From Thermocrinis minervae (lineage in GTDB: Bacteria; Aquificota; Aquificia; Aquificales; Aquificaceae): a stretch of DNA of 64,000 nucleotides. This document shows positions 1 to 64,000 of this stretch, piece after piece. The stretch covers positions 834,750-898,749 of the forward strand of contig NZ_LT670846.1 in the NCBI RefSeq assembly GCF_900142435.1. Reading direction: 5' to 3'. Both the position numbers and the translations under genes were made by a program. Under the pieces are notes generated by a model. It worked only from the letters and a program-made list of their open reading frames with translations. It did not search any database and was not told the DNA's origin. The first letter of the stretch is position 1, and each line of letters begins with the position of its first letter.

Positions 1-1
1 G

Positions 2-235
2 GAACTTGAAGGTCTGGTGGTAAGCATAAAGAGAAAGGTGGGTGAAAAGGGTAAGCTGTTTGGTTCTGTGACCGTGAACGAAATCGCTCAAGCTCTTCAA
101 AGCTTAGGATACGACGTAGACAGGAAGAAGATACTGCTCAAAAACCCTATAAAAGAGGTGGGCATGTACACGGTGGCCATAAAGCTCCACCCTGAGATAG
201 TGGTAAACATAAAGGTTGATGTACAGCCAGAGTAG
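2..235 (+). CDS. rplI: 50S ribosomal protein L9, C-terminal part (5' end outside window)
   Basis: The reading frame is open from the first bases and ends at a stop at 235, giving about 77 residues. They match the C-terminal rRNA-binding domain of bacterial L9: the run VSIKRKVGEKGKLFGSVT followed by a segment like NEIAQALQ and a basic stretch DRKKILL. L9 bridges the L1-stalk region of the large subunit. The true start lies upstream of the window, so the GTG at 17 should not be taken as the start. The next gene, ccsA, begins 19 bases downstream on the same strand. Identification is from motif recognition only. Confidence 0.9.
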   Translation, partial: ELEGLVVSIKRKVGEKGKLFGSVTVNEIAQALQSLGYDVDRKKILLKNPIKEVGMYTVAIKLHPEIVVNIKVDVQPE

Positions 236-254
236 GATATATTAAAAGACCATC

Positions 255-1175
255 ATGAGAGAAATCGAGTACAAAGGAACCAAGTCTGTAGAGTATTCCA
301 AGTTTTTATACTTCTTGCCCTTCCTCTTAGCCCTTCCGCTCTCTTGGGTACCCATTGACAACCTTTTGTGGTACCGCCTGGCACTTTACGGATATGGCCT
401 TTCTTCCATTCTTTACCTACTGAACCTTTTCTTAAGGTCTAAAGCTTTGGGCAGATGGGCTACTTTGAGCCTTTACCTGTCGCTGCTTTTAAACCTTATA
501 GCTATGGGAAGGAGAACTTACCAGACCTATCAGATGGGGGCCTTCCATCCACCGTGGAGCAACCTCTTTGAAGCCCTTACCTTCTGGGCTTTCATGGTGG
601 GTGTTTTGTACCTTATTTTGGAGCTAAAGTACCACGTTAGGCTTCTGGGTGCCTTAGTGGTCCCAGTATCCTTCTTACTTTCCCTGTTTGCAGACGTATA
701 CGCCGTCAAGGAAATAACTCCACTTATACCCGCACTAAGAAGCTATTGGCTTTACTTCCACGTGGTTACAGCCTTCTTAGGTTATGCTGGCTTTACTGTA
801 GCCTTTGGGGGTGCCCTTCTGTACCTTGTGAAAGAAAAGTTTCCAAACCTTTCCTTCCTTCCTTCAAAGGATCTTCTGGAAGAGATATCCTATAAAGCTG
901 TAGTCTTGGTTTTCCCTGTGTGGACTTTGTCAATAATACTAGGTTCCCTATGGGCTTACGAGGCATGGGGTGGCTATTGGAGTTGGGACCCTAAGGAAGT
1001 TTGGTCTCTGATAGTTTGGTTATTCTTTGGAGCTTACCTTCACGCTAGACAGATGCTAGGCTGGAAAGGTAAAAGAACTTCCTGGATGCTCGTCTTTGGA
1101 TACATTACAGTGCTTATCTGCTTCTTTGCTATAAACCTCTTCTTCCCAGGACTTCACAGCTATGCAAAAGATTAA
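255..1175 (+). CDS. ccsA: Cytochrome c biogenesis protein CcsA/CcsB family (haem handling, system II)
   Basis: A 306-residue polytopic membrane protein with about eight hydrophobic segments. Near residues 238-250 it has the tryptophan-rich haem-binding WWD signature, read as WGGYWSWDPKEVW. A conserved His near the C-terminus (PGLHSYA) fits the family. System II proteins of this class carry haem across the membrane and present it for covalent attachment to apocytochrome c. The length matches CcsA-type proteins rather than the longer fused CcsBA. Its partner (ResB/Ccs1) is not in the window. A c-type cytochrome that would need this machinery, the di-haem peroxidase, lies at about 42.4 kb. The stop overlaps the convergent EAL/HDOD gene by 4 bases. 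Confidence 0.88.
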   Translation: MREIEYKGTKSVEYSKFLYFLPFLLALPLSWVPIDNLLWYRLALYGYGLSSILYLLNLFLRSKALGRWATLSLYLSLLLNLIAMGRRTYQTYQMGAFHPPWSNLFEALTFWAFMVGVLYLILELKYHVRLLGALVVPVSFLLSLFADVYAVKEITPLIPALRSYWLYFHVVTAFLGYAGFTVAFGGALLYLVKEKFPNLSFLPSKDLLEEISYKAVVLVFPVWTLSIILGSLWAYEAWGGYWSWDPKEVWSLIVWLFFGAYLHARQMLGWKGKRTSWMLVFGYITVLICFFAINLFFPGLHSYAKD

Positions 1176-2398
1176 GAGGTATAACTAAGAAGCTTTTCTG
1201 ATTCCTTCTTGGCTTGTTGGATTATATCCTCTATGTGTTCCTTGGAGATGTTGAGAAGCCTAGCCACCTTTCCCAACAGACTTTCGTTCTTGTTCACATC
1301 TTCAAGTAGATTACTTATAGACAACAGGAAGCCTATTTCGTTGGGCTTTCCTTCGTAAGCTTGGATTATGTCCTCATCCAAGGATAACTCCCTTGCTACT
1401 TCCTCTGGACTCTGGTTTAAAGCTTCACTCGCCGTTGAAAACAGGCCTGCAAGGTAGGCTTTTTCTTTTATATGGGGTGCGTATATACTTGCGAGCTTTT
1501 CCATGAGGATGGCTTTAAAGAGGGCTTTCTTCCATATCTCTATGTCATCATCGTCTGCGAAGACTTCAGAGAGAGCAAGAATAATAGTGAACTTTACCAG
1601 ATTATCTAAGCCTAAATACGCTACGGCTTCATCCACCGTAGATATCCTTTTGGGTTTTGGAAAGTAAGCAGAGCTTGCAAACTTTAGAAGCTTGTAAGTA
1701 GCTCCAACATCCTTTTCTAGCACTTCCACAACATTTTTTATATCTCCCTTCTTTAATGCTTCATAGAGTTTTAGTATAGTGGTCTTTATAAAGGCTACCG
1801 TTCTTGCATCTTTCACACGGATAGGTTTGGCCAGATAAAAACCCTGGAAAAAGTCAAACCCTAATTCTATCGCGAATTCGTAATCTTCCTTGGTCTCTAT
1901 ATTTTTTGCTATTATTCCTTTTTTAAGGTCCTTCAATATACCGATCACTTCAGTGAGTTCTTCTTCATCGTACGGACTGTTTTTTATGTCTATCTTCACA
2001 TAATGACACTTGTTCAGCAAAGGTAGGTAATCTATTTTCTCAAAGCCAAAATCATCTATGCAAAATTTAAAGCCTCGTCTTAAAAGGACCTTTATGTTCT
2101 CATAGAATGTGCTGCTCAGCCGTTTATTTTCAACAAGTTCAATACCTATGTATTCTGGGGGTAATAAATCAAACATGGATGCTTCTAAAAATATGGCTGG
2201 TACGTTTATAAACAGGAGCTTGCCACCACCTACGTTCCTAGGGCCCAGCTCTGTTATTACATCTATCACTATGCTTGTAGCCTTTAGAGGATCTACACCT
2301 TCTGGATACTTACCAGAAGTGGTTTCCTCAAGAAAAAGTTCATAGAATACTAGCTCTCCTCTTCTGTTATAGATCCCCTGTTTATAAACGCCATACAT
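1172..2398 (-). CDS. EAL and HDOD domain signalling protein
   Basis: The N-terminal half (about residues 5-190) resembles an EAL phosphodiesterase fold, with an opening strand and the later KCHYVKIDI and AKNIETKEDYEFA blocks. The signature position reads ELFLEE rather than EALLR, so catalytic activity on cyclic-di-GMP is doubtful. The C-terminal half (about 200-390) resembles an HDOD domain (GDIKNVVEVLEKDVGATYK and a following helical bundle). Proteins of this EAL-HDOD architecture (YuxH-like) are signalling adaptors. An upstream in-frame TTG at 2401 exists, but the ATG at 2398 is preferred. It follows flgG by 17 bases on the same strand, which suggests a link to motility or surface behaviour. 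No Shine-Dalgarno sequence is obvious. Confidence 0.8.
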   Translation of the reverse strand: MYGVYKQGIYNRRGELVFYELFLEETTSGKYPEGVDPLKATSIVIDVITELGPRNVGGGKLLFINVPAIFLEASMFDLLPPEYIGIELVENKRLSSTFYENIKVLLRRGFKFCIDDFGFEKIDYLPLLNKCHYVKIDIKNSPYDEEELTEVIGILKDLKKGIIAKNIETKEDYEFAIELGFDFFQGFYLAKPIRVKDARTVAFIKTTILKLYEALKKGDIKNVVEVLEKDVGATYKLLKFASSAYFPKPKRISTVDEAVAYLGLDNLVKFTIILALSEVFADDDDIEIWKKALFKAILMEKLASIYAPHIKEKAYLAGLFSTASEALNQSPEEVARELSLDEDIIQAYEGKPNEIGFLLSISNLLEDVNKNESLLGKVARLLNISKEHIEDIIQQAKKESEKLLSYTS

Positions 2399-2415
2399 CA
2401 AGAAGATATTCTACA

Positions 2416-3204
2416 CTATCTCTTCAGATTAGCTACTTGACCGAGCATTTCATCAGAAGCTATTATCGCTTTGGTGTTGAACTCGAAGGCCCTCTGGGCT
2501 ATTATGAGGTTTACCATCTCTTCCACTATGTTTACGTTAGAAGCTTCTAGGTATCCCTGCATTATGGTGCCAAGTCCTTGGTTCCCTGGGTTGTCTATTA
2601 TGGGGTCGCCCGAGGCGTCCGTCTGTATGAAGAGGTTGTAACCTATCCTCCTTAAACCAGCTGGGTTTATAAACTTGGCCAGTTCAAGCCTTCCTACCTC
2701 TTCCACGTTTGTAGCTCCTTGTCTTAGCACAGATACAGTTCCATCAGGTCCTATACTCACGCTTATGGTGTCCGGTGGTATAGTAATCTCTGGATCTAGA
2801 GGATAACCGTCCGTGTTCACTAGCCTGCCGTTGGCATCAAGTTTAAACTGGCCGTTCCTAGTGTAGGCTATGGTTCCATCTGGAAGGACTACCTTAAAGA
2901 ATCCATCTCCTTGTATGGCAAGGTCAAAAGTATTGCCCGTTTGGATTATGTTTCCCTGCGTAAAAATGCCGTAGGTATCTGCCACGTACACACCTAGACC
3001 TATCTGAAAGCCTGCCGGAGTCCTTGTGGCTGGAGATGTAGGCGCTCCTGGGTCTCTTACCGTTTGATACACCAGATCTTCAAAGGTAGGCCTCATCTTT
3101 TTAAAGCCTACGGTGTTAACGTTGGCCATGTTATGAGATATCACATCAAGGTTTGTCTGCTGGGCTGTCATCCCAGAAGCTGCTGTCCAAAGGGCTCTAA
3201 ACAT
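2416..3204 (-). CDS. flgG: Flagellar basal-body rod protein FlgG (distal rod)
   Basis: This 262-residue protein has the typical length and both signature ends of FlgG. The N-terminus has the rod-protein motif ([19 protein letters not shown], about residues 18-36). The C-terminus has the matching helical block ([20 protein letters not shown], about 228-247). The central part carries the QGDGFFKV type repeat of the FlgE/F/G core. FlgG forms the distal rod that connects the basal body to the hook. A strong AAAGGAGG precedes the ATG. The upstream minus-strand gene (nitronate monooxygenase-like) ends 13 bases before this start, so the two are probably co-transcribed with the EAL/HDOD gene downstream. 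Other flagellar genes (flgD, flgE, flgA) are scattered elsewhere in the window. Confidence 0.95.
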
Positions 3205-3217
3205 GATACCCCCTCCT

Positions 3218-4348
3218 TTAAACTGTTTTAGCAGGCTCCTCTACCGTAGGATCTGGAATTTGACCCGTAAGCATCTTTATAAGCTCGCTCACGTGTATTA
3301 TGCCCTGCTTTTTCAGAAGATGTCCGTTTGCTCCACTTATGAAGATGCCTTCCTCGTAGTTTCCAAGCCAGGCAGCTCCAAGTCTGTCAGCTATACAAAA
3401 TCCTACCTTTTTGGCTTCTTCTCCTTTGTTGCAGGGTGTTATGCAGTGAGATATGCAGCCTTGCCAGCCGTTGTAACCAGCTAAAAGCCTTTCCACAAAA
3501 GGAGTTTTGACCACCCTTAATGGATACCCCACTGGAGACTTTAGCAATATTATGTCTTCTTCTTCAGCCTCAAGAAGTATACGCTTGTATATCTCGGGTG
3601 CGTCACACTCATGGGTGGCTATAAACCTAGTAGCCATTTGAACTCCTGCAGCTCCGGCATCCATGTATGCCTTTATGTCCCTGTAGCTCCATACACCACC
3701 AGCTACTATTACGGGTATACCACCCCATCTGTTTGCCTCTTCAAGCACTGAAGGAAAGAGGTTTTCAAGCTGGTACTCTTCCATGAAGCACTCTTCGTAC
3801 TTGAACCCTTGGTGTCCACCCGATTTTGGACCCTCTAAGATAACGGCATCGGGCAATCTCTTGTACCTCTTTTCCCAGGTCCTGCATATGAGGTTGAGGG
3901 CCCTGGCCGAGGAGACTATGGGCACGAGAGCTACGTCAGCATCCTCTGCATACTCAGGAAGCTTTAGAGGAAGACCGGCACCTGAAATGATAAGGTCAGC
4001 TCCTGCTTCTATAGCATCTTTTACTACCCTTCCGTAGTCGGTTATGGCACAGAGGATGTTGACACCTATTGCACCCTTTCCTTCCGATATCCTTTTAGCT
4101 TCCTGTATCATGAAGGTTAAAGCTTCTTTACTGTGCGTGTAGATAGAACCTATTGGTCTTCCAAATTTGTCTCTTTTTACAAGGTTTGGGAATCTGTAAC
4201 CTGTACCAACCGCAGATATGACTCCTACAGCTCCTTCCTTTGCAACAGCTCCAGCTAGCTTTTCCCAGGAAATGCCAACCCCCATACCCCCCTGGATTAT
4301 GGGTATAGGGACTACCTTATTCCTCAATTTCAACGGTCTTAGATCCAT
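3218..4348 (-). CDS. FMN-dependent nitronate monooxygenase / FabK-like (2-nitropropane dioxygenase family)
   Basis: A TIM-barrel flavoprotein of 376 residues if the ATG at 4348 is used. That start gives the N-terminus [20 protein letters not shown] typical of the family, whereas the longer ORF start at 4423 would run into the divergent cysteine synthase. The N-terminal substrate loop is followed by [20 protein letters not shown] motif near residue 200 and the phosphate-binding VAGGVWS near 240 are typical of FMN binding. Family members oxidise alkyl nitronates or act as enoyl-ACP reductase FabK, and I cannot tell which from sequence alone. Four cysteines cluster near residues 315-345 ([13 protein letters not shown]), which is unusual and may be a metal site. 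It heads the run to flgG. Confidence 0.8.
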
Positions 4349-4380
4349 CACTAAATAATATAATACTTGTCTAAAGGGTA

Positions 4381-5325
4381 ATGTGGATATTAGGAGAACA
4401 TGACGAACCCTACAGAAAGGCAAGAAACTCCATCCTAAACCTTGTGGGAAACACGCCCCTGGTCAAGATAAGAAAGGTACTGCCTAAGGACATATCGCCA
4501 AAGGTAGAGATATACGCAAAGCTGGAGGGTTTTAACCCTGGAGGATCTGTAAAAGACAGGCCTGCCCTTTCCATGTTCCTTGACGCCATAAAGAGGGGTC
4601 TAATCACTGAAGGAAAGGTGGTAATAGACGCTACCTCAGGAAACACAGGCATAGCCCTGGCTATGGTAGGAGCAGCCCTTGGAGTACCTGTGGAGCTGGC
4701 CATGCCGGCGAACGTAAGCGAGGAGAGGAAGAGGATAATAAAGGCATACGGGGCCAAGGTGTACCTTACAGACCCTCTAGAAGGAACAGATGGAGCCATT
4801 CTCTTTGTGAGGGGGTTGGTGGAGAAGAACCCAGAAAGGTACGTATACCTTGACCAGTACAACAATCCAGCAAACTGGAAGGCTCACTTCTACTCCACCG
4901 GTATAGAAATATGGCATCAAACAGGGGGAAGGGTTACGCATCTAGTTGCCGGTATAGGTACAGGTGGTACCATAATGGGTACAGGAAGGAGGTTGAAAGT
5001 TTACAACCCAGATATACAGGTGATTGGTGTCCAACCAGCCTATCCCTTCCACGGTATAGAGGGTCTAAAGCACATAGAGAGCTCTATAAAGCCAGGCATA
5101 TTTGACGAGAGCTTTTTAGACAGGACTATATTCGTGGAGACGGAGGACGCTTACGAGATGACCAAAAGACTTGCATTGGAAGAGGCTATTTTTGTAGGTC
5201 AGTCTTCTGGGGCTGCACTATGGGCTGCACTACAACTGGCAAAGGAATTAGAAGAAGGTCTTATCGTGGTTATATTCCCAGATGGTGGAAGTAAGTATCT
5301 CTCTACTGCACCCTTCAGGGATTAA
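4381..5325 (+). CDS. cysM: Cysteine synthase (O-acetylserine sulfhydrylase), PLP fold II
   Basis: This 314-residue protein carries the hallmarks of the CysK/CysM family. The NTPLV strand is near residue 25. The PLP lysine sits in NPGGSVKDRPA near residue 58, the substrate-binding loop TSGNTG follows, and the PLP-phosphate loop is GIGTGGTIMGTG near 193. It makes cysteine from O-acetylserine and sulfide in the cytosol. CysM versus CysK cannot be settled by eye, so the symbol is tentative. A TATAAT at 4359-4364 lies in the 32-base divergent gap with the flavoprotein gene. No good Shine-Dalgarno precedes the ATG, so the exact start is uncertain, but the family motifs begin only about 20 residues in. 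Confidence 0.85.
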   Translation: MWILGEHDEPYRKARNSILNLVGNTPLVKIRKVLPKDISPKVEIYAKLEGFNPGGSVKDRPALSMFLDAIKRGLITEGKVVIDATSGNTGIALAMVGAALGVPVELAMPANVSEERKRIIKAYGAKVYLTDPLEGTDGAILFVRGLVEKNPERYVYLDQYNNPANWKAHFYSTGIEIWHQTGGRVTHLVAGIGTGGTIMGTGRRLKVYNPDIQVIGVQPAYPFHGIEGLKHIESSIKPGIFDESFLDRTIFVETEDAYEMTKRLALEEAIFVGQSSGAALWAALQLAKELEEGLIVVIFPDGGSKYLSTAPFRD

Positions 5326-5351
5326 ATTTTTAAACGCAGGAGGTGAAGTGG

Positions 5352-5951
5352 TTGGGTAGGCTTAGCGACAGGCTCAAGTAAGAAAAAAGGCTTAAGATAA
5401 TAAGGACTGCATGCAAACTATTTTCTGAAAAGGGTTACTACAACACTACGATACCAGACATAGCTGAAGCTCTTGGGATAAGCGTAGGTAACATATACAA
5501 CTACTTTGAATCCAAAGAGGAGTTGGCAAAGACGGTGATGATGACTGTATCCTCTTGGATAGCTTAGCGTCTAAGAGAAATAAACGAAAAGGATATAAGT
5601 GCCAGAGAGAAGATAAAGGAGATAGTGAGAACGTTTTTTGAGCTAGCTATAGAGGAGCCAGAGCTCATAGAGTACTTTTTGAGGGTATTCTTGGCCAACA
5701 GGGAGGTCTTCTCCGGAGGATGCGAGGGCTTTGCATGCGTGGGTGAGGTGGTCACAGAGATAATGCTCTTTCTAATGGACGGTGTACAGAAGGGAGAGCT
5801 TAGAAATACAGACTTCTTCGTAGCTTTTACCACCCTTATGGGTCCACTCGGTGGTCTTGTCTTCCTGCATGGTGAAGGTGTTCTGGAAAAACCCTTAATG
5901 GAGTATGTAGAGGAACTTTCTTTAACCCTTTGGAACGCAGTCAAGGCCTAA
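5352..5951 (+). pseudogene. TetR/AcrR-family transcriptional regulator interrupted by two in-frame stop codons
   Basis: One reading frame from a TTG at 5352 (AGGAGG at 5338-5343) to the stop at 5949-5951 spells a complete TetR-like protein of about 200 residues. The N-terminal helix-turn-helix reads DIAEALGISVGNIYNYFESK, and the C-terminal ligand domain continues in the same frame. The frame is broken by TAA at 5379-5381 and TAG at 5565-5567, with no frameshift. Both stops are single-base changes from sense codons common at those places (for example GAA or CAA/CAG). The gene is therefore a recent pseudogene, or the stops are sequencing errors. The C-terminal piece from 5625 could be translated alone but would lack the DNA-binding domain. 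A TetR protein normally controls an efflux or stress gene. Confidence 0.85.
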
Positions 5952-5995
5952 AGGGTTGTATTTATAGTGAACGATCATTAATTGGAGGTAAAGCT

Positions 5996-6079
5996 ATGTG
6001 TCAGGAGTGTGGATGCTCCTGGATCCACCCACAGGCATACTCCTGCCGAGGATATGTTAAATGCATGAGTTTTCTATAG
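5996..6079 (+). CDS. 27-codon Cys-rich micro-ORF with a HypB-like N-terminal metal motif
   Basis: A short ORF with a strong GGAGG at 5984-5988, seven bases before its ATG. It begins MCQECGC and contains five cysteines in 27 residues. Known HypB nickel chaperones begin with a CxxCGC motif that binds nickel with high affinity, and this peptide starts exactly so. It then diverges (SWIHPQAYSC) and stops at 6077-6079, inside the first codons of hypA in another frame. It may be a remnant of hypB left by a deletion, or a translated leader peptide coupling translation to hypA. Nothing like the HypB GTPase domain follows. The reading is an inference from motif and context. Confidence 0.45.
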   Translation: MCQECGCSWIHPQAYSCRGYVKCMSFL

Positions 6080-6402
6080 TCCAAAGCCTTATAAGCCTCA
6101 TAGAGAAGTATGCAAGCGAAGAAGGTGCAAAGAGTGTAACTAGGGTAGTGCTGCAGATAGGTCCTCTTTCCGGTGTGGAACCTCACCTTTTGGAGGTAGC
6201 CTTCAACACCTTCAAGGAAGGTACAGTAGCAAACCAAGCTGTTTTGGAGATAGAGAGAACAGATCTCGCGATTTACTGTGACTCTTGTGGTAAGGAGTAT
6301 TCTAAAAAAGAACTTAACATACTGTGTCCAGTATGCGGAAGCTACGGAAGGGTGGTAAAAGGAGATGAGCTCATACTTAAGAGCCTCGAGATGGATGTTT
6401 AA
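6061..6402 (+). CDS. hypA: Hydrogenase nickel incorporation protein HypA
   Basis: A 113-residue protein of the usual HypA length. The N-terminus MHEFSIVQSL contains the conserved MHE nickel-binding triplet. The zinc-binding domain has two CxxC pairs, CDSCG near residue 75 and CPVCG near 93. HypA delivers nickel to [NiFe]-hydrogenase precursors together with HypB. Its start is preceded by GAGGA about 8 bases upstream, inside the Cys-rich micro-ORF that overlaps it by 19 bases. No hydrogenase structural genes are in the window. The presence of HypA fits a hydrogen-oxidising lifestyle. Confidence 0.95.
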   Translation: MHEFSIVQSLISLIEKYASEEGAKSVTRVVLQIGPLSGVEPHLLEVAFNTFKEGTVANQAVLEIERTDLAIYCDSCGKEYSKKELNILCPVCGSYGRVVKGDELILKSLEMDV

Positions 6403-6406
6403 CAAG

Positions 6407-6464
6407 TGTTTGACAGTTAAACAATATCAAACTGTTTGACAGAGTCATGCAGTCTGATTATCTT
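6407..6464 (+). promoter_or_regulatory. Promoter with twin TGTTTGACAG repeats before the abrB-like/flgD/flgE genes
   Basis: A 10-base direct repeat TGTTTGACAG occurs at 6407-6416 and 6433-6442. The second copy contains a perfect -35 TTGACA (6436-6441), 17 bases before TATCTT (6459-6464). The predicted transcription start is only a few bases from the ATG at 6473, so the message may be leaderless. The first copy could be a second -35 or part of an operator, because it also forms an imperfect inverted repeat TGTTTgacagtTAAACA. Confidence 0.55.
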
Positions 6465-6472
6465 TATACTTC

Positions 6473-6715
6473 ATGGAGGACGTAGCAAAGATAATGGCAA
6501 GAGGTTTAATAACCCTTCCGAGTGAGATAAGAAAGAAAGTAGGTCTAAAGGAAGGTGACATGGTTAAGGTAGAAGTAAGGGGAGAGGAGATAGTCATAAA
6601 GAAGGAAAAGAGAGTATTTGACCTCAAAGGGGCCCTGGGTGGCTCTGACCTAACCCAGAAAACCTTCGCCCAAATTTTGGCAGAGGAATTAAAGAAGGAG
6701 GGGAAAAAGCTATGA
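6473..6715 (+). CDS. AbrB/SpoVT (MazE/VapB-like) transition-state regulator or antitoxin
   Basis: An 80-residue protein. Residues about 7-47 form the swapped-hairpin AbrB fold: MARGLITLPSEIRKKVGL followed by KEGDMVKVEVRGEEIVI. Such domains bind DNA as dimers, either as global regulators or as the antitoxin half of toxin-antitoxin pairs. The charged helical tail (LAEELKKEGKK) resembles an antitoxin C-terminus, but no toxin gene follows. Instead its stop overlaps the flgD start (ATGA-type junction at 6712-6715), which places it in the hook operon. No Shine-Dalgarno precedes the first ATG. An alternative ATG at 6494 has GGAGG 14 bases upstream, which is too far to be convincing. Confidence 0.8.
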   Translation: MEDVAKIMARGLITLPSEIRKKVGLKEGDMVKVEVRGEEIVIKKEKRVFDLKGALGGSDLTQKTFAQILAEELKKEGKKL

Positions 6716-7347
6716 ATGAAACACAATCCGTAGCCCAGTCTACGCCAAAGATACTGCCGCAGGACTATACGCCGGGAATAGACAACCTTTCCTCGGATGA
6801 CTTTCTGAAGATATACCTTGAAACTCTAAAGTATCAGGATCCTTTCCAAGAGCAAGATTTCTCAAAGATGCTCGACGATATGGTAAAGCTAAACCAGGTA
6901 AAGTACATGAACTACACCGAGAACTTCTTTAACAAGCTGACTACTCTCCTTAACCAGTTTACCTTTCTGCAGAGTCTGTCTTTGATAGGTAAGAGCTTCA
7001 TATTCTCCGCGGATTCTCTAAACCCAACCACGGGCCTTGACTACTATCTAGTTTCTCCACAAGCTGTAAGCAACGCAAGAGTTGATTTTGTTGACAACGC
7101 GGGCAATGTGGTCAAAAGCGTGCAGATGAATCTAGACCAAGGTCCTAACCGCCTAGACATATCTGGACTTCCCTATGGGGACTACGCTGTAAAGGTCTAT
7201 GTAAACGGTCAGGAAGTGGACAGTGTAAAACTTGGATACTTAGCAAAGGTAGTATCTTTAAGTCTCCAAAACAACAGCCCTATTCTTGAGCTAAGCAATG
7301 GGTCTTATGTAGACCCTTACAAGATAGTATACGCTGGAGGGGTATAA
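6712..7347 (+). CDS. flgD: Flagellar hook assembly (capping) protein FlgD
   Basis: This 211-residue protein has the conserved FlgD N-terminal region: [20 protein letters not shown] near residues 28-47, then a hydrophilic helix ([17 protein letters not shown]). The C-terminal part is a beta-rich Tudor/FnIII-like region ending in [13 protein letters not shown]. FlgD caps the growing hook so that FlgE can polymerise. It lies directly before flgE with a 1-base gap, the classical order, and overlaps the AbrB-like gene by 4 bases, with GGAGG upstream inside that gene. The family assignment is firm at the N-terminus and weaker in the variable C-terminus. Confidence 0.9.
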
Positions 7348-7348
7348 C

Positions 7349-8719
7349 ATGCTTAGGAGCTTTTTTAACGCCATCACAGGTTTAAATGTCCACAAGATTT
7401 GGATGGACATAACCTCTGACAACCTTGCCAACGTAAATACCACAGGCTTCAAAGCAAGTAGACCCATATTCCAAGACGTAGTGTCCTCCGTGATAACAGG
7501 TCTAAACACGGTCACAAGAACTTTAAAATCCACCACTTTTGGAGCAGGCGCAGTAGTTGACAGCACCCAGAAGATATGGACTATTGGAAACTTCAAACAA
7601 ACGGGTGTGAATACAGACTTAGCCATAGAGGGTAGAGGTCTTTTCATAGTCGTAGATCCTGTTACCAATGTACGTTATTACACAAGAGATGGAGAGTTTA
7701 GGATAAACAGGGAAGGATATATGGTCAATGCAAACGGACTTAAGCTACAAGGTTTTAAACTGGACGAACAAGGAAAGATAATAGGTACAGGATTGGAAGA
7801 TATAAAAGTGCTTCAGCAAATTGATCCAAAGGCCACCTCTACTATAAGGTTCCTCTCACCCACAAACCTAAACGCTGGAGCAAACATACCAATCAACCCC
7901 TTCAATCCAACAGACCCCACAAGCTACAACTACAAGTACACTATAACCATCTACGACAGTTTAGGAACACCTTACCAAGCCGACCTTTTCTTTAGACGCA
8001 CAGGGCAAAACACTTGGAACATATACCTAAGGGCTGATACAGACCCTAATACACCAGGCTACGAAGTGTCTGGCGACTGGACAGGTGTGACCTTTAGTAC
8101 AGATGGTAAGATAATCTACGACAACGCGCAGGTTCTAAGGGAACCAAGCATTGACGGAACAAAGTTTTACTACTACCTTAACCCAGCAAACCTTACACTA
8201 CCGGCCTCTACACCAAGCGGTGGTACTTTTCCACCACCAAACCAGTGGAGGATATACGTAGGTGAATCTCTGCAGTCTGCAAACGTAAACGTAGGAACTC
8301 CAGTATCTGACCCCTATATTACACAGTACAATTCAGACTTTGTAGTTACCGCTGATCAGAATGGTTATGCAAAGGGTAACTTGGTAGATGTCTATGTGCT
8401 TTCGGAAGACGGTTCTGTTGTAGCTGTCTACTCTAACGGTAAATCCTTGCCTCTCTATAGGGTAGCTCTGGCTGTCTTTACAGACCCAGAAGAGTTGATA
8501 AAGAAGGGATCAAATCTGTACACATCTATACTTACACCCACTATTCTGGCTGCTGGAGGTTCAGAAAAGGTAAGGTCTGGAATGCTTGAAATGTCTAACG
8601 TAGACATAGCTACAGAGTTCATAAACCTTATATCCGCCCAAAGGGCTTACCAGGCAAACGCTAGGGTTATAACTTCTTCCAATACTGTACTGGAGGATAC
8701 GATAAACCTTATCAGGTAA
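7349..8719 (+). CDS. flgE: Flagellar hook protein FlgE
   Basis: A 456-residue hook protein. The N-terminal rod/hook motif reads [19 protein letters not shown] (about residues 20-38). The matching C-terminal helix reads [20 protein letters not shown] (about 422-441). The internal core has [11 protein letters not shown] and a variable surface domain with an [15 protein letters not shown] segment, the usual FlgE signature. FlgE is exported by the flagellar type III apparatus and polymerises into the hook under the FlgD cap. It is the third gene of the AbrB-like/flgD/flgE unit. A tRNA-Phe on the opposite strand ends 15 bases after its stop. Confidence 0.93.
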
Positions 8720-8734
8720 TAGATAGGATTTTTA

Positions 8735-8807
8735 TGGCCCAGGGCGGACTCGAACCGCCGACACCACGGTTTTCAGCCGTGTGCTCTACCAACTGAGCTA
8801 CCGGGCC
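8735..8807 (-). tRNA. tRNA-Phe (anticodon GAA)
   Basis: The minus strand folds as a complete 73-nt cloverleaf: acceptor GGCCCGG/CTGGGCC, D-arm with GCTC/GAGC, anticodon stem CACGG/CCGTG around loop CTGAAAA, and T-arm GGCGG-TTCGAGT-CCGCC with discriminator A. The anticodon is GAA, so it is tRNA-Phe. The 3' CCA is not encoded. Confidence 0.97.
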
Positions 8808-8866
8808 TTATCTATTAATATTATATATTATACTACACAAACTTTAGTAAGGCAAGAGGTCAAGCC

Positions 8867-8875
8867 TGGTATAAT
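8867..8875 (+). promoter_or_regulatory. Extended -10 (TGGTATAAT) just upstream of the MurJ-like gene
   Basis: TGGTATAAT contains a perfect -10 (8870-8875) with the TGn extension. The next ATG (8884) lies 8 bases after the -10 and no Shine-Dalgarno is present, so the transcript is probably leaderless. No clear -35 is visible, as expected for an extended -10 promoter. Confidence 0.55.
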
Positions 8876-8883
8876 CTAAGCAA

Positions 8884-10179
8884 ATGCTAAGCAGGTATTT
8901 GAATTTTTCCAAGCCGGAAAGGATCCTTGAAGCCGTTTTAAAAACATCCCTCATAAACCTGTTTGCCAGGGGTTTTGGCTACCTTAAGAACCTCTCCATA
9001 GCCATTCTACTCGGCTTTTCCCACCAGACGGATGGCTTCTTTATGGCTTTTTCCTTGATGGGGATATTTTTGATCTTTGTTGATGTTTTTGATTCCATAG
9101 GTGTACCAAACTTGGTAGTGGCAGGACAGCAGAGCAAAGAGGAGTTTGAAAAGCTTGCTGGTCTACTTTTGACTTTCACCACCATACTGGCTTCTCTTCT
9201 TACCCTCTTGGCCTTCCTCTCCTTGCCCTTGCTCCTTAAAGTACCCTTGGGCTTCGAAAAAGTTGCCATAGAGTACACGAAAACCTCTTTTGTGCTACTG
9301 CTCCCTTACCTCTTCTTTTCTTTCTTCTTCCACCATTTTGGCGCAGTCCTGAGAAGCCAAAGGCTCTTTACTGTCTACTTTGTAGGAGAGCTCCTCTTTT
9401 CCTTTTTCAGCTTCCTGTTCATAACCGTAGGGCTCTACCTCTACAGAGACTTCAGGGTGATACCCATCAGTGTCTCTGTAGCTCAGCTGTTTGCAACCCT
9501 GTACATGCTCTACATGGGGAGGCAATACATAAGGTTTAATCTCTTTTTAGACGACAAGGCTAAGCTTATGCTAAAGCATTTTCTCTACCTTGTGGCTCTA
9601 TACGGAGTCTTTCACATCTTTATAGTGGTTGACGGGGCTTTTGGTTCAACCCTGGGGGAGAAGGGAGTTTCCGCCCTCACCTACGGTCTTATGCTTGCCT
9701 ATGCTCCAACCGGGGTTTTGAAGTTTGAACACATGGCCATAACCTCCCTCTCTGAAGTCCGAGGCTCCATGGAAAGGCTAAACTTCTACCTTAAAAGGCT
9801 TTTCCTGCTGGGTATTACCTTTGGACTCTTTGTGTTCGTCTTTGCCGACCTGCTAGTCAAGGTCTTCTTTGGCCATGGTGCGTTCACCCACACGGATGTA
9901 AGCCTTACGGCAACGGCTACCAGGTACTATGCCCTTTCCCTGCCCCTTGCTCTCCTATGGCCTGTCCTCTACAGGGTATTCCAGATAAGGAACAACCTAC
10001 TTCCTGTTTTCTTCCTGGCTATTGTAGTAGTAATAGTAAAAGGTGTTATTAACTATCTTTTGGTCATGCTCATGCATCTTGGCATAGTGGGTGTGTGTCT
10101 TGGGACCTTCTTTGCCTACCTGATGCTGTGCGCCCTTGGTTACATTATCCTGAAGAAGATGTATTATAATCATGCCTAA
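8884..10179 (+). CDS. MurJ/MviN-like lipid flippase (MOP superfamily), polysaccharide-locus copy
   Basis: This 431-residue polytopic protein has about 12-14 hydrophobic segments. The N-terminal block has the MurJ pattern: LINLFARGFGYLKNLSIAIL then LGFSHQTDGFFMAFSL (about residues 24-59). MurJ flips lipid II, and MOP relatives (Wzx) flip other undecaprenyl-linked sugars. The protein is shorter than canonical MurJ (about 500 residues). It opens a surface-polysaccharide locus, so a role in O-antigen or glycan export is as likely as in peptidoglycan. It begins immediately downstream of an extended -10 and is followed after 14 bases by a methyltransferase gene with its own GGAGG. Confidence 0.78.
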   Translation: MLSRYLNFSKPERILEAVLKTSLINLFARGFGYLKNLSIAILLGFSHQTDGFFMAFSLMGIFLIFVDVFDSIGVPNLVVAGQQSKEEFEKLAGLLLTFTTILASLLTLLAFLSLPLLLKVPLGFEKVAIEYTKTSFVLLLPYLFFSFFFHHFGAVLRSQRLFTVYFVGELLFSFFSFLFITVGLYLYRDFRVIPISVSVAQLFATLYMLYMGRQYIRFNLFLDDKAKLMLKHFLYLVALYGVFHIFIVVDGAFGSTLGEKGVSALTYGLMLAYAPTGVLKFEHMAITSLSEVRGSMERLNFYLKRLFLLGITFGLFVFVFADLLVKVFFGHGAFTHTDVSLTATATRYYALSLPLALLWPVLYRVFQIRNNLLPVFFLAIVVVIVKGVINYLLVMLMHLGIVGVCLGTFFAYLMLCALGYIILKKMYYNHA

Positions 10180-10193
10180 AAGGAGGGAACTTT

Positions 10194-11141
10194 ATGCCTA
10201 ACTGTCCAGTGTGTCAGACCTCAGTAGAAGCCCCTTCAGAAAGATACGTAAGCCCTTACAATCAGCAGGAATACAAAAGGTACTCCTGTCCAAACTGTGA
10301 TCTTCACTGGTGGGAACCTCTGAAGATAATACCAGAGTTTTATGAGAGTGAATACCTAACACCATACAGGGAATTTCATGAAGGCTCGCGAAATAAGATA
10401 CCTGCTTACTCAGCTCCGTTCTTTAAACTTTTCCCGAAACATATAAAAGGGAGGCTTCTTGACGTAGGTTGTGGTGATGGGATCTTTTTAAAAGAGGCTC
10501 AGAGACAAGGCTTTGAAGTGTGGGGTATAGACTTTGACCGCAAGAGCGTGGAGACTGCCAGGAAAAAAGTCGGCGTGGATACTATCTACGCCATGAGCTT
10601 GGAGGAGTTTTATCAGTTTGCCAAGGAGAAGAACATAAAGTTTGACGTGATCACCTTCTTTGAAGTTCTGGAACACCAAGATAAACCCATGGAGTTCTTA
10701 AGGATGGTAAGAGGGCTTTTAAAAAACGGAGGCTACATAGCAGGAAGCGTACCAAACAGGAATAGTATAATCATGAAACTGTATTCCAAACTTTATCCTG
10801 GCGACTTTCCACCTCATCACTTCCTTAGGTTTTCCCAGAAAGCTCTAGAGGAGACCTTAAAAAGAGTAGGTTTTGATTCGGAAGTCCATCCCTCTGTAAG
10901 AAACTTTAGTCTTTTGATACCTCACACAGAGGCAATAACCCTAAAACTCTTTGGAATTGATATAGAAAAGGCTCACAAACCGATCCTTAGGACTATTTCA
11001 AAAACGTCCAAACCCGGCTTAGGGAGTTTGCTCTATAGAATGCTTAGGCTGACAAGGGATGTGGCTTTTACAATTCCTACCATTCCTCTGTGGCTTATAG
11101 AAGAGGGTCTTAATCTATACTTCCAAGGCAGGAAAGTTTAA
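10194..11141 (+). CDS. Class I SAM-dependent methyltransferase with N-terminal zinc ribbon
   Basis: A 315-residue protein. The first 45 residues hold two CxxC pairs (CPVC near residue 4 and CPNC near 32) that look like a zinc ribbon. Residues about 90-200 form a Rossmann methyltransferase fold with motif I LLDVGCGDGIFLKEA and post-I acidic VWGIDFD. This architecture, with a Cys-rich head and a UbiE/Coq5-like body, is common in surface-polysaccharide loci, where the enzymes methylate sugars or lipid-linked intermediates. The substrate is not predictable. It lies between the flippase and a GT4 glycosyltransferase on the same strand, preceded by AGGAGGG. Confidence 0.82.
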   Translation: MPNCPVCQTSVEAPSERYVSPYNQQEYKRYSCPNCDLHWWEPLKIIPEFYESEYLTPYREFHEGSRNKIPAYSAPFFKLFPKHIKGRLLDVGCGDGIFLKEAQRQGFEVWGIDFDRKSVETARKKVGVDTIYAMSLEEFYQFAKEKNIKFDVITFFEVLEHQDKPMEFLRMVRGLLKNGGYIAGSVPNRNSIIMKLYSKLYPGDFPPHHFLRFSQKALEETLKRVGFDSEVHPSVRNFSLLIPHTEAITLKLFGIDIEKAHKPILRTISKTSKPGLGSLLYRMLRLTRDVAFTIPTIPLWLIEEGLNLYFQGRKV

Positions 11142-11165
11142 AAAATAGAATTTAGGAGGTAGGTA

Positions 11166-12406
11166 ATGAAAAAGCTCCTGTTGATATTGTACAGTTTAGG
11201 CAAGGGTGGAGCTGAAAAAGTTGCAAGCGTCTTATCTCTATACCTAAAAAGCTTTGAGAAAACTATAATACTGTTTCAAAACGAAATAGACTATCCTTAT
11301 GAAGGTGAAGTTCTTATTTGGGATCTACCAGCATCTATGAAGCTTCTAACTAAGGTAAAAAGATTTTATTTGCGATATAAAAAGCTTAAAGATTTAAAAG
11401 AAAGGCAGCAGTTTGATGTGCCATTAGTTTCCTGGAAGGCCCAAATTTCCTAAACGTAATGACTAAAACTCAAGAAAAAGTTGTAATATCAGTGCATTTT
11501 GATCTTATACAAGCCCTTGAGAAAGATCCTTTCATAGGTATAGGTTGGAGAAGAAGGATTGTAGTTGCTGCATATAAATGGTTGATCAAGAAACTTTATC
11601 CAAAAGCTGACCTATGCATAGCCGTTTCGCATGGGGTCAAGGAAAGCCTTGTTAGGTTAGGAGTTCCAGAGGAGAGGATAAGGGTAATATACAACCCTTA
11701 TCCGGTAGAAGAGATCCAGCAGAAGGCAAAGGAAGACGTAGAGGAAGTTTTTAAAAGCTTTCCATATCTTATCAACGTGGGAAGGCTTACAAAACCAAAA
11801 GGTCAGTGGTATCTGTTGAGGATCTTTAGGAGTCTAAAGGAGGAGTTTCCTGACCTGAGGCTTTTGATCCTTGGCGAGGGTGAGCTAAAGGGCTACCTTT
11901 ATAACCTTTGCAAGACCTTGGGTCTTAGGGCTTATCTGTGGGACAAGGACAAACTTTCAGAAGACTTTGACGTCTACTTTTTGGGCTTTAGAGAAAACCC
12001 CTTCAAATACATCTCAAGGGCTAAGCTATTCCTCTTTCCGTCTATTTTTGAAGGCTTTGGTAATGTTTTGGTTGAGGCTTTGGCTTGTGGTGTTCCTGTT
12101 GTTTCGTCAGACTGTAGGTCTGGTCCTAGGGAGATATTGGCTCCTGGAAGTGATTACAGACATCAGACAGATAAGCCAGAGTTTGCCAAGTACGGAGTGC
12201 TCATGCCCGTGCTTGACGGAAGTTTTTTACAGGATGAACCTTTAACCCAGGAAGAGATGATGTGGGTAGAGGTCATCAAAAGCATGCTCAAAGATGAGAG
12301 TATACTAAAAGAGTACTCAGAGAGAGGAATGCAAAGAGCTTACGACTTCCACGTTGAAAAGATCATAAAAGAATGGCAGGAGGTGATCGATGAGGTTTTA
12401 CCTTAA
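11166..12406 (+). pseudogene. GT4-family glycosyltransferase broken by a single-base frameshift near 11420
   Basis: Two ORFs (11166-11453 and 11459-12406) are halves of one glycosyltransferase. The first gives the N-terminal Rossmann domain (ILYSLGKGGAEKVASVL). If the frame is switched at 11420, the sequence continues AISFLEGPNFLNVMTKTQEK without a stop, into the second half with its donor-binding block (FPSIFEGFGNVLVEALACG). The break is explained by loss of one G in what should read GTGGCC at 11418-11422. The restored protein would be about 413 residues, normal for the family. It is a recent inactivation or a sequencing error, since both halves are otherwise undamaged. The last 17 bases overlap the next gene. 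Confidence 0.85.
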
Positions 12407-13754
12407 GGCCTTCTTGCTTGCCTACCTTTACACGTTACTGACTGGGTTTGCCGTCCAGTTTGTTGTGCTCCCTTACCTTTTTCCTCAGGCTCACTGGGGT
12501 GAGGGGCTTATGGTGGGTGGTGATTGGATAGAGTTTCATCAGGATGCTGTGGTACTTGCCAACAGGATAGAAAGGGAAGGATGGCACGCCTGGACGCTAA
12601 AACCAGAACCCAACTACCAGCCTATGGCTGGTATAACAGCTTTCTTTTACGCTCTGACTGGTATACACAAGCCGTGGGTGATGCTCTTCTACAACGCCTT
12701 CCTGCATGCACTTGCCTTTATCACCCTCATAGGTATCCTCAGGCTCTTTGGCTTTGGTAAAAAGGTGTCGCTTCTGGCCTCTGTGCCCTTCCTTATATTC
12801 CCATCTTCTTTAACCTGGACAAGTCAGATACACAGGGATGGCCTTTACATAGCTGGCTTTTACCTTATGTTCCTTGCCTTTGTACTCCTCATAAAAAGAA
12901 ATCCATTCTATGGTTTGATTCCCTTTAGCGTAGGTATCCTTTTTGTGTACGTTTCAAGGCAGCATATGCTTATACCGTTGAAGTACATAATAGCCATCCT
13001 AAGCCTTATATTTCTAGTGTCTTCTGTCTACATCTTCATCAGGAGGATGGATTATAAGACCAATGTACTAAGGTTTTTGACAGCTGTCTGTATGATAATT
13101 CTTATCAACCCACTTCTTCCACAGCTACAGTTAAATCAAATACAGTCGGATCTACAGTTAAATCAAATACAGTCGGATCAACAGTTAAATCAAATACAGT
13201 CGGATCAACAGTTAAATCAACTACAGTCGGATCAGCCGCAATCAGGTGAGCTTCAGTCAAGCTGGATAAGAACACCTTTCTTACCCGAAAAATTGGACAA
13301 CATGTTTTGGTCTTTAGCCAGTGTGAGAGAGTCTTTTATTAGGTATTACTCCAACCATGCGGGGAACATAGACCACGATTTTATACCGCATTCTTTTTGG
13401 GATTTTGTTAAGTACATGCCAAGAGCTTTACAGATAGGTCTTTTTGCTCCCTTCCCTAACATGTGGTTTACCAAAGGTGGGACACCGGGTGGTACTGTGG
13501 CAAGATACATAACACCCTTTGAAGCTCTATTTATCTACCTTTGTTTGGCAGTGTTTCCTTTTGTTGTCTACAGATTCAGAAAGGACCTATCTTTTTGGGT
13601 GGTTACCATGGTTAGCCTGTCGATCATCTGGCTACACGTCCTGTCTGAACCCAACGTAGGAGCCATATACCGTAAGAGGTACGGGTTTATAATGCTTATG
13701 TCGGCGTTTAGTTTAGCTTTTGTTCTGGATAAAAGGTATGATAAAATTTTTTAG
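12390..13754 (+). CDS. Polytopic membrane protein of the polysaccharide locus with a tandem-repeat loop
   Basis: A 454-residue protein with about eight to ten hydrophobic segments and no motif I can assign firmly. It may be a glycan polymerase or a GT39-like membrane glycosyltransferase, by context only. AGGAGG precedes the ATG inside the end of the frameshifted GT4. At about residues 246-281 it has a nine-residue tandem repeat, LQLNQIQSD and variants, encoded by four 27-bp DNA copies. The repeat lies in a hydrophilic loop between membrane segments. The following GELQSSWIRTPF seems to return to unique sequence. The stop codon TAG overlaps that of the convergent GT2 gene. Confidence 0.7.
   Translation: MRFYLKAFLLAYLYTLLTGFAVQFVVLPYLFPQAHWGEGLMVGGDWIEFHQDAVVLANRIEREGWHAWTLKPEPNYQPMAGITAFFYALTGIHKPWVMLFYNAFLHALAFITLIGILRLFGFGKKVSLLASVPFLIFPSSLTWTSQIHRDGLYIAGFYLMFLAFVLLIKRNPFYGLIPFSVGILFVYVSRQHMLIPLKYIIAILSLIFLVSSVYIFIRRMDYKTNVLRFLTAVCMIILINPLLPQLQLNQIQSDLQLNQIQSDQQLNQIQSDQQLNQLQSDQPQSGELQSSWIRTPFLPEKLDNMFWSLASVRESFIRYYSNHAGNIDHDFIPHSFWDFVKYMPRALQIGLFAPFPNMWFTKGGTPGGTVARYITPFEALFIYLCLAVFPFVVYRFRKDLSFWVVTMVSLSIIWLHVLSEPNVGAIYRKRYGFIMLMSAFSLAFVLDKRYDKIF
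13125..13232 (+). repeat. 27-bp tandem repeat, four copies, in frame inside a membrane protein gene
   Basis: Four consecutive 27-bp units start at 13125, 13152, 13179 and 13206. Units 1 and 2 are identical. Units 3 and 4 differ at the second base (CAACAG for CTACAG), and unit 4 has one further change (CTACAG for ATACAG). Because 27 is a multiple of three, copy-number changes keep the reading frame. Each unit encodes a nine-residue Gln/Asn-rich peptide of the type LQLNQIQSD. Confidence 0.95.
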
Positions 13755-14845
13755 CATCTTATTGGTTCTTTAAACTCCCTATAAAAATACGGTTTGTAAT
13801 CACTTAGAAATCTAGAGGTTATTTTCCTTTTCAGTCTAAGGGCGATCTGCCAAGGCTTATGACTTTTTGTAGCTTTTACAATCCAGTATAGTATGTACAT
13901 TATCGTGTACAGGGATCGTTGTTCTGAAATGTACTTCAAGCATTTAGCATTTGGTGAAAATCTCAAAATCCTACTTAAACCTTCTTTTGATAAATAAGGG
14001 GCATTCAACATGTCTAAAATAGATGTGAATCCTACACAATCTTTTAGAAGCTCTTCGTTAAATCCTAGTTTTAACAATTTATAGAAATATTTTTCTACAA
14101 AGATATTTAAAAACTTAACATAATTCTCAAGTATAACAACATGATTGTTCCAAGTAATTGAGCTACTGTGCCTTCTCCAAAAGCCAAGAACCTCAGGAAC
14201 AAAAAGGAAATGTCCCTCCATGGAAATAAACACCCAGGTGGGAAAATCAACTAATCTAATCTCTTTAGGTTCTTGAATAAACCCGCCAATTTTTAGAAGA
14301 GCTTGTTTTTTAACCATTACAGTTTGAGTGTAGATTAAATTGCGTCCTGTTAAAAAAACTTTCAAGGCTGCTCCCATAGGATTGTTGTTTACTACTTCTG
14401 GATAGTTTGCTAAAAGATGGGATGCAATATCCACCTTTTTAGTCTGCTCCCATATCCTTCCACAATATCCGTGTATCAACACTATGTTTTCTTTATTTTG
14501 AGCTTGATTAAGGGCTTTTACTCTTTCCTCAAGTGAATAAACTGGTAGAACATCATCTCCTTCAAGTATTGCTATCCATTCACCTCTACTTTCATTAAGT
14601 GCTTCATTATAAGTTTTGTATAGCTCTAATGGACCGTAATTTCTAGAATGTTTTATGACTTTTATTCTTTTCTCCTTGTTTGCAAATTCTTGGATAATTT
14701 TGTATGTATTGTCTGTTGATGCATCGTCAACTATAATAAGCTCCCAATTATCATAAGTTTGATCTATTACGCTTTGAATAGCTTCCGATATGTATGCTTC
14801 ATGATTGTAAGTTGGCATTATTACAGAAACCAAAGGTTTATACAT
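13751..14845 (-). CDS. Family 2 glycosyltransferase
   Basis: The start at 14845 is preferred because GGGAGGTG lies about 8 bases upstream and the protein then begins MYKPLVSVIMPTYNHEAYIS, the normal GT2 N-terminus. The longer ORF start at 14875 adds ten residues with no support. The GT-A fold shows the nucleotide-binding strand VSVIMPTYN, the VDDASTDNT loop near residue 38, and a DxD-like EGDDVLP near 90. The product is 364 residues. It probably transfers a sugar onto a lipid-linked glycan of this locus. It ends in overlapping stop codons with the convergent membrane protein and follows the rfb genes on the same strand. Confidence 0.87.
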   Translation of the reverse strand: MYKPLVSVIMPTYNHEAYISEAIQSVIDQTYDNWELIIVDDASTDNTYKIIQEFANKEKRIKVIKHSRNYGPLELYKTYNEALNESRGEWIAILEGDDVLPVYSLEERVKALNQAQNKENIVLIHGYCGRIWEQTKKVDIASHLLANYPEVVNNNPMGAALKVFLTGRNLIYTQTVMVKKQALLKIGGFIQEPKEIRLVDFPTWVFISMEGHFLFVPEVLGFWRRHSSSITWNNHVVILENYVKFLNIFVEKYFYKLLKLGFNEELLKDCVGFTSILDMLNAPYLSKEGLSRILRFSPNAKCLKYISEQRSLYTIMYILYWIVKATKSHKPWQIALRLKRKITSRFLSDYKPYFYREFKEPIRC

Positions 14846-14888
14846 ATACCTACACCTCCCACTATGGTTCCTCAAAAGCTTCCCTACT

Positions 14889-15737
14889 CTAAATACCTAA
14901 TTCTAACACATCTTTGGCAAGTTTTTCTTCCCACTCTTCTATCTCTATTCCAAGCGTCTTACATATTTTTTCATTGCTCATCGCAGAAAAGCGAGGTCTT
15001 TTTGCGGGTAGGTTAAAGTCAGACTGATAAGCAGGGTATATGAACTTCCGGATGCCCTTAAGCTTGAAAAATTCCCTTGCCCATTCAAAACGAGAGGTGT
15101 AGCCAGAGTTGACAAGATGATACAGACCAGTAAGCCCTTGCTCTATGGCTTTTAGGGTAACCTCTACGATGGTATTTGTTGATGTTGGTACAGAAAACTC
15201 ATCACATGCTATCCGTAGGTATTCTTGAGTCTGAGCCCACTGCATGAGTTTGTAGAGGAAGTTTTGCTTTCCCTCTCCATACACCCAGCTTACACGGAAG
15301 ATAAGATAGTTTTCAAGTATCTCCTGAATATGTTTTTCTCCCATGAGTTTGCTTTTTGCATACTCATTAAGTGGATTGGGTGGGTCATCTTCCGTGTATA
15401 GCCCCTCCTTTTTTCCATCAAACACATAATCTGTGGAGTAATGGATTAAGTAGGCTTTGTATTTTTCGCATGCTTTGGCGAGATTCTTGGGTCCTTCGGC
15501 GTTCACCCGGTAAGCAAGCTCTTTTTCTGTCTCTGCTTTGTCCACCTGGTTGTAAGCTGAGCAGTTTATAACAATATCGGGGCGGAAACTTTCAAATACT
15601 TCCATCACTTGTTCAAAGTTACCAACGTCAAGTTCTTCTTTGCCGAGAGCTAAGAGGTTTATATTGTTATTGTTATTAAGTTTTTTTAAAAATTCACTTC
15701 CAAGTTGTCCTTTGGCACCTGTGATGAGGATCTTCAT
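14889..15737 (-). CDS. rfbD: dTDP-4-dehydrorhamnose reductase
   Basis: An extended short-chain dehydrogenase of 282 residues, typical of RfbD. The dinucleotide-binding motif is ITGAKGQLGSEFLKKL. The catalytic YxxxK appears as YAKSK near residue 128, and a TDYVFDG block near 105 is characteristic. It carries out the last step of dTDP-L-rhamnose synthesis, reducing the 4-keto group with NAD(P)H. It overlaps rfbB by 4 bases and completes the rfbA-C-B-D set, which is transcribed from the minus strand. The set supplies dTDP-rhamnose to the glycosyltransferases on both sides. Confidence 0.95.
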   Translation of the reverse strand: MKILITGAKGQLGSEFLKKLNNNNNINLLALGKEELDVGNFEQVMEVFESFRPDIVINCSAYNQVDKAETEKELAYRVNAEGPKNLAKACEKYKAYLIHYSTDYVFDGKKEGLYTEDDPPNPLNEYAKSKLMGEKHIQEILENYLIFRVSWVYGEGKQNFLYKLMQWAQTQEYLRIACDEFSVPTSTNTIVEVTLKAIEQGLTGLYHLVNSGYTSRFEWAREFFKLKGIRKFIYPAYQSDFNLPAKRPRFSAMSNEKICKTLGIEIEEWEEKLAKDVLELGI

Positions 15738-16723
15738 CTGTATACTTTTTCCCAGTAATCTCTTACCTCTTTCACTTTTTTAAAGAGCCAATCCTGGTGA
15801 TCAATATACCATCTGACAGTCTTTTCTAATCCTTCTTCAAAGGTAGTCTTTGGCTGCCAACCTAACTCGTTTTTCAGCTTTTCAAAGCTTGAGCTGTATC
15901 TAAAGTCGTGTCCTGGTCTGTCTTTTACAAAACTTATTAGCTCCAATGGTTTATCGAGCAGCTTAAGTATCATAGATACGACTTCTATGTTTCTTCTCTC
16001 TTCACCACTTGATACGTTATAAACCTCTCCAATTTTACCTTTTTCAAGTATGTCGAATATTGCCTCAGCACAATCCTCAACATAAAGCCACTCCCTTATA
16101 TTTGAGCCATCTCCATAAACTGGCACCGGTTCATTTAACAATGCCTTTGCTATTACAACAGGAATTAGTTTTTCAGGATACTGCCATGGTCCATAGTTGT
16201 TTGATGGTCTTACTGTGATCACTGGCAGTCCATAAGTTCTGTAGTATGCCCTTCCTAACATGTCTGCAGAGGCTTTGCTTACTGAATAGGGTGAGTTTGG
16301 ATTAAGGGGTGTTTGTTCTGTAAACTTTCCTTCGTTTCCAAGTTCTCCGTAAACTTCATCTGTTGAAATGTTTATAAACTTTTCTACTTCATATCTCCTG
16401 CTTAGCTCACAGAGGTTGTAGGTGCCTATTATGTTTGAGTGCAGAAAATCATAGGGGTTAAGTATGCTCCTGTCTACGTGTGTTTCAGCAGCAAAATGTA
16501 TCACCGCCTCTGGTCTATGATTTTCAAAAACTTCTTTTAGGCTTTTAAAGTCGGCTATGTCAATCTTATAAAAGATGATGTTTTGGGATACTTCTTTTAA
16601 TCTTTCTAAGTCTCCTGCATAAGTAAGCTTGTCTACGACTACTACTGAGTAGCCACGCTTTACAGCTTGCCTTACAAATTCACTTCCTATAAACCCTGCT
16701 CCACCAGTCACGAGAAGCTTCAT
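15734..16723 (-). CDS. rfbB: dTDP-glucose 4,6-dehydratase
   Basis: A 329-residue extended SDR enzyme. The NAD motif TGGAGFIGSEFVRQ is at the N-terminus. HFAAETHVDRSI near residue 77 and the catalytic triad region STDEVYGELG near 119 with YSVSKASAD near 146 are signatures of RfbB. It converts dTDP-glucose to dTDP-4-keto-6-deoxyglucose. The stop overlaps the start of rfbD and the start abuts rfbC, so the genes are translationally coupled. The assignment is secure because all three partner genes are adjacent. Confidence 0.97.
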   Translation of the reverse strand: MKLLVTGGAGFIGSEFVRQAVKRGYSVVVVDKLTYAGDLERLKEVSQNIIFYKIDIADFKSLKEVFENHRPEAVIHFAAETHVDRSILNPYDFLHSNIIGTYNLCELSRRYEVEKFINISTDEVYGELGNEGKFTEQTPLNPNSPYSVSKASADMLGRAYYRTYGLPVITVRPSNNYGPWQYPEKLIPVVIAKALLNEPVPVYGDGSNIREWLYVEDCAEAIFDILEKGKIGEVYNVSSGEERRNIEVVSMILKLLDKPLELISFVKDRPGHDFRYSSSFEKLKNELGWQPKTTFEEGLEKTVRWYIDHQDWLFKKVKEVRDYWEKVYR

Positions 16724-17296
16724 CTATGATTCTCCCTCATAAACAAAGTTGTTATCAGCATCTTTCAACAAAGGTAAATTTGCATCCTTTGCGGATAGAA
16801 TTGGGTCACTTATGGGCCAATCTATGGCAATCTCCGGATCATTCCAAAGAATGCCTCTATCCAAGGCTGGATCATACTCTGCTGTACATTTGTAGATGAT
16901 TTCGCTGTCTTCTAAAGCAACAAAACCGTGAGCAAAACCTGGTGGTATCCAAAGCATAAGCTTGTTCTCTTCTGAAAGTTCAGCAGCTACCCATTTTCCA
17001 TACCACGGCGAGCCTTTTCTTATATCAACCGCAACGTCTAGGATCTTTCCTCTTATGCAACGGACGAGTTTTCCTTGAGCCTTGGGATTCAACTGATAAT
17101 GCAAACCTCTGAGCACGCCTTTCTTTGAGTATGAGTGATTATCCTGAACAAATTTATACTTTATACCGTTCATCTCAAACTCTGTTGCTTTGTAGAATTC
17201 CATAAAGAAACCTCTGTTATCAAAAAACACCTTAGGTTCAATCAAGATCACATCGGGAATTTCAAGCCTTCTAAAGGTAAAGTTACCGCCAGACAT
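16724..17296 (-). CDS. rfbC: dTDP-4-dehydrorhamnose 3,5-epimerase
   Basis: A 190-residue cupin-fold protein of typical RfbC size. Key segments are PKVFFDNRGFFMEFYK (about residues 21-36), QDNHSYSKKGVLRGLHYQ with the catalytic His in the RGLHYQ motif, and LWIPPGFAHGFVALED near 125. It epimerises C3 and C5 of the keto-deoxysugar. It directly follows rfbA on the minus strand with a gap of about 60 bases, and its stop is adjacent to the rfbB start. Confidence 0.96.
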   Translation of the reverse strand: MSGGNFTFRRLEIPDVILIEPKVFFDNRGFFMEFYKATEFEMNGIKYKFVQDNHSYSKKGVLRGLHYQLNPKAQGKLVRCIRGKILDVAVDIRKGSPWYGKWVAAELSEENKLMLWIPPGFAHGFVALEDSEIIYKCTAEYDPALDRGILWNDPEIAIDWPISDPILSAKDANLPLLKDADNNFVYEGES

Positions 17297-17356
17297 TTCT
17301 TCCTACTAAGGTCATTATACCTGAGTACTTCTTTGATTGTCAACTGTTTTATACAT

Positions 17357-18238
17357 TTACTTACCTTCTTCTGCGAGCTTTATTAGATACTTTCCGTAAT
17401 CGGTCTTTTTTAAATGTTCTGCAAGTTTAAGAAGTTGGGATCTATCTATCCAGCCATTCCTGTAAGCTATCTCCTCAATACAACCTATCATGAGCCCCGT
17501 TTTTCTTTCAATAGTTGCCACAAACTCCCCAGCCTCCAGGAAGCTATCGTGAGTGCCGGCATCAAACCATGCAAATCCTCTTCCAAATAGCTTTACCCTT
17601 AGTTTTCCCTTTTCAAGATACACCTGATTTACGCTGGTTATCTCAAGCTCTCCTCTGTGGGAAGGTTTTATGGACTTGGCTATCTCGACCGCTTCTGGAT
17701 CGTAGAGATACATTCCTACAACGGCATAGTTTGACTTTGGCTTTTTTGGTTTTTCTTCAATTGATATCACTCTACCTGTTTCGTCAAACTCTAAGATTCC
17801 AAACCTTTCAGGATCGTGTACATAGTATCCGAACACACAAGCTCCTCCGTACTGCTCTAGTTCTTCTTTTGCCTGCCTGAGTACGTCTATGAGACCGTGT
17901 CCGAAGAATATGTTGTCTCCAAGTAGATACAAAACGTTATCATTGCCGATAAACTCTTCTGCAAGTATTAGACCTTCAGCCAAACCGTTTGGTTTATGTT
18001 GAATCTTGTAGCTTATACTCATTCCAAGATGGGAGCCATCCGAAAAAAGCTTCTGAAAAGCAGGAAGATCTTCGGGGTTTACTATGAATAAAATCTCTCT
18101 TATTCCAAGTAACATGGCAATTGATAAGGGGTAGTAAATCATTGGTTTGTTATAAATGGGGAGAAGATGCTTGTTTACAACCTGAGTTACTGGATAAAGT
18201 CTTGTACCTGAGCCACCTGCAAGGATTACGGATTTCAT
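17357..18238 (-). CDS. rfbA: Glucose-1-phosphate thymidylyltransferase
   Basis: Nucleotidyltransferase of 293 residues from the start at 18238. That start is chosen because GGAGG lies 8 bases upstream and the protein then begins [18 protein letters not shown], the canonical signature. The ATG at 18253 would place the Shine-Dalgarno inside the coding region. Further motifs are KPMIYYPLS near residue 26 and [11 protein letters not shown] near 104. It makes dTDP-glucose from dTTP and glucose-1-phosphate and is the first gene of the minus-strand rhamnose set. It is divergent from the GT4 gene at 18310, so the intergenic region holds both promoters. Confidence 0.96.
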
Positions 18239-18309
18239 CCCTAGTGCCTCCATTTTAAAATGCTTTTTAAAAGGTAAAACGTATCCTCTTCATTATAAAA
18301 TTAAGATGT

Positions 18310-19449
18310 ATGATTATAATGAGTGATAAAAATAAAAGCATAGTCCTCTCTTCTAACACCTCCTTTTCTCTGTACAACTTCAGGCTTGGGCTTATGAAGG
18401 CTTTGCAAGAAAGAGGCTTTAGAGTTATGGCCGTGGCTCCAGAAGATGAATTTTCACAGAAGCTAGAAGCCTTGGGCTTTGACTTCTCTCCCATAAGAAA
18501 CTTAGACAGGAAGGGCAAAAACCCCATAAAAGACCTAAGACTTCTGTTTGAGTATGTGAGCATCTACAGAAGGCTAAGGCCACACCTGGTGATAAACTTC
18601 ACCATAAAGCCAAACATCTATAGCTCTGTAGCATGTGGACTGCTTGGCATAAAAAGTATAAGCGTTGTGACAGGACTTGGATATGTTTACATACAAAAAA
18701 GGGTTCTTCAAACATTGGTAAACCTTCTTTATAAGGTTGCTTTTTCTTTTAATCAAAAAGTTGTTTTTTTGAATGAAGAAGATATGGAAAACTTCTTATC
18801 TATAGGACTTGTTAAAAAACAAAAAGCTATACTTATAAAAAGTGAGGGAATTAACACTGAGTACTTCTATCCCATGGAAGTAAAAAAAACAAACCAAAAG
18901 CCTATCTTTCTTATGATCTCGCGCCTTCTTTGGGATAAGGGAGTTAGGGAGTTTGTGGAGGCTGGAAGGATTCTAAGGGAGAAGGGTATAAGTGCTGAGC
19001 TTTGGCTTTTGGGACCCTTTGACGAGGGAAACCCTGCCGGCGTTCCAAGGGAGCACATCCAAAAGGCTCAGGAGCAAGGTTTTATAAAGTACGTGGGACA
19101 GGCCCAGGATGTAAGACCTTTCATAGCTCAAGCAGACGCAGTAGTCTTGCCTTCTTATTACCGTGAGGGAATTCCTAGGGTCCTTCTTGAAGCTATGGCC
19201 ATGGCAAAGCCCATAATCACCACAGACTCAGTAGGCTGCAGGGAGGTGTGCAAGGAGGGCCAGAATGGCTTTCTCGTAAGACCTAGGGATCCTCAGTCCT
19301 TGGCCGATGCTATGATAAAATTCCTTACGCTTTCGGAAGAGGAGAGGAAGGCTATGGGAGAAGAGGGTAGGAAGATGGTCCTTGAAGAGTTTGACGAGAG
19401 GATAGTCATAGACAAGTACCTTAAGCTTATAGAGTCATGCCTTACTTAA
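18310..19449 (+). CDS. GT4-family glycosyltransferase
   Basis: A 379-residue GT-B glycosyltransferase. The N-terminal acceptor domain includes VLSSNTSFSLYNFRLGLM and a VTGLGYVYI segment. The C-terminal donor domain has ISRLLWDKGVREFVEAGRIL and the signature VLPSYYREGIPRVLLEAMAM (residues about 278-297) with the ExxxxxxxE pattern of GT4. It resembles capsular or O-antigen GT4 enzymes. The start could be the ATG at 18310 or the one at 18319; neither has a Shine-Dalgarno. TATAAA at 18294-18299 lies close upstream, so the message may have almost no leader. Its end overlaps the next gene by 13 bases. Confidence 0.85.
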   Translation: MIIMSDKNKSIVLSSNTSFSLYNFRLGLMKALQERGFRVMAVAPEDEFSQKLEALGFDFSPIRNLDRKGKNPIKDLRLLFEYVSIYRRLRPHLVINFTIKPNIYSSVACGLLGIKSISVVTGLGYVYIQKRVLQTLVNLLYKVAFSFNQKVVFLNEEDMENFLSIGLVKKQKAILIKSEGINTEYFYPMEVKKTNQKPIFLMISRLLWDKGVREFVEAGRILREKGISAELWLLGPFDEGNPAGVPREHIQKAQEQGFIKYVGQAQDVRPFIAQADAVVLPSYYREGIPRVLLEAMAMAKPIITTDSVGCREVCKEGQNGFLVRPRDPQSLADAMIKFLTLSEEERKAMGEEGRKMVLEEFDERIVIDKYLKLIESCLT

Positions 19450-20495
19450 TACTTGCATTCTTTGTTAGCTTTTTACTTTCCCTCTTCTTTATTAGGCTCA
19501 ACTTGGCTCACGACCCAACCTATGGGGTTCAGAAGTTCCACAAAAGGCCTACTCCAAGGCTTGGGGGTCTTGCTATCATGGCCTCCCTAATCCTTGTGAC
19601 TTTTTCCTTTTACTGGGTTAGAAAGGACTTTTCAAGGGAGTACTTTCTGGCTGTCTTGTCCTCTCTTCCTGTTTTTACTGCTGGTTTTGTGGAAGATATC
19701 ACAAGGAAAGTTGGACCAAAGGTTAGGCTGTTGGCTGGCTTTTTGTCTGGTGCTGCTCTGGTACTTCTACTAAAAGCTTGGGTGAGTAGGGTTGATGTTG
19801 CTCCCTTCGACTACCTTCTTAGCATCTATCCTGTTGCCTTTTTGTTTACGGCATTTGCTGTGTCTGGTCTTTGTCATGCTTTTAACATCATAGACGGTTT
19901 TAACGGTCTTGCTAGCGGTGTTGCTATGATGAACTTCCTTGCTTACTCTTATGTGTCTTTTCTGCATAATGACTACTTTCTTTTGTACCTTAGCCTTTCT
20001 GCTTTTTCTGCAACCCTTGGTTTCTTCCTCTGGAACTATCCCTTTGGTCTTATCTTTCTCGGAGACTCGGGCGCTTACCTGCTTGGTTTTCTGAACGGTC
20101 TTATTGGGATCCTGCTGACCCACAGGTATGCCGATGTATCTCCATGGTTTGTGATGCTTCTTCTCATCTACCCTGTATGGGAAACTCTGTTTTCTATATA
20201 CAGGAGGAAATTTTTAAGAGGTTCTGGAGCTATGCATCCAGACACTCTACATCTTCATAGCTTGCTCTACAAAAGGCTCAGCAGGTCACTTTTGGGTACG
20301 GACGCCGACAGCCTTCTTTTAAACTCCCAGACTTCTCCCTTTATATGGTCTTTACACCTTCTGTGCGTGGTGCCTGCCCTCTTTTTCTGGAACAGAACAC
20401 CTATCCTCATCCTTTTTGTTCTCCTCTTCATAGTCCTATACACGTGGCTATACTTTAGAATAGTCAGGTTTAAAACTCCCTTTGTGAGAAGATGA
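19437..20495 (+). CDS. Undecaprenyl-phosphate sugar-1-phosphate transferase (WecA/TagO/MraY superfamily)
   Basis: A 352-residue membrane enzyme with about 10 hydrophobic segments. It has the family signatures: RPTPRLGGLAIM near residue 36, a DDxx-like acidic segment near VEDITRKVGPK (about 84), NIIDGFNGLASG near 150, and FLGDSGAYLLG near 197. It transfers a sugar-1-phosphate, typically GlcNAc-1-P, from UDP-sugar to undecaprenyl phosphate and so starts assembly of a lipid-linked glycan. It lies at the end of the polysaccharide locus. The first aspartate pair reads VEDI rather than DDxxD, so the exact substrate is open. The stop overlaps nadC by 4 bases. Confidence 0.87.
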   Translation: MPYLILAFFVSFLLSLFFIRLNLAHDPTYGVQKFHKRPTPRLGGLAIMASLILVTFSFYWVRKDFSREYFLAVLSSLPVFTAGFVEDITRKVGPKVRLLAGFLSGAALVLLLKAWVSRVDVAPFDYLLSIYPVAFLFTAFAVSGLCHAFNIIDGFNGLASGVAMMNFLAYSYVSFLHNDYFLLYLSLSAFSATLGFFLWNYPFGLIFLGDSGAYLLGFLNGLIGILLTHRYADVSPWFVMLLLIYPVWETLFSIYRRKFLRGSGAMHPDTLHLHSLLYKRLSRSLLGTDADSLLLNSQTSPFIWSLHLLCVVPALFFWNRTPILILFVLLFIVLYTWLYFRIVRFKTPFVRR

Positions 20496-21316
20496 TGGAG
20501 CCTTTTATAGATAAAAGACTGCTTGAGTTTTTGGAAGAAGACATAGGACACGGTGATGTAACTACCCTGGGTGTATTTAGGGGAGAAAGGGTAAGAGCCC
20601 AGATAAAGGCGAAGGAAGAGGGTGTGGTGGCTGGGCTTTTGTTTGCCAAAAGGGTCTTTGAGCTCTTGGGTGAGGCACATATAACCCTTATGGTTCAAGA
20701 GGGTGACTGGGTAGTTAAAGGGGACGTGCTCATGGAGATAGATGCGGCTGGTGATGTTGTTCTGTCTGGGGAGAGGACTGCTCTTAACCTGCTTCAACGT
20801 TTGAGTGGTATAGCTACTATGACGAGGGAGTTTGTAAAGAGGCTTGAGGGGACCAAGGTGAGGCTGTTGGACACGAGGAAAACTACTCCAGGGCTTAGGT
20901 TTTTTGAAAAGTACGCCGTTAGGGTGGGTGGTGGAAACAACCACCGTTTTGCCCTCTACGATATGGTCCTTATAAAGGACAATCACAAGAGGTTGGCAGG
21001 TTCCATAAGGGAGGCTGTACGTCGGGTAAGGGAGAGGATAGGACCTTCTTACAAGGTAGAGGTGGAAGTGGAAAGCCTTGAGGAGCTGGAGGAAGCCCTT
21101 TTCTGTGGTGTGGACATGGTCCTTTTGGACAACTTCAGCCCCCAGATGGTAGAAGAGGCGGTCAACCTAATAAAGGGTAGGCTGCTCGTGGAAGTTTCTG
21201 GAAACATAACTTTAGAGAACATAAGAGAGTATGCCATAGAGGGTGTAGACTTTATATCAGTGGGTGCCATAACCCACTCGGCCAGGTGGATAGACTTAAG
21301 CCTTAAGGTTCTATAA
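20492..21316 (+). CDS. nadC: Nicotinate-nucleotide pyrophosphorylase (quinolinate phosphoribosyltransferase)
   Basis: A 274-residue protein of NadC length. The N-terminal segment has EEDIGHGDVTTLG, and the core has GERTALNLLQRLSGIATMT (about residues 91-109). The catalytic LLDTRKTTPGLR near residue 125 and GGGNNHR near 148 are diagnostic, as is the later ISVGAITHSA. It converts quinolinate and PRPP to nicotinate mononucleotide in NAD synthesis. It is coupled to the preceding gene by an ATGA-type overlap, probably a matter of genome packing rather than function. The second ATG may be the real start. Confidence 0.96.
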   Translation: MMEPFIDKRLLEFLEEDIGHGDVTTLGVFRGERVRAQIKAKEEGVVAGLLFAKRVFELLGEAHITLMVQEGDWVVKGDVLMEIDAAGDVVLSGERTALNLLQRLSGIATMTREFVKRLEGTKVRLLDTRKTTPGLRFFEKYAVRVGGGNNHRFALYDMVLIKDNHKRLAGSIREAVRRVRERIGPSYKVEVEVESLEELEEALFCGVDMVLLDNFSPQMVEEAVNLIKGRLLVEVSGNITLENIREYAIEGVDFISVGAITHSARWIDLSLKVL

Positions 21317-21327
21317 TTGTTCTTAAC

Positions 21328-22878
21328 ATGAAACTTACTAACGAGGTAAAGGTTGGTGTATTTGTCGTTGTTGTAGCTCTTGGCTTTGCTTTTTTGATCC
21401 TTACCTTCGGTGAAGTTCCATTCCTTAAACCCTCCGGTAGAGTCTACAAGGTGATCTTTGATGAAGTGGGTGGCCTATCAAAGGGTGCTGAGGTAAGGGT
21501 GGCCGGCATAAGAAGCGGAAAGGTGAAGGACATAAGACTCAAGGATGGGAAGGTGGAGGTGGTCTTTGAACTGGATAAGGACATAACCCTTTACAAAGAC
21601 GCCACAGCACAGATAGGAACCTTGGGACTCATGGGTGATAAGTACCTTTCCATAACCCCTGGCACTCCTTCAGCTGGTACTTTGGAAGAGGGTGGCTACA
21701 TAAAGAACACCTTAGGTTACGCAGACACCGACAGGCTCGTGAAGGAGATGACCAACGCATCCGAGGCTATAAAGCTACTGGCACAAAACTTTCAACTCAT
21801 TCTTACAGAGAACAGAGAGGACATAAGGGCCATAGCCCAGAACCTAGCAGTGCTTACAGATAACCTAAACAGGATAACCATGGAAAACAGAGAAAACCTA
21901 AGGCAAGCTATAGCCAATTTAAACATCCTGCTTGCTTCTCTAAACAGGACACTGCCTACGGCCATAGAGTCTGTTGAAAGACTCTCCGAAAACTTGAACG
22001 CCATAGCTACCGAGAACAGGCAGGACATAAAAGTAGCCATATCTAACCTACGAGCTTTATCCCAGGATTTAAAAGAAACACTTCCAGAGCTATCACGTAA
22101 CCTAAATGACCTTTCCAGGAACTTAAACCTTATAGCTACAGAAAACAGGGAAAACATAAAAGAAACTACCCAGAATATAGCCCAGCTTACCAAAAGGCTT
22201 GATTACATAGCCCAGAAGCTGGAGAGAGGAGAAGGTACGTTGGGTAAGCTGATAACGGACGATGAGCTCTACAGAAACATAGCCAGTGCCACAAGGACCT
22301 TCTCAAAAGCCGGAGAGGTAGCCGACAAGACAAACTTGTACGTAGGTTTTAGGGGTGAGCTCTACAAGGCTGGAGACACAAAGGGTATACTAACCCTCAA
22401 ACTTCAACCCGACGAAAGAAAGTACTACCTTCTGGAGATAGTAGGCAATTCTAGGGGAAGAGTTTACAAGGAGGAGATCCTTCCCAATCAGTACGTAGTC
22501 AAGAAGGAGTTCAAGCCTCAGATCACCCTTCAGTACGCAGTTCTCTTCCCTGTGTTTGGAGACAAAAAGCTAGTTGTGAGGGCAGGTCTAAAGGAATCCA
22601 CAGGTGGAGTTGGTCTAGACTTTGTATACAGTAACAGGGTTACGTTCTTCTCGGACCTGTGGAACTCTGGCAGAAAGGACAGGCCTCAGGATAAGGACCT
22701 AAAACCAAGCTTACAGGTGGGTGTGGAGTACAAAGTAAAGGGGCCTGTCTACGTAAGAGTGGGTGGGGATGATCTTCTTAACTCTAAGCTTAGAGGAGCC
22801 TTTGGTGGTGTTGGACTTCTCTTCACGGACAACGACCTTAAGTACCTCTTAGGAGGGCTAAGGCTTCCTGGCTTTTAG
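21328..22878 (+). CDS. MCE/MlaD-family lipid transport protein
   Basis: A 516-residue protein with an N-terminal membrane anchor (VGVFVVVVALGFAFLILTF, residues about 8-26) and then one MCE domain (VIFDEVGGLSKGAEVRVAGI, about 45-110). A long helical region follows with repeats built around ENRxxI, and the C-terminus is beta-rich and membrane-protein-like. MCE proteins carry phospholipids between inner and outer membranes with a MlaE permease and MlaF ATPase, neither of which is next to it here. No Shine-Dalgarno precedes the ATG at 21328. A TATAAT at 21312-21317 spans the nadC stop, so a leaderless start is possible. The last 41 bases overlap the convergent gene. Confidence 0.85.
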   Translation: MKLTNEVKVGVFVVVVALGFAFLILTFGEVPFLKPSGRVYKVIFDEVGGLSKGAEVRVAGIRSGKVKDIRLKDGKVEVVFELDKDITLYKDATAQIGTLGLMGDKYLSITPGTPSAGTLEEGGYIKNTLGYADTDRLVKEMTNASEAIKLLAQNFQLILTENREDIRAIAQNLAVLTDNLNRITMENRENLRQAIANLNILLASLNRTLPTAIESVERLSENLNAIATENRQDIKVAISNLRALSQDLKETLPELSRNLNDLSRNLNLIATENRENIKETTQNIAQLTKRLDYIAQKLERGEGTLGKLITDDELYRNIASATRTFSKAGEVADKTNLYVGFRGELYKAGDTKGILTLKLQPDERKYYLLEIVGNSRGRVYKEEILPNQYVVKKEFKPQITLQYAVLFPVFGDKKLVVRAGLKESTGGVGLDFVYSNRVTFFSDLWNSGRKDRPQDKDLKPSLQVGVEYKVKGPVYVRVGGDDLLNSKLRGAFGGVGLLFTDNDLKYLLGGLRLPGF

Positions 22879-23425
22879 GCAGGACTATGGTTCCGTCCTC
22901 ACCACCTATGACCTCGTGTAGACCCAAGTTAAACAAAAGCCCGACCACCAGACAAGCTACAGCATCAAGCTCGTCCTGCGTGTATGCTTTCTCTTCAAGC
23001 TTTAGGAAGCTTCTGTAGAAGCTGAGTATCGCCTGTTTGTCCTTCCTTGGCACACCCATAAGATCATAGAAGGCCCCTGGATAAGTTTCATAAACCCTCT
23101 TTCCCTCAGACTCCCACAGTCCCTTTAGGTTTATGGCCCTTTTGGTGAGCTGTCTCATAGGTCCAAGGGTCACAGGAAAGAACTTGATTCCCCTTCTTCT
23201 TAGCTCTCTGTCACATTCTCTAAAGTGTTCTCCTCTATCATCTATGTTCTTCCTTCCCTTGGGTATGGAGAGGGGAGCATCTACAAAGATAAGCCTAAAG
23301 CCTCTGCAGATCTCCATAAGCTCACCGTCCGACTTTACCACAAATGTCTTTACTATGCCCTTTTGAAAGAAGGCCACGCCCGTGTTTCTTTTCTCACTTC
23401 CGGCCAAGTCCACCCCCACTATCAA
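22838..23425 (-). CDS. DUF429-like protein (predicted RNase H-fold nuclease)
   Basis: A 195-residue protein. The start MIVGVDLAGSEKRNTGVAFF and IFVDAPLSIPKGR near residue 48 resemble the DUF429 family, which is predicted to adopt an RNase H-like fold. Acidic residues are at D6, D50 and within TQDELDAVACLVVGL near 150, the usual carboxylate set. No biochemical role is established for the family as far as I know. It is translated 4 bases into flgA (overlap at 23422-23425) and overlaps the 3' end of the MlaD gene by 41 bases on the opposite strand. Confidence 0.72.
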   Translation of the reverse strand: MIVGVDLAGSEKRNTGVAFFQKGIVKTFVVKSDGELMEICRGFRLIFVDAPLSIPKGRKNIDDRGEHFRECDRELRRRGIKFFPVTLGPMRQLTKRAINLKGLWESEGKRVYETYPGAFYDLMGVPRKDKQAILSFYRSFLKLEEKAYTQDELDAVACLVVGLLFNLGLHEVIGGEDGTIVLPKSQEALALLRGT

Positions 23426-24045
23426 AACACTTCCACCTTCCCTTTACCCACCACCTTCGCCCTCAAGATCTTCTCTCCATGCCTTATGCGTATTATCTTG
23501 CCTACCTCTCCATTTTCCAAAGCCTTAGCCTTGAACTCAAGCAAAAGGTTACCCTCCCTGTAGATGGCCAATACCTCCTGATCCCTAAGGACTACGGGTA
23601 CACTTCTCGTCAAAGATCTTCTGAGCACTGTCCCCTTTAGTATGTTGGTAGATGTAAGCATGCTGTTTATGTCCTCCTCGCTTATGAGAAGGTCAGAAGG
23701 TATCACCTTGGAGTACCTTAGCTCTTTTACGAACATTTCAGGGCTCAGACGCGTTCCTTTTGGTATGTCATCCTTGGCTATAAACACAGGGTAAGCCCAA
23801 AGAAGATCTACATAAGCCGTGTACTTTTCTCCTTTGCAGTAGAGGTATACCAGGCTTTTAAACTTCCCATACTCCATATCAAAAACAAAGTCACAGGGCT
23901 TTGAATCCTCGGGTTTTCTGTCAAACTTTACCCTTAAAACCTTTACCCTATCCTTTCCGAAGGTATCCTCTATCCTCCTCTTTATGTCTTCTTCAAGAGA
24001 TGCATAGCATAGGTTAAGGAGAAGCAGGAGTATTGTCCACAGCAT
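23422..24045 (-). CDS. flgA: Flagellar P-ring assembly chaperone FlgA
   Basis: A 207-residue protein with a short signal peptide (MLWTILLLLLNLCYA, cleavage near residue 15). The C-terminal SAF domain contains PVFIAKDDIPKGTRLSPEMF and the closing block ALENGEVGKIIRIRHGEKIL (about residues 177-196), typical of FlgA. FlgA acts in the periplasm to help the P-ring form around the rod. It overlaps frdB by 32 bases upstream and the DUF429-like gene downstream, and no other flagellar gene is adjacent. The family identity rests on the C-terminal block and signal peptide. Confidence 0.88.
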   Translation of the reverse strand: MLWTILLLLLNLCYASLEEDIKRRIEDTFGKDRVKVLRVKFDRKPEDSKPCDFVFDMEYGKFKSLVYLYCKGEKYTAYVDLLWAYPVFIAKDDIPKGTRLSPEMFVKELRYSKVIPSDLLISEEDINSMLTSTNILKGTVLRRSLTRSVPVVLRDQEVLAIYREGNLLLEFKAKALENGEVGKIIRIRHGEKILRAKVVGKGKVEVF

Positions 24046-24706
24046 AGAGCATGAGCCTTCTTATGAGGGTTGCCGGCTCTACCTCTTTAGGACAGACGTT
24101 GTTGCACTTGTTGCAAGAAAGGCAGTGATAGAGGTGTCCCATCTGAACAGCCTGATTTAGTCTTAGCTCTTTTTCTTTTTCCCTCGGGTCTTCTATAAAC
24201 CTGTATATCTTGGCGAAGAACAGAGGTCCGGCGTACACACTCTCAAGAACCTGAGGACAGTAAGATTGACATGCACAGCACAGTATACAATCGGCAGCGC
24301 TCTCTATCTTTTGACTTATCTGCGCTTCTATTCTTACATCAGAAGAGTCACTGCTTATCCAAAGCTTGAGCTCCTTCATCTTCCTTATAACCTTTTCGTT
24401 GTCTACCACCAGGTCCCTTATCACTTCAAAGTTTTTGAGAGGTTCAACTACCACGGGTTCTCCCAGAAGTACGTAAGGTAGTACTTGCTCTTTGCATGCA
24501 AGCTTAGGAAAGCCATTTATCTGAACGGTGCAAGTGCCGCATATACCAGCCCTGCAGAAGTGTCTGAAGGTAAAGCTATTGTCTATGTTCTCCTTTATCC
24601 ACCAGAAGGCCGAAAGAAAGGTCATGCCCTCCTGATAGGGAACCTCAAAGGTCTGATACCATACATCCTGCCCCAATTGTCTCCTTACCTTAAGCTTTAA
24701 AAACAT
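24014..24706 (-). CDS. frdB: Fumarate reductase / succinate dehydrogenase iron-sulfur subunit
   Basis: A 230-residue protein from the ATG at 24706, chosen because the sequence then begins MFLKLKVRRQ like other FrdB/SdhB proteins. The ORF start at 24742 adds a hydrophobic stretch that looks spurious. Cluster ligands are visible: the 2Fe-2S set CRAGICGTC with a later Cys near residue 72, the 4Fe-4S set CILCCACQSYCP near 140, and the 3Fe-4S set CLSCNKCNNVCP near 198. In this lineage the enzyme is expected to reduce fumarate in the reductive TCA cycle. The flavoprotein and other subunits are not in the window. It is divergent from the oxidoreductase operon. Confidence 0.9.
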   Translation of the reverse strand: MFLKLKVRRQLGQDVWYQTFEVPYQEGMTFLSAFWWIKENIDNSFTFRHFCRAGICGTCTVQINGFPKLACKEQVLPYVLLGEPVVVEPLKNFEVIRDLVVDNEKVIRKMKELKLWISSDSSDVRIEAQISQKIESAADCILCCACQSYCPQVLESVYAGPLFFAKIYRFIEDPREKEKELRLNQAVQMGHLYHCLSCNKCNNVCPKEVEPATLIRRLMLYAVDNTPASP

Positions 24707-24752
24707 GGAAAAATAATATATTCCCAATACGATAAAAATCATACCTTTTCAC

Positions 24753-24781
24753 TTGACAGCATATAAGAACCTGCTTAACTT
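24753..24781 (+). promoter_or_regulatory. Promoter of the 2-oxoacid oxidoreductase operon
   Basis: A perfect -35 TTGACA at 24753-24758 is followed after 17 bases by TAACTT (24776-24781), upstream of the first oxidoreductase gene at 24811. That gene has a clear GGAGG before its ATG. The position fits a constitutive promoter for the six-gene run. Confidence 0.6.
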
Positions 24782-24810
24782 TTTTTAAACCAGTAAAACG
24801 GAGGTGTAGC

Positions 24811-25521
24811 ATGGGTAGGATTCTACCTGGTCCGGTGGGTTACATGCCCACGCCTGCAGTTTTTGAAGGAGTAGAACTTCCACCACCAGGAAAGGCGTTG
24901 CTGTACGGTGAGATAGTAGATGAAGAGGTAGCTATGAGAGAGGCTGCAAAAGCCCTCCTTACACGTAGGAACCCGACCATCTTCCCAGGTCCGCTAGTAC
25001 TCTGGGGATGGAACGCTGCAGCCATGGAAAAAGCAAAGGCTGTACTCGAGCTTGCCATGGAGATACCCAACTGCAGGATAATCCCAATGCCTGATTACAG
25101 GCCCAAGTATCCCAAGATAGACCCAGAGGCTGAGATAAACCCCAACCATCCCAACCTAACCATCCTCCACAACAAGATAGAGGTGTGCATATTTGTAGGT
25201 GTTCACTGTCACTACGCTAACCTATCCTTGAGGATGATAAGAGCAGGTACCAACTGCTTTACCATAGCACTGTGTGCAGAGATGGGTCACGAGGATGCCA
25301 TGGTATCTCTTAGAGATGTCCATGCAGAGGAGATAAGGAAGTTTAAGGACGTCGTAGTCCAGGTCAGGGAGGAGATGGGTATAAAGTGGGAGCCAAAGCT
25401 TCCACCCGAGAATCCATCCCTACCGCCAGAGAACTATGAGACCTTGTCCACTCTTGACTATGGTGAGTATGCTTATCTTTTGATACCCAGAAGGGGTGAG
25501 CAAGTAACAGAAACCGAGTAA
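24811..25521 (+). CDS. 2-oxoacid:ferredoxin oxidoreductase accessory subunit (CO dehydrogenase beta/epsilon-like)
   Basis: A 236-residue protein that opens a six-gene run. It resembles the Rossmann-like family named after the CO dehydrogenase/acetyl-CoA synthase beta or epsilon subunit, with VLWGWNAAAMEKAKAVLELA near residues 63-82 and a Cys/His-rich segment near 135 (FVGVHCHYANLSLR). Five-subunit pyruvate and 2-oxoglutarate:ferredoxin oxidoreductases of Hydrogenobacter are known, and this would be their extra subunit. It has no TPP or 4Fe-4S motif itself, so its role is probably structural or regulatory. It ends 11 bases before the alpha-subunit gene. Whether the enzyme acts on pyruvate or 2-oxoglutarate is not decided here. 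Confidence 0.7.
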   Translation: MGRILPGPVGYMPTPAVFEGVELPPPGKALLYGEIVDEEVAMREAAKALLTRRNPTIFPGPLVLWGWNAAAMEKAKAVLELAMEIPNCRIIPMPDYRPKYPKIDPEAEINPNHPNLTILHNKIEVCIFVGVHCHYANLSLRMIRAGTNCFTIALCAEMGHEDAMVSLRDVHAEEIRKFKDVVVQVREEMGIKWEPKLPPENPSLPPENYETLSTLDYGEYAYLLIPRRGEQVTETE

Positions 25522-25532
25522 GGAGGTAGGCC

Positions 25533-26702
25533 ATGCCAGAGCAAAGAGTTGTAGATGCAGATTATCTTCTTTTAGAGGCTCCAAGGGAACGTAAGTTTAT
25601 AACGGGAGCCCAGGCTATGGCTGAGGCCGTCAAAAGGGCCAACGTGGATATAGCTATAGCCTATCCCATAACCCCACAGTCAGAGGTAATGCACCTTGTA
25701 GGAGATCTCTGGGCTCAGGGGTACCTGAGAGACTACTACAGGGCAGAGGAAGAGTACGGAGCCATGTCAGCCATAGCCGGCGCAGTCAGGGGTGGAGCCA
25801 GAGCCTTCTCGGCCACATCAGGACCTGGACTCTTGAGAGGTCTTGAAGCAATAGCTTCCTGGCCTGGTCACAGGATACCTGCAGTCCTCGGTGTCCTCAC
25901 GAGAGTGGTAAACGCTCCTCTATCCATACAGCCAGACAACGTAGAGATAGCGTACCTTCTCAACTGTGGTATGGTAGTCCTGCACGCAGAAAACCAGCAA
26001 GACGTGTTTGATTTTACGCTGGCTGCTTTTGTTATATCTGAAAAGGTAGACGTCTACATCCCCGTGGCCGTATGTACAGAAGGCTTCTTTGTAACCCACG
26101 CAAAGGGTTACGTGAACATGACACCAGAGGACATGAAGCTACCACCAAGAGATCCATACAAGGCACCCGTACCACCCACAGACTGTGAAATACCGCCCGC
26201 CAGGATACAAAGGGATGCTCCCGTTCAGAAGTCCAACTTCATGAGCTACCTAATACACGCCGTATGGCAACAGGAAGTTTGGGCGTCAAACATAAGAGCC
26301 ATGAAGTACATTTACAAGTACCTGGGTGGTCCCATAGAGGTGGTCAACCCCGATGCAGAGGTCTTTATAGTGGCTTCTGGTTGTGCCGCCGCTCAAGGAA
26401 GGGAAGCTGTAAGGTATGCCCAGATGGAAGGATTAAACGTAGGACTTGTTAAGGTTAAGTCCATAAGACCCTTCCCAGAGAAGGAAATAAGGGAAGTGCT
26501 CAAGAAGGCAAAAGCTGTTATAGTTCCAGAACACAACATAGTAGGATGGCTTGCAAAAGAGGTAAAGGCCGCCATACCCGACAACGACAAGGTGATAGGC
26601 GGTCCAAGGGTCTACGGTGGCATGACGCTGCCTGTAGAGCTCATAATGGAAAAGATCTACGATGTCTTTGGTATAAAGAAGGAGAAGAAGGTAGTAGTTT
26701 AA
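25533..26702 (+). CDS. 2-oxoacid:ferredoxin oxidoreductase alpha subunit
   Basis: A 389-residue subunit with the pyrimidine-binding domain of the TPP enzyme. Recognisable are ITGAQAMAEAVKRANVDIAI and YPITPQSEVMHL (about residues 19-52), then TSGPGLLRGLEA near 96, and a C-terminal transketolase-like domain around VVNPDAEVFIVASGCAA (about 270) and VPEHNIVGWLA near 332. It binds the TPP pyrimidine ring and helps form the substrate channel. It follows the accessory subunit with AGGAGG upstream and precedes the beta subunit by 25 bases. The YPITP motif is shared by pyruvate and 2-oxoglutarate enzymes. Confidence 0.85.
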   Translation: MPEQRVVDADYLLLEAPRERKFITGAQAMAEAVKRANVDIAIAYPITPQSEVMHLVGDLWAQGYLRDYYRAEEEYGAMSAIAGAVRGGARAFSATSGPGLLRGLEAIASWPGHRIPAVLGVLTRVVNAPLSIQPDNVEIAYLLNCGMVVLHAENQQDVFDFTLAAFVISEKVDVYIPVAVCTEGFFVTHAKGYVNMTPEDMKLPPRDPYKAPVPPTDCEIPPARIQRDAPVQKSNFMSYLIHAVWQQEVWASNIRAMKYIYKYLGGPIEVVNPDAEVFIVASGCAAAQGREAVRYAQMEGLNVGLVKVKSIRPFPEKEIREVLKKAKAVIVPEHNIVGWLAKEVKAAIPDNDKVIGGPRVYGGMTLPVELIMEKIYDVFGIKKEKKVVV

Positions 26703-26727
26703 AAACTTCATAAGAGGAGGTTTAATC

Positions 26728-27594
26728 ATGGGCTTGGAATACGTGAGGATTTCTCCAGGCTTTGAAAGATACATGCCTAAGGATTATGTAGACCTGGTCA
26801 AGTACGGCCAGTTCGGCAGGCAGGTGGACGTCCAGCAACTCGGACAGTTCAAGGAGCTCGTGGAAGAGCACCCTATGTGCGCCGGATGTTTCATGGCGTA
26901 CTTCATAAGGGTCTTTTATGCAGCCCTACCCAACCCTGAGGACACCATAGTCATAGGAACGGCTGGATGTGCAAGACTTGCCCTGTCTCAGGCAGCAGTA
27001 CCCTTCATCTACGGAAACTACGGAGACACCAACGCTGTAGCCTCTGGTCTTAAGAGGGCCCTAAGCATAAGGTTCCCCGATAAGGTAAAGGATGTGGTGG
27101 TAATAGCTGGAGACGGTGGACTCATAGACATAGGTTTTGGCATGACCATGCACTCTTGGTTTAGAAAGGAGAAGTTCACCACCATAATGGTGGACAACGA
27201 GGTGTACGGAAACACGGGCGGTCAGGAAAGTGGCATGTCCCCTAAGGGTGTGCAGCTCAAGATGGCTCCAAAAGGAAAGCAGTTTGACAAGATAAACGCC
27301 GTTGAGCTTGCAAAGGTAGCCGGATGCGTGTACGTGGCAAAGCTGGCCCCCACCAACCCCAAGAGAATAGCCAAGACCATAAGAAGGGCTATACTGGCGG
27401 CAAGGCACTTCGGTCCTACCTTCATACACGCTTACACTTCCTGTAACATAGAGTACTCTATACCTACGGAGAAAGTCCTTGAGGATGCAAGGAAGAGAGA
27501 AAAGCAGGACTTTGGTTTCTACGAGTGGATGACGGACGAAGTGAAAGAGTTCTTTGAAGAGATAGAGAAGGCTCCTCAGGAGGTAAGCTCATGA
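26728..27594 (+). CDS. 2-oxoacid:ferredoxin oxidoreductase beta subunit (TPP binding)
   Basis: A 288-residue TPP-binding subunit. The TPP/Mg motif begins at GDGGLIDIGFGMTMHSW (about residues 130) and continues with TIMVDNEVYGNTGGQESG. Cysteines in CAGCFM (about 51-54) and TAGC (about 78) are candidate ligands of a 4Fe-4S cluster next to TPP. The complex reductively carboxylates acetyl-CoA or succinyl-CoA in the reductive TCA cycle, using reduced ferredoxin. It lies between the alpha and gamma genes and overlaps gamma by 4 bases. The divergence from bacterial one-chain PFOR is obvious from length alone. Confidence 0.87.
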   Translation: MGLEYVRISPGFERYMPKDYVDLVKYGQFGRQVDVQQLGQFKELVEEHPMCAGCFMAYFIRVFYAALPNPEDTIVIGTAGCARLALSQAAVPFIYGNYGDTNAVASGLKRALSIRFPDKVKDVVVIAGDGGLIDIGFGMTMHSWFRKEKFTTIMVDNEVYGNTGGQESGMSPKGVQLKMAPKGKQFDKINAVELAKVAGCVYVAKLAPTNPKRIAKTIRRAILAARHFGPTFIHAYTSCNIEYSIPTEKVLEDARKREKQDFGFYEWMTDEVKEFFEEIEKAPQEVSS

Positions 27595-28274
27595 AAAGGT
27601 ACAACATAAGGATAGCCGGCGTGGGTGGCCAGGGCGTGGTCACCTCCGCCCACATCCTCGGTAACGCTATGTCGGCGGCTGGTATGTATGCCAGCCTCGT
27701 TCCCTTTTTCGGTTCAGAGAAGAGGATGGCACCCGTAGAAGCCTACGTGAGGGTATCCGATCAACCCATCTATGAGGTGGGAGAGGTAGTCTATCCTAAC
27801 GTGATAATGATCTATCACCCACAGGTCATAACCCACGGAAAGTCCTACACAATGCCCTTCTACTCAGGCCTAAAAGAGAACGGTCTGGTTATAATAAACA
27901 CTGACGTAGACATAATACCTGAAGAGGATTGGGTAGTACTCAAAGAGCTCAACGTAAAGGTCATCAACTTCCCGGCCACAAAGCTCGCCCTTGATATAGC
28001 AGGTACTGAGCTTGCCACCAACATGGCTATGGTAGGTCTCTTCTTCGGTATAACCAAGCTTGTGGGTATAGAGCACATAGAGCAGGCCGTGAGGGAAAGG
28101 TTCCTCGGCAACACCTTCGTGGCATCTGGTGGTACCACAGCCCTTGACAGCGCCATAGAGAAGAAGTTCAAGAAGAAGATGGAACTCCTTGAAAAGAACA
28201 TGCAGGTCATAAAGGAGGCCATCAGGATAGCAGAGGAGCAAGGTTGGGTCTTAGAAGAACCCATAAAGGCCTAA
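27591..28274 (+). CDS. 2-oxoacid:ferredoxin oxidoreductase gamma subunit
   Basis: A 227-residue gamma-domain protein. The N-terminus IRIAGVGGQGVVTSAHILGN (about residues 5-24) is the family signature. The following segment SLVPFFGSEKRMAPVEAYVR resembles the conserved region that contacts CoA in related enzymes. The C-terminal helix is rich in Lys and Glu (KKFKKKMELLEKN). It overlaps the beta subunit by 4 bases, so the two are translationally coupled. The 74-residue ferredoxin-like subunit follows after 16 bases with AGGAGG upstream. Confidence 0.86.
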   Translation: MKRYNIRIAGVGGQGVVTSAHILGNAMSAAGMYASLVPFFGSEKRMAPVEAYVRVSDQPIYEVGEVVYPNVIMIYHPQVITHGKSYTMPFYSGLKENGLVIINTDVDIIPEEDWVVLKELNVKVINFPATKLALDIAGTELATNMAMVGLFFGITKLVGIEHIEQAVRERFLGNTFVASGGTTALDSAIEKKFKKKMELLEKNMQVIKEAIRIAEEQGWVLEEPIKA

Positions 28275-28290
28275 GGAGGTTCTAAAGGGT

Positions 28291-28515
28291 ATGTACTACG
28301 TGGCGGATGTAAACGAACCCTGTTGTGCCAAGTACAACTGTAAACAGTGCGTACTCTTCTGTCCTGAACCTAACACTTTGATGTACCATGAGGACAAGCA
28401 CGTGGCATGGGTCAACTACTCAAGATGTAAGGGCTGTGCCATATGCGTCTACGTATGTTCTGACCTTCTTAAGAGAAACTGCATACAGATGGTCATGGTA
28501 ACGGCAGGGGACTAA
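28291..28515 (+). CDS. Ferredoxin-like 2x[4Fe-4S] subunit of the oxidoreductase
   Basis: A 74-residue protein with two cysteine clusters: CCAKYNCKQCVLFCP near residues 11-25 and CKGCAICVYVCSD near 46-58. The spacing supports two 4Fe-4S clusters in the manner of delta subunits of 2-oxoacid oxidoreductases. It would pass electrons between free ferredoxin and the TPP site. The second cluster ends CxxxCSD rather than CP, a small deviation. It starts 16 bases after the gamma gene and is followed after 2 bases by the 96-residue unknown. Here it comes last, whereas in many delta-alpha-beta-gamma operons it precedes alpha. Confidence 0.85.
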   Translation: MYYVADVNEPCCAKYNCKQCVLFCPEPNTLMYHEDKHVAWVNYSRCKGCAICVYVCSDLLKRNCIQMVMVTAGD

Positions 28516-28517
28516 AC

Positions 28518-28808
28518 ATGGATGAAAGACTGAAACTCATAAGAGAGAAGGTTCTGGAGGCTGTAAACAACCCTGATCTGGACGTAGAAGTCTGTTTTCC
28601 TGAGGCTGATGATGCTTGTGAGCTAAAGCCCTACCCATACCTAAAGGTGAAGTATGTGGTGGAAGGGCACGACGTGTACGAGAAGGAGATAGATATAAAC
28701 CCAGATTACCTTTTAAACAGTGATGTGCAGGAGGTTGTAAACTACATCCTTTTCCAAGTTCAACAGTTTATGGAAGAGATAGATTCTGTAGAATACGGAG
28801 GGGAGTGA
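28518..28808 (+). CDS. Conserved-looking hypothetical protein in the oxidoreductase operon (96 aa)
   Basis: I do not recognise this acidic 96-residue protein. It has about 29 Asp/Glu and only two cysteines (in VEVCFPEADDACELK, about residues 24-38). A predicted helix (LKLIREKVLEAVNN) comes first, a beta-rich middle (PYPYLKVKYVVEGHDVYEKEI) next, and a final helix (VVNYILFQVQQFMEEID). It has no signal peptide or membrane segment. It sits 2 bases after the ferredoxin-like subunit, and its stop abuts the GTPase start, so all three must be co-expressed. It may assist assembly or be an extra subunit. This is inference from context only. Confidence 0.75.
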   Translation: MDERLKLIREKVLEAVNNPDLDVEVCFPEADDACELKPYPYLKVKYVVEGHDVYEKEIDINPDYLLNSDVQEVVNYILFQVQQFMEEIDSVEYGGE

Positions 28809-29702
28809 ATGCTCCCCTCTTTCGTCGTAACAGGTTTTTTAGGAAGCGGTAAGACTACCTTCTTGATCAACTCTGTCAGAAGACACTTTGAAGGCAGAAG
28901 AGTAGCCATAGTAGTAAACGAGCTAGGAGAGGTAGGCGTAGACGGAAAGATCCTACAGGGGATCTACTCGGATGTGATGGAGATAGCAGAGGGTTGCATA
29001 TGCTGCTCTTTACATGCTGAGTTTCAAAAGGCCCTCAGTGAAATAAAAGAGAAGTTTAATCCCGAGATTCTCTTTGTGGAGACCTCCGGAGCCGCAGAAC
29101 CCTTTCCAGTTATGTTAAGCTTGCAATCTCTTGGATGTTCTGTTGAAGGAGTAGCCTGCATAGTAGACAGCAAAAACTTTCTAGAGTACAAGGATGACCC
29201 TGTGGCAAAACACCAAATAGGAAGTTCTAACATCCTCATCCTAAACAAAATAGACTTGGTTTCTCAGGATCAGCTTAAGCAGGTAGAGGATGAAGTTCTT
29301 AATGTCTGGCGGCAGAACCAACTTAGAAACTACTTCACAGGTGAACCTCTTTTCAGAAGCCCTCCTAGAATTTACAGAGCTTCTCACGGCGTAGTGCCAA
29401 AAGAGGTGTTTGAAGGTGTCTACCCTTTGGAAGAACTTACAGCCATTCCCCATCATCATGATCATGACCATTCACACCAACGGAAGGACATCGTGTACAT
29501 AGAAGAAGAGATAGACTACGAAAAACTAATGGAAATCCTGGAAGATCTAACGAAAAAGGCTATCCGTGTAAAGGGAATCGTACGTGTAAAGGATTCACCC
29601 TACCCCCTGATTGTAAACTACAGCTTCGGGCTTTTGGATATATCTGAGCTTAATCATTATTCAGGCCCGAGCTTTTTGATTACAATTAACTCAGGTACTT
29701 AG
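28809..29702 (+). CDS. CobW/G3E-family GTPase with a His-rich loop (metal chaperone)
   Basis: A 297-residue GTPase. The P-loop GFLGSGKTTFLINS is at residues about 9-22, and the metal-binding CICC motif (AEGCICCSL) is near 62-70. The NKID guanine motif reads LILNKIDL near 142. A His-rich stretch PHHHDHDHSHQR near 215 is the usual loop between domains. G3E proteins insert zinc, cobalt, nickel or other metals into target enzymes. It begins at the base after the preceding stop in the oxidoreductase run, so a link to metal supply for that enzyme, or for a carbonic anhydrase-like function tied to the bicarbonate transporter downstream, is plausible but unproven. Confidence 0.85.
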   Translation: MLPSFVVTGFLGSGKTTFLINSVRRHFEGRRVAIVVNELGEVGVDGKILQGIYSDVMEIAEGCICCSLHAEFQKALSEIKEKFNPEILFVETSGAAEPFPVMLSLQSLGCSVEGVACIVDSKNFLEYKDDPVAKHQIGSSNILILNKIDLVSQDQLKQVEDEVLNVWRQNQLRNYFTGEPLFRSPPRIYRASHGVVPKEVFEGVYPLEELTAIPHHHDHDHSHQRKDIVYIEEEIDYEKLMEILEDLTKKAIRVKGIVRVKDSPYPLIVNYSFGLLDISELNHYSGPSFLITINSGT

Positions 29703-29731
29703 CCTAGTACTTTACAAAAACTCTCACTAGG
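29703..29731 (+). promoter_or_regulatory. Inverted repeat covering the Shine-Dalgarno of the sbtA-like gene
   Basis: CCTAGT (29703-29708) can pair with ACTAGG (29726-29731), which includes the first bases of the AGGAGGG Shine-Dalgarno before the ATG at 29743. The stem is six base pairs with a 17-base loop. Such a hairpin would reduce translation when formed. No aptamer is recognisable. Confidence 0.35.
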
Positions 29732-29742
29732 AGGGTAAGATC

Positions 29743-30714
29743 ATGAGCATAGATCTTATACTAAGCAACGTACTCAACCCGCCTGTCCTCTTCTTCTTTG
29801 CGGGTATGCTCGCCGTGTTTTTAAAGAGCGATCTTGAGATACCTCAGCCCATAGCCAAGCTGTTTTCCCTGTATCTCCTCATATCCATAGGCCTGCATGG
29901 TGGGTACGAGCTCTCAAAGAGTGGTATAACACCCTACATTATCAAGGTGCTTGGTTTTGCTATGTTCATGGCTATCTTTGTACCCATCTACACCTTCTTT
30001 ATACTCAGGCTCAAGTTAGATGTTTACAACGCTGTAGCTGTAGCCGCCACCTATGGATCTATCAGTGCGGTAACATTCTTGACAGCCTTGTCCTTCCTTC
30101 AACAGCTAAAAGTTCCAAGCGGAGGTTATGTGGTTGCCGCCATGACCCTCATGGAATCGCCCGCCATAATAATAGGCCTTGTACTTCTCTCTATATTTGC
30201 CAAAAACAGAGAGAATTCCCACACGGACTGGAAGGAAGTTCTAAGGGAATCTTTTCTAAATACGTCCGTGTACTTACTTCTTGTTGGTTTGATAGTGGGT
30301 TACGTAACAGGTGAGAATGGGTGGAAGGGTGTGGAACCGGTCTTTGGCAACCTGTTTAAGGGCTTCTTGACCTTCTTCCTGCTCGATATGGGTATAATCG
30401 CTGCCAAACGCATAAGAGAGTTAAGAAAGGTTGGTGCGTTCCTTTTAGTGTTTGCCATAGTAGTGCCTGTTATCAACGCCGTGATAGCTGCTTTCTTGAC
30501 GCATACTCTAGGTATACAGAAAGGTGATGCCTTTCTGCTTACTGTCCTTTCCGCTAGTGCATCTTACATAGCCGTCCCTGCCGCCATGAGGCTGTCTGTT
30601 CCAGAAGCCAATCCCAGCATATACGTACCCATGAGCCTTGCTCTTACCTTTCCTTTCAACATATCTGTAGGCATACCTTTATACTACTACTTAGTGAACA
30701 TGCTTTGGGGGTAA
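29743..30714 (+). CDS. sbtA: SbtA-like sodium-dependent bicarbonate transporter
   Basis: A 323-residue membrane protein with about 10 hydrophobic segments and the two-fold pseudo-repeat of the SbtA (DUF897) family. The start LSNVLNPPVLFFFAGMLAVF and the following KLFSLYLLISIGLHGG (about residues 11-50) match SbtA. SbtA imports bicarbonate with sodium in cyanobacteria; here it would feed carboxylating enzymes of the reductive TCA cycle. A SbtB-like PII gene follows after 3 bases, the classical pair. The oxidoreductase run upstream ends 40 bases earlier. Identity is strong at the family level, while the transported ion is inferred. Confidence 0.87.
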   Translation: MSIDLILSNVLNPPVLFFFAGMLAVFLKSDLEIPQPIAKLFSLYLLISIGLHGGYELSKSGITPYIIKVLGFAMFMAIFVPIYTFFILRLKLDVYNAVAVAATYGSISAVTFLTALSFLQQLKVPSGGYVVAAMTLMESPAIIIGLVLLSIFAKNRENSHTDWKEVLRESFLNTSVYLLLVGLIVGYVTGENGWKGVEPVFGNLFKGFLTFFLLDMGIIAAKRIRELRKVGAFLLVFAIVVPVINAVIAAFLTHTLGIQKGDAFLLTVLSASASYIAVPAAMRLSVPEANPSIYVPMSLALTFPFNISVGIPLYYYLVNMLWG

Positions 30715-30717
30715 GCC

Positions 30718-30999
30718 ATGAAGAAGGTAGAGGTAGTCATAGATAGCTTGCATCTTAACGATGTTCTTAAGATCTTTGAAGAAGAAAGGGTATCTGGGTA
30801 TACGGTTATTAGAGACGTGGAAGGTATGGGAGAAAGGGGCCTTAGGGAAGGCGATGAGCTCACAGGCGTCTACAAGAATAGCTACGCCTTCACTGTGTGC
30901 GAAGACGACAAAGCAGAAAGGATAGTTCAAAGGGTGGGTCGTCTTATCAAAAGGCTCGGTGGCATATGTGTAATCTCGGATGTACAGCTGTTTGCATAA
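30718..30999 (+). CDS. sbtB: SbtB-like PII signalling protein
   Basis: A 93-residue ferredoxin-fold protein with the layout of SbtB: MKKVEVVIDSLHLNDVLKIF at the N-terminus, then a T-loop-like region (GMGERGLREGDELTGVYKN, about residues 39-57), and the strand GGICVISDVQLFA at the end. In cyanobacteria SbtB binds cAMP, AMP and ADP and modulates SbtA. The C-terminal CGPxGC redox R-loop seen in some cyanobacterial SbtB is absent, so only the nucleotide-sensing core remains. It is separated from sbtA by 3 bases and certainly cotranscribed. Confidence 0.82.
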   Translation: MKKVEVVIDSLHLNDVLKIFEEERVSGYTVIRDVEGMGERGLREGDELTGVYKNSYAFTVCEDDKAERIVQRVGRLIKRLGGICVISDVQLFA

Positions 31000-31009
31000 G
31001 AGTTATAAT
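30981..31009 (+). promoter_or_regulatory. Promoter of prs
   Basis: TGTACA at 30981-30986 is 17 bases before TATAAT (31004-31009), inside and just after the end of the sbtB-like gene. The prs ATG follows 21 bases after the -10. The start carries only a weak Shine-Dalgarno (GGTAGG). Confidence 0.55.
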
Positions 31010-31030
31010 TATACACGGTAGGTTGAACAG

Positions 31031-31963
31031 ATGGGAGCAAAGCTCATAGCTGGTAACAGCAACCCTAAACTTGCCCAGGCTGTAGCCAGTCATTTAGGTG
31101 TTTCTTTGGTGGATGCTATCATATCCAGGTTTAGCGACGGTGAGATACGTGTACAGATCAACGAGTCTATGAGGGCAGAGGACGTTTTTGTTCTTCAGTC
31201 CCTCTGCAGCCCGGTAAACGATCACCTCATGGAGCTCCTTTTAATACTTGATGCTCTCAAAAGAGCCTCTGCAAAGAGTATAACTGCCGTGATCCCTTAC
31301 TTTGCCTACGCACGTCAGGATAGGAAGGACAGGCCAAGGGTACCCATAAGCGCCAGGCTCGTGGCAGACCTTATAACCACGGCAGGTGCCCATAGGGTGA
31401 TAGTGGTAGATTTACACTCGCCTCAAATACAAGGTTTCTTCAACATACCAGTGGACAACCTTTTTGCTCTTAACGTCATATACGACTATCTGAAGGACAA
31501 GGTAGACCCCGAGAAGGTGGTTATAGTCTCCCCCGATGCTGGCGGTGTGGAGAGGGCAAGAAGGCTTGCCAACAAGCTTGGCTGCAATATAGCCATAATA
31601 TACAAGAGAAGGCCTGAACCAGGAGTTGCTGAAGTCTTTGATCTTGTAGGAAACGTGGAAGGTAAGGAAACCATAATCCTGGACGATATCATAGACACAG
31701 CTGGTACTGTAGTAGCCGCATCACAGCTTCTTTTAAGCAAAGGTGCCAGGTCTGTGAAAGTGTGCGCAACCCACGGAGTTCTCTCTGGACCAGCTATAGA
31801 TAGGATAAAGACGGCTCCCATAGAAGAGGTGATAATAACCGACACCATACCTTTGAAGGATGATAGCTGCGATAAGATAAAAGTGGTGTCTATAGCTAAT
31901 CTCTTGGCCGAAGCCATAAGAAGGGTTCAGGAAGGAGAATCTGTAAGCTCTCTATTCATATAG
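31031..31963 (+). CDS. prs: Ribose-phosphate pyrophosphokinase (PRPP synthetase)
   Basis: A 310-residue protein of standard class I Prs length. Typical motifs are LIAGNSNPKLAQAVASHLG at the N-terminus, DLHSPQIQGFFNIPVDNL near residue 127 (divalent metal site), and the PRPP loop ILDDIIDTAGTVVAASQLLL near 213. It makes PRPP from ribose-5-phosphate and ATP for nucleotide, NAD and His/Trp biosynthesis. The PRPP user nadC lies at 20.5 kb. It is followed after 17 bases by rplY with AGGAGG upstream. Confidence 0.97.
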   Translation: MGAKLIAGNSNPKLAQAVASHLGVSLVDAIISRFSDGEIRVQINESMRAEDVFVLQSLCSPVNDHLMELLLILDALKRASAKSITAVIPYFAYARQDRKDRPRVPISARLVADLITTAGAHRVIVVDLHSPQIQGFFNIPVDNLFALNVIYDYLKDKVDPEKVVIVSPDAGGVERARRLANKLGCNIAIIYKRRPEPGVAEVFDLVGNVEGKETIILDDIIDTAGTVVAASQLLLSKGARSVKVCATHGVLSGPAIDRIKTAPIEEVIITDTIPLKDDSCDKIKVVSIANLLAEAIRRVQEGESVSSLFI

Positions 31964-31980
31964 AACTCAGGAGGTCAGTT

Positions 31981-32562
31981 ATGAGAAGAGTAAGGGTAAA
32001 ACTTATGCCGAGAATGCTTGGTAAAAAGAGCGAGCTCAAAAGGATGAGAGCTCAAGGGTATGTACCCGTAGAGATATACGGTAAGGGTGTGGAGAATCTA
32101 CACGCCTACATGAGCATAAAAGATCTGCTCTCCCTACCTCACGGTGAGACCTTTTTAATAGAAGCCGAGATAGATGGAGAAAAGAGGCTCTGCATCCTGA
32201 AGGACATCCAAACAGGTTGGCTCGGTGACGATCCACAGCACGTAGACCTTATGGACCTGTCACATGTAAAAGAGATAGAGGTAGAGGTTCCTCTAGAGTT
32301 TGTGGGAACACCGGAAGGTGTGGGTTTAGGTGGTACCTTTGAGGTACTCATGCATACCATAACCTTGAGAGCACCCATAGACAAGCTTCCAGAGAAGATA
32401 GTAGTAGATGTATCCGGCATGGGTCTGGGAGCAGTCCTCCACGTCAGGGACATACCCGTGCCAGAAGGATGCGTGGTGATGGACTCTCCAGAAGAGACGG
32501 TTGCTGTAGTACTAGAACCTGAGGAGGAGACGACCACCACCGAAGAGACCGCTACTTCTTGA
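31981..32562 (+). CDS. rplY: 50S ribosomal protein L25/general stress protein Ctc (two-domain form)
   Basis: A 193-residue L25 of the long (TL5/Ctc) type. The N-terminal 5S rRNA-binding domain begins RVKLMPRMLGKKSELKRMRA and runs to about residue 90. The second beta-domain (ALHVRDIPV-like, here GAVLHVRDIPVPEGCVV near 153) follows. The C-terminal tail is acidic and Thr-rich. The protein binds 5S rRNA in the large subunit. It lies between prs and pth, the common order prs-rplY-pth of bacteria, which supports the call. Its stop overlaps the pth start by 4 bases. Confidence 0.93.
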   Translation: MRRVRVKLMPRMLGKKSELKRMRAQGYVPVEIYGKGVENLHAYMSIKDLLSLPHGETFLIEAEIDGEKRLCILKDIQTGWLGDDPQHVDLMDLSHVKEIEVEVPLEFVGTPEGVGLGGTFEVLMHTITLRAPIDKLPEKIVVDVSGMGLGAVLHVRDIPVPEGCVVMDSPEETVAVVLEPEEETTTTEETATS

Positions 32563-33134
32563 TGATAAAGCTTGTAGTAGGTTTGGGAAATCCTGGTAAA
32601 GAGTACGAGCGGACAAGACACAACATAGGCTTTATGGTAATAGACGAGCTAGTAAAGTACTGGAGGATAAAGACCTACTCTGTAGAATGCCTTTCACACC
32701 TGTACGTAAAGAATTTAGGTGATAGAAGGATACTCCTAGCAAAGCCCCAAACATACATGAACAACTCGGGTCTTGCTGTGGTAAACCTTCTTGAAGAGTA
32801 TGGTATACATCCATCTGAGATGCTTGTGGTGCACGACGAGCTTGACCTCCCCCTGGGAAGGTTAAAGCTAAAGTTTGGTGGGTCAAGCGCTGGACACCAC
32901 GGTATAGAATCCATAGTAAAAGAGATAAAGACAGAAGGCTTTTACAGACTGAGGGTAGGTATAGGTAGACCGCAGAACAAGAACAAGGTGGTTCAGTACG
33001 TGCTTTCCCCCTTCTACAAAGAAGAAGAACCGCTACTTTACAGAGTACTCGAGAGGGCTAGAGAGTGTGTCATAAGGAGCATAGAGATGTCTCCGGAGGA
33101 GTGCATGAACTTCTGCAACGCCCCCTTGACCTGA
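32559..33134 (+). CDS. pth: Peptidyl-tRNA hydrolase
   Basis: A 191-residue protein. The N-terminus KLVVGLGNPGKEYERTRHNI contains the catalytic His (RHN) and Asn residues. VVHDELDLPLGRLKLK near residue 89 and SAGHHGIESI near 110 complete the signature. It releases peptides from prematurely dropped tRNAs. The first of two adjacent ATG codons overlaps the rplY stop, and the second may be the start because it gives the usual N-terminus. The final codons overlap the leuA promoter. Confidence 0.97.
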   Translation: MMIKLVVGLGNPGKEYERTRHNIGFMVIDELVKYWRIKTYSVECLSHLYVKNLGDRRILLAKPQTYMNNSGLAVVNLLEEYGIHPSEMLVVHDELDLPLGRLKLKFGGSSAGHHGIESIVKEIKTEGFYRLRVGIGRPQNKNKVVQYVLSPFYKEEEPLLYRVLERARECVIRSIEMSPEECMNFCNAPLT

Positions 33135-33157
33135 AGACTGTTGAGAATTATTTTCAA
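33126..33157 (+). promoter_or_regulatory. leuA promoter overlapped by a Fur-box-like palindrome
   Basis: TTGACC (33126-33131) is 17 bases before TATTTT (33149-33154). A 17-base palindrome TTGAGAATTATTTTCAA at 33141-33157 overlies the -10 region. Its core TGAGAATTATTTTCA has the 7-1-7 symmetry of Fur boxes and differs from TGATAATNATTATCA at two positions. A Fur-like repressor bound here would block transcription. The position of the factor is inferred. Confidence 0.5.
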
Positions 33158-33175
33158 TAAGCAGGAGGTCGATGT

Positions 33176-34735
33176 ATGGAAAGGGTATACATCTTTGACA
33201 CCACCCTTAGGGATGGAGAACAGGCACCCGGCTTTTCTATGACCACAGAGGAAAAGCTCCAAATGGCTCACCAACTAGCAAAACTGGGTGTCGATGTCAT
33301 AGAAGCAGGATTTGCAGCAGCCTCCAAGGGAGACTTTGAAGCCATAAACTTGATAGCTTCGGAAGTCAAGGGACCAGTTATATGCTCCCTTGCAAGGGCC
33401 CTTGAGAAGGACATAGAGATAGCAGCACAAGCACTTGCACCAGCTGAAAGGAAAAGGATACACACCTTCATAGCCACATCTGAGATACATATGAAGTACA
33501 AGCTTCGTATGTCCGAAGAGGAAGTGTTGGAGAGGGCGAAAAAGGCTGTGGAGTTTGCAAGAAGGTTCACGGATGACGTAGAGTTCTCCTGCGAGGACGC
33601 TACCAGAAGCCAGAGGGAGTTCCTCTACAGAGTCATAGAGACAGCCATAAAGGCTGGCGCCACGGTCATAAACATACCAGACACAGTGGGTTATGCAGTG
33701 CCCGAAGAGTTCGGTAAGCTTATAGAGGATATACTCAACAATGTACCCAACGTAGACAAGGCCATAATAAGCGTACACTGTCACGATGACCTTGGGCTTG
33801 CCGTAGCCAACTCTCTCACCGCTGTAAAACATGGGGCTAGACAGGTGGAATGTACCATAAATGGTATCGGAGAAAGGGCTGGTAATGCAGCCCTTGAAGA
33901 GATCGTCATGGCCATAAAGGTCAGAAAGGACTACTTTAAGGATCTTTACACGGGTGTAAACACCAAAGAACTCTACAAGACTAGCAGACTGCTGTGTAGG
34001 ATAACGGGCAGCTTCGTACCACCCAACAAGGCTATAGTGGGGGACAATGCCTTCGCCCACGAATCTGGCATACATCAGCACGGAGTCCTATCACACAGGC
34101 TCACTTACGAGATAATAAACCCGGAGGATGTAGGCTTTCCATCCACACGTATAGTGTTGGGTAAACACTCAGGTAGGCATGCTTTGAAGGCAAAGCTTAA
34201 AGAGATGGGTTATGACTTTACCGAGGAAGACCTAGACAGACTCTTTGAGAAGTTCAAAGCTTTGGCAGACAAAAAGAAGGAAGTTTACGAAGAAGACCTT
34301 GAAGCCCTTATATACGAGGAGTTTGTGAAGGTACCAGAGAAAGAGCCCATAAAGATAGTCCACTACCAGGTACAGACGGGTGACAACATGCTCCCAACGG
34401 CCACTGTAGTTCTAACCTACAACTCGGAAACAAAAACGGCCACATCCACCGGTAATGGTCCCGTTGATGCTGTTATAAAGGCCATACAAAAGGCCCTTGG
34501 CATAGAACCAAAGCTGGTAGACTTCTCTATAAAGGCTTTAACACCCAACACGGACGCACAGGCTGAGGCAAGGCTCGTCATAGAGCTTGACGGCATTAGA
34601 GCCTCGGGTAGAGGCATAGATGTAGACATAATAAAGGCCAGCGTCAACGGTTTTATAGATGCTCTAAACAGGGTGCTCATGAGAAAGTATTACATACTCT
34701 CCAGGGCAAAAATAAGAGAGGAGGGTACTGTCTGA
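33176..34735 (+). CDS. leuA: 2-isopropylmalate synthase
   Basis: A 519-residue enzyme of full LeuA length. The N-terminal TIM barrel starts [18 protein letters not shown] with the conserved metal and substrate residues. The histidine pair of the active site is in [17 protein letters not shown] near 200. The C-terminal region (about 390-510) is the regulatory domain that binds leucine. It condenses 2-oxoisovalerate and acetyl-CoA in leucine synthesis. AGGAGG precedes the ATG by 7 bases. A Fur-like palindrome lies on its promoter, which would tie leucine synthesis (with its FeS-dependent LeuC step) to iron supply. Confidence 0.96.
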
Positions 34736-34736
34736 G

Positions 34737-35576
34737 ATGTACTTTCAGGACATAATAATGAAACTCCATGACTTCTGGGCTAAGCAAGGCTGTGCCGTAT
34801 GGCAACCCTACGACATAGAAACAGGAGCTGGTACTATGAACCCTGCTACCTTCCTTAAGGTCCTAGGCAAAAATCCATGGAAGGTAGCATACGTAGAACC
34901 CTCGCGAAGACCCAAGGACGGAAGGTACGGCGAAAATCCCAACAGACTCCAACACTACTTCCAGTTTCAGGTCATCCTAAAGCCAGCACCCGATGATCCA
35001 CAGGAGATATACCTTGAGAGCCTTAAAGTCCTTGGCATAGATCCCGCTGAGCACGACATAAGGTTTGTAGAAGATGACTGGGAGTCCCCTACCCTTGGCG
35101 CATGGGGACTCGGCTGGGAAGTTTGGCTCGACGGTATGGAGATAACCCAGTTTACCTATTTCCAACAGGCTGGCGGTCTAGACCTTGACGAGATATCGGT
35201 AGAGATTACCTACGGGCTTGAGAGGATAGCCATGTACCTACAGGATGTAGACAGCGTCTTTGACATAAAGTGGAACGAGTGGCTCACATACGGAGATGTT
35301 TTCAAAAAGGCTGAAAGAGAGTGGAGTATTTACAACTTTGAAAAGTCTGACCCTCAGATGCTCTTTGATCTGTATGAGATGTACGAAAGAGAGACCAAGA
35401 GGCTGATAGACGAAAGGCTTGTGCTTCCAGCTTATGATTATCTCCTTAAGTGTTCTCATACCTTTAACTTGCTTGATGCTAGAGGCGTCATCTCTGTACA
35501 AGAGAGAGCAAGGTACATAAGGAGGATGAACAACCTAGCAGGGGCCATAGCCAAACTCTACCTGGAGCTATATTAA
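34737..35576 (+). CDS. glyQ: Glycine-tRNA ligase alpha subunit
   Basis: A 279-residue protein with the GlyQ signature: [20 protein letters not shown] at the N-terminus, then [20 protein letters not shown] (about residues 57-76; the first residue of the motif appears as SRRPKD). It is the catalytic alpha chain of the alpha2-beta2 glycyl-tRNA synthetase; the beta chain is not in the window. It starts one base after the leuA stop and is probably cotranscribed with it. No Shine-Dalgarno of its own is prominent. Confidence 0.97.
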
Positions 35577-35582
35577 TAACCT

Positions 35583-36953
35583 ATGAAAACTGTATTTAAC
35601 GAAGAGCTCATAAAGAAGTACGACCGACCCGGCCCAAGGTACACCAGTTACCCACCCGCCACAGAGTTCACACCCGAGGTGGGGCCTGAGGATTACAAAA
35701 GGCACCTTCTCAAAAGCAACTTCTCAGGGAGACCCTTATCTCTATACTTTCACATACCCTTCTGTGAAAGCGCTTGCTGGTTCTGTGGATGTAACGTGAT
35801 AATATCGCACAGAAAAGACGTCTCCAAGAGATACTTAGACTACGTGAAAAGAGAGATGGAGTTACTCAAAGATTACCTTGACACATCAAGACCGGTAGTC
35901 CAGCTTCACTGGGGAGGTGGAACACCCAACTTTCTGACAGCCCAGGAGATGGAAGAGTTCTTCTCAAGCATGAGGGAAGTCTTCAGGATAAGCGAGGATG
36001 CCGAGATAAGCGTAGAGATAGATCCGAGGTATCTCACGGATGAGCAGCTTGAAACCCTCAGAAGGCTCGGGTTTAACAGAATAAGCATGGGGCTTCAGGA
36101 CCTTGACCCAGAGGTGCAGAAGGCCATAAACAGGATACAGCCAGAGGAGCTTATGAGGGACATAATGAAGAAGCTAAGGGATCTAGGCTTTGAAAGCATA
36201 AACATAGACCTTGTGTACGGCCTTCCCTATCAGACTCCTGAGAAGTTTAAAAAGACCATAGAGAAGACCATAGAGTTGGATCCAGACAGGGTTGCCGTCT
36301 TCAACTTCGCCTACGTACCTTGGCTCAAACCCTTGCAGAGGAAGATAGATCCTTCCACCCTGCCACCGCCTAAGGACAAGCTTACCATACTTCAGATGAC
36401 CATAGATATGTTTCAAGATGCTGGTTATGTGTACATAGGCATGGACCACTTTGCAAAACCAACGGATGAGCTTGCCAGAGCTCAAGAGGATGGCACCCTA
36501 TGGAGGAACTTCCAGGGTTATACCACCAAGAAGGGAGTAGACCTGATAGGCATAGGGGCCACCTCCATAGGCATGCTCTACGATGGATACTTCCAAAACT
36601 ACAAGACCATAAGAGAGTACTACCTGGCCATAGATCAGAATAACCTTCCCACTATGCGCGGCTATATCCTCAAGGACGAAGACTACATACGTAGGGAGAT
36701 CATCATGGATCTAATGTGTAATTTTGTATGTTCCTTCGAAAAGATAGAGAAGATGTTTGGCGTGCCCTTTGAAGAACACTTTGAGAAGGAGCTTCAAGAA
36801 CTCAAGAGCATGGAAGAAGATGGCCTTCTTAAGATAGAAGACAGGACGATAAGAGTGCTACCCGAAGGGAGGCTTCTCATAAGGAACATAGCTATGGTCT
36901 TTGATCAGTACACAAGATCCAAGCAAGAGGAGAGGTTCTCCAGAACCATCTGA
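35583..36953 (+). CDS. hemN: Oxygen-independent coproporphyrinogen III oxidase (radical SAM)
   Basis: A 456-residue HemN. The N-terminus [19 protein letters not shown] is typical, and the radical-SAM 4Fe-4S motif reads [15 protein letters not shown] (residues about 59-73, CxxxCxxC plus the extra Cys of HemN). [11 protein letters not shown] near 112 is the second family signature. It decarboxylates coproporphyrinogen III to protoporphyrinogen IX without oxygen, for haem in a microaerophile. It follows glyQ after 6 bases, and its stop overlaps the next start (TGATG). Confidence 0.97.
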
Positions 36954-37858
36954 TGCTAAACATACAGGATGTTCATAAAACCTTTTGGGTAAAGAGCTCC
37001 CTCTTTAAGAAAAAGCCTGTGCATGCCCTTAAGGGAGTTTCTCTCAAAGTGGAAAGGGGAGAGATCTTTGCCATCGTGGGTGAGTCTGGATCTGGGAAGA
37101 GTACCCTTGGTAAGATAGTCCTTAGGTTGGAAAGACCAGACAAAGGTAAAGTCCTACTTGAGGACAGAGATGTATTTAGTATGGGAAAGGAGTACACAAA
37201 GCTAGTATCCGCTGTCTTTCAGGATCCTACCACTTCACTAAACCCACGCTACACCGTATACCAGATAGTGGAAGAGCCTCTCCTGGTACATGGTCAGAAG
37301 GATATTCCAAACAGGGTAAAAAGGTCTCTGGAGCTATCCCAAGTTCCCTTAGAGTACCTGGAGAGAAGACCTACCCAGCTTTCAGGTGGCCAGAGGCAAA
37401 GGGTAGCCATAAGTAGAGCTATAGTTCTTGAACCAAGACTTATAGTAGCCGACGAACCAACGGCCTCTCTGGATGCAAGCATCAGAAGGGAAATACTCAA
37501 CCTATTTCTTAAGCTTAAGGAAAGGAACATATCTACCCTCCTTATAACCCATGACGTAAGAGCGGTAGAATACACAGCTGACAGGGTAGGTGTGCTGTAC
37601 AGAGGTGTGCTTGTAGAGGTGGGAAGCAAGTCTCAAGTATTAAAAAACCCCCTCCATCCCTACACCCAGTATCTTTTGGAGAACGTACCCGTAAAGCATC
37701 CAAGGGAGAGAAGACCGAGGTCTTTCCTTGAACCCATGTTAGATGAAACAAGCTCATGCCCTTTCTACAGCCTATGTCCCAAAAGACTAGAGGAATGCAG
37801 GTACACCCTTAGGGAGGTTTCAATAGATGGAAGGCTCGTCAAGTGCAATCTATACTGA
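36953..37858 (+). CDS. Oligopeptide/dipeptide-type ABC transporter ATP-binding protein
   Basis: A 301-residue ATPase. Walker A is [12 protein letters not shown] (about residues 43-54), the ABC signature [15 protein letters not shown] is near 143, and Walker B is [11 protein letters not shown] near 165. The C-terminal extension holds [15 protein letters not shown] and a Cys-containing block ([14 protein letters not shown] near 264), typical of Opp/Dpp subunits. Usually two such ATPases, two permeases and a binding protein occur together. Here it stands alone, overlapping hemN by 1 base and the next gene by 32 bases, so partners must be elsewhere. Confidence 0.87.
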
Positions 37859-39056
37859 GACTTTGACCTTCCTTATAGCTACACTCCTTTCTGCATTCTT
37901 TTCATCCTCAGAGGTAGTCTTCTTCGGTAGCAACAGGTTTCTAGTCTCGAGGTATTACACGGGCAAACTCTACAAGCTCATAGACTTTCTCCTCTCCAGG
38001 CCTAGGGAGATCCTTCTGGTAATCCTAATAGGCAACGAACTCGTAAACGTCTTCATCTCCTCCTACAGCGTTAAGGTTTTTAGTCATATCTTTGGACCAG
38101 CAAGCGCCGGCTACTCGGTGATCTTTGCAAGCTTGCTCATATTCATCTTTGGCGAGGTAATACCCAAGAACGCGGTACTCTCCTTCACTAACAGGCTTAT
38201 AGCCGTGTACTCTATCATCCTCTACCCTTTTTACGTCCTATCTTATCCCATAAGGCTTTTAGCAAGGGGTCCTCTAGAAAACCTTGTGAATAACTTTGGC
38301 TTGGAGTCCATAGAAACGAGTAAAAAAGAACATCTCTTTTGGGAGATCTTCGATACTGGCTTCAACGAGAAAGTGTTTGATCAAGAGGATAGAGAGCTAG
38401 TTGAAAAAGCTCTAACCCTTAACGACGCTACTGTCAGGGAGGTGATGAAACCTAAGCCAGACGTGTTTATGTTGGACGAGGACATGACTGTTCAAGAAGC
38501 GTGGCAGTACATAGTAGAGCAAAGGCATACAAAGATACCCGTATACAGGGAAAGTACGGATACAGTAACGGGGGTTGTACACGTAGAGGACCTTCTCCCT
38601 ATAGAGGAAAATCTTTCAAAAAGGCTTGGAGAGTTCAAAAGAAAAGTTCTTTTTGTGCCAGAGGTGATGAGCGTAGAGGATCTTCTCAAAGAGTTTGCCC
38701 AGAGAGGTGTGCAGATAGCCATAGTGGTAGGCGAGCACGGGGAGGTTACAGGACTCGTGACCATACATGACATCCTGTCCTACGTCATGGAAAGTCTTCC
38801 TATAAGTAAGGACATACAAAAGCTTTCTTATAACACCTACAAGGTTATGGGATGGACGGATATAGAAGAGTTTGCTAAGTTCTTCAACATAGAACTGCCC
38901 GAGGAGTACGATTATGATACGGTTGCTGGCTTTGTAATGTCTTTGCTTTCTAAAGTTCCGGAGGAGGATGAGGAAGTCGTCTACCAAGACTACAAGATAA
39001 AGATAGAAAAGATGGAAGGAAATAGGATAATAAGCCTCCTAGTGGTCAAAGAATAG
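37827..39056 (+). CDS. CNNM/CorC-HlyC-type membrane protein with CBS domains
   Basis: A 409-residue protein. The N-terminal DUF21 part has about four membrane segments (from LTFLIATLLSAFFSSSEVVF, residues 13-32). Two CBS repeats follow in the middle (about 200-320, with TVREVMKPKPDVFML at the start), and a CorC-HlyC C-terminal domain (DYDTVAGFVMSLLSKVPEE near 360). Members are linked to Mg or Co efflux or homeostasis. The start overlaps the preceding ATPase by 32 bases, which suggests coupling rather than a functional link. Called haemolysin in old annotations, which is misleading. Confidence 0.86.
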   Translation: MEGSSSAIYTETLTFLIATLLSAFFSSSEVVFFGSNRFLVSRYYTGKLYKLIDFLLSRPREILLVILIGNELVNVFISSYSVKVFSHIFGPASAGYSVIFASLLIFIFGEVIPKNAVLSFTNRLIAVYSIILYPFYVLSYPIRLLARGPLENLVNNFGLESIETSKKEHLFWEIFDTGFNEKVFDQEDRELVEKALTLNDATVREVMKPKPDVFMLDEDMTVQEAWQYIVEQRHTKIPVYRESTDTVTGVVHVEDLLPIEENLSKRLGEFKRKVLFVPEVMSVEDLLKEFAQRGVQIAIVVGEHGEVTGLVTIHDILSYVMESLPISKDIQKLSYNTYKVMGWTDIEEFAKFFNIELPEEYDYDTVAGFVMSLLSKVPEEDEEVVYQDYKIKIEKMEGNRIISLLVVKE

Positions 39057-39063
39057 AGCTTTA

Positions 39064-39072
39064 TGGTATAAT
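39064..39072 (+). promoter_or_regulatory. Extended -10 (TGGTATAAT) before rplS
   Basis: TGGTATAAT (-10 at 39067-39072) lies about 30 bases before the rplS ATG, which has AGGAGG at 39090-39095. A short inverted repeat CTGAC...GTCAG brackets the Shine-Dalgarno and might be a translational control hairpin, but its stem is only five base pairs. Confidence 0.5.
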
Positions 39073-39101
39073 AGACTCCCTGACTACAAAGGAGGTCAGC
39101 C

Positions 39102-39476
39102 ATGAGTAGCCTTGTTCAGAAGATCCATGAGATGTACACACCTAAGAAGGAATATCCTCCTTTCAAGGTAGGTGACACCATAAGGGTCTACTACAAGATA
39201 GTAGAAGGAGACAAAGAGAGGATACAACCCTTTGAAGGAATAGTCATAAGGATAAGGGGTAGTGGTCTTGATAAGACCTTTACCGTGAGGAAGGAGTCTT
39301 ACTCGGTGGGCATAGAGAGGATATTCCCATACTACAGCCCAAACATAGAAAAGATAGAGGTGGTCAAGATAGGTAAGGTAAGAAGGGCAAGGCTATACTT
39401 CCTCAGGAAGTACAGCGGTAAAGAGGCTGCAAGGAAGATTAGAGAGATAAAGCCTTGGGAAGCTAAGAACAAATGA
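39102..39476 (+). CDS. rplS: 50S ribosomal protein L19
   Basis: A 124-residue L19. The segment [20 protein letters not shown] (residues about 19-38) and [23 protein letters not shown] are typical, and the C-terminal helix [21 protein letters not shown] ends the family domain. L19 sits at the 30S/50S interface. It is followed by rnhB with a 4-base overlap, the usual rplS-rnhB order. Confidence 0.97.
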
Positions 39477-40084
39477 CAGAGTATGAGGAAAGGTTCTGGA
39501 GAGAGGGCAAGCTTGTAGCCGGTGTCGACGAGGTGGGTAGGGGGCCCATAGCGGGCCCTGTGGTTGCCTGTGCAGTAATACTACCACCATTCACCAAACC
39601 CTTCTTAAAAGGGGATTCAAAAAAACTCTCGCCAGAGGAAAGGGAGGAGACCTTCCTCAAGATAAAGGAGATAGCCTTAGCCATAGGGACGGCCGTAGTG
39701 GACAGTGTAGTGATAGACAGAACAAACATCCTTAAAGCCACAAAGCTCGCCATGAGGAGAGCCCTTGAGGATTTAAAACATCCTTTTCACGTGGTCATCT
39801 CCGATTACGTAAAACTAGAGGGCTACGAGTGTATAGCCTTGGTGAAAGGAGATGAAAGGAGCATAAGCTGCGCATGTGCTAGCGTCGTGGCAAAGGTACT
39901 AAGGGACAGGATCATGGAACATTACCATAAGGTCTTTCCCGAGTATGGCTTTGAAAGGCACAAAGGATATCCCACATCCGAACATGTAAAGATGGTAAAA
40001 CTTCACGGAAAGAGTCCCATCCACAGGAAAAGCTTTATGCCCATCAAGAGAATGCTTTTTGATGCATACACCAGTACTTCTTGA
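39473..40084 (+). CDS. rnhB: Ribonuclease HII
   Basis: A 203-residue RNase HII. The first catalytic motif is [20 protein letters not shown] (about residues 16-35, with Asp and Glu). A second acidic motif appears near [18 protein letters not shown] (about 123-140), and the HKGYPTSEH segment near 163 is a family mark. It removes RNA-DNA hybrids and misincorporated ribonucleotides. It overlaps rplS at its start and rsmH at its end, so the three genes form a tight unit. Confidence 0.95.
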
Positions 40085-40922
40085 AGAGGCTGTATCTCTT
40101 CTTTTAGGGAATGGTGGAAAGGTATACGTAGACTGTACAGTAGGTCTTGGCGGTCACTCTTACGAGATCCTAAAGAGAAACCCAGAGGCTTACCTTATAG
40201 GTATAGACAGGGACCCACATGCCCTTGAAATTGCAGATCAGAGGCTAAGTGAGTTTGAGGGTAGGTACTCTCTGTACAAGGCTAACTATTCAGACTTAGA
40301 CCTCGTGTTGAAAGAGGAAGGTGTTGAAAAGGTTGACGGTTTTCTCTTTGACCTTGGCGTGTCTATGCTGCAGCTTAAAACTCCCAGAGGCTTTTCCTTT
40401 CAGAGGGATGAACCCCTGGATATGAGGATGGACCCACAGCAAGAAAAGACGGCATACCATGTGGTTAACAGATATTCAGAAGAGGAGCTATACAGGATAA
40501 TAAGGGAGTACGGAGAAGAGCCTTACGCTAGAAAGATAGCAAAAGCTATAGTCCTATACAGGTCCAAGAAACCCATAGAGACTACTGGTGAGCTCTCAAA
40601 GATAATCCTCTCTGTAGTACCCAAAAGGGGAAAGATACATCCAGCGACCAGAACCTTCCAGGCAATAAGGATAGAAGTAAACCAAGAGCTTCAGTCCTTA
40701 AAGATAGCTCTTGAAAAGACCATAAACTTCCTAAACAAACATGGCAGGATAGTGGTCATCTCCTTTCATTCCCTGGAAGACAGGATAGTCAAAAGGTTCT
40801 TCCAGGAGCACAAGGATGTATTAAAGGTGTTGACAAAAAAGCCGATTACTCCTACTATGGAGGAGATAAGAAGGAATCCTTCCAGTAGAAGTGCAAAATT
40901 AAGAGCGGGGGAGAAGCCATGA
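40062..40922 (+). CDS. rsmH: 16S rRNA m4C1402 methyltransferase RsmH
   Basis: A 286-residue enzyme starting at the ATG at 40062; an in-frame TTG three bases earlier is also possible. [14 protein letters not shown] at the N-terminus, the SAM motif [15 protein letters not shown] near residue 25, and [13 protein letters not shown] near 246 are diagnostic of MraW/RsmH. It methylates N4 of C1402 in 16S rRNA. In most bacteria it opens the division and cell wall cluster, and here the next gene is a small FtsL-like protein, in keeping with that order. Confidence 0.96.
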
Positions 40923-41179
40923 AGTATATTGTACTTTCCATATTTCTGTTTGTTGTGAACTTATTGTATTCTACCTACGCCCTACGTACTTCTAATATGT
41001 ACTCTGAAAAACTTAGAAGATTACAGAAAGAAAGGGATACTCATCTGCTTTTGAGCTCAAGGATAGAGAGTCTAGTAGGATACAAGTCTTTACAAGAATT
41101 CGCGAAAGTCCATGGCTTTAAGCCTGTGGATTGGGGGGATGTGAGCTTCCTTCAGGAGACTTCTGGCACTACGCGGTAG
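40919..41179 (+). CDS. Small membrane protein, FtsL-like by position
   Basis: An 86-residue bitopic protein: one N-terminal membrane segment ([19 protein letters not shown], residues 4-22) and a following coiled-coil-like helix ([20 protein letters not shown]). This is the architecture of FtsL, which sits just after rsmH in many bacteria. Sequence conservation in FtsL is too low for a firm call, so the name rests on size, topology and neighbourhood. It overlaps rsmH by 4 bases and the convergent tyrS by 28 bases. Confidence 0.62.
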
Positions 41180-42339
41180 AACCTCTTTTTGCCGACCTGG
41201 AGCTTTAGCTCCTGGTTTACCTCTATCTCCTCGTTTGGATCTTCCACCTTACGGAAGTTTACCTTAAGACCTCCACCTTCTATCAACCTTCTGGCTGAGT
41301 TCTTCGAAGCTTCAATGCCAAGTTCATAGAGAAGCTCATAAGCCTTCTTTCTGTAGCCGTAAGGTACCTTTAAGATGGGTGCCTCTTGAGGAAACTCCCT
41401 TTGGGAGAAGGTCCTCTCAAAGAACTCCCTGGCTTTGTCTGCTTCTTGAGGACCATGGAACCTGCTCACTAGGTAATGGGCCAGCCTTTTCTTGGCTTCC
41501 ATGGGGTGTAGCTTTTTTAGCTCCTCTATCTGATCCCTCGAATAGTCAGTAAGTAAAAGGTAGTACTCCCACATAAGTTCGTCTGATATGGACATTATCT
41601 TTCCGAACATGGTGTTTGGGTCTTCGGTTATTCCCACATAATTACCGTAAGACTTGGACATCTTTCTCACACCATCAAGACCTACCAGGAGAGGGAGCGT
41701 TATACACACTTGCGGTTCCTGACCGAAGGCCCTCTGAAGGTCTCTTCCTACTAACAGGTTGAACTTCTGGTCTGTCCCTCCAAGCTCTACGTCTGCCTTC
41801 AAGAACACAGAATCATAACCCTGTAAGAGGGGGTATATAAACTCATGTATGTATATGGGGTTTCCTTCCCTGAATCTCTTGGAGAAGTCATCCCTTTCTA
41901 GCATTCTGGCAACCGTGTATTGAGCACAAAGTCTTATTATTCCTTCTGTTCCTAGGTTGGCCAACCAGGAGCTGTTGAAGACTATGTTCGTTTTCTCAGG
42001 ATCCAGGATTTTGAAAACTTGGTGTTCGTAGGTTTTAGCATTCTCCAAGACTTGCTCTCTGGAAAGAGGGGGCCTAGTCTCGTTCCTTCCCGTTGGATCT
42101 CCTATCATGGCCGTAAAGTCACCTATCACAAAGTAGACTTCATGCCCAAGCTTTTGGAAAATCCTCAGCTTCTGGAGTAAGACCGTATGACCGAGGTGCA
42201 AGTCTGGAGCTGTAGGATCAAAGCCTGCTTTCACCCGTAAGGGCCTTCCTTCCTTTAGCTTCTTTAGAAGCTCTTCTTCCTCTATTATCTCAACAGTTCC
42301 CTGCTTTATGATTTCCAGCTGTTCTTCTGGACTCATCAT
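41152..42339 (-). CDS. tyrS: Tyrosyl-tRNA synthetase
   Basis: A 395-residue class Ic synthetase. The HIGH-like motif reads [14 protein letters not shown] (residues about 46-59), and the KMSKS motif is [11 protein letters not shown] near 228. The C-terminal S4 domain is present from about residue 330 ([19 protein letters not shown]). Two adjacent ATG codons are possible starts. It is convergent with the FtsL-like gene and shares 28 bases with it. Upstream sits the cytochrome c peroxidase promoter region in the divergent direction. Confidence 0.95.
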
Positions 42340-42406
42340 AAGGTAAGAATTTTAACAAACTCAAGTGAGGATAATCCTTATCTATTGCAAAAAGTTTTTA
42401 ATAGTG

Positions 42407-42415
42407 TGGTATAAT
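42407..42415 (+). promoter_or_regulatory. Extended -10 (TGGTATAAT) before the cytochrome c peroxidase gene
   Basis: TGGTATAAT has its -10 at 42410-42415. TTGCAA at 42385-42390 is 19 bases upstream, too far for a good -35. AAGGAGG follows before the ATG at 42438, giving a short leader. Confidence 0.5.
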
Positions 42416-42437
42416 TATATTCTAAGGAGGTTAAGAC

Positions 42438-43523
42438 ATGAAGAAGAAGGTAGTAGGTGGTCTGCTGGTAGGTCTTATGCTTGGTGGTGCAGTTTACGCC
42501 CAAAAATCTGCTGGCAAGGATGATGAACTCCTTGCGACAGCAAGGCAACTCTTTGGAACGCTGCCGGAGGTTGTGGACAACCCTCAAAACCCAGTAACTA
42601 AAGAAAAGGTACAGCTTGGTAAGATGCTCTACCATGATCCAAGGCTTTCAAAGAGTGGTCTTATAAGCTGTAACACGTGCCACAACCTTGCAAGCTATGG
42701 AGTGGACAACTTGCCTACATCCATAGGGCACAGGTGGTCGATAGGACCAAGGAACGCTCCCACCGTTTACAACTCAGCCTTCAACGTGGTACAGTTCTGG
42801 GACGGAAGGGCAAAGGATTTAGAAGAGCAAGCCAAAGGCCCCATACTCAACCCCATAGAGATGGCCCTAGACTCACCTGAAGAAGCTGTCAAGAGGATAA
42901 AGTCTATACCTGAGTACGTGGAACTTTTCAAGAAGGCCTTTCCCAACGAAAAGGATCCTGTCACCTATGACAACATAGCCAAGGCCATTGCAGCCTTTGA
43001 AAGGACATTACAGACTCCTTCACGCTTTGATGAGTTCCTTAAGGGTAACACGAACGCGCTAAACGAGCAAGAAAAGAGGGGCCTTAAGACCTTCATAGAG
43101 GTTGGATGTGCAGGCTGTCACAACGGTCCTGCCGTGGGTGGTAGGATGATGGTAAAGTTCGGAGTCACAGGTCCATACTGGGAGGCTACCAGAAAGTTTG
43201 TGACTTTGGACAAACCTACCCAACCTGTTGACGTAGGAAGGTATGCAGTGACCCATAAGGAAGAAGACCTCTACGTCTTTAAAGTACCAACACTCAGAAA
43301 CGTAGAAAAAACCTATCCTTACTTCCACGACGGTTCTGTATGGTCCCTGGAGGATGCAGTACGCGTCATGGCAAAAACACAGCTTGGTAAGGATCTAACA
43401 GACCAACAGGTAAAGGATATAGTGGCTTTCCTCAAAACCCTAACTGGTACACCTCCCAAGCATGCACTAGAGCTTCCAGTGCTTCCATCCTCTACAGCAA
43501 AGACACCAAAGCCACAGTTTTAA
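42438..43523 (+). CDS. Di-haem cytochrome c peroxidase (MauG/CcpA family)
   Basis: A 361-residue periplasmic protein with a signal peptide (VGGLLVGLMLGGAVYAQK, cleavage after about residue 20). The first haem site is CNTCHNL near residue 78 and the second is CAGCHNG near 223, both CxxCH. The C-terminal VPTLRNVEKTYPYFHDGS near 292 is a family signature. It reduces hydrogen peroxide with electrons from a small c-type cytochrome. A hairpin at 43531-43549 follows the stop. Its haems would need the CcsA machinery encoded at the start of the window. Confidence 0.93.
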   Translation: MKKKVVGGLLVGLMLGGAVYAQKSAGKDDELLATARQLFGTLPEVVDNPQNPVTKEKVQLGKMLYHDPRLSKSGLISCNTCHNLASYGVDNLPTSIGHRWSIGPRNAPTVYNSAFNVVQFWDGRAKDLEEQAKGPILNPIEMALDSPEEAVKRIKSIPEYVELFKKAFPNEKDPVTYDNIAKAIAAFERTLQTPSRFDEFLKGNTNALNEQEKRGLKTFIEVGCAGCHNGPAVGGRMMVKFGVTGPYWEATRKFVTLDKPTQPVDVGRYAVTHKEEDLYVFKVPTLRNVEKTYPYFHDGSVWSLEDAVRVMAKTQLGKDLTDQQVKDIVAFLKTLTGTPPKHALELPVLPSSTAKTPKPQF

Positions 43524-43530
43524 ACATACT

Positions 43531-43549
43531 AGGGGCCTTCTGGCCCTTT
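43531..43549 (+). terminator. Hairpin after the peroxidase gene, possible intrinsic terminator
   Basis: AGGGGCC (43531-43537), loop TTCT, GGCCCTT (43542-43548) form a seven-base-pair stem (one G-T). The U-run is short (CCCTTTATAAT), and the following TATAAT at 43549-43554 forms the -10 of the next gene. Confidence 0.5.
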
Positions 43550-43554
43550 ATAAT
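43549..43554 (+). promoter_or_regulatory. -10 of the AI-2E-family permease gene
   Basis: TATAAT lies 12 bases before the ATG at 43567, and no Shine-Dalgarno is visible. The predicted leader is about five bases. The -10 begins at the last base of the putative terminator. Confidence 0.45.
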
Positions 43555-43566
43555 ACTAACATTAAA

Positions 43567-47011
<3,445 letters not shown>

Positions 47012-47012
47012 T

Positions 47013-48044
47013 CTACCACTTTAGCTCCGTTCTCTTTGCATAAGTTTGAGGCTTTGCCTGGAAGAAGTCCGTCTTTGTGTCATTTATGGATCTGAATGTG
47101 TCTATCCACTTCATGGGGTTTTCTGTAACCTCTGGAAAGAGGGGTTTATAACCTATCTGTGTAAGCCTAAGGTTGGAAAGGTACTTTATGTAACGATCTA
47201 TAAGATGGTCATTTATACCCAGTATCTGGTTCTGGGTCACATACTTGCCCCACTCTATCTCTTGGTAAGTTGCAAGCTTGAAAAACTCATAGATCCATTT
47301 TTCTATTTCTGGTGTAAACAGCTCGGGTGCTTCTTCCTTAAGCGTAAGGATTATGTTCCTGAAAAGACTCACGTGGGTAAGCTCATCCCTGTTTATGTAC
47401 CTTATCTGCTGGACTGTGTTTCTCATCTTGCCCTGGCGGCCTAGGGTGTAAAAGAAGGCAAAGCCTGAATAGAAGTACAGACTTTCAAGCACGTAGTTGC
47501 CAAAGACAGCCTTTATAAAGTTCTCTTCTGTAGGGTTCTTGATAAAGTCGTTGTATACCTGAGCTACCACTTTGTTTCTTTCGAGCAGTCTCTCATCCTG
47601 CCTCCAGTAGTTGTATATCTCATCTGCCTTTACTGGATCTACTACACTCTCCAGGATAAACTGGTAAGAATAAGAATGTAGAGCCTCCTGGAATTCCTGC
47701 GATGTTATTGCCATCACAAGCTCAGGAGCACTTATGTACCTGGCGAACTCCTTGAGCATACTTACTTGGTAGCTGTCTAGTGCTATCAGAAAAGACAGCA
47801 CAAGCTCGTAAGCCCTCCTTTCATAAGGGGATAGTTCTTTCTCGTACTGCTTTCTGTCTTCGTGCATGGGGATCTCTTCGGGTATCCAGAAGTTGGTAAA
47901 GCCCATTGTCTTGTAAAGGTCATAAGCCCACTGGTACTTTATGTTGTTGAGCTCCATTATGTTGGTGCTGTTTCCGAAGACTAACTTCCTTTTACTTGGT
48001 TCTCTGTCTCCGTCCGGGTTGAAGATGAGGACCCTTTCCATCAT
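47013..48044 (-). CDS. nrdB: Ribonucleotide reductase small subunit (class I)
   Basis: A 343-residue class I beta chain. Di-iron ligands are visible in SQEFQEALHSYSYQFILE near residue 115-132 and RDELTHVSLFRNIIL near 226. The radical-bearing Tyr would lie near ALHSYSY. It supplies the tyrosyl or di-metal radical for the NrdA large subunit, which is not in the window. No intein is present in this chain. It starts with two ATG codons, and the second may be the start. No clear Shine-Dalgarno is seen. Confidence 0.93.
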   Translation of the reverse strand: MMERVLIFNPDGDREPSKRKLVFGNSTNIMELNNIKYQWAYDLYKTMGFTNFWIPEEIPMHEDRKQYEKELSPYERRAYELVLSFLIALDSYQVSMLKEFARYISAPELVMAITSQEFQEALHSYSYQFILESVVDPVKADEIYNYWRQDERLLERNKVVAQVYNDFIKNPTEENFIKAVFGNYVLESLYFYSGFAFFYTLGRQGKMRNTVQQIRYINRDELTHVSLFRNIILTLKEEAPELFTPEIEKWIYEFFKLATYQEIEWGKYVTQNQILGINDHLIDRYIKYLSNLRLTQIGYKPLFPEVTENPMKWIDTFRSINDTKTDFFQAKPQTYAKRTELKW

Positions 48045-48065
48045 GGGGTAATATTTTATGCCTGG

Positions 48066-48776
48066 TTACTGAAGACCCACCATAGATCTCAACCTAGCTA
48101 ACTCCTCATCTGTAAGTTCTCTGTATTGGCCAGGTTTTAGGTCCTCATCAAGGGTCAGCTCACCTATCCTTATGCGTTTAAGATAAACTACAGGACAGCT
48201 AAGGTGGGCTAGTATCCTTTTAACGAGGTGATACTTACCTTCTACTACCCTTATGATTACCTCTTTGTCGGAGAGCACCCTTATCTCAAAAGGCTTTGTT
48301 TTGAGGGTACCTATCTGTAGACCTTCCTTTCCTACATTTGTGTCTAGTTTATTGGCATCACACTTAACTACTGCATAGTACTCCTTTGGCACTTCCCACT
48401 TGGGATGGGATAGCCTGTGGGCAAGCTCACCGTCTGTAGTTATGATCAACAAACCTTCTACATCTTTGTCCAATCTGCCTACAGGGAAAAGCTTCCTCTT
48501 GTAGGGGTTTTCTTCAAAGAATATCATTATGGTTTCGTTCTTTGGGTCATGAGTAGAGCATACATAACCCGCTGGCTTGTTAAACATGTAGTAAACATGC
48601 TGCCTATAAGTTACCCTTTCTCCGTTGACTTCCACCACATCCTTCTTGGGATCTACGTGAAAAGATGGGTCTCTTACCACGCGGCCGTTTACTTGGACTC
48701 TACCCTCTTTTATGAGCTCGCTAACAAGTGATCTACTACCAAAACCGCCGTTGGACAAAAACCTGTCAAGCCTCAT
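48066..48776 (-). CDS. RsuA/RluB-family 16S/23S rRNA pseudouridine synthase
   Basis: A 236-residue protein. An N-terminal S4 RNA-binding domain (MRLDRFLSNGGFGSRSLVSE, residues 1-55) is followed by the synthase domain with the catalytic Asp in GRLDKDVEGLLIITTDGELA near residues 97-116. The C-terminal part holds the family block LTDEELARL. RsuA and RluB/E/F target different sites, which cannot be told apart here. It overlaps the heptosyltransferase start by 4 bases and precedes nrdB by 21 bases. Confidence 0.9.
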   Translation of the reverse strand: MRLDRFLSNGGFGSRSLVSELIKEGRVQVNGRVVRDPSFHVDPKKDVVEVNGERVTYRQHVYYMFNKPAGYVCSTHDPKNETIMIFFEENPYKRKLFPVGRLDKDVEGLLIITTDGELAHRLSHPKWEVPKEYYAVVKCDANKLDTNVGKEGLQIGTLKTKPFEIRVLSDKEVIIRVVEGKYHLVKRILAHLSCPVVYLKRIRIGELTLDEDLKPGQYRELTDEELARLRSMVGLQ

Positions 48777-49711
48777 GAGAGTATCCTGTAAGCCATTTCT
48801 AATACCTGATTAGGTTTTACCGCCTCCTTGCAAGCGTAACTCCCAGTCTTACAAACCTTCGGATTTGGGGAACATGGACTACATGGTAGGTATGGTTCTA
48901 AGTAACCACCCATGAGGGGATAAAAACCATAACGACTTGAAGTGGAAGTGTAGATAGTTATAGCCGGCACTCCCAAAGCGTTGGCCATGTGGACAGGAGA
49001 GGAATCACAAGAAACGACAAGCTTAGAAGCCCCTATCACAGCCAGCAGCTCCCTGAGGTTTGTACTGCCCACTAGGTTCCACTGCGTTTTAAAAGCTCTG
49101 GCTTCTTCCACCCTGTCCTTAGTCCCTACCACTACCACTGGAAGGTCTATGTTCTTCTCCAGCTCCAACCAGTTTTTAAGACTCCATTCTTTTAGCCTAA
49201 AGTTGGAAAATGGGGATATGACCACATACTCTTGCGGCAGTTTGAACTTTTCTTTTACCTTCTGCCTTTCCTCTTCGTCCACGTAAAGCAGAGGTCGTCT
49301 TATAAACCTCGTGATACCCAAAGGTCTTAAGAGTTCTAGGTTTCTGTCTGCTTCGTGGAGTTCCCATCTATGTCTTACCCTGTGTGTATACAGAAAGGAA
49401 AGCTCAGACCTGTCAAATCCTACCCTTTTAGGTATACCGGAGAAGAAGAGTATAAGAGCCGTACGCATGGAAACATGGGGTGATATAGCCACCTGGTTTT
49501 CTTTTATCTTTTCTATGATCTGGAAGGATTCAATGAAGCCTTTAGAGAAGGGTAAAAGCTTTATGGGGTAACCTTTCAAAAGGTCCACTATGAAAGGCCT
49601 TCCTACAAAAGTTAACTCTGCATCTGGAAGGTTGTGGAGTATGGTTCTTATGAGGGGAGTGGTGAGGACCACATCCCCTAAATAGGCTGTCTGCCATAAA
49701 AGGATTTTCAT
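48773..49711 (-). CDS. GT9-family lipopolysaccharide heptosyltransferase
   Basis: A 312-residue protein. The N-terminus MKILLWQTAYLGDVVLTTPL has the LGD motif of GT9 heptosyltransferases. The C-terminal donor domain has VVVGTKDRVEEARAF and the signature CDSSPVHMANALGVPAITIY (about residues 234-253). It adds a heptose to the lipid A core or to another glycan, in keeping with lpxB at the far end of the window. The last part holds four cysteines (LPCSPCSPNPKVC), which is uncommon. It overlaps its neighbours on both sides. Confidence 0.88.
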   Translation of the reverse strand: MKILLWQTAYLGDVVLTTPLIRTILHNLPDAELTFVGRPFIVDLLKGYPIKLLPFSKGFIESFQIIEKIKENQVAISPHVSMRTALILFFSGIPKRVGFDRSELSFLYTHRVRHRWELHEADRNLELLRPLGITRFIRRPLLYVDEEERQKVKEKFKLPQEYVVISPFSNFRLKEWSLKNWLELEKNIDLPVVVVGTKDRVEEARAFKTQWNLVGSTNLRELLAVIGASKLVVSCDSSPVHMANALGVPAITIYTSTSSRYGFYPLMGGYLEPYLPCSPCSPNPKVCKTGSYACKEAVKPNQVLEMAYRILS

Positions 49712-50136
49712 CTCATGGTTGATATGTTGGCTATCTTCCAGCTCTTTCCATCCTTTACGAGTATAAAGGAGAGGATCTTTTCCGTTTTGTCCTTGTCTAC
49801 CACTTTTATGACAACCTCTGTATGTGTGTCATCTATCTTGGAGGCATCAAGGTACTTTACCTCCTTTATCTTCTCACCCATGCTGGTTAGTACACATCCT
49901 ACCATTTCTGAAGGTTTTAGCTCTACAAACTGTATAGGTACGTTTACCTGCTGAGCGAGGGCATCCCTGTAAGGTGGATAGAGGAGGTTTACAGCATCCT
50001 TAGAATCCTTATCCCTGATAGCTTCCATAAACTCCTTGACAGTTCCAAGGGCTTGCCTTTCAGGGCTTGAGCTACAGCCCTTTACAACAAAAAAGCCTGC
50101 AAGTAGTAAGGCTAGTAAGGGCAGTGCTTTTTTCAT
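49708..50136 (-). CDS. DUF4878-like lipoprotein (NTF2-like fold)
   Basis: A 142-residue lipoprotein. A lipobox-like VVKGC follows a hydrophobic signal (LPLLALLLAGFFVVKGC, residues 5-21), and Cys21 would be acylated. The rest has an NTF2-like pattern with ALGTVKEFMEAIRDKDSKDA (about 30-49) and a beta-rich end (EVVIKVVDKDKTEKILSFIL). The family is DUF4878 by appearance. No function is known to me. Its start overlaps the gltD-like gene by 4 bases. Confidence 0.75.
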   Translation of the reverse strand: MKKALPLLALLLAGFFVVKGCSSSPERQALGTVKEFMEAIRDKDSKDAVNLLYPPYRDALAQQVNVPIQFVELKPSEMVGCVLTSMGEKIKEVKYLDASKIDDTHTEVVIKVVDKDKTEKILSFILVKDGKSWKIANISTMR

Positions 50137-51557
50137 GTTTTTACCTCCTGCGTAAGATATTCATGTATAGCCTTTGCGGCTTTTCTTCCGTGGGATATGG
50201 CTCTCACTACCGTGTCTCCACCGTTTACCACATCACCACCCGCAAAGAGGCCCTTAACACCCGTGTAGAAGTTCTCGTCCACTTCTACAGTTCCCCATTT
50301 GGTCAATCTAAGACCCTCTATGCCTTCGTAAGCTATGGGGTTTGCTCTTTGTCCTATAGCAAATATGACAGAGTCGCATTCTATGACAAACTCGGAACCT
50401 TCTATGGGAACGGGTCTTGGCCTACCGCTGCTATCTGGTTCTCCAAGGGTCATCTTAATACACTTTAGACCTACCACCCTTCCCTTTTCATCTCCTATTA
50501 TCTCGATGGGTTGGGTAAGCCAATGGATTATGGCACCCTCTTCCATTATATGATCCCACTCTTCGTCCTTCGCCGAGGATGTTTCCCTCGTCCTCCTGTA
50601 GACTACGTGGACTTCAACACCAAGCCTTAGAGCGGTTATGGCACAGTCTATTGCTGTAAAACCACCACCTACTACAACCGTCTTCTTTCCCAGGTTTATG
50701 GGCACGCCTTTATCTGGAAAATCTTTTGCATGCAAGAGATTTACCCTTGTTAAAACCTCTATGGCAGAATAAACACCTTTTAAGTGTTCTCCTTTAAAGC
50801 CTATGTTTCCCCTTCCAGCACCTACCCCCAAGAAGACAGCATCGTACTCCTCAAGGAGTGCCTTAAGGCTTTTTGTCCTACCTATAACATAGCCAAAGTG
50901 AAAGATCACTCCTAACCTCTTTAGCCTCTCCACCTCCCAATCTACTATGGACCTGTCTAAGCGAGCACTAGGTATACCGTAGATCATGACTCCGCCAGCT
51001 TTGGGAAGAGCTTCGTACACATGCACTTCGTGTCCCCACCTTGCAAGGTCATAGGCGCATGATAAGCTGGCAGGTCCTGCACCCACTAGAGCTACTCTCT
51101 TTCCTGTGCTTGGTGCTTTCTCTTCTTCTATGTAGCCTATGAGTCTTATTACATCACCCACAAACTTTTCCAAGGCTCCTATGCTTACAGGAAGGCCTTT
51201 GTTTCTTCTTCCCTTAACAGTGTCGTAGTATAGGATACAAGCTCCCTCGCACTGCCTCTCCTGAGGGCAAACCCTACCACATATGGAAGGAAAAGGATCA
51301 GCTTCTACTATCTTTCTGTATGCACCTATGAGGTCTCCTTCAGCTATCTTCTTTATAAAACCTGGTATGTCTACGTTCACAGGACAGGCTTTTATACATC
51401 TAAGGTGGGCATCTTTACAATACAGACATCTTTTTGCTTCATCTACGGCGAGGCTTACCGAATAACCCAGAGCGTACTCTCTAAAAGTCTTTACCCTCTC
51501 CTTGGGCTCTAGCATGGGCTCTGGGTTCCTGTCCAAGTATCTTATCTGTTTTGCCAT
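50133..51557 (-). CDS. gltD: GltD-like NAD(P)-dependent oxidoreductase (glutamate synthase small subunit type)
   Basis: A 474-residue flavoprotein. The N-terminal cysteine clusters read CLYCKDAHLRCIKACP and ICGRVCPQERQCEGAC (residues 41-104), typical of the two 4Fe-4S sites. FAD binding is VALVGAGPASLSCAYDLARW near residue 150, and NADPH binding is VVVGGGFTAIDCAITALRLG near 290. The family also includes the sulfide dehydrogenase/NfnB relatives, so it need not act in glutamate synthesis. No GltB gene is nearby. It is followed by the lipoprotein gene with 4-base overlap. Confidence 0.83.
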   Translation of the reverse strand: MAKQIRYLDRNPEPMLEPKERVKTFREYALGYSVSLAVDEAKRCLYCKDAHLRCIKACPVNVDIPGFIKKIAEGDLIGAYRKIVEADPFPSICGRVCPQERQCEGACILYYDTVKGRRNKGLPVSIGALEKFVGDVIRLIGYIEEEKAPSTGKRVALVGAGPASLSCAYDLARWGHEVHVYEALPKAGGVMIYGIPSARLDRSIVDWEVERLKRLGVIFHFGYVIGRTKSLKALLEEYDAVFLGVGAGRGNIGFKGEHLKGVYSAIEVLTRVNLLHAKDFPDKGVPINLGKKTVVVGGGFTAIDCAITALRLGVEVHVVYRRTRETSSAKDEEWDHIMEEGAIIHWLTQPIEIIGDEKGRVVGLKCIKMTLGEPDSSGRPRPVPIEGSEFVIECDSVIFAIGQRANPIAYEGIEGLRLTKWGTVEVDENFYTGVKGLFAGGDVVNGGDTVVRAISHGRKAAKAIHEYLTQEVKT

Positions 51558-51582
51558 GGATTATAAGTATATTCCAAACAGA

Positions 51583-51915
51583 TTAATCCTTCTGTTCTTC
51601 TTCCTGCTTGGGTTGATAGCTGATTATCGCCTCTTTGCTGAAGGTTATACGCGTGTTGGCATCCACCTTTAAGGTTATTGTATGCTCGCCTATGTCCACG
51701 ACAGTTCCCCATATACCACCGCTCGTTATGACCTTGTCCCCCTTCTTGAGGTTTGCCAGAAACTCCTGGTGTTTTTTCCTTGCCTTCTGTTGCGGTCTTA
51801 CTATCAGAAAGTAGAAGATGGCGAATATACCTATAAAGAATATAATCTGGAAGAGCAATGCGGAAACAGGATCAGGATGGGCATTCTGCTGCTGAGCAAA
51901 AGCAAAATCCAACAT
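51583..51915 (-). CDS. yajC: Sec translocon accessory protein YajC
   Basis: A 110-residue protein with a single membrane segment (LLFQIIFFIGIFAIFYFLIV, residues about 21-40). The signature RPQQKARKKHQEFLANLKKGDKVIT and the following SGGIWGTVVDIG are diagnostic of YajC. It works with SecDF-YidC at the translocon. An AGGAGG precedes the ATG inside the TonB-like gene end. SecD and SecF are not in the window. Confidence 0.93.
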   Translation of the reverse strand: MLDFAFAQQQNAHPDPVSALLFQIIFFIGIFAIFYFLIVRPQQKARKKHQEFLANLKKGDKVITSGGIWGTVVDIGEHTITLKVDANTRITFSKEAIISYQPKQEEEQKD

Positions 51916-51918
51916 CGC

Positions 51919-52629
51919 TTAACCTCCTCTAAACTTAAAGCTAATTATTCCTCTTTGTATAACGTTTGAGCTTATAGGTTCAAACTTTATACTCTTGACA
52001 AAGTACAAAAGACGGGCATCCACAGAGGGCATACCACTCCTTTTTACTATCTGGGCCTTTATCACGTTACCATCTGGGTCTATCCATACCTCTATCTTAA
52101 GCGTGGATAGAGGTTCGTCAGAGACTATCTTTGGTAGAGGTGGACTGTAGGCTATCCCCCTGTTACCAGGCAATCCCTCCAGGCTCACACCCTTCTCGGT
52201 AACCGTTGCACTTATATCTCCTATATTCTGGACCTTTTGAATACCTTCCTCTTGCAAATTGCTGTATCTGCCTTTAACCTTCTCCTCTATCTGGGAAAGT
52301 ATGGAACTCTCCTGGGTAGACTGGTTTTTACTATTTGGCACAGATCCCTTTTCAGCAGGTGGTTGTTCTACAGTAGACGTAGCTAATTTTTTTTTGCCTT
52401 CTCTGTTTATACCCTTGCCCTTCTTTGCTTCATAACCGGTGGAGCCTCTTGTGAGATTTACCTTTTCTTCCATTGGCTTAGGTAACTCAACGTAAAGGTT
52501 TATGGGGGTGTTATTTACCATGCGTTTAACGTTAATGGTCAGCAAGTAAGACAGAAAGCTAAAGATTATAAGGTTTAGAAAGGTGGACACAGACAGATAA
52601 AGGAGCTTTTCCAAGAGCTCTTCTCTCAT
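51919..52629 (-). CDS. TonB-family energy-transducer-like protein
   Basis: A 236-residue protein with one N-terminal membrane segment (TFLNLIIFSFLSYLLTINV, residues about 17-35). A Ser/Lys-rich linker (about 60-140) follows, and the C-terminal beta domain has LKIEVWIDPDGNVIKAQIVK then AQIVKRSGMPSVDARLLYFV, typical of TonB. TonB spans the periplasm to power outer-membrane transporters, but no ExbB/D is next to it. It is coupled to neighbours by 4-base overlaps. An iron-uptake beta-barrel protein is encoded about 6 kb away. Confidence 0.8.
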   Translation of the reverse strand: MREELLEKLLYLSVSTFLNLIIFSFLSYLLTINVKRMVNNTPINLYVELPKPMEEKVNLTRGSTGYEAKKGKGINREGKKKLATSTVEQPPAEKGSVPNSKNQSTQESSILSQIEEKVKGRYSNLQEEGIQKVQNIGDISATVTEKGVSLEGLPGNRGIAYSPPLPKIVSDEPLSTLKIEVWIDPDGNVIKAQIVKRSGMPSVDARLLYFVKSIKFEPISSNVIQRGIISFKFRGG

Positions 52630-53474
52630 GGGGGACTATCATTATAGTGTAACACAACAAGACCTATGAGACCATACACGGCCGAGGAGATGAGTAAGAA
52701 GTTATGGAACAGGAAGGCTGTAAGGAGTGCATCCTCAAGAGAAATCCCGTAAAGCTTCAACGGTAGAGAAAAACTCATCTCGTAAGTACCGTAACCCATA
52801 AAGCTATGGAGGGGTAAAACGCTGCTCAGCTCCCCGGCTACGAAGGAAGGTACCAGCCGTGTATCAAAACCCACTGAGTTGTAGACCAAAGTCTGTAAAG
52901 CTGCCAGTTTTGTTAAAAAAGAAACACAGGAAAGGACAAAAAGGTATAGAGATACTCTTAAAGATGATCTCTCTTTTATGTAATTCCTAAACTCTTCAAG
53001 CTTTTTCCACTTTGGTATCATAAAGTAGGACTTGTGAAACAAAAGCACAATAAGCAAGGAGACTATTGAAAGGGTAATAAGATAGCCTCTGAATACAATT
53101 CCAGATACGAAGAACATAGCTAAGATATCAAATATCCTTCCCACTAGGAAAGACCAGAGGGAAGCTCTAAATACCACGTTGAGTTTTTTTGCGTAGTAAA
53201 ACCAGCTTAGTTCTCCTAGCCTTGCTGGTATTACGTTGTTAAAAAACACGTTTACACTGCTAAGCCAGAAGATCTGAGAAAAGCTGAGGTTATCGAGAAA
53301 GACTTTCCACCTAACAGCCCTTGCCACCTGGCTAAGAGAATAGAAGAAAAAGGCAAGAAGTAAAAAGGGGATTGGAATTCTACTCAAAGCTTCTTTGAGC
53401 TTTTCTAAGGGTATAAAGTAAAAGAAAGCTACAAGAAAGGAAAGGGCAAGTATAAAGGGAAGCGATCTTTTCAA
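52626..53474 (-). CDS. Polytopic membrane protein of the lysylphosphatidylglycerol synthase-like (UPF0104) family
   Basis: A 282-residue protein with about seven membrane segments. The recurrent elements SLSQVARAVRWKVFLDNLS (about residues 45-63) and NVFFNNVIPARLGELSWFYY (about 75-94) mark the AglD/UPF0104 family. These are flippase-like domains, and the activity is unknown. It overlaps the FAD protein upstream and the TonB-like gene downstream by 4 bases. A role in envelope lipids is suggested only by family and neighbours. Confidence 0.8.
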   Translation of the reverse strand: MKRSLPFILALSFLVAFFYFIPLEKLKEALSRIPIPFLLLAFFFYSLSQVARAVRWKVFLDNLSFSQIFWLSSVNVFFNNVIPARLGELSWFYYAKKLNVVFRASLWSFLVGRIFDILAMFFVSGIVFRGYLITLSIVSLLIVLLFHKSYFMIPKWKKLEEFRNYIKERSSLRVSLYLFVLSCVSFLTKLAALQTLVYNSVGFDTRLVPSFVAGELSSVLPLHSFMGYGTYEMSFSLPLKLYGISLEDALLTAFLFHNFLLISSAVYGLIGLVVLHYNDSPP

Positions 53475-54073
53475 CCCTGATCTGGCACGTCGTGTATGAC
53501 TATGTTCTTACCCACAGTCCTGGAGAGTATCTGGATTGCTACTTCAACACCAGAACCTGCACAAGAAGTGAAGTGAGATGACAAACCAGCAAGAGTACCA
53601 ACCACGAAGAGGTTAGGCATCACTTCATAGTCCACATGCTTTATCATGATTCTACCAGGCTTTGGAGATTTAGGATTCTCAACGATCTCTACAGGAAGTC
53701 CTTCTATATCAAAGGAATGGAAGCCTGTAGCCAGTACCACGTACGTGGCTGTAAACTCTTTACCCGATTCGGTCCATAGTCTGTACACATCACCCTCCTT
53801 TTCTATCCTCCTTACCCTTTCCTCTACGAAGTCTACGGAGTCAAACTCCTGTATCTGCTTCCTTATCTTGCTTATAAGCTCTTTACCAAGGGTTGCATCC
53901 ACGCCCGGTACGTTCCTTAGGTACGCCTTGTTAAGGTCAGAGGATCCCGTGTCAAACACAACGAACTTCTTATCCTCTATCCACTGCCAGCCTCTTCCCT
54001 TCGAAGAAGCAAGGGTTAGAGCACAGGAGAGTCCAGCTGCACCACCACCAACTATAGCCACGTAGTACTGCAT
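53471..54073 (-). CDS. Short FAD-dependent oxidoreductase (thioredoxin-reductase-like, truncated architecture)
   Basis: A 200-residue flavoprotein. The FAD motif VAIVGGGAAGLSCALTLASS is near residues 5-24, the TG motif VVLATGFHSF near 116, and the C-terminal VVGTLAGLSSHFTSCAGSGV near 158. Compared with thioredoxin reductase (about 310 residues) it lacks the NADPH domain and the redox CxxC. It is therefore a one-domain version that needs another electron donor. It ends in a 4-base overlap with the UPF0104 gene and is the first gene of a long minus-strand run. The arsenic pseudogenes begin just upstream. Confidence 0.75.
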   Translation of the reverse strand: MQYYVAIVGGGAAGLSCALTLASSKGRGWQWIEDKKFVVFDTGSSDLNKAYLRNVPGVDATLGKELISKIRKQIQEFDSVDFVEERVRRIEKEGDVYRLWTESGKEFTATYVVLATGFHSFDIEGLPVEIVENPKSPKPGRIMIKHVDYEVMPNLFVVGTLAGLSSHFTSCAGSGVEVAIQILSRTVGKNIVIHDVPDQG

Positions 54074-54125
54074 GGCTTATTAATTATACAGCTTTTCTTT
54101 GTAATCTTACATTAGGGTGTAGGTC

Positions 54126-54455
54126 GTGATAAGGATAACCTTTGTATGCACGGCAACTCGGCGAGGTTTCAGATAGTGGAAGGCTACGCCAAGTAGAAGT
54201 CTACTCGGCAGGAAGCAATCCCGCCGGCTACGTACACACTTTGGCCATACCAGGTCATGAAGGAAGATGGTATGGGGCATCTCAGACCAACTTCTAAACA
54301 CATTGACAAGATACCCATAAAGGAATGGCATTATGTTATAACCTTGTGCGGAGATACGACCAAGACGTGTCCAGTGGTGCCTGGGGCGAACGTCTAGCGG
54401 AGACTTCCAGACCCAGCAAAGGTAACCGGTCCCACGGAGGAAGCAAGGTAAAGGT
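54126..54455 (+). pseudogene. arsC: Decayed arsenate reductase ArsC (thioredoxin-coupled, LMW phosphatase fold)
   Basis: Reading the plus strand across frames restores an ArsC-like chain. A GTG at 54126 starts IRITFVC, the frame then shifts to HGNSARFQIVEGYAK (P-loop region), then to EVYSAGSNPAGYVHTLAI, and then QVMKEDG and TSKHIDKIPIKEW. The segment YVITLCGDTTKTCPVVPGA is the family signature with its redox Cys. After a stop (TAG at about 54394-54396), RLPDPAKVTGPTEEA follows. At least three frameshifts and one stop have destroyed the gene, and the C-terminus is missing. The long ORF on the opposite strand (54107-54619) is a shadow. ArsC reduces arsenate so that arsenite can be exported. Confidence 0.85.
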
Positions 54456-54459
54456 TGAG

Positions 54460-55154
54460 AAGCCAATAAGTTTGTTTTCATCGTCTTGTTTTTCGTCATA
54501 AAGAGACCAAAAATGTTAGTCTGCTTCTTTTGGTGCTGCTTACTTATTGGGTATAGTGGATTATATATGGAATCTAATGTTAGCCTTCCTTGAAATAATT
54601 TGAATGGGTAGCTCTTCATATAATTGAATTCTCAGGCAGAGACAGTAGAAGCTTTTTATATATACTTTTTGGTTTAGATAAAATATATGGGATGTGGTTT
54701 TGTATCAGATACGACAAGCTGCTTTTGGTTATTCCTAACCTGGCCAAAATACTTATTTAAAATTGAATTCTTTGGGTATGCTTTTGTTATGGTCTTTGTA
54801 AGTTTCTTTTCTGTTATAGCTACCATAGTGTTTACCTGTCTGTTTTTTTAGGAAAGACCTGATAAAAAGATTTGACCTTGAAGCTTTGGAGGATAAAAAC
54901 CCATTTGGCTATAAAAGATAAGTTTATATTTAGACTTACATGTGTTTTGAGTGTAGTACTTCCTGTCGCATTCTTGCTAGGAGAGTACTATCATATACCA
55001 GTTTTTCTTATCATAGGTGTAACGGCCCTAGTGTATGGACTGGCTACTTTTGGATTTTTCGGCTGCCTTTCTCTCGTCGGCGATGAACAACATGCCCTCC
55101 ATTCTGCTGATTAACTTGGCTGTTGAGATCACAAACCTGCCAGTTCTATCATAA
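54460..55154 (+). pseudogene. arsB: Decayed ArsB-type arsenite permease
   Basis: Fragments in several frames follow the order of an ArsB (SLC13-like) permease. They are VFIVLFFVIKRPK (about 54470-54510), FGAAYLLGIVDYIWN, FVSDTTS plus LLLVIPNLAKIL, FFGYAFVMVFVSFFSVIATI, FRKDLIKRFDLEALEDKNPF, then FIFRLTCVLSVVLPVAFLLG in the short ORF 54872-55114. After another shift, AAFLSSAMNNMPSILLINLA gives the diagnostic SSxMNNMP motif. Frameshifts, stops and one or more internal deletions are obvious. It directly follows the arsC remnant, as in ars operons, and ends before tRNA-Met. Confidence 0.78.
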
Positions 55155-55213
55155 AGCTCCTTGCTTACTCAAAGGTTATAGGTTGCGACCGTGGTGTATA
55201 ATTTATTATGTAA

Positions 55214-55287
55214 GGCGGTGTAGCTCAGCTGGTTAGAGCGGGGATCTCATAAGTCCCAGGTCGGCGGTTCGAGTCCGCCCGCCGCCA
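55214..55287 (+). tRNA. tRNA with anticodon CAT (elongator Met most likely)
   Basis: A complete 74-nt cloverleaf: acceptor GGCGGTG/CGCCGCC, D-arm GCTC/GAGC, anticodon stem GGGAT/GTCCC around loop CTCATAA, and T-arm GGCGG-TTCGAGT-CCGCC, discriminator A. The anticodon is CAT. The first base pair is G-C, and the three G-C pairs next to the loop that mark initiator tRNA are absent, so it is elongator Met, or less likely Ile2 with lysidine. A TATAAT at 55197-55202 could be its promoter. CCA is not encoded. Confidence 0.93.
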
Positions 55288-55288
55288 T

Positions 55289-55651
55289 TTACGGTAGAGG
55301 ACCACACTCCCAACTGGAACCTTCCAAGAGTTCCTTCCTGTAGACTTCTATGTCTATAAGGTTGTCTATGCCTTCTCTGTCCCTCTCAGAATCAAGGAAG
55401 GCTCTTAAAAGTTTTCCAAGCTCTCTGTAAAAAGCCTGCTGAGATTCCTTCTGAAGAAGGTCCGAGAATATACGGTACCATCTCCCTATGTGGTCTTTAA
55501 AGAAATCCTTGAAGGCTTTATACGTTACCTCTAGCTCCTCTTTTAAACCCTTTTCTTTTGCGTACCTTAGCTTAGCAAGGAGGTATGCCAGGAATTCAAG
55601 CTCTGCGCTTAGGACAAGGGGTTCTCCACCCTTACCACCGGTTCTATCACC
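55289..55651 (-). pseudogene. TorD/NarJ-like molybdoenzyme chaperone, C-terminal remnant
   Basis: On the minus strand a frame open from 55651 to the stop at 55289-55291 encodes about 120 residues without a start codon. It contains EPLVLSAELEFLAYLLAKL, then a helical stretch ending FKDHIGRWYRIFSDLL and FYRELGKLLRAFLDSE. The pattern of ELEFLAYLL, W...F and FYRxLxxLLRAFL is that of TorD-family chaperones. The first half of a TorD protein is missing. Its upstream end overlaps a Tat signal peptide read in another frame. An alternative is a single Tat protein with a frameshift. The stop is 2 bases from the tRNA-Met gene. Confidence 0.6.
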
Positions 55652-55737
55652 TTAAAGGCTGAAAGGGATGGACTTGAAAGGGCTGCTAGCGAAAGCCCTC
55701 CCACCTTGAGTAGTTCCCGCCTTGTCAATTCTTTCAT
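55609..55737 (-). pseudogene. N-terminal Tat signal peptide remnant, probably of a molybdopterin oxidoreductase
   Basis: An ATG at 55737 (minus) opens a 42-codon ORF that starts MKELTRRELLKVGGLSLAAL, a Tat signal with the RR motif, and continues to FKVIEPVVRVENPL before a TAA at 55609-55611. Such signals with a following IEPVV/ENPL segment occur at the start of large molybdoenzyme catalytic subunits. The rest of that subunit is absent and a TorD-like reading frame overlaps instead. It looks like the scar of a deletion. Confidence 0.6.
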
Positions 55738-55764
55738 TTTTACTTATGCTATACTTTTGGGTTT

Positions 55765-56310
55765 GTGGAGCTAAGGAGAAAGCTCTTCCACCTTTTTGCC
55801 CTCCTTCTCTGGATTGTGCCTATAGTCTACTTTCCAAAAAGTATTACCTTGGCACTTTTTGTACTAGTAATGGCCATAAACCTGCTGGTGGTTCTCAGAG
55901 TAGGTTTTAAAAGGCTAGGGTGGTTCTACAGGTTTGTACTATCCTTAGAAAGACCAAAAAATTACCAACGGCCAGGTATACAGGCTCTGTGGGCAAACCT
56001 GGGAATTTTTATATCCTATTTGATATCCAAAGAGGGGGCTGTAGCTGGGGTCCTTGTTCTAGCTGTGGGAGATGCCATAAGCGGTCTTGCAGGCCAAAGG
56101 TGGGGGAAGAAAAAGCTGTTGGGAAAGTCTTTGGAAGGTTTTCTAGCTTTCTTCCTTTCGTCTTTTATTTGTCTCCTACCCTTCTATGGTCTGTGGCAAA
56201 CGCTAGTACTAGCCTTTGTAGGTGCAGTTACAGAGCTCTTGAGTGGTAGGATTGACGACAACTTTACTGTACCTATCTGTGTGAGTTTGACCTATACTTT
56301 ATTCTATTAG
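55765..56310 (+). CDS. Dolichol/phytol kinase-like membrane protein (CTP-dependent kinase family)
   Basis: A 181-residue polytopic protein with about six hydrophobic segments starting at a GTG at 55765. The conserved block LVLAVGDAISGLAGQRWGKK (about residues 97-116), with Asp in GDAxSGLxGxxxG, and LGKSLEGFLAFFL near 119 identify the SEC59/VTE5/diacylglycerol-kinase-like family. It could phosphorylate a polyprenol or diacylglycerol. TATACT at 55750-55755 is close to the GTG and no Shine-Dalgarno is present. The stop codon TAG shares its last base with the first base of tRNA-Ser. Confidence 0.78.
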   Translation: MELRRKLFHLFALLLWIVPIVYFPKSITLALFVLVMAINLLVVLRVGFKRLGWFYRFVLSLERPKNYQRPGIQALWANLGIFISYLISKEGAVAGVLVLAVGDAISGLAGQRWGKKKLLGKSLEGFLAFFLSSFICLLPFYGLWQTLVLAFVGAVTELLSGRIDDNFTVPICVSLTYTLFY

Positions 56311-56399
56311 GAGGGGTGGCCGAGCGGCCGAAGGCGGGTGATTTGAAATCACCTGTGGGTCTTGACGGCCCACCGGGGGTTCGAATCCCTCCCCCTCCG
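56310..56399 (+). tRNA. tRNA-Ser (anticodon TGA)
   Basis: A 90-nt class II tRNA: acceptor GGAGGGG/CCCCTCC, long variable arm (TGTGGGTCTTGACGGCCCACC), anticodon stem GGTGA/TCACC around loop TTTGAAA, and T-arm GGGGG-TTCGAAT-CCCTC, discriminator G. The anticodon TGA reads UCN codons. The first base G56310 is the last base of the upstream stop codon. Confidence 0.96.
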
Positions 56400-56405
56400 T
56401 TGGAT

Positions 56406-58421
56406 TCACACAGACGAGGAGATTCTGTAGACTAAGAAAGACATAAGCCAAGCTATTACAAAGCTGTAAGCTAAAAATACCAAGGCAAAGGTTCTACCTG
56501 CTTCCTTCCACATTACGCTGACGGTTCCAAGGCAGGAGGTGTATATAAGAAGGAACACCATAAAGGATAGGGCTGAGGCTGGAGTCATAGCCTTGGAGAG
56601 AACCTCTCTTAGGCCTTGGTTTTCTTCTCCCTTTTCAAAGACACCCAACTTGGGGTTTATCACGTTAAGTAGCGCCTTCTTTATGGCCTTTCCAAGGGCA
56701 AGCACCTGCTCCTTTAGTCCTTCCACAGGTTTAAATTCCTTCTCTTCCTTCTGCTCTACCGCGTATATGGTGGCCATAGAGCTTAGGGCAATCTCCCTTG
56801 CCAGAAAAGCCGGTATTAGAGATGTGGTAACTTTCCAATTGTCTATACCTATAGGAGCAAACACAGGAGTTAACATCCTTCCTATCTTTGAAGCGTAGGA
56901 TTCTTCTACACCCTTACCTGGTGGAAGGTTTACCAGAAACCATATTATTATAGACACGGCCAGTATAAGGGTGCCAGCCCTGTACAGAAAGGACTTCACA
57001 TATGCCCAGACTATACCGTAGATTAGCTTGAAAGTTGGAAGCCTGTAAGGTGGTAGCTCCATGATAAAATGACTCAGAGTTCCTCTGTAGATGCTTTTTT
57101 TAAGAAGAAAAGCCGTGAAGAAGGCAATTACCACACCCAGCATGTACAGGGAGAAGATAACAAGGGCAGGATTCTTAAAGAAGGTATAAGCGAAGAAAGA
57201 AAAAACTACAAGCCTCGCCGGACAGCTCATGAAAGGTATCATGGCTATCACCAGCATCTTGTCTCTTCTGCTCTCTAACATCCTTGCACTCATTATGGCC
57301 GGTACGTTGCAACCAAAGCCCAGAAGGAGAGGAAGTATGCTTTTGCCATGGAGTCCAAACTTATGCATAAAACGGTCCATAAGGAAGGCCACGCGTGGCA
57401 GGTATCCTGATATCTCCATGAAGGTAATCAGCGCAAACAGCGTGGCTATGAGTGGCACGAAGGAGATGACAAAGCCAACACCACTAAACAGCGCTTCAGA
57501 GACAAACCTCACAAACAGTTCTGGAAGGCCAAGGCTAGAAAGCAGGTACATAGAGAGGGGAGTCAGATAGCCATCTATAAAACCTTGTATCCATTCTATT
57601 AAGGGAGAGGAAAAATCAAAGGATATCTTAAACACATAGAACATGATAAAGAAGAAAACAGGGACACCAAGTACGGGATGTAGGAGTATTTGGTCTAAAG
57701 CCTCCGTAATATCACGCGAGCTTATCCTGCTCCTTTTTACCACCTCTTTGTACAGCCCGTGGGCTAAAGCATACCTTTCATCCCTTATCCTATCTGAAAA
57801 CTCACTTCCTAAGTCTTTAACAGCCCCCTCTATAAGCTCTCTTTTACTTTCTTTTCCAGTCTGAGCATACTTCAAAAGCAGTTCTTCTACTTCCCTTGAG
57901 TAGTTCTGATAGTGTGGCTTTATGCCTCTTTCATAGACTTCTACTATAGCCTCCAAGAGGTCACGAACGCCTAGACCTGTCCTCCCGTTGGTCTTTATAA
58001 CAGGTACTCCCAAAAGTTCTGACATCTTCTGAACGTCTACCTCTATACCCAGCTTCTGAGCCTCGTCCACCATGTTCAGAGCTATCACCATAGGAAGCTC
58101 CATCTCCAAGAGCTCTACTGTAAGGAGTAAGTCCCTTTCCATGTTTGGGGTCTCTATCACGTTAAGTATCACGTCCGGCCTTTGGGTGGTAAGGTAGTTG
58201 TAAGCTATCCACTCATCATCGGATATAGGTTCAAGGGTGTATATACCAGGCAGGTCCACGAGGTGTATCTCGTAGTCTTTGTAAAAGACAACACCCTCCT
58301 TCTTTTCCACTGTCACACCAGGCCAGTTGCCTATCTTAAGGTTTGTTCCCGCCATGTGGTTAAGAAGGCTTGTCTTACCTACGTTTGGATTTCCTGCAAG
58401 CGCGACCTCTATCCGCTTCAT
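56406..58421 (-). CDS. feoB: Ferrous iron transporter FeoB
   Basis: A 671-residue protein. The N-terminal G-protein domain has the P-loop AGNPNVGKTSLLNHMAG (residues 9-25), DLPGIYTLEP near 57, and NMVDEAQKLG near 122. The membrane part has Gate-like motifs in LLLGFGCNVPAIMSARMLES near 365 and FMSCPARLVVFSFFAY near 396. It imports Fe2+ using GTP. A hairpin ATTCTC-AGGAG-GAGAAT covers the Shine-Dalgarno just before the ATG. FeoA lies 2.2 kb away, separated by two other genes. Confidence 0.96.
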   Translation of the reverse strand: MKRIEVALAGNPNVGKTSLLNHMAGTNLKIGNWPGVTVEKKEGVVFYKDYEIHLVDLPGIYTLEPISDDEWIAYNYLTTQRPDVILNVIETPNMERDLLLTVELLEMELPMVIALNMVDEAQKLGIEVDVQKMSELLGVPVIKTNGRTGLGVRDLLEAIVEVYERGIKPHYQNYSREVEELLLKYAQTGKESKRELIEGAVKDLGSEFSDRIRDERYALAHGLYKEVVKRSRISSRDITEALDQILLHPVLGVPVFFFIMFYVFKISFDFSSPLIEWIQGFIDGYLTPLSMYLLSSLGLPELFVRFVSEALFSGVGFVISFVPLIATLFALITFMEISGYLPRVAFLMDRFMHKFGLHGKSILPLLLGFGCNVPAIMSARMLESRRDKMLVIAMIPFMSCPARLVVFSFFAYTFFKNPALVIFSLYMLGVVIAFFTAFLLKKSIYRGTLSHFIMELPPYRLPTFKLIYGIVWAYVKSFLYRAGTLILAVSIIIWFLVNLPPGKGVEESYASKIGRMLTPVFAPIGIDNWKVTTSLIPAFLAREIALSSMATIYAVEQKEEKEFKPVEGLKEQVLALGKAIKKALLNVINPKLGVFEKGEENQGLREVLSKAMTPASALSFMVFLLIYTSCLGTVSVMWKEAGRTFALVFLAYSFVIAWLMSFLVYRISSSV

Positions 58422-58438
58422 ATTCTCCTCCTGAGAAT
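58422..58438 (-). promoter_or_regulatory. Hairpin with the feoB Shine-Dalgarno in its stem-loop
   Basis: On the minus strand ATTCTC (58433-58438) pairs with GAGAAT (58422-58427), leaving AGGAG as loop. The feoB ATG follows at once at 58421. A TTGACA on the minus strand near 58459 is a possible -35. Folding would hide part of the ribosome binding site. Confidence 0.4.
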
Positions 58439-58463
58439 ATAAAATTAATACACAGTGTCAAAA

Positions 58464-59186
58464 TCAGAAGCCTTTTAAAAGACCCACTAAAAGGCCCCAG
58501 TCTGCAAAGCCATCGTAATGGTTTATACTCTTGTGTAGCCCAAAGCTTACATCAATGCCAGCGGAATACACACCACCGATAAGTATATGCATGTCTCTTC
58601 TATCCGCTTTCCTATCCTCAGGGATTAAGTATTTAAACTCACCACCTATTGTCAACCTATCCGAGAGTTTTACATACTCCCCTATGATAAACCCACGAGC
58701 ATCCCTTATGTTTTCACCCACATGACTGTGTTTAAGGTAAACCAGGTTAAGGTTGGTAGTAAATCTGTCTTTGAAGAACTCAAGCATAACGTAAAGGTCA
58801 TAAGTAGAAGTTCCATAACCAAGGTCCCTTTTACCAGTATCAAAGTTGACCTGAGCCCTGTAGCCCAGATTAAAGCTTTCAGACCTGATAGGTACATGTT
58901 TTACGAACACATAAACGTCTCCCAGACCATCTTTTTTGACACCGTCACCAAAGCGATAAAAGTAATAGGGAATTCCTACGGCTATGTCTAAGCTGTCCGT
59001 TATACCAAAGGTGCTCTGAAGCACAAAGTCCGTATGCTTTGTCCCGTCGTAATTTCTAAAGTAGGATGTGTTTAGTTCCACCTGCTTTCCACCCTTTCCT
59101 AGCGTTCGTGTATCCTCTCCCGTGAAGGGATAGAAGGCATAGGAATAGCCAAACAAAGCCAAAAGTAAAAGGTGGACCCTTTTCAT
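58464..59186 (-). CDS. Outer-membrane beta-barrel protein
   Basis: A 240-residue protein with a signal peptide (RVHLLLLALFGYSYA, residues 3-17) and alternating hydrophobic strands. Examples are TDFVLQSTFGITDSLDIAVG (about residues 55-74) and SFNLGYRAQVNFDTGKR. The final residue is Phe (LLKGF), the usual C-terminal signal for outer-membrane insertion. It resembles small MetA-pathway/transporter-like barrels, but I cannot name a family. It precedes feoB by 42 bases on the same strand. A Fur-like palindrome lies 22 bases upstream of its ATG, and AGGAGGTTAGAGG precedes the ATG. Confidence 0.7.
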   Translation of the reverse strand: MKRVHLLLLALFGYSYAFYPFTGEDTRTLGKGGKQVELNTSYFRNYDGTKHTDFVLQSTFGITDSLDIAVGIPYYFYRFGDGVKKDGLGDVYVFVKHVPIRSESFNLGYRAQVNFDTGKRDLGYGTSTYDLYVMLEFFKDRFTTNLNLVYLKHSHVGENIRDARGFIIGEYVKLSDRLTIGGEFKYLIPEDRKADRRDMHILIGGVYSAGIDVSFGLHKSINHYDGFADWGLLVGLLKGF

Positions 59187-59207
59187 CCTCTAACCTCCTA
59201 TTAAATC

Positions 59208-59222
59208 TGAGATTCAATTTCA
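59208..59222. promoter_or_regulatory. Fur-box-like palindrome upstream of the outer-membrane protein gene
   Basis: TGAGATTCAATTTCA has 7-1-7 symmetry (TGAnATTnAATnTCA) and 11 of 14 defined positions match TGATAATNATTATCA when read on the minus strand. It lies 22-36 bases upstream of the ATG at 59186, where a repressor would block transcription or initiation. Confidence 0.42.
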
Positions 59223-59247
59223 ATTCGTATGTAAAGAAACATCCTCA

Positions 59248-59421
59248 TTGCTAATTAACAACTGCAGCTTCCCTGGAAATTATAACCCAAATACTGGGAA
59301 AATTACTCCTGGGAACCCTGACACTTATCTAGAGAGATATTATAATCGCTCATACAAAAAATCTTATAGAGCTCCACATATCTACTTGCCAGACATTGAA
59401 GAATCAGACACTGAAGAATAA
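59248..59421 (+). other. Open frame without a convincing start, possible C-terminal gene fragment
   Basis: In this 57-codon frame from a TTG the sequence reads FPGNYNPNTGKITPGNPDTY and ends DIEESDTEE. There is no Shine-Dalgarno and no recognised family. It could be the end of a lost surface protein. The region 59187-59592 holds no other gene that I can support. It also contains a 12-base tandem repeat TTTGTGTCTATA at 59483-59506. Confidence 0.2.
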
Positions 59422-59520
59422 ACCCAGAGTCTTTATTGCGAAAATTCTGTGCCCATATAGGTTGCTGTCTACCAGTCTAATTTTTGTGTCTATATTTGTG
59501 TCTATAAACTATATTACTTG

Positions 59521-59549
59521 TTGCTTTAATGAATGATTTTCATTATAAT
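59521..59549 (+). promoter_or_regulatory. Plus-strand promoter with an embedded palindrome and no gene downstream
   Basis: TTGCTT (59521-59526) is 17 bases before a perfect TATAAT (59544-59549). The spacer holds an inverted repeat AATGAA-tgatt-TTCATT (59528-59544), similar to a Fur site. Downstream on the plus strand there is only the antisense of the TPR gene, so this could drive a small or antisense RNA. Confidence 0.4.
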
Positions 59550-59592
59550 AGTAAAAAAGTGATACTATCTAATAATAAGTTTTAAAAAATTA

Positions 59593-60576
59593 CTATGTAA
59601 AAATAGCTTCTATTACTTTTTTAATAGCTTCTATTAGTTTTTTTATAGCCTCTATTATTTTATTTAACTTCTGTGAAGTATTAAGAGAAGCTAAATCATT
59701 TTTTACTTCATTAACCTTACCAGAAGCACCAATTTCAGTATAGATTTGTAAAGCTTTGTTTAGATAATCCTTTGCTAAATTCTTGTCTCCTTTATCACGA
59801 TATAGCCAACCAAGGTATTTATAAGCATTTCCTTCCCAGTATTTATCTCCAACCTTTTGAATTTTAGTTAATCCATCAAGAAGATATTTTTCTGCGTTCT
59901 GATAATCCTTCATTCTTCTATAAGTTTCTCCAAGTTTAAGTTCTACTCTTGCATACCTATGGTAATCTCCATATCTTTCATAAATATCCAATGCCTTTTG
60001 GAAATATTCTATGGCTTTTTGATAATTACCTTGTTCGTTGTAAATTGAAGCTATGTTACTGTATGTTGTAGCTTTATCTTTTTCATCTGTTTTAAGGCTT
60101 AATGATTTTTCATAATATGAAAGTGCTTTGTTTAGTTCACCTTTATAAGAATAAATCACTGCTATGTTATTGAGAAGGGTTGCTTCAGCATCTATATCAT
60201 CTAAATCTTTTGCCAGTGAAAGTGCTTTATTGAAATAAAAAAGAGCATCTTCCAGCATACCTTTTTTATAATATGCCATACCTAATAGGTTATAAGTCCA
60301 CATTAAATCAGATTTCTTAGAAGCATATTTTTCTGCTTTTTTAAGATAAGTAATAGCAAGGTCTAACTCTCCAACTTCTAAATAAGAAGCTCCAAGACAA
60401 TAATTTGCATCAGTATTTGAAGGATAAAGTTTTACTGCCATTTTTCCAGCTTGAATTGCATTTTGATAATCTTGAGCCTTCTTATAGTTAAAACATTCAT
60501 CAATAGGATTTGCTGCGTAGGAAAACTCTGTAAATAAAGAAAGAACTATAAAAGGTAGAATTAAGTATCTTTTCAT
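59593..60576 (-). CDS. Exported TPR-repeat protein with an amphipathic IEAIKK tail
   Basis: A 327-residue protein with a signal peptide (RYLILPFIVLSLFTEFSYA, residues 3-21). At least six TPR units follow, for example TDANYCLGASYLEVGELDLA, MWTYNLLGMAYYKKGMLEDA and NLAKDYLNKALQIYTEIGA. The C-terminus ends in three seven-residue units (IIEAIKK, LIEAIKK, VIEAIFT), encoded by a 21-bp DNA repeat. The gene is much richer in A and T than its neighbours, which suggests horizontal transfer. It is downstream of feoA on the same strand with a 21-base gap. TPR proteins mediate protein contacts, and no specific partner is evident. Confidence 0.78.
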   Translation of the reverse strand: MKRYLILPFIVLSLFTEFSYAANPIDECFNYKKAQDYQNAIQAGKMAVKLYPSNTDANYCLGASYLEVGELDLAITYLKKAEKYASKKSDLMWTYNLLGMAYYKKGMLEDALFYFNKALSLAKDLDDIDAEATLLNNIAVIYSYKGELNKALSYYEKSLSLKTDEKDKATTYSNIASIYNEQGNYQKAIEYFQKALDIYERYGDYHRYARVELKLGETYRRMKDYQNAEKYLLDGLTKIQKVGDKYWEGNAYKYLGWLYRDKGDKNLAKDYLNKALQIYTEIGASGKVNEVKNDLASLNTSQKLNKIIEAIKKLIEAIKKVIEAIFT

Positions 60577-60597
60577 ATTTATGTCACCTATTACAAG

Positions 60598-60810
60598 CTA
60601 CTGAACTATTATATACCTTGCTATGTCTTTGCTTAACACTAGCCTTGAGTTGTTTAGACCAAGGAGTATGTTCCTACCAAGTTTTCGGAGTACTTTTACC
60701 TTTTTACCTTTTCTGAGGCCCATAGCCTGGACCTTGTTCAGCAGATCCTTAGTACCTACAAAACCTTCTATTACCACCTCTTTACCTGGTAGCACCTCCT
60801 CTAGATTCAT
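60598..60810 (-). CDS. feoA: Ferrous iron transport protein FeoA
   Basis: A 70-residue SH3-like protein. The start LEEVLPGKEVVIEGFVGTKD, the basic LRKGKKVKVLRKLGRN (residues about 32-47) and the end ALxxxIARYIIVQ are typical of FeoA, which binds and assists FeoB. It has a GAGGAGG-type Shine-Dalgarno. The promoter on the minus strand reads TTTACA, 17 bases, TATACT. feoB is separated from it by a TPR gene and a beta-barrel gene, an unusual split arrangement, though all four are on the same strand. Confidence 0.88.
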   Translation of the reverse strand: MNLEEVLPGKEVVIEGFVGTKDLLNKVQAMGLRKGKKVKVLRKLGRNILLGLNNSRLVLSKDIARYIIVQ

Positions 60811-60840
60811 ACTCTACCTCCTCTTTAAAATTCAGAAATT

Positions 60841-60869
60841 AGTATACAATCTCAAATTTATCCTGTAAA
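60841..60869 (-). promoter_or_regulatory. feoA promoter
   Basis: On the minus strand TTTACA (60864-60869) is 17 bases before TATACT (60841-60846), with GAGGAGG and the feoA ATG downstream. Five of six bases match each consensus box. Confidence 0.6.
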
Positions 60870-60870
60870 T

Positions 60871-60884
60871 ATGATAAATATCAT
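60871..60884. promoter_or_regulatory. Fur-box-like palindrome ATGATAAATATCAT at the feoA promoter
   Basis: ATGATA-AA-TATCAT is a perfect inverted repeat directly upstream of the feoA -35. It continues into TTGATAG, giving the GATAAT-like hexamer arrays of Fur sites. A Fur-type regulator bound here could control feoA and the genes after it. Confidence 0.5.
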
Positions 60885-60912
60885 TTGATAGAAATCTGAG
60901 TGCTACTCTTTT

Positions 60913-61122
60913 ATGAGGTTCAATTTTCTGTGCATCTATGGAATCGGGTATGCATATCATCTTGGACTTGCCAGAGAGATGACGCAGAGGTGTATAATCC
61001 TTGCCGATGGAAAGGTGTTGTACGATGGATCAGTAAACCACCTGTTTGAAAGTAAAGAAGTGCTCATTAAAGCCGGTTTTATGCACAAACATGGAGGAAA
61101 GGGTTGGCATCTCCATTTATAA
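60913..61122 (+). pseudogene. C-terminal fragment of a CbiO-like (cobalt/nickel) ABC ATPase
   Basis: A 69-codon ORF whose part from about 60952 reads AYHLGLAREMTQRCIILADG, then KVLYDGSVNHLF and a His-rich end HKHGGKGWHLHL. In ECF cobalt/nickel ATPases (CbiO/NikO) the H-loop (THxLxLA) is followed by such an LADGKVxYDG segment and often a His-rich tail. Walker A, the ABC signature and Walker B are all missing, so it is a stump of the gene. The first 13 codons (MRFNFLCIYGIGY) look unrelated. It lies between the feoA promoter and metK. Confidence 0.65.
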
Positions 61123-61155
61123 TAACTCTTCAGACTTCTATTAGGAGGTGGCAGG

Positions 61156-62355
61156 TTGGCAAACATAACAGTTTCCAAGATGACCTTTGAGCCTGTCTAC
61201 GAGCAGGAAGTAGAGATAGTAGAGAGGAAGGGCATAGGACACCCAGACACCATTTGCGACCTTCTTGCCGAGAATCTCTCTGCAAACCTGTGCGGTATAT
61301 ACCTTGAAAAGTTTGGAGCCATCATGCATCATAACGTAGACAAGGCCTTGCTCGTGGGAGGTAAGGCTAACGCTGTCTTTGGCGGTGGTCAGGTAATAGA
61401 GCCTGTAGAGATATATTTGGTAGGAAGAGCTATACTGGAAAAAGATGGTGTCACTATAGATCCTCAGGAACTTGTTGAAAGAACGGTAAAGGATTGGATA
61501 TCAAAACATATAAGAAACCTAGATCCGGAAAAGCATGTAAAAATATACGCCCGTATAAAGCCAGGGAGTAAGGATCTTGTAGAGCTCTTCGAGAGATTCC
61601 AAAAGAGTGGAGAGGTGCCACTGGCCAACGACACCTCCTTTGGTGTGGGATTCGCACCCTTCGATGACCTTGAGACGGCTGTCTTCCAGACGGAAAGATT
61701 CCTAAACTCTGAGGGCATGAAGAGGGAGCATCCCGAAATAGGTGAAGACATAAAAGTCATGGGTGTGAGGATAAGAGATAGAATAAGGCTTACGGTTGCT
61801 CTTGCCTTTGTAAGCAAGTACGTAAAAGATAAAGAGGATTACTTCCAAAAGAAAGAAGCCATAAGGCAGAAGGTTCAGAAATTTATACAGGAGAAGTTAG
61901 GGAAAGAAGTGGAGATACACATAAACACGGCAGACAGTAAGCACGGAGAGGTCTACATAACGGTTACAGGTACGTCTGCAGAGCAGGGTGACGATGGACA
62001 GGTGGGAAGGGGTAACCGCGTAAACGGTCTTATAACCCCTTACAGACCCATGAGCCTAGAAGCGGCGGCTGGTAAAAACCCCATATCCCACATAGGCAAG
62101 ATATACAACGCTGTGGCTAACGAAATAGCCAGAAGGGTAGTCCAGGAAGTACCCGAAGTCAAGGAGGCTTATTGCTATATGGTTTCTCAGATAGGCAAAC
62201 CTATAAACGAACCACAGGTCTGTGATGTAAAAGTGAGGACTACAAAGCAGGTAAAGGGCCTGGAGGAACCTATAGTCCAGATAGTGAAGGAAGAGCTTGA
62301 AAAGATGCCATACATATGGAAGGGTTTTCTAGAAGGTAAGTACACGGTGGCGTAG
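61156..62355 (+). CDS. S-adenosylmethionine synthetase, archaeal type
   Basis: A 399-residue enzyme of the archaeal MAT family. The start is a TTG at 61156 with AGGAGG about 7 bases upstream. Motifs include [20 protein letters not shown] (about residues 23-42), [15 protein letters not shown] near 66, and [20 protein letters not shown] near 278. It makes SAM from methionine and ATP. The bacterial MetK type has quite different motifs, and the archaeal form is known in Aquificales and a few bacteria. It is followed after 2 bases by an unknown gene. Confidence 0.92.
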
Positions 62356-62357
62356 CC

Positions 62358-62774
62358 ATGCCAATACAGGAAGAGTTTAGGAAGGAAGCACAGGATAAGC
62401 TAAAAAAGCTGGGTGAAGTTCTCCGAGAAAGACTAAGGGAAAGCTTGCAGGATATAGACCCTGAAGATCTGGAGTTTGGCGTGAGCTTTGAGCTTACCTG
62501 TGATCAGTGCCAGGAGCTCTGGAAAGAAGCCGTTGAAGAGAACGTCTACATGGAAGTCTCCTACACGGAGATAATGGAGCACCACGATGGGGCATACCTA
62601 AAGAGTATTTTTAAAAACTCTACGGATGGCCTATGGGCCGAAAGGTACGTGAACATCAGAAGTTCAGGAAGGGTAGAGATATCCCATGCCCTCTTTTTGG
62701 AGGAGGAAGGTACACTCCTTAGGGTGGAAAGACAACCAAACGGTACCTTTAAGGTGTTTGCTAAATCTTTATGA
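62358..62774 (+). CDS. Hypothetical protein between the SAM synthetase and lpxB genes (138 aa)
   Basis: I do not recognise the family. The protein is acidic and has no signal or membrane segment. A charged helix leads (EFRKEAQDKLKKLGEVLRER, residues 5-24). A Cys pair follows in LTCDQCQELWKEAVEE near 47-62, and the rest is beta-rich (AYLKSIFKNSTDGLWAERYV near 81). It starts 3 bases after the SAM synthetase stop, and its end overlaps lpxB by 4 bases, so it is part of this unit. The CDQC motif could bind metal or be redox active. Confidence 0.72.
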   Translation: MPIQEEFRKEAQDKLKKLGEVLRERLRESLQDIDPEDLEFGVSFELTCDQCQELWKEAVEENVYMEVSYTEIMEHHDGAYLKSIFKNSTDGLWAERYVNIRSSGRVEISHALFLEEEGTLLRVERQPNGTFKVFAKSL

Positions 62775-63883
62775 AGGTTTTCATATCACTGGCAGACAGG
62801 TCAGCCTCTAACTACGTGTATCACATCTTCAAGGACATAAAAGGTCTAGACCTTTGGGGGATAGTAGACGAACGCCTTCTCAGCATAGGTATAAAAGGCA
62901 ATTGGAGGGTAGAGGACTTTTCCGTTGTAGGCTTCTGGGAAGCCCTATGGAAGGTACCAAAGGTGTTTAAATTTTTTAGGGAGTTTGAAGATCTCATAGA
63001 TAGAGTAGATGTTCTCATTCTCTGTGACGCTCCAGCCTTGAACATACCCCTGCTCAAAAAGGCCAAAGGCAGAGCAAAGAAGATCATCTACTTTATATCA
63101 CCCCAGGTCTGGGCTTGGAAGGAAGAAAGGGCAAGGATCATAAGCGAACTTTCTGACCACCTTATAGTCATCCTACCCTTTGAGGTGGATTTCTACAAAA
63201 GATACAGCAGGGATGGCTTTAACGTTCACTACGTGGGACATCCATTGGTAGACATAGCAAAGCCATCCCTTGACGAGGGAAGGGTCAAAGCCTTCTTGGG
63301 TTTTGAAAGATACCTATGCCTTATGCCTGGGAGTCGGTGGAGCGAGGTAAAAAGACATGCACCTTACCTAAGGAAGGTATACGAGTATCTTCTTAAGACC
63401 TTTGACCTTTCCGCTGCTATTCCCACCTTTGAACCCTTCCTAGATTACTTAAAAGATGTCTTTAAGGGTCTTCCTGTTAGGATAGTATCGCCGAAGGACA
63501 TGGAGCAACCTTCTTACAACATCCTGGCCTATTCGGAGTTTTCCATAGTAGCCAGTGGTACGGCAGAGCTAGAGGCTAGCCTTCTATTAAACCCCCACGC
63601 GGTCTTTTACAGGGTAAATCCCATTAGCTTTTTCATAGCTAAAAGGCTCGTCAAGGTAAGAAACATAGCCCTTACTAACCTAATACTCTCCTCACAGATA
63701 GTACCCGAGGTAGTACAAAAAGACTACAGAGAGCTGGCCTATGTATGCGAGGAGATCTTAAAAGACGACGGAATAAGAAAAAGGATGAAGGAAGATTTCC
63801 TGAGGCTTAGGCAGGTACTTGGACCAGAAGGGACCCTGGATAGGTTAAGGTCCTTGTTTGTTTCCCTCCTTGAGGAGGTCTAG
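62771..63883 (+). CDS. lpxB: Lipid-A-disaccharide synthase
   Basis: A 370-residue GT19 enzyme. The N-terminal block (FISLADRSASNYVYHIFKDI, residues 3-22) corresponds to the usual GExSGD-type motif, with variation. Later blocks FISPQVWAWKEERARIISEL near 115 and HYVGHPLVDIAKPS near 157 are diagnostic, as is CLMPGSRWSEVKRH near 184. It joins UDP-diacylglucosamine and lipid X to make the lipid A disaccharide. The start overlaps the unknown gene by 4 bases. The 3' end overlaps the convergent pseudouridine synthase by 39 bases. Confidence 0.92.
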   Translation: MKVFISLADRSASNYVYHIFKDIKGLDLWGIVDERLLSIGIKGNWRVEDFSVVGFWEALWKVPKVFKFFREFEDLIDRVDVLILCDAPALNIPLLKKAKGRAKKIIYFISPQVWAWKEERARIISELSDHLIVILPFEVDFYKRYSRDGFNVHYVGHPLVDIAKPSLDEGRVKAFLGFERYLCLMPGSRWSEVKRHAPYLRKVYEYLLKTFDLSAAIPTFEPFLDYLKDVFKGLPVRIVSPKDMEQPSYNILAYSEFSIVASGTAELEASLLLNPHAVFYRVNPISFFIAKRLVKVRNIALTNLILSSQIVPEVVQKDYRELAYVCEEILKDDGIRKRMKEDFLRLRQVLGPEGTLDRLRSLFVSLLEEV

Positions 63884-64000
63884 AAGGTTTTTGAAGGGCT
63901 CTGGGAGCTCTGGAAGGCTTACATCCATCCACCTTTCTTTAGTTGGATGATTAAAGGCAAGTCTGTAGCTTATGAGCATATGACAGTCTCCCATAAGGTC
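63845..64000 (-). CDS. RluA/RluD-family 23S rRNA pseudouridine synthase, C-terminal end (5' part outside window)
   Basis: Reading the minus strand from 64000 in frame gives 51 residues ending at a stop at 63845-63847. The segment HMLISYRLAFNHPTKERWMD followed by VSLPELPEPFKNLLDLL matches the C-terminal end of RluA/RluD-type synthases (typically a YRLxFxHPxxxE strand). The catalytic part lies beyond the window. The gene converges on lpxB with a 39-base overlap. Confidence 0.8.
   Translation of the reverse strand, partial: DLMGDCHMLISYRLAFNHPTKERWMDVSLPELPEPFKNLLDLLKEGNKQGP

Follow-up and report, generated by a model that had tools for sequence, protein, structure and literature searches.

A decayed arsC-arsB operon with an ArsB of Hydrogenothermaceae type in Thermocrinis minervae

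ArsC converts arsenate to arsenite, and ArsB expels the arsenite from the cell. Among the 136 Aquificota genomes covered by our DNA search, which are denoted here by G numbers, we take G016 to be Thermocrinis, G060 to be Hydrogenobacter, and genus g16 of family f3 (which includes G036) to be Sulfurihydrogenibium-like Hydrogenothermaceae, another family of Aquificota. In genera g15 and g16, arsB follows arsC with near-zero spacing between the two genes. A described system from the Hydrogenothermaceae is the arsRBC operon of Venenivibrio stagnispumantis, a member of that family from an arsenic-rich hot spring (PMC10762115). Here we describe an arsC-arsB relic in a 64,000-nucleotide stretch of the T. 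minervae genome (hereafter, the window); an earlier description of this relic was not found in the literature searched.

The arsC pseudogene (54126..54448, + strand) corresponds to a thioredoxin-family arsenate reductase of the LMWPc fold. A tblastn search with intact Aquificota ArsC gave a match over about 54090-54460, and a frameshift-aware dynamic-programming alignment covered ArsC residues 1/3-118 of ~140, with 69/107 to 74/108 positions identical. The alignment score against an intact homolog was 295, as compared with a maximum of 46 among 60 random stretches of the same window. The CX5R P-loop near the N-terminus is preserved as C-(T)-GNSAR, with residues from about 54144 that are split by a frameshift, and the second ArsC motif with the redox cysteines (ITLCGDA..CP) is read as YVITLCGDTTKTCPVVPGA within 54257-54397. 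Three frameshifts, at about 54150, 54188-54194 and 54251, were common to every reference, and two further ones were reference-dependent, giving up to 5 altogether. In addition, 9-10 codons are deleted (one lesion being a 9-codon deletion), the last ~22 codons of the C-terminus are missing, and at most one in-frame stop is present, at 54395. The best model for the closest intact ArsC is TIGR02691 (thioredoxin-type arsenate reductase), at a score somewhat below the curated cut-off, and the same protein matches the solved arsenate reductase PDB 1jl3 at 1e-32. The open frame of a thioredoxin-coupled ArsC (pI258/B. subtilis type) is lacking here, and the remnant, as read from these alignments, is a relic and not a working member of that group.

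The arsB pseudogene follows at 54477..55195 on the + strand. Alignment of this region with ArsB, the arsenite efflux pump, extended over residues 14-380 of 435 with 148/243 identical, and the score of 447 against an intact homolog is to be compared with a maximum of 64 among 40 random parts of the window and with 30 for the reverse complement of the region. Intact ArsB used as a tblastn query produced collinear pieces from about 54480 to 55196, with the frame changing between pieces, and the PF02040 ArsB profile identified three collinear fragments, every one under the cut-off. The closest intact ArsB exceeds the curated cut-offs of both NF011980 and TIGR00935. The damage to arsB amounts to 9-10 frameshifts, the internal loss of about 124-125 codons (the largest blocks being 61 and 29 codons) and the absence of the first ~13 and last ~55 codons; a full-length protein in an open frame, as represented by PF02040 and TIGR00935, is no longer encoded.

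The two remnants are adjacent on one strand in the order of an ars operon, and their DNA is 66-71% identical to intact arsCB of other Aquificota. The pair has accumulated about 14-15 frameshifts and about 134 deleted codons; no inserted codons were needed with any of six references, and the + strand of 54.1-55.2 kb is without a gene-length open frame. Judged from its sequence, the locus is a true pseudo-operon. The preliminary description had named arsC and arsB in this order and considered both to be decayed, and the frameshift-aware scores and the lesions found throughout both genes bear this out; the translated homology check that it proposed, run here by tblastn and frameshift-aware alignment, matched ArsC and ArsB collinearly. 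Its extent of 54126-55154 was right at the start and too short at the end, and the frameshifts and deletions that it listed were recovered, while the stops were not, apart from the single one at most mentioned above. An ORF of 170 codons on the - strand (54107..54619), antisense to arsC, had been regarded as a shadow. We concur that it is not a gene, since it has no Pfam match and, in six intact homologs, the strand opposite arsC carries no ORF of comparable length; annotation may call it one.

Upstream of the relic is an intact FAD/NAD(P)-binding oxidoreductase-like gene (53471..54073, - strand), and an intact tRNA-Met (CAT) is located 19 nt past the arsB remnant (55214..55287, + strand). No arsR is apparent between the two. 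In G036 (L125 8414-8505) and G110 (L129 11417-11508), the 3' end of arsB and a convergent tRNA-Ser are no more than about 10 nt apart. In the Aquificota relatives where the FAD gene was found, commonly only its downstream neighbor is conserved, and the surrounding gene order is scrambled, so that a clean empty site could not be defined. Within the flanks retrieved from 14 + 25 relative loci, no ars genes were observed near its ortholog, with the sole exception of an unlinked arsC-like gene in L115. Neither an integrase nor an insertion sequence was identified at the relic locus, the only direct repeats at its edges were short and at chance level, and a plasmid DNA search of the region gave matches only around the tRNA.

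Just beyond the tRNA-Met, a second operon, a respiratory one, has left its remnants on the - strand. A 42-residue piece (55612..55737) represents the N-terminus of the catalytic subunit of a NarG/NxrA-type molybdoenzyme and includes the Tat signal. Its identity to residues 1-42 of an intact G060 protein of 1154 aa is 71%, and it shows weak similarity to NxrA 7b04_B; the search of its own genome gave E 6e-11 for this piece, and the catalytic subunit has no other close copy there. Another piece (55292..55651; TIGR03482, E 1e-9), out of frame with the Tat piece, comes from a type II molybdoenzyme chaperone, of which it retains the C-terminal half; its identity to intact chaperones, which measure about 222-226 aa, is 54-59% (56% in the case of G060). 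In the intact four-gene cluster of G060 (L262 8594-14705), the genes of the 1154-aa catalytic subunit and the 222-aa chaperone flank two ORFs, one of 401 aa that looks like an iron-sulfur subunit and one of 280 aa; the two relic pieces are equivalent to the two ends of such a cluster, fused and frameshifted. This operon is intact in Hydrogenobacter-like relatives, and the simplest explanation would be a deletion of several kilobases that left both operon ends. The relic arsCB and the deleted molybdoenzyme operon mark a spot that is shedding accessory functions from a small (1.37 Mb) genome.

Family searches were extended to the complete genome, a single contig, in which no other ArsB above cut-off, no PF03960 ArsC, no intact LMWPc-type arsenate reductase and no ACR3 was detected. 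The only other LMWPc-like ORF, a weak hit at G000 348019, was examined as a possible second arsC and dismissed: it encodes an intact protein of 132 aa that has no CX5R P-loop. This ORF (L001 1390-1788; G000 about 347908-348306) is located beside aminotransferase-like and LysR-like genes, and a similar P-loop-less LMWPc protein is present in G020 (L067). The one SBF-family protein of the genome was rejected as ACR3; its hits are to the BASS and PanS models, under their cut-offs, and include no ACR3 model. For the families searched, the genome is left with neither a recognized arsenate reductase nor a recognized arsenite pump. This agrees with one of the two outcomes envisaged earlier, that the strain lost the pathway, and speaks against the other, that it holds another copy.

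The top DNA matches of the relic were from family f3, genus g16. In a tree of the relic and 32 intact ArsB sequences, the relic was sister to G036/G110/G111, inside g16, with support of 100/96, although it forms a long branch, which makes its precise position more uncertain than these values would indicate. The same g16 placement was obtained when the relic was read via the own-family reference G004 (98/94) or via G064 (96/86). An AU test rejected a tree in which the relic ArsB was forced with the common Aquificaceae type (p = 0.001), and alignment scores were 381-454 against g16 homologs vs 161-205 against the common Aquificaceae type. The GC content of the arsB remnant is 0.36, compared with 0.44 for the window and 0.31-0.34 for g16 arsB. 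Trees and scores clearly point to an arsB of other-family type, nested in the Sulfurihydrogenibium-like g16, and the transfer would have been into the T. minervae lineage. With ArsC, an own-family origin was not rejected (AU test, p = 0.35) and the tree was without resolution; the scores were 291-309 with g16 and 181-217 with Aquificaceae ArsC. The arsC remnant has a GC content of 0.51 (GC3 0.54), g16 arsC one of 0.36-0.39, and the host average GC3 is 0.46. On these comparisons, ArsC alone is not decisive as to origin. The fall in GC from arsC to arsB across 54126-55195 exceeds that of the intact operons examined, in which arsC is likewise higher in GC than arsB.

Vertical inheritance of arsC-arsB within the Aquificaceae, followed by loss here and with no transfer between families, would be in keeping with the same gene order in Thermocrinis-like and Hydrogenobacter-like relatives, with the Aquificaceae-like GC of arsC and with the AU test on ArsC. 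We consider it improbable, because the ArsB scores, the AU result for ArsB and a nested g16 placement that is stable to the reference used all argue against it. A mosaic, in which an arsB from a Sulfurihydrogenibium-like donor and an arsC from Aquificaceae were joined prior to decay, has a still smaller chance of being correct: the ArsC scores with g16 are far above those with Aquificaceae ArsC, and the sharp GC contrast between the remnants, which together with the lack of resolution in the ArsC tree would favor such a joining, has the same direction in intact operons. That sequencing or assembly error has broken the frames of an operon that is really intact is hardly credible. Single-base shifts do make up many of the lesions; however, the deleted codons include blocks of up to 61, the C-termini of both genes are missing, the neighboring genes of the window are open and tightly packed, and the one-contig genome is rated 100% complete.

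The explanation that we regard as likely is the acquisition of an arsC-arsB operon with a Sulfurihydrogenibium-like ArsB. This two-gene arsenic-detoxification operon would have been gained horizontally, have remained functional for a time after transfer, and have lost its selection as arsenic exposure ceased; the pseudo-operon would now be eroding by small deletions. Counting against it are the AU test and the GC content of ArsC, the long branch of the relic, and the fact that no integrase, insertion sequence or clean empty site was identified. The differences between the relic arsB and that of G036 at codon positions 1/2/3 are 0.30/0.15/0.55, those between two functional g16 arsB genes are 0.29/0.10/0.54, and the values for arsC vs G036 are 0.23/0.17/0.61. 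In simulations of random substitution, <=1 stop was retained by fewer than 5% of the trials when substitutions reached about 0.15 per site, which is a rough bound since the alignment can hide stops behind frameshifts. The codon-position pattern resembles that of a gene under selection, and hardly any stops are present; therefore, most of the divergence probably predates the decay, which would be recent relative to it, and the long loss of selection proposed in the preliminary description is doubtful. A more tentative suggestion, which may well prove wrong, is that gene death in this thermophile was driven to an unusual degree by deletion, with the 14-15 or so frameshifts, about ten block deletions and few neutral substitutions (at most one stop in ~334 codons, or roughly under 0.15 per site by simulation). 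If true, the spectrum of mutations would have to be strongly biased toward small deletions.

As a phenomenon, the relic is ordinary gene gain and loss. Resistance operons are commonly found in a decayed state; in this case, the arsenic pump is that of another Aquificota family, and the relic documents its gain and subsequent loss. The most useful additions made here are the origin of arsB in another family and an indication of late decay through deletion. The arsC-arsB operons of g16 (G036, G110, G111, G107 and G038) share gene order and near-zero gene spacing with the relic and are 64-69% (ArsC) and about 53-62% (ArsB) identical to it over the aligned remnant, but they are intact, whereas the relic is frameshifted and about one third shorter. 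The arsRBC operon of V. stagnispumantis differs in being intact and in belonging to a different genus from a high-arsenic spring (PMC10762115). Two Aquificaceae genomes of genus g11, G064 and G074, also carry an ArsB of Hydrogenothermaceae type, and transfer between Aquificota families is therefore not unique to this genome; unlike the relic, their ArsB is intact and forms a separate branch nearer g15. An arsR-like gene is found ahead of the G064 ArsB (L264 7170-8857), with no adjacent arsC, and the G074 ArsB is at L265 7502-8980. G022, of genus g6 (the same genus code as Hydrogenobacter MAGs), resembles T. minervae in having an arsB relic in an Aquificaceae genome, but its arsC is still open and only the first ~105 arsB codons are left. 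That remnant (L137 about 10297-10606), with two frameshifts and located behind the intact arsC, is another loss of arsB in the Aquificaceae.
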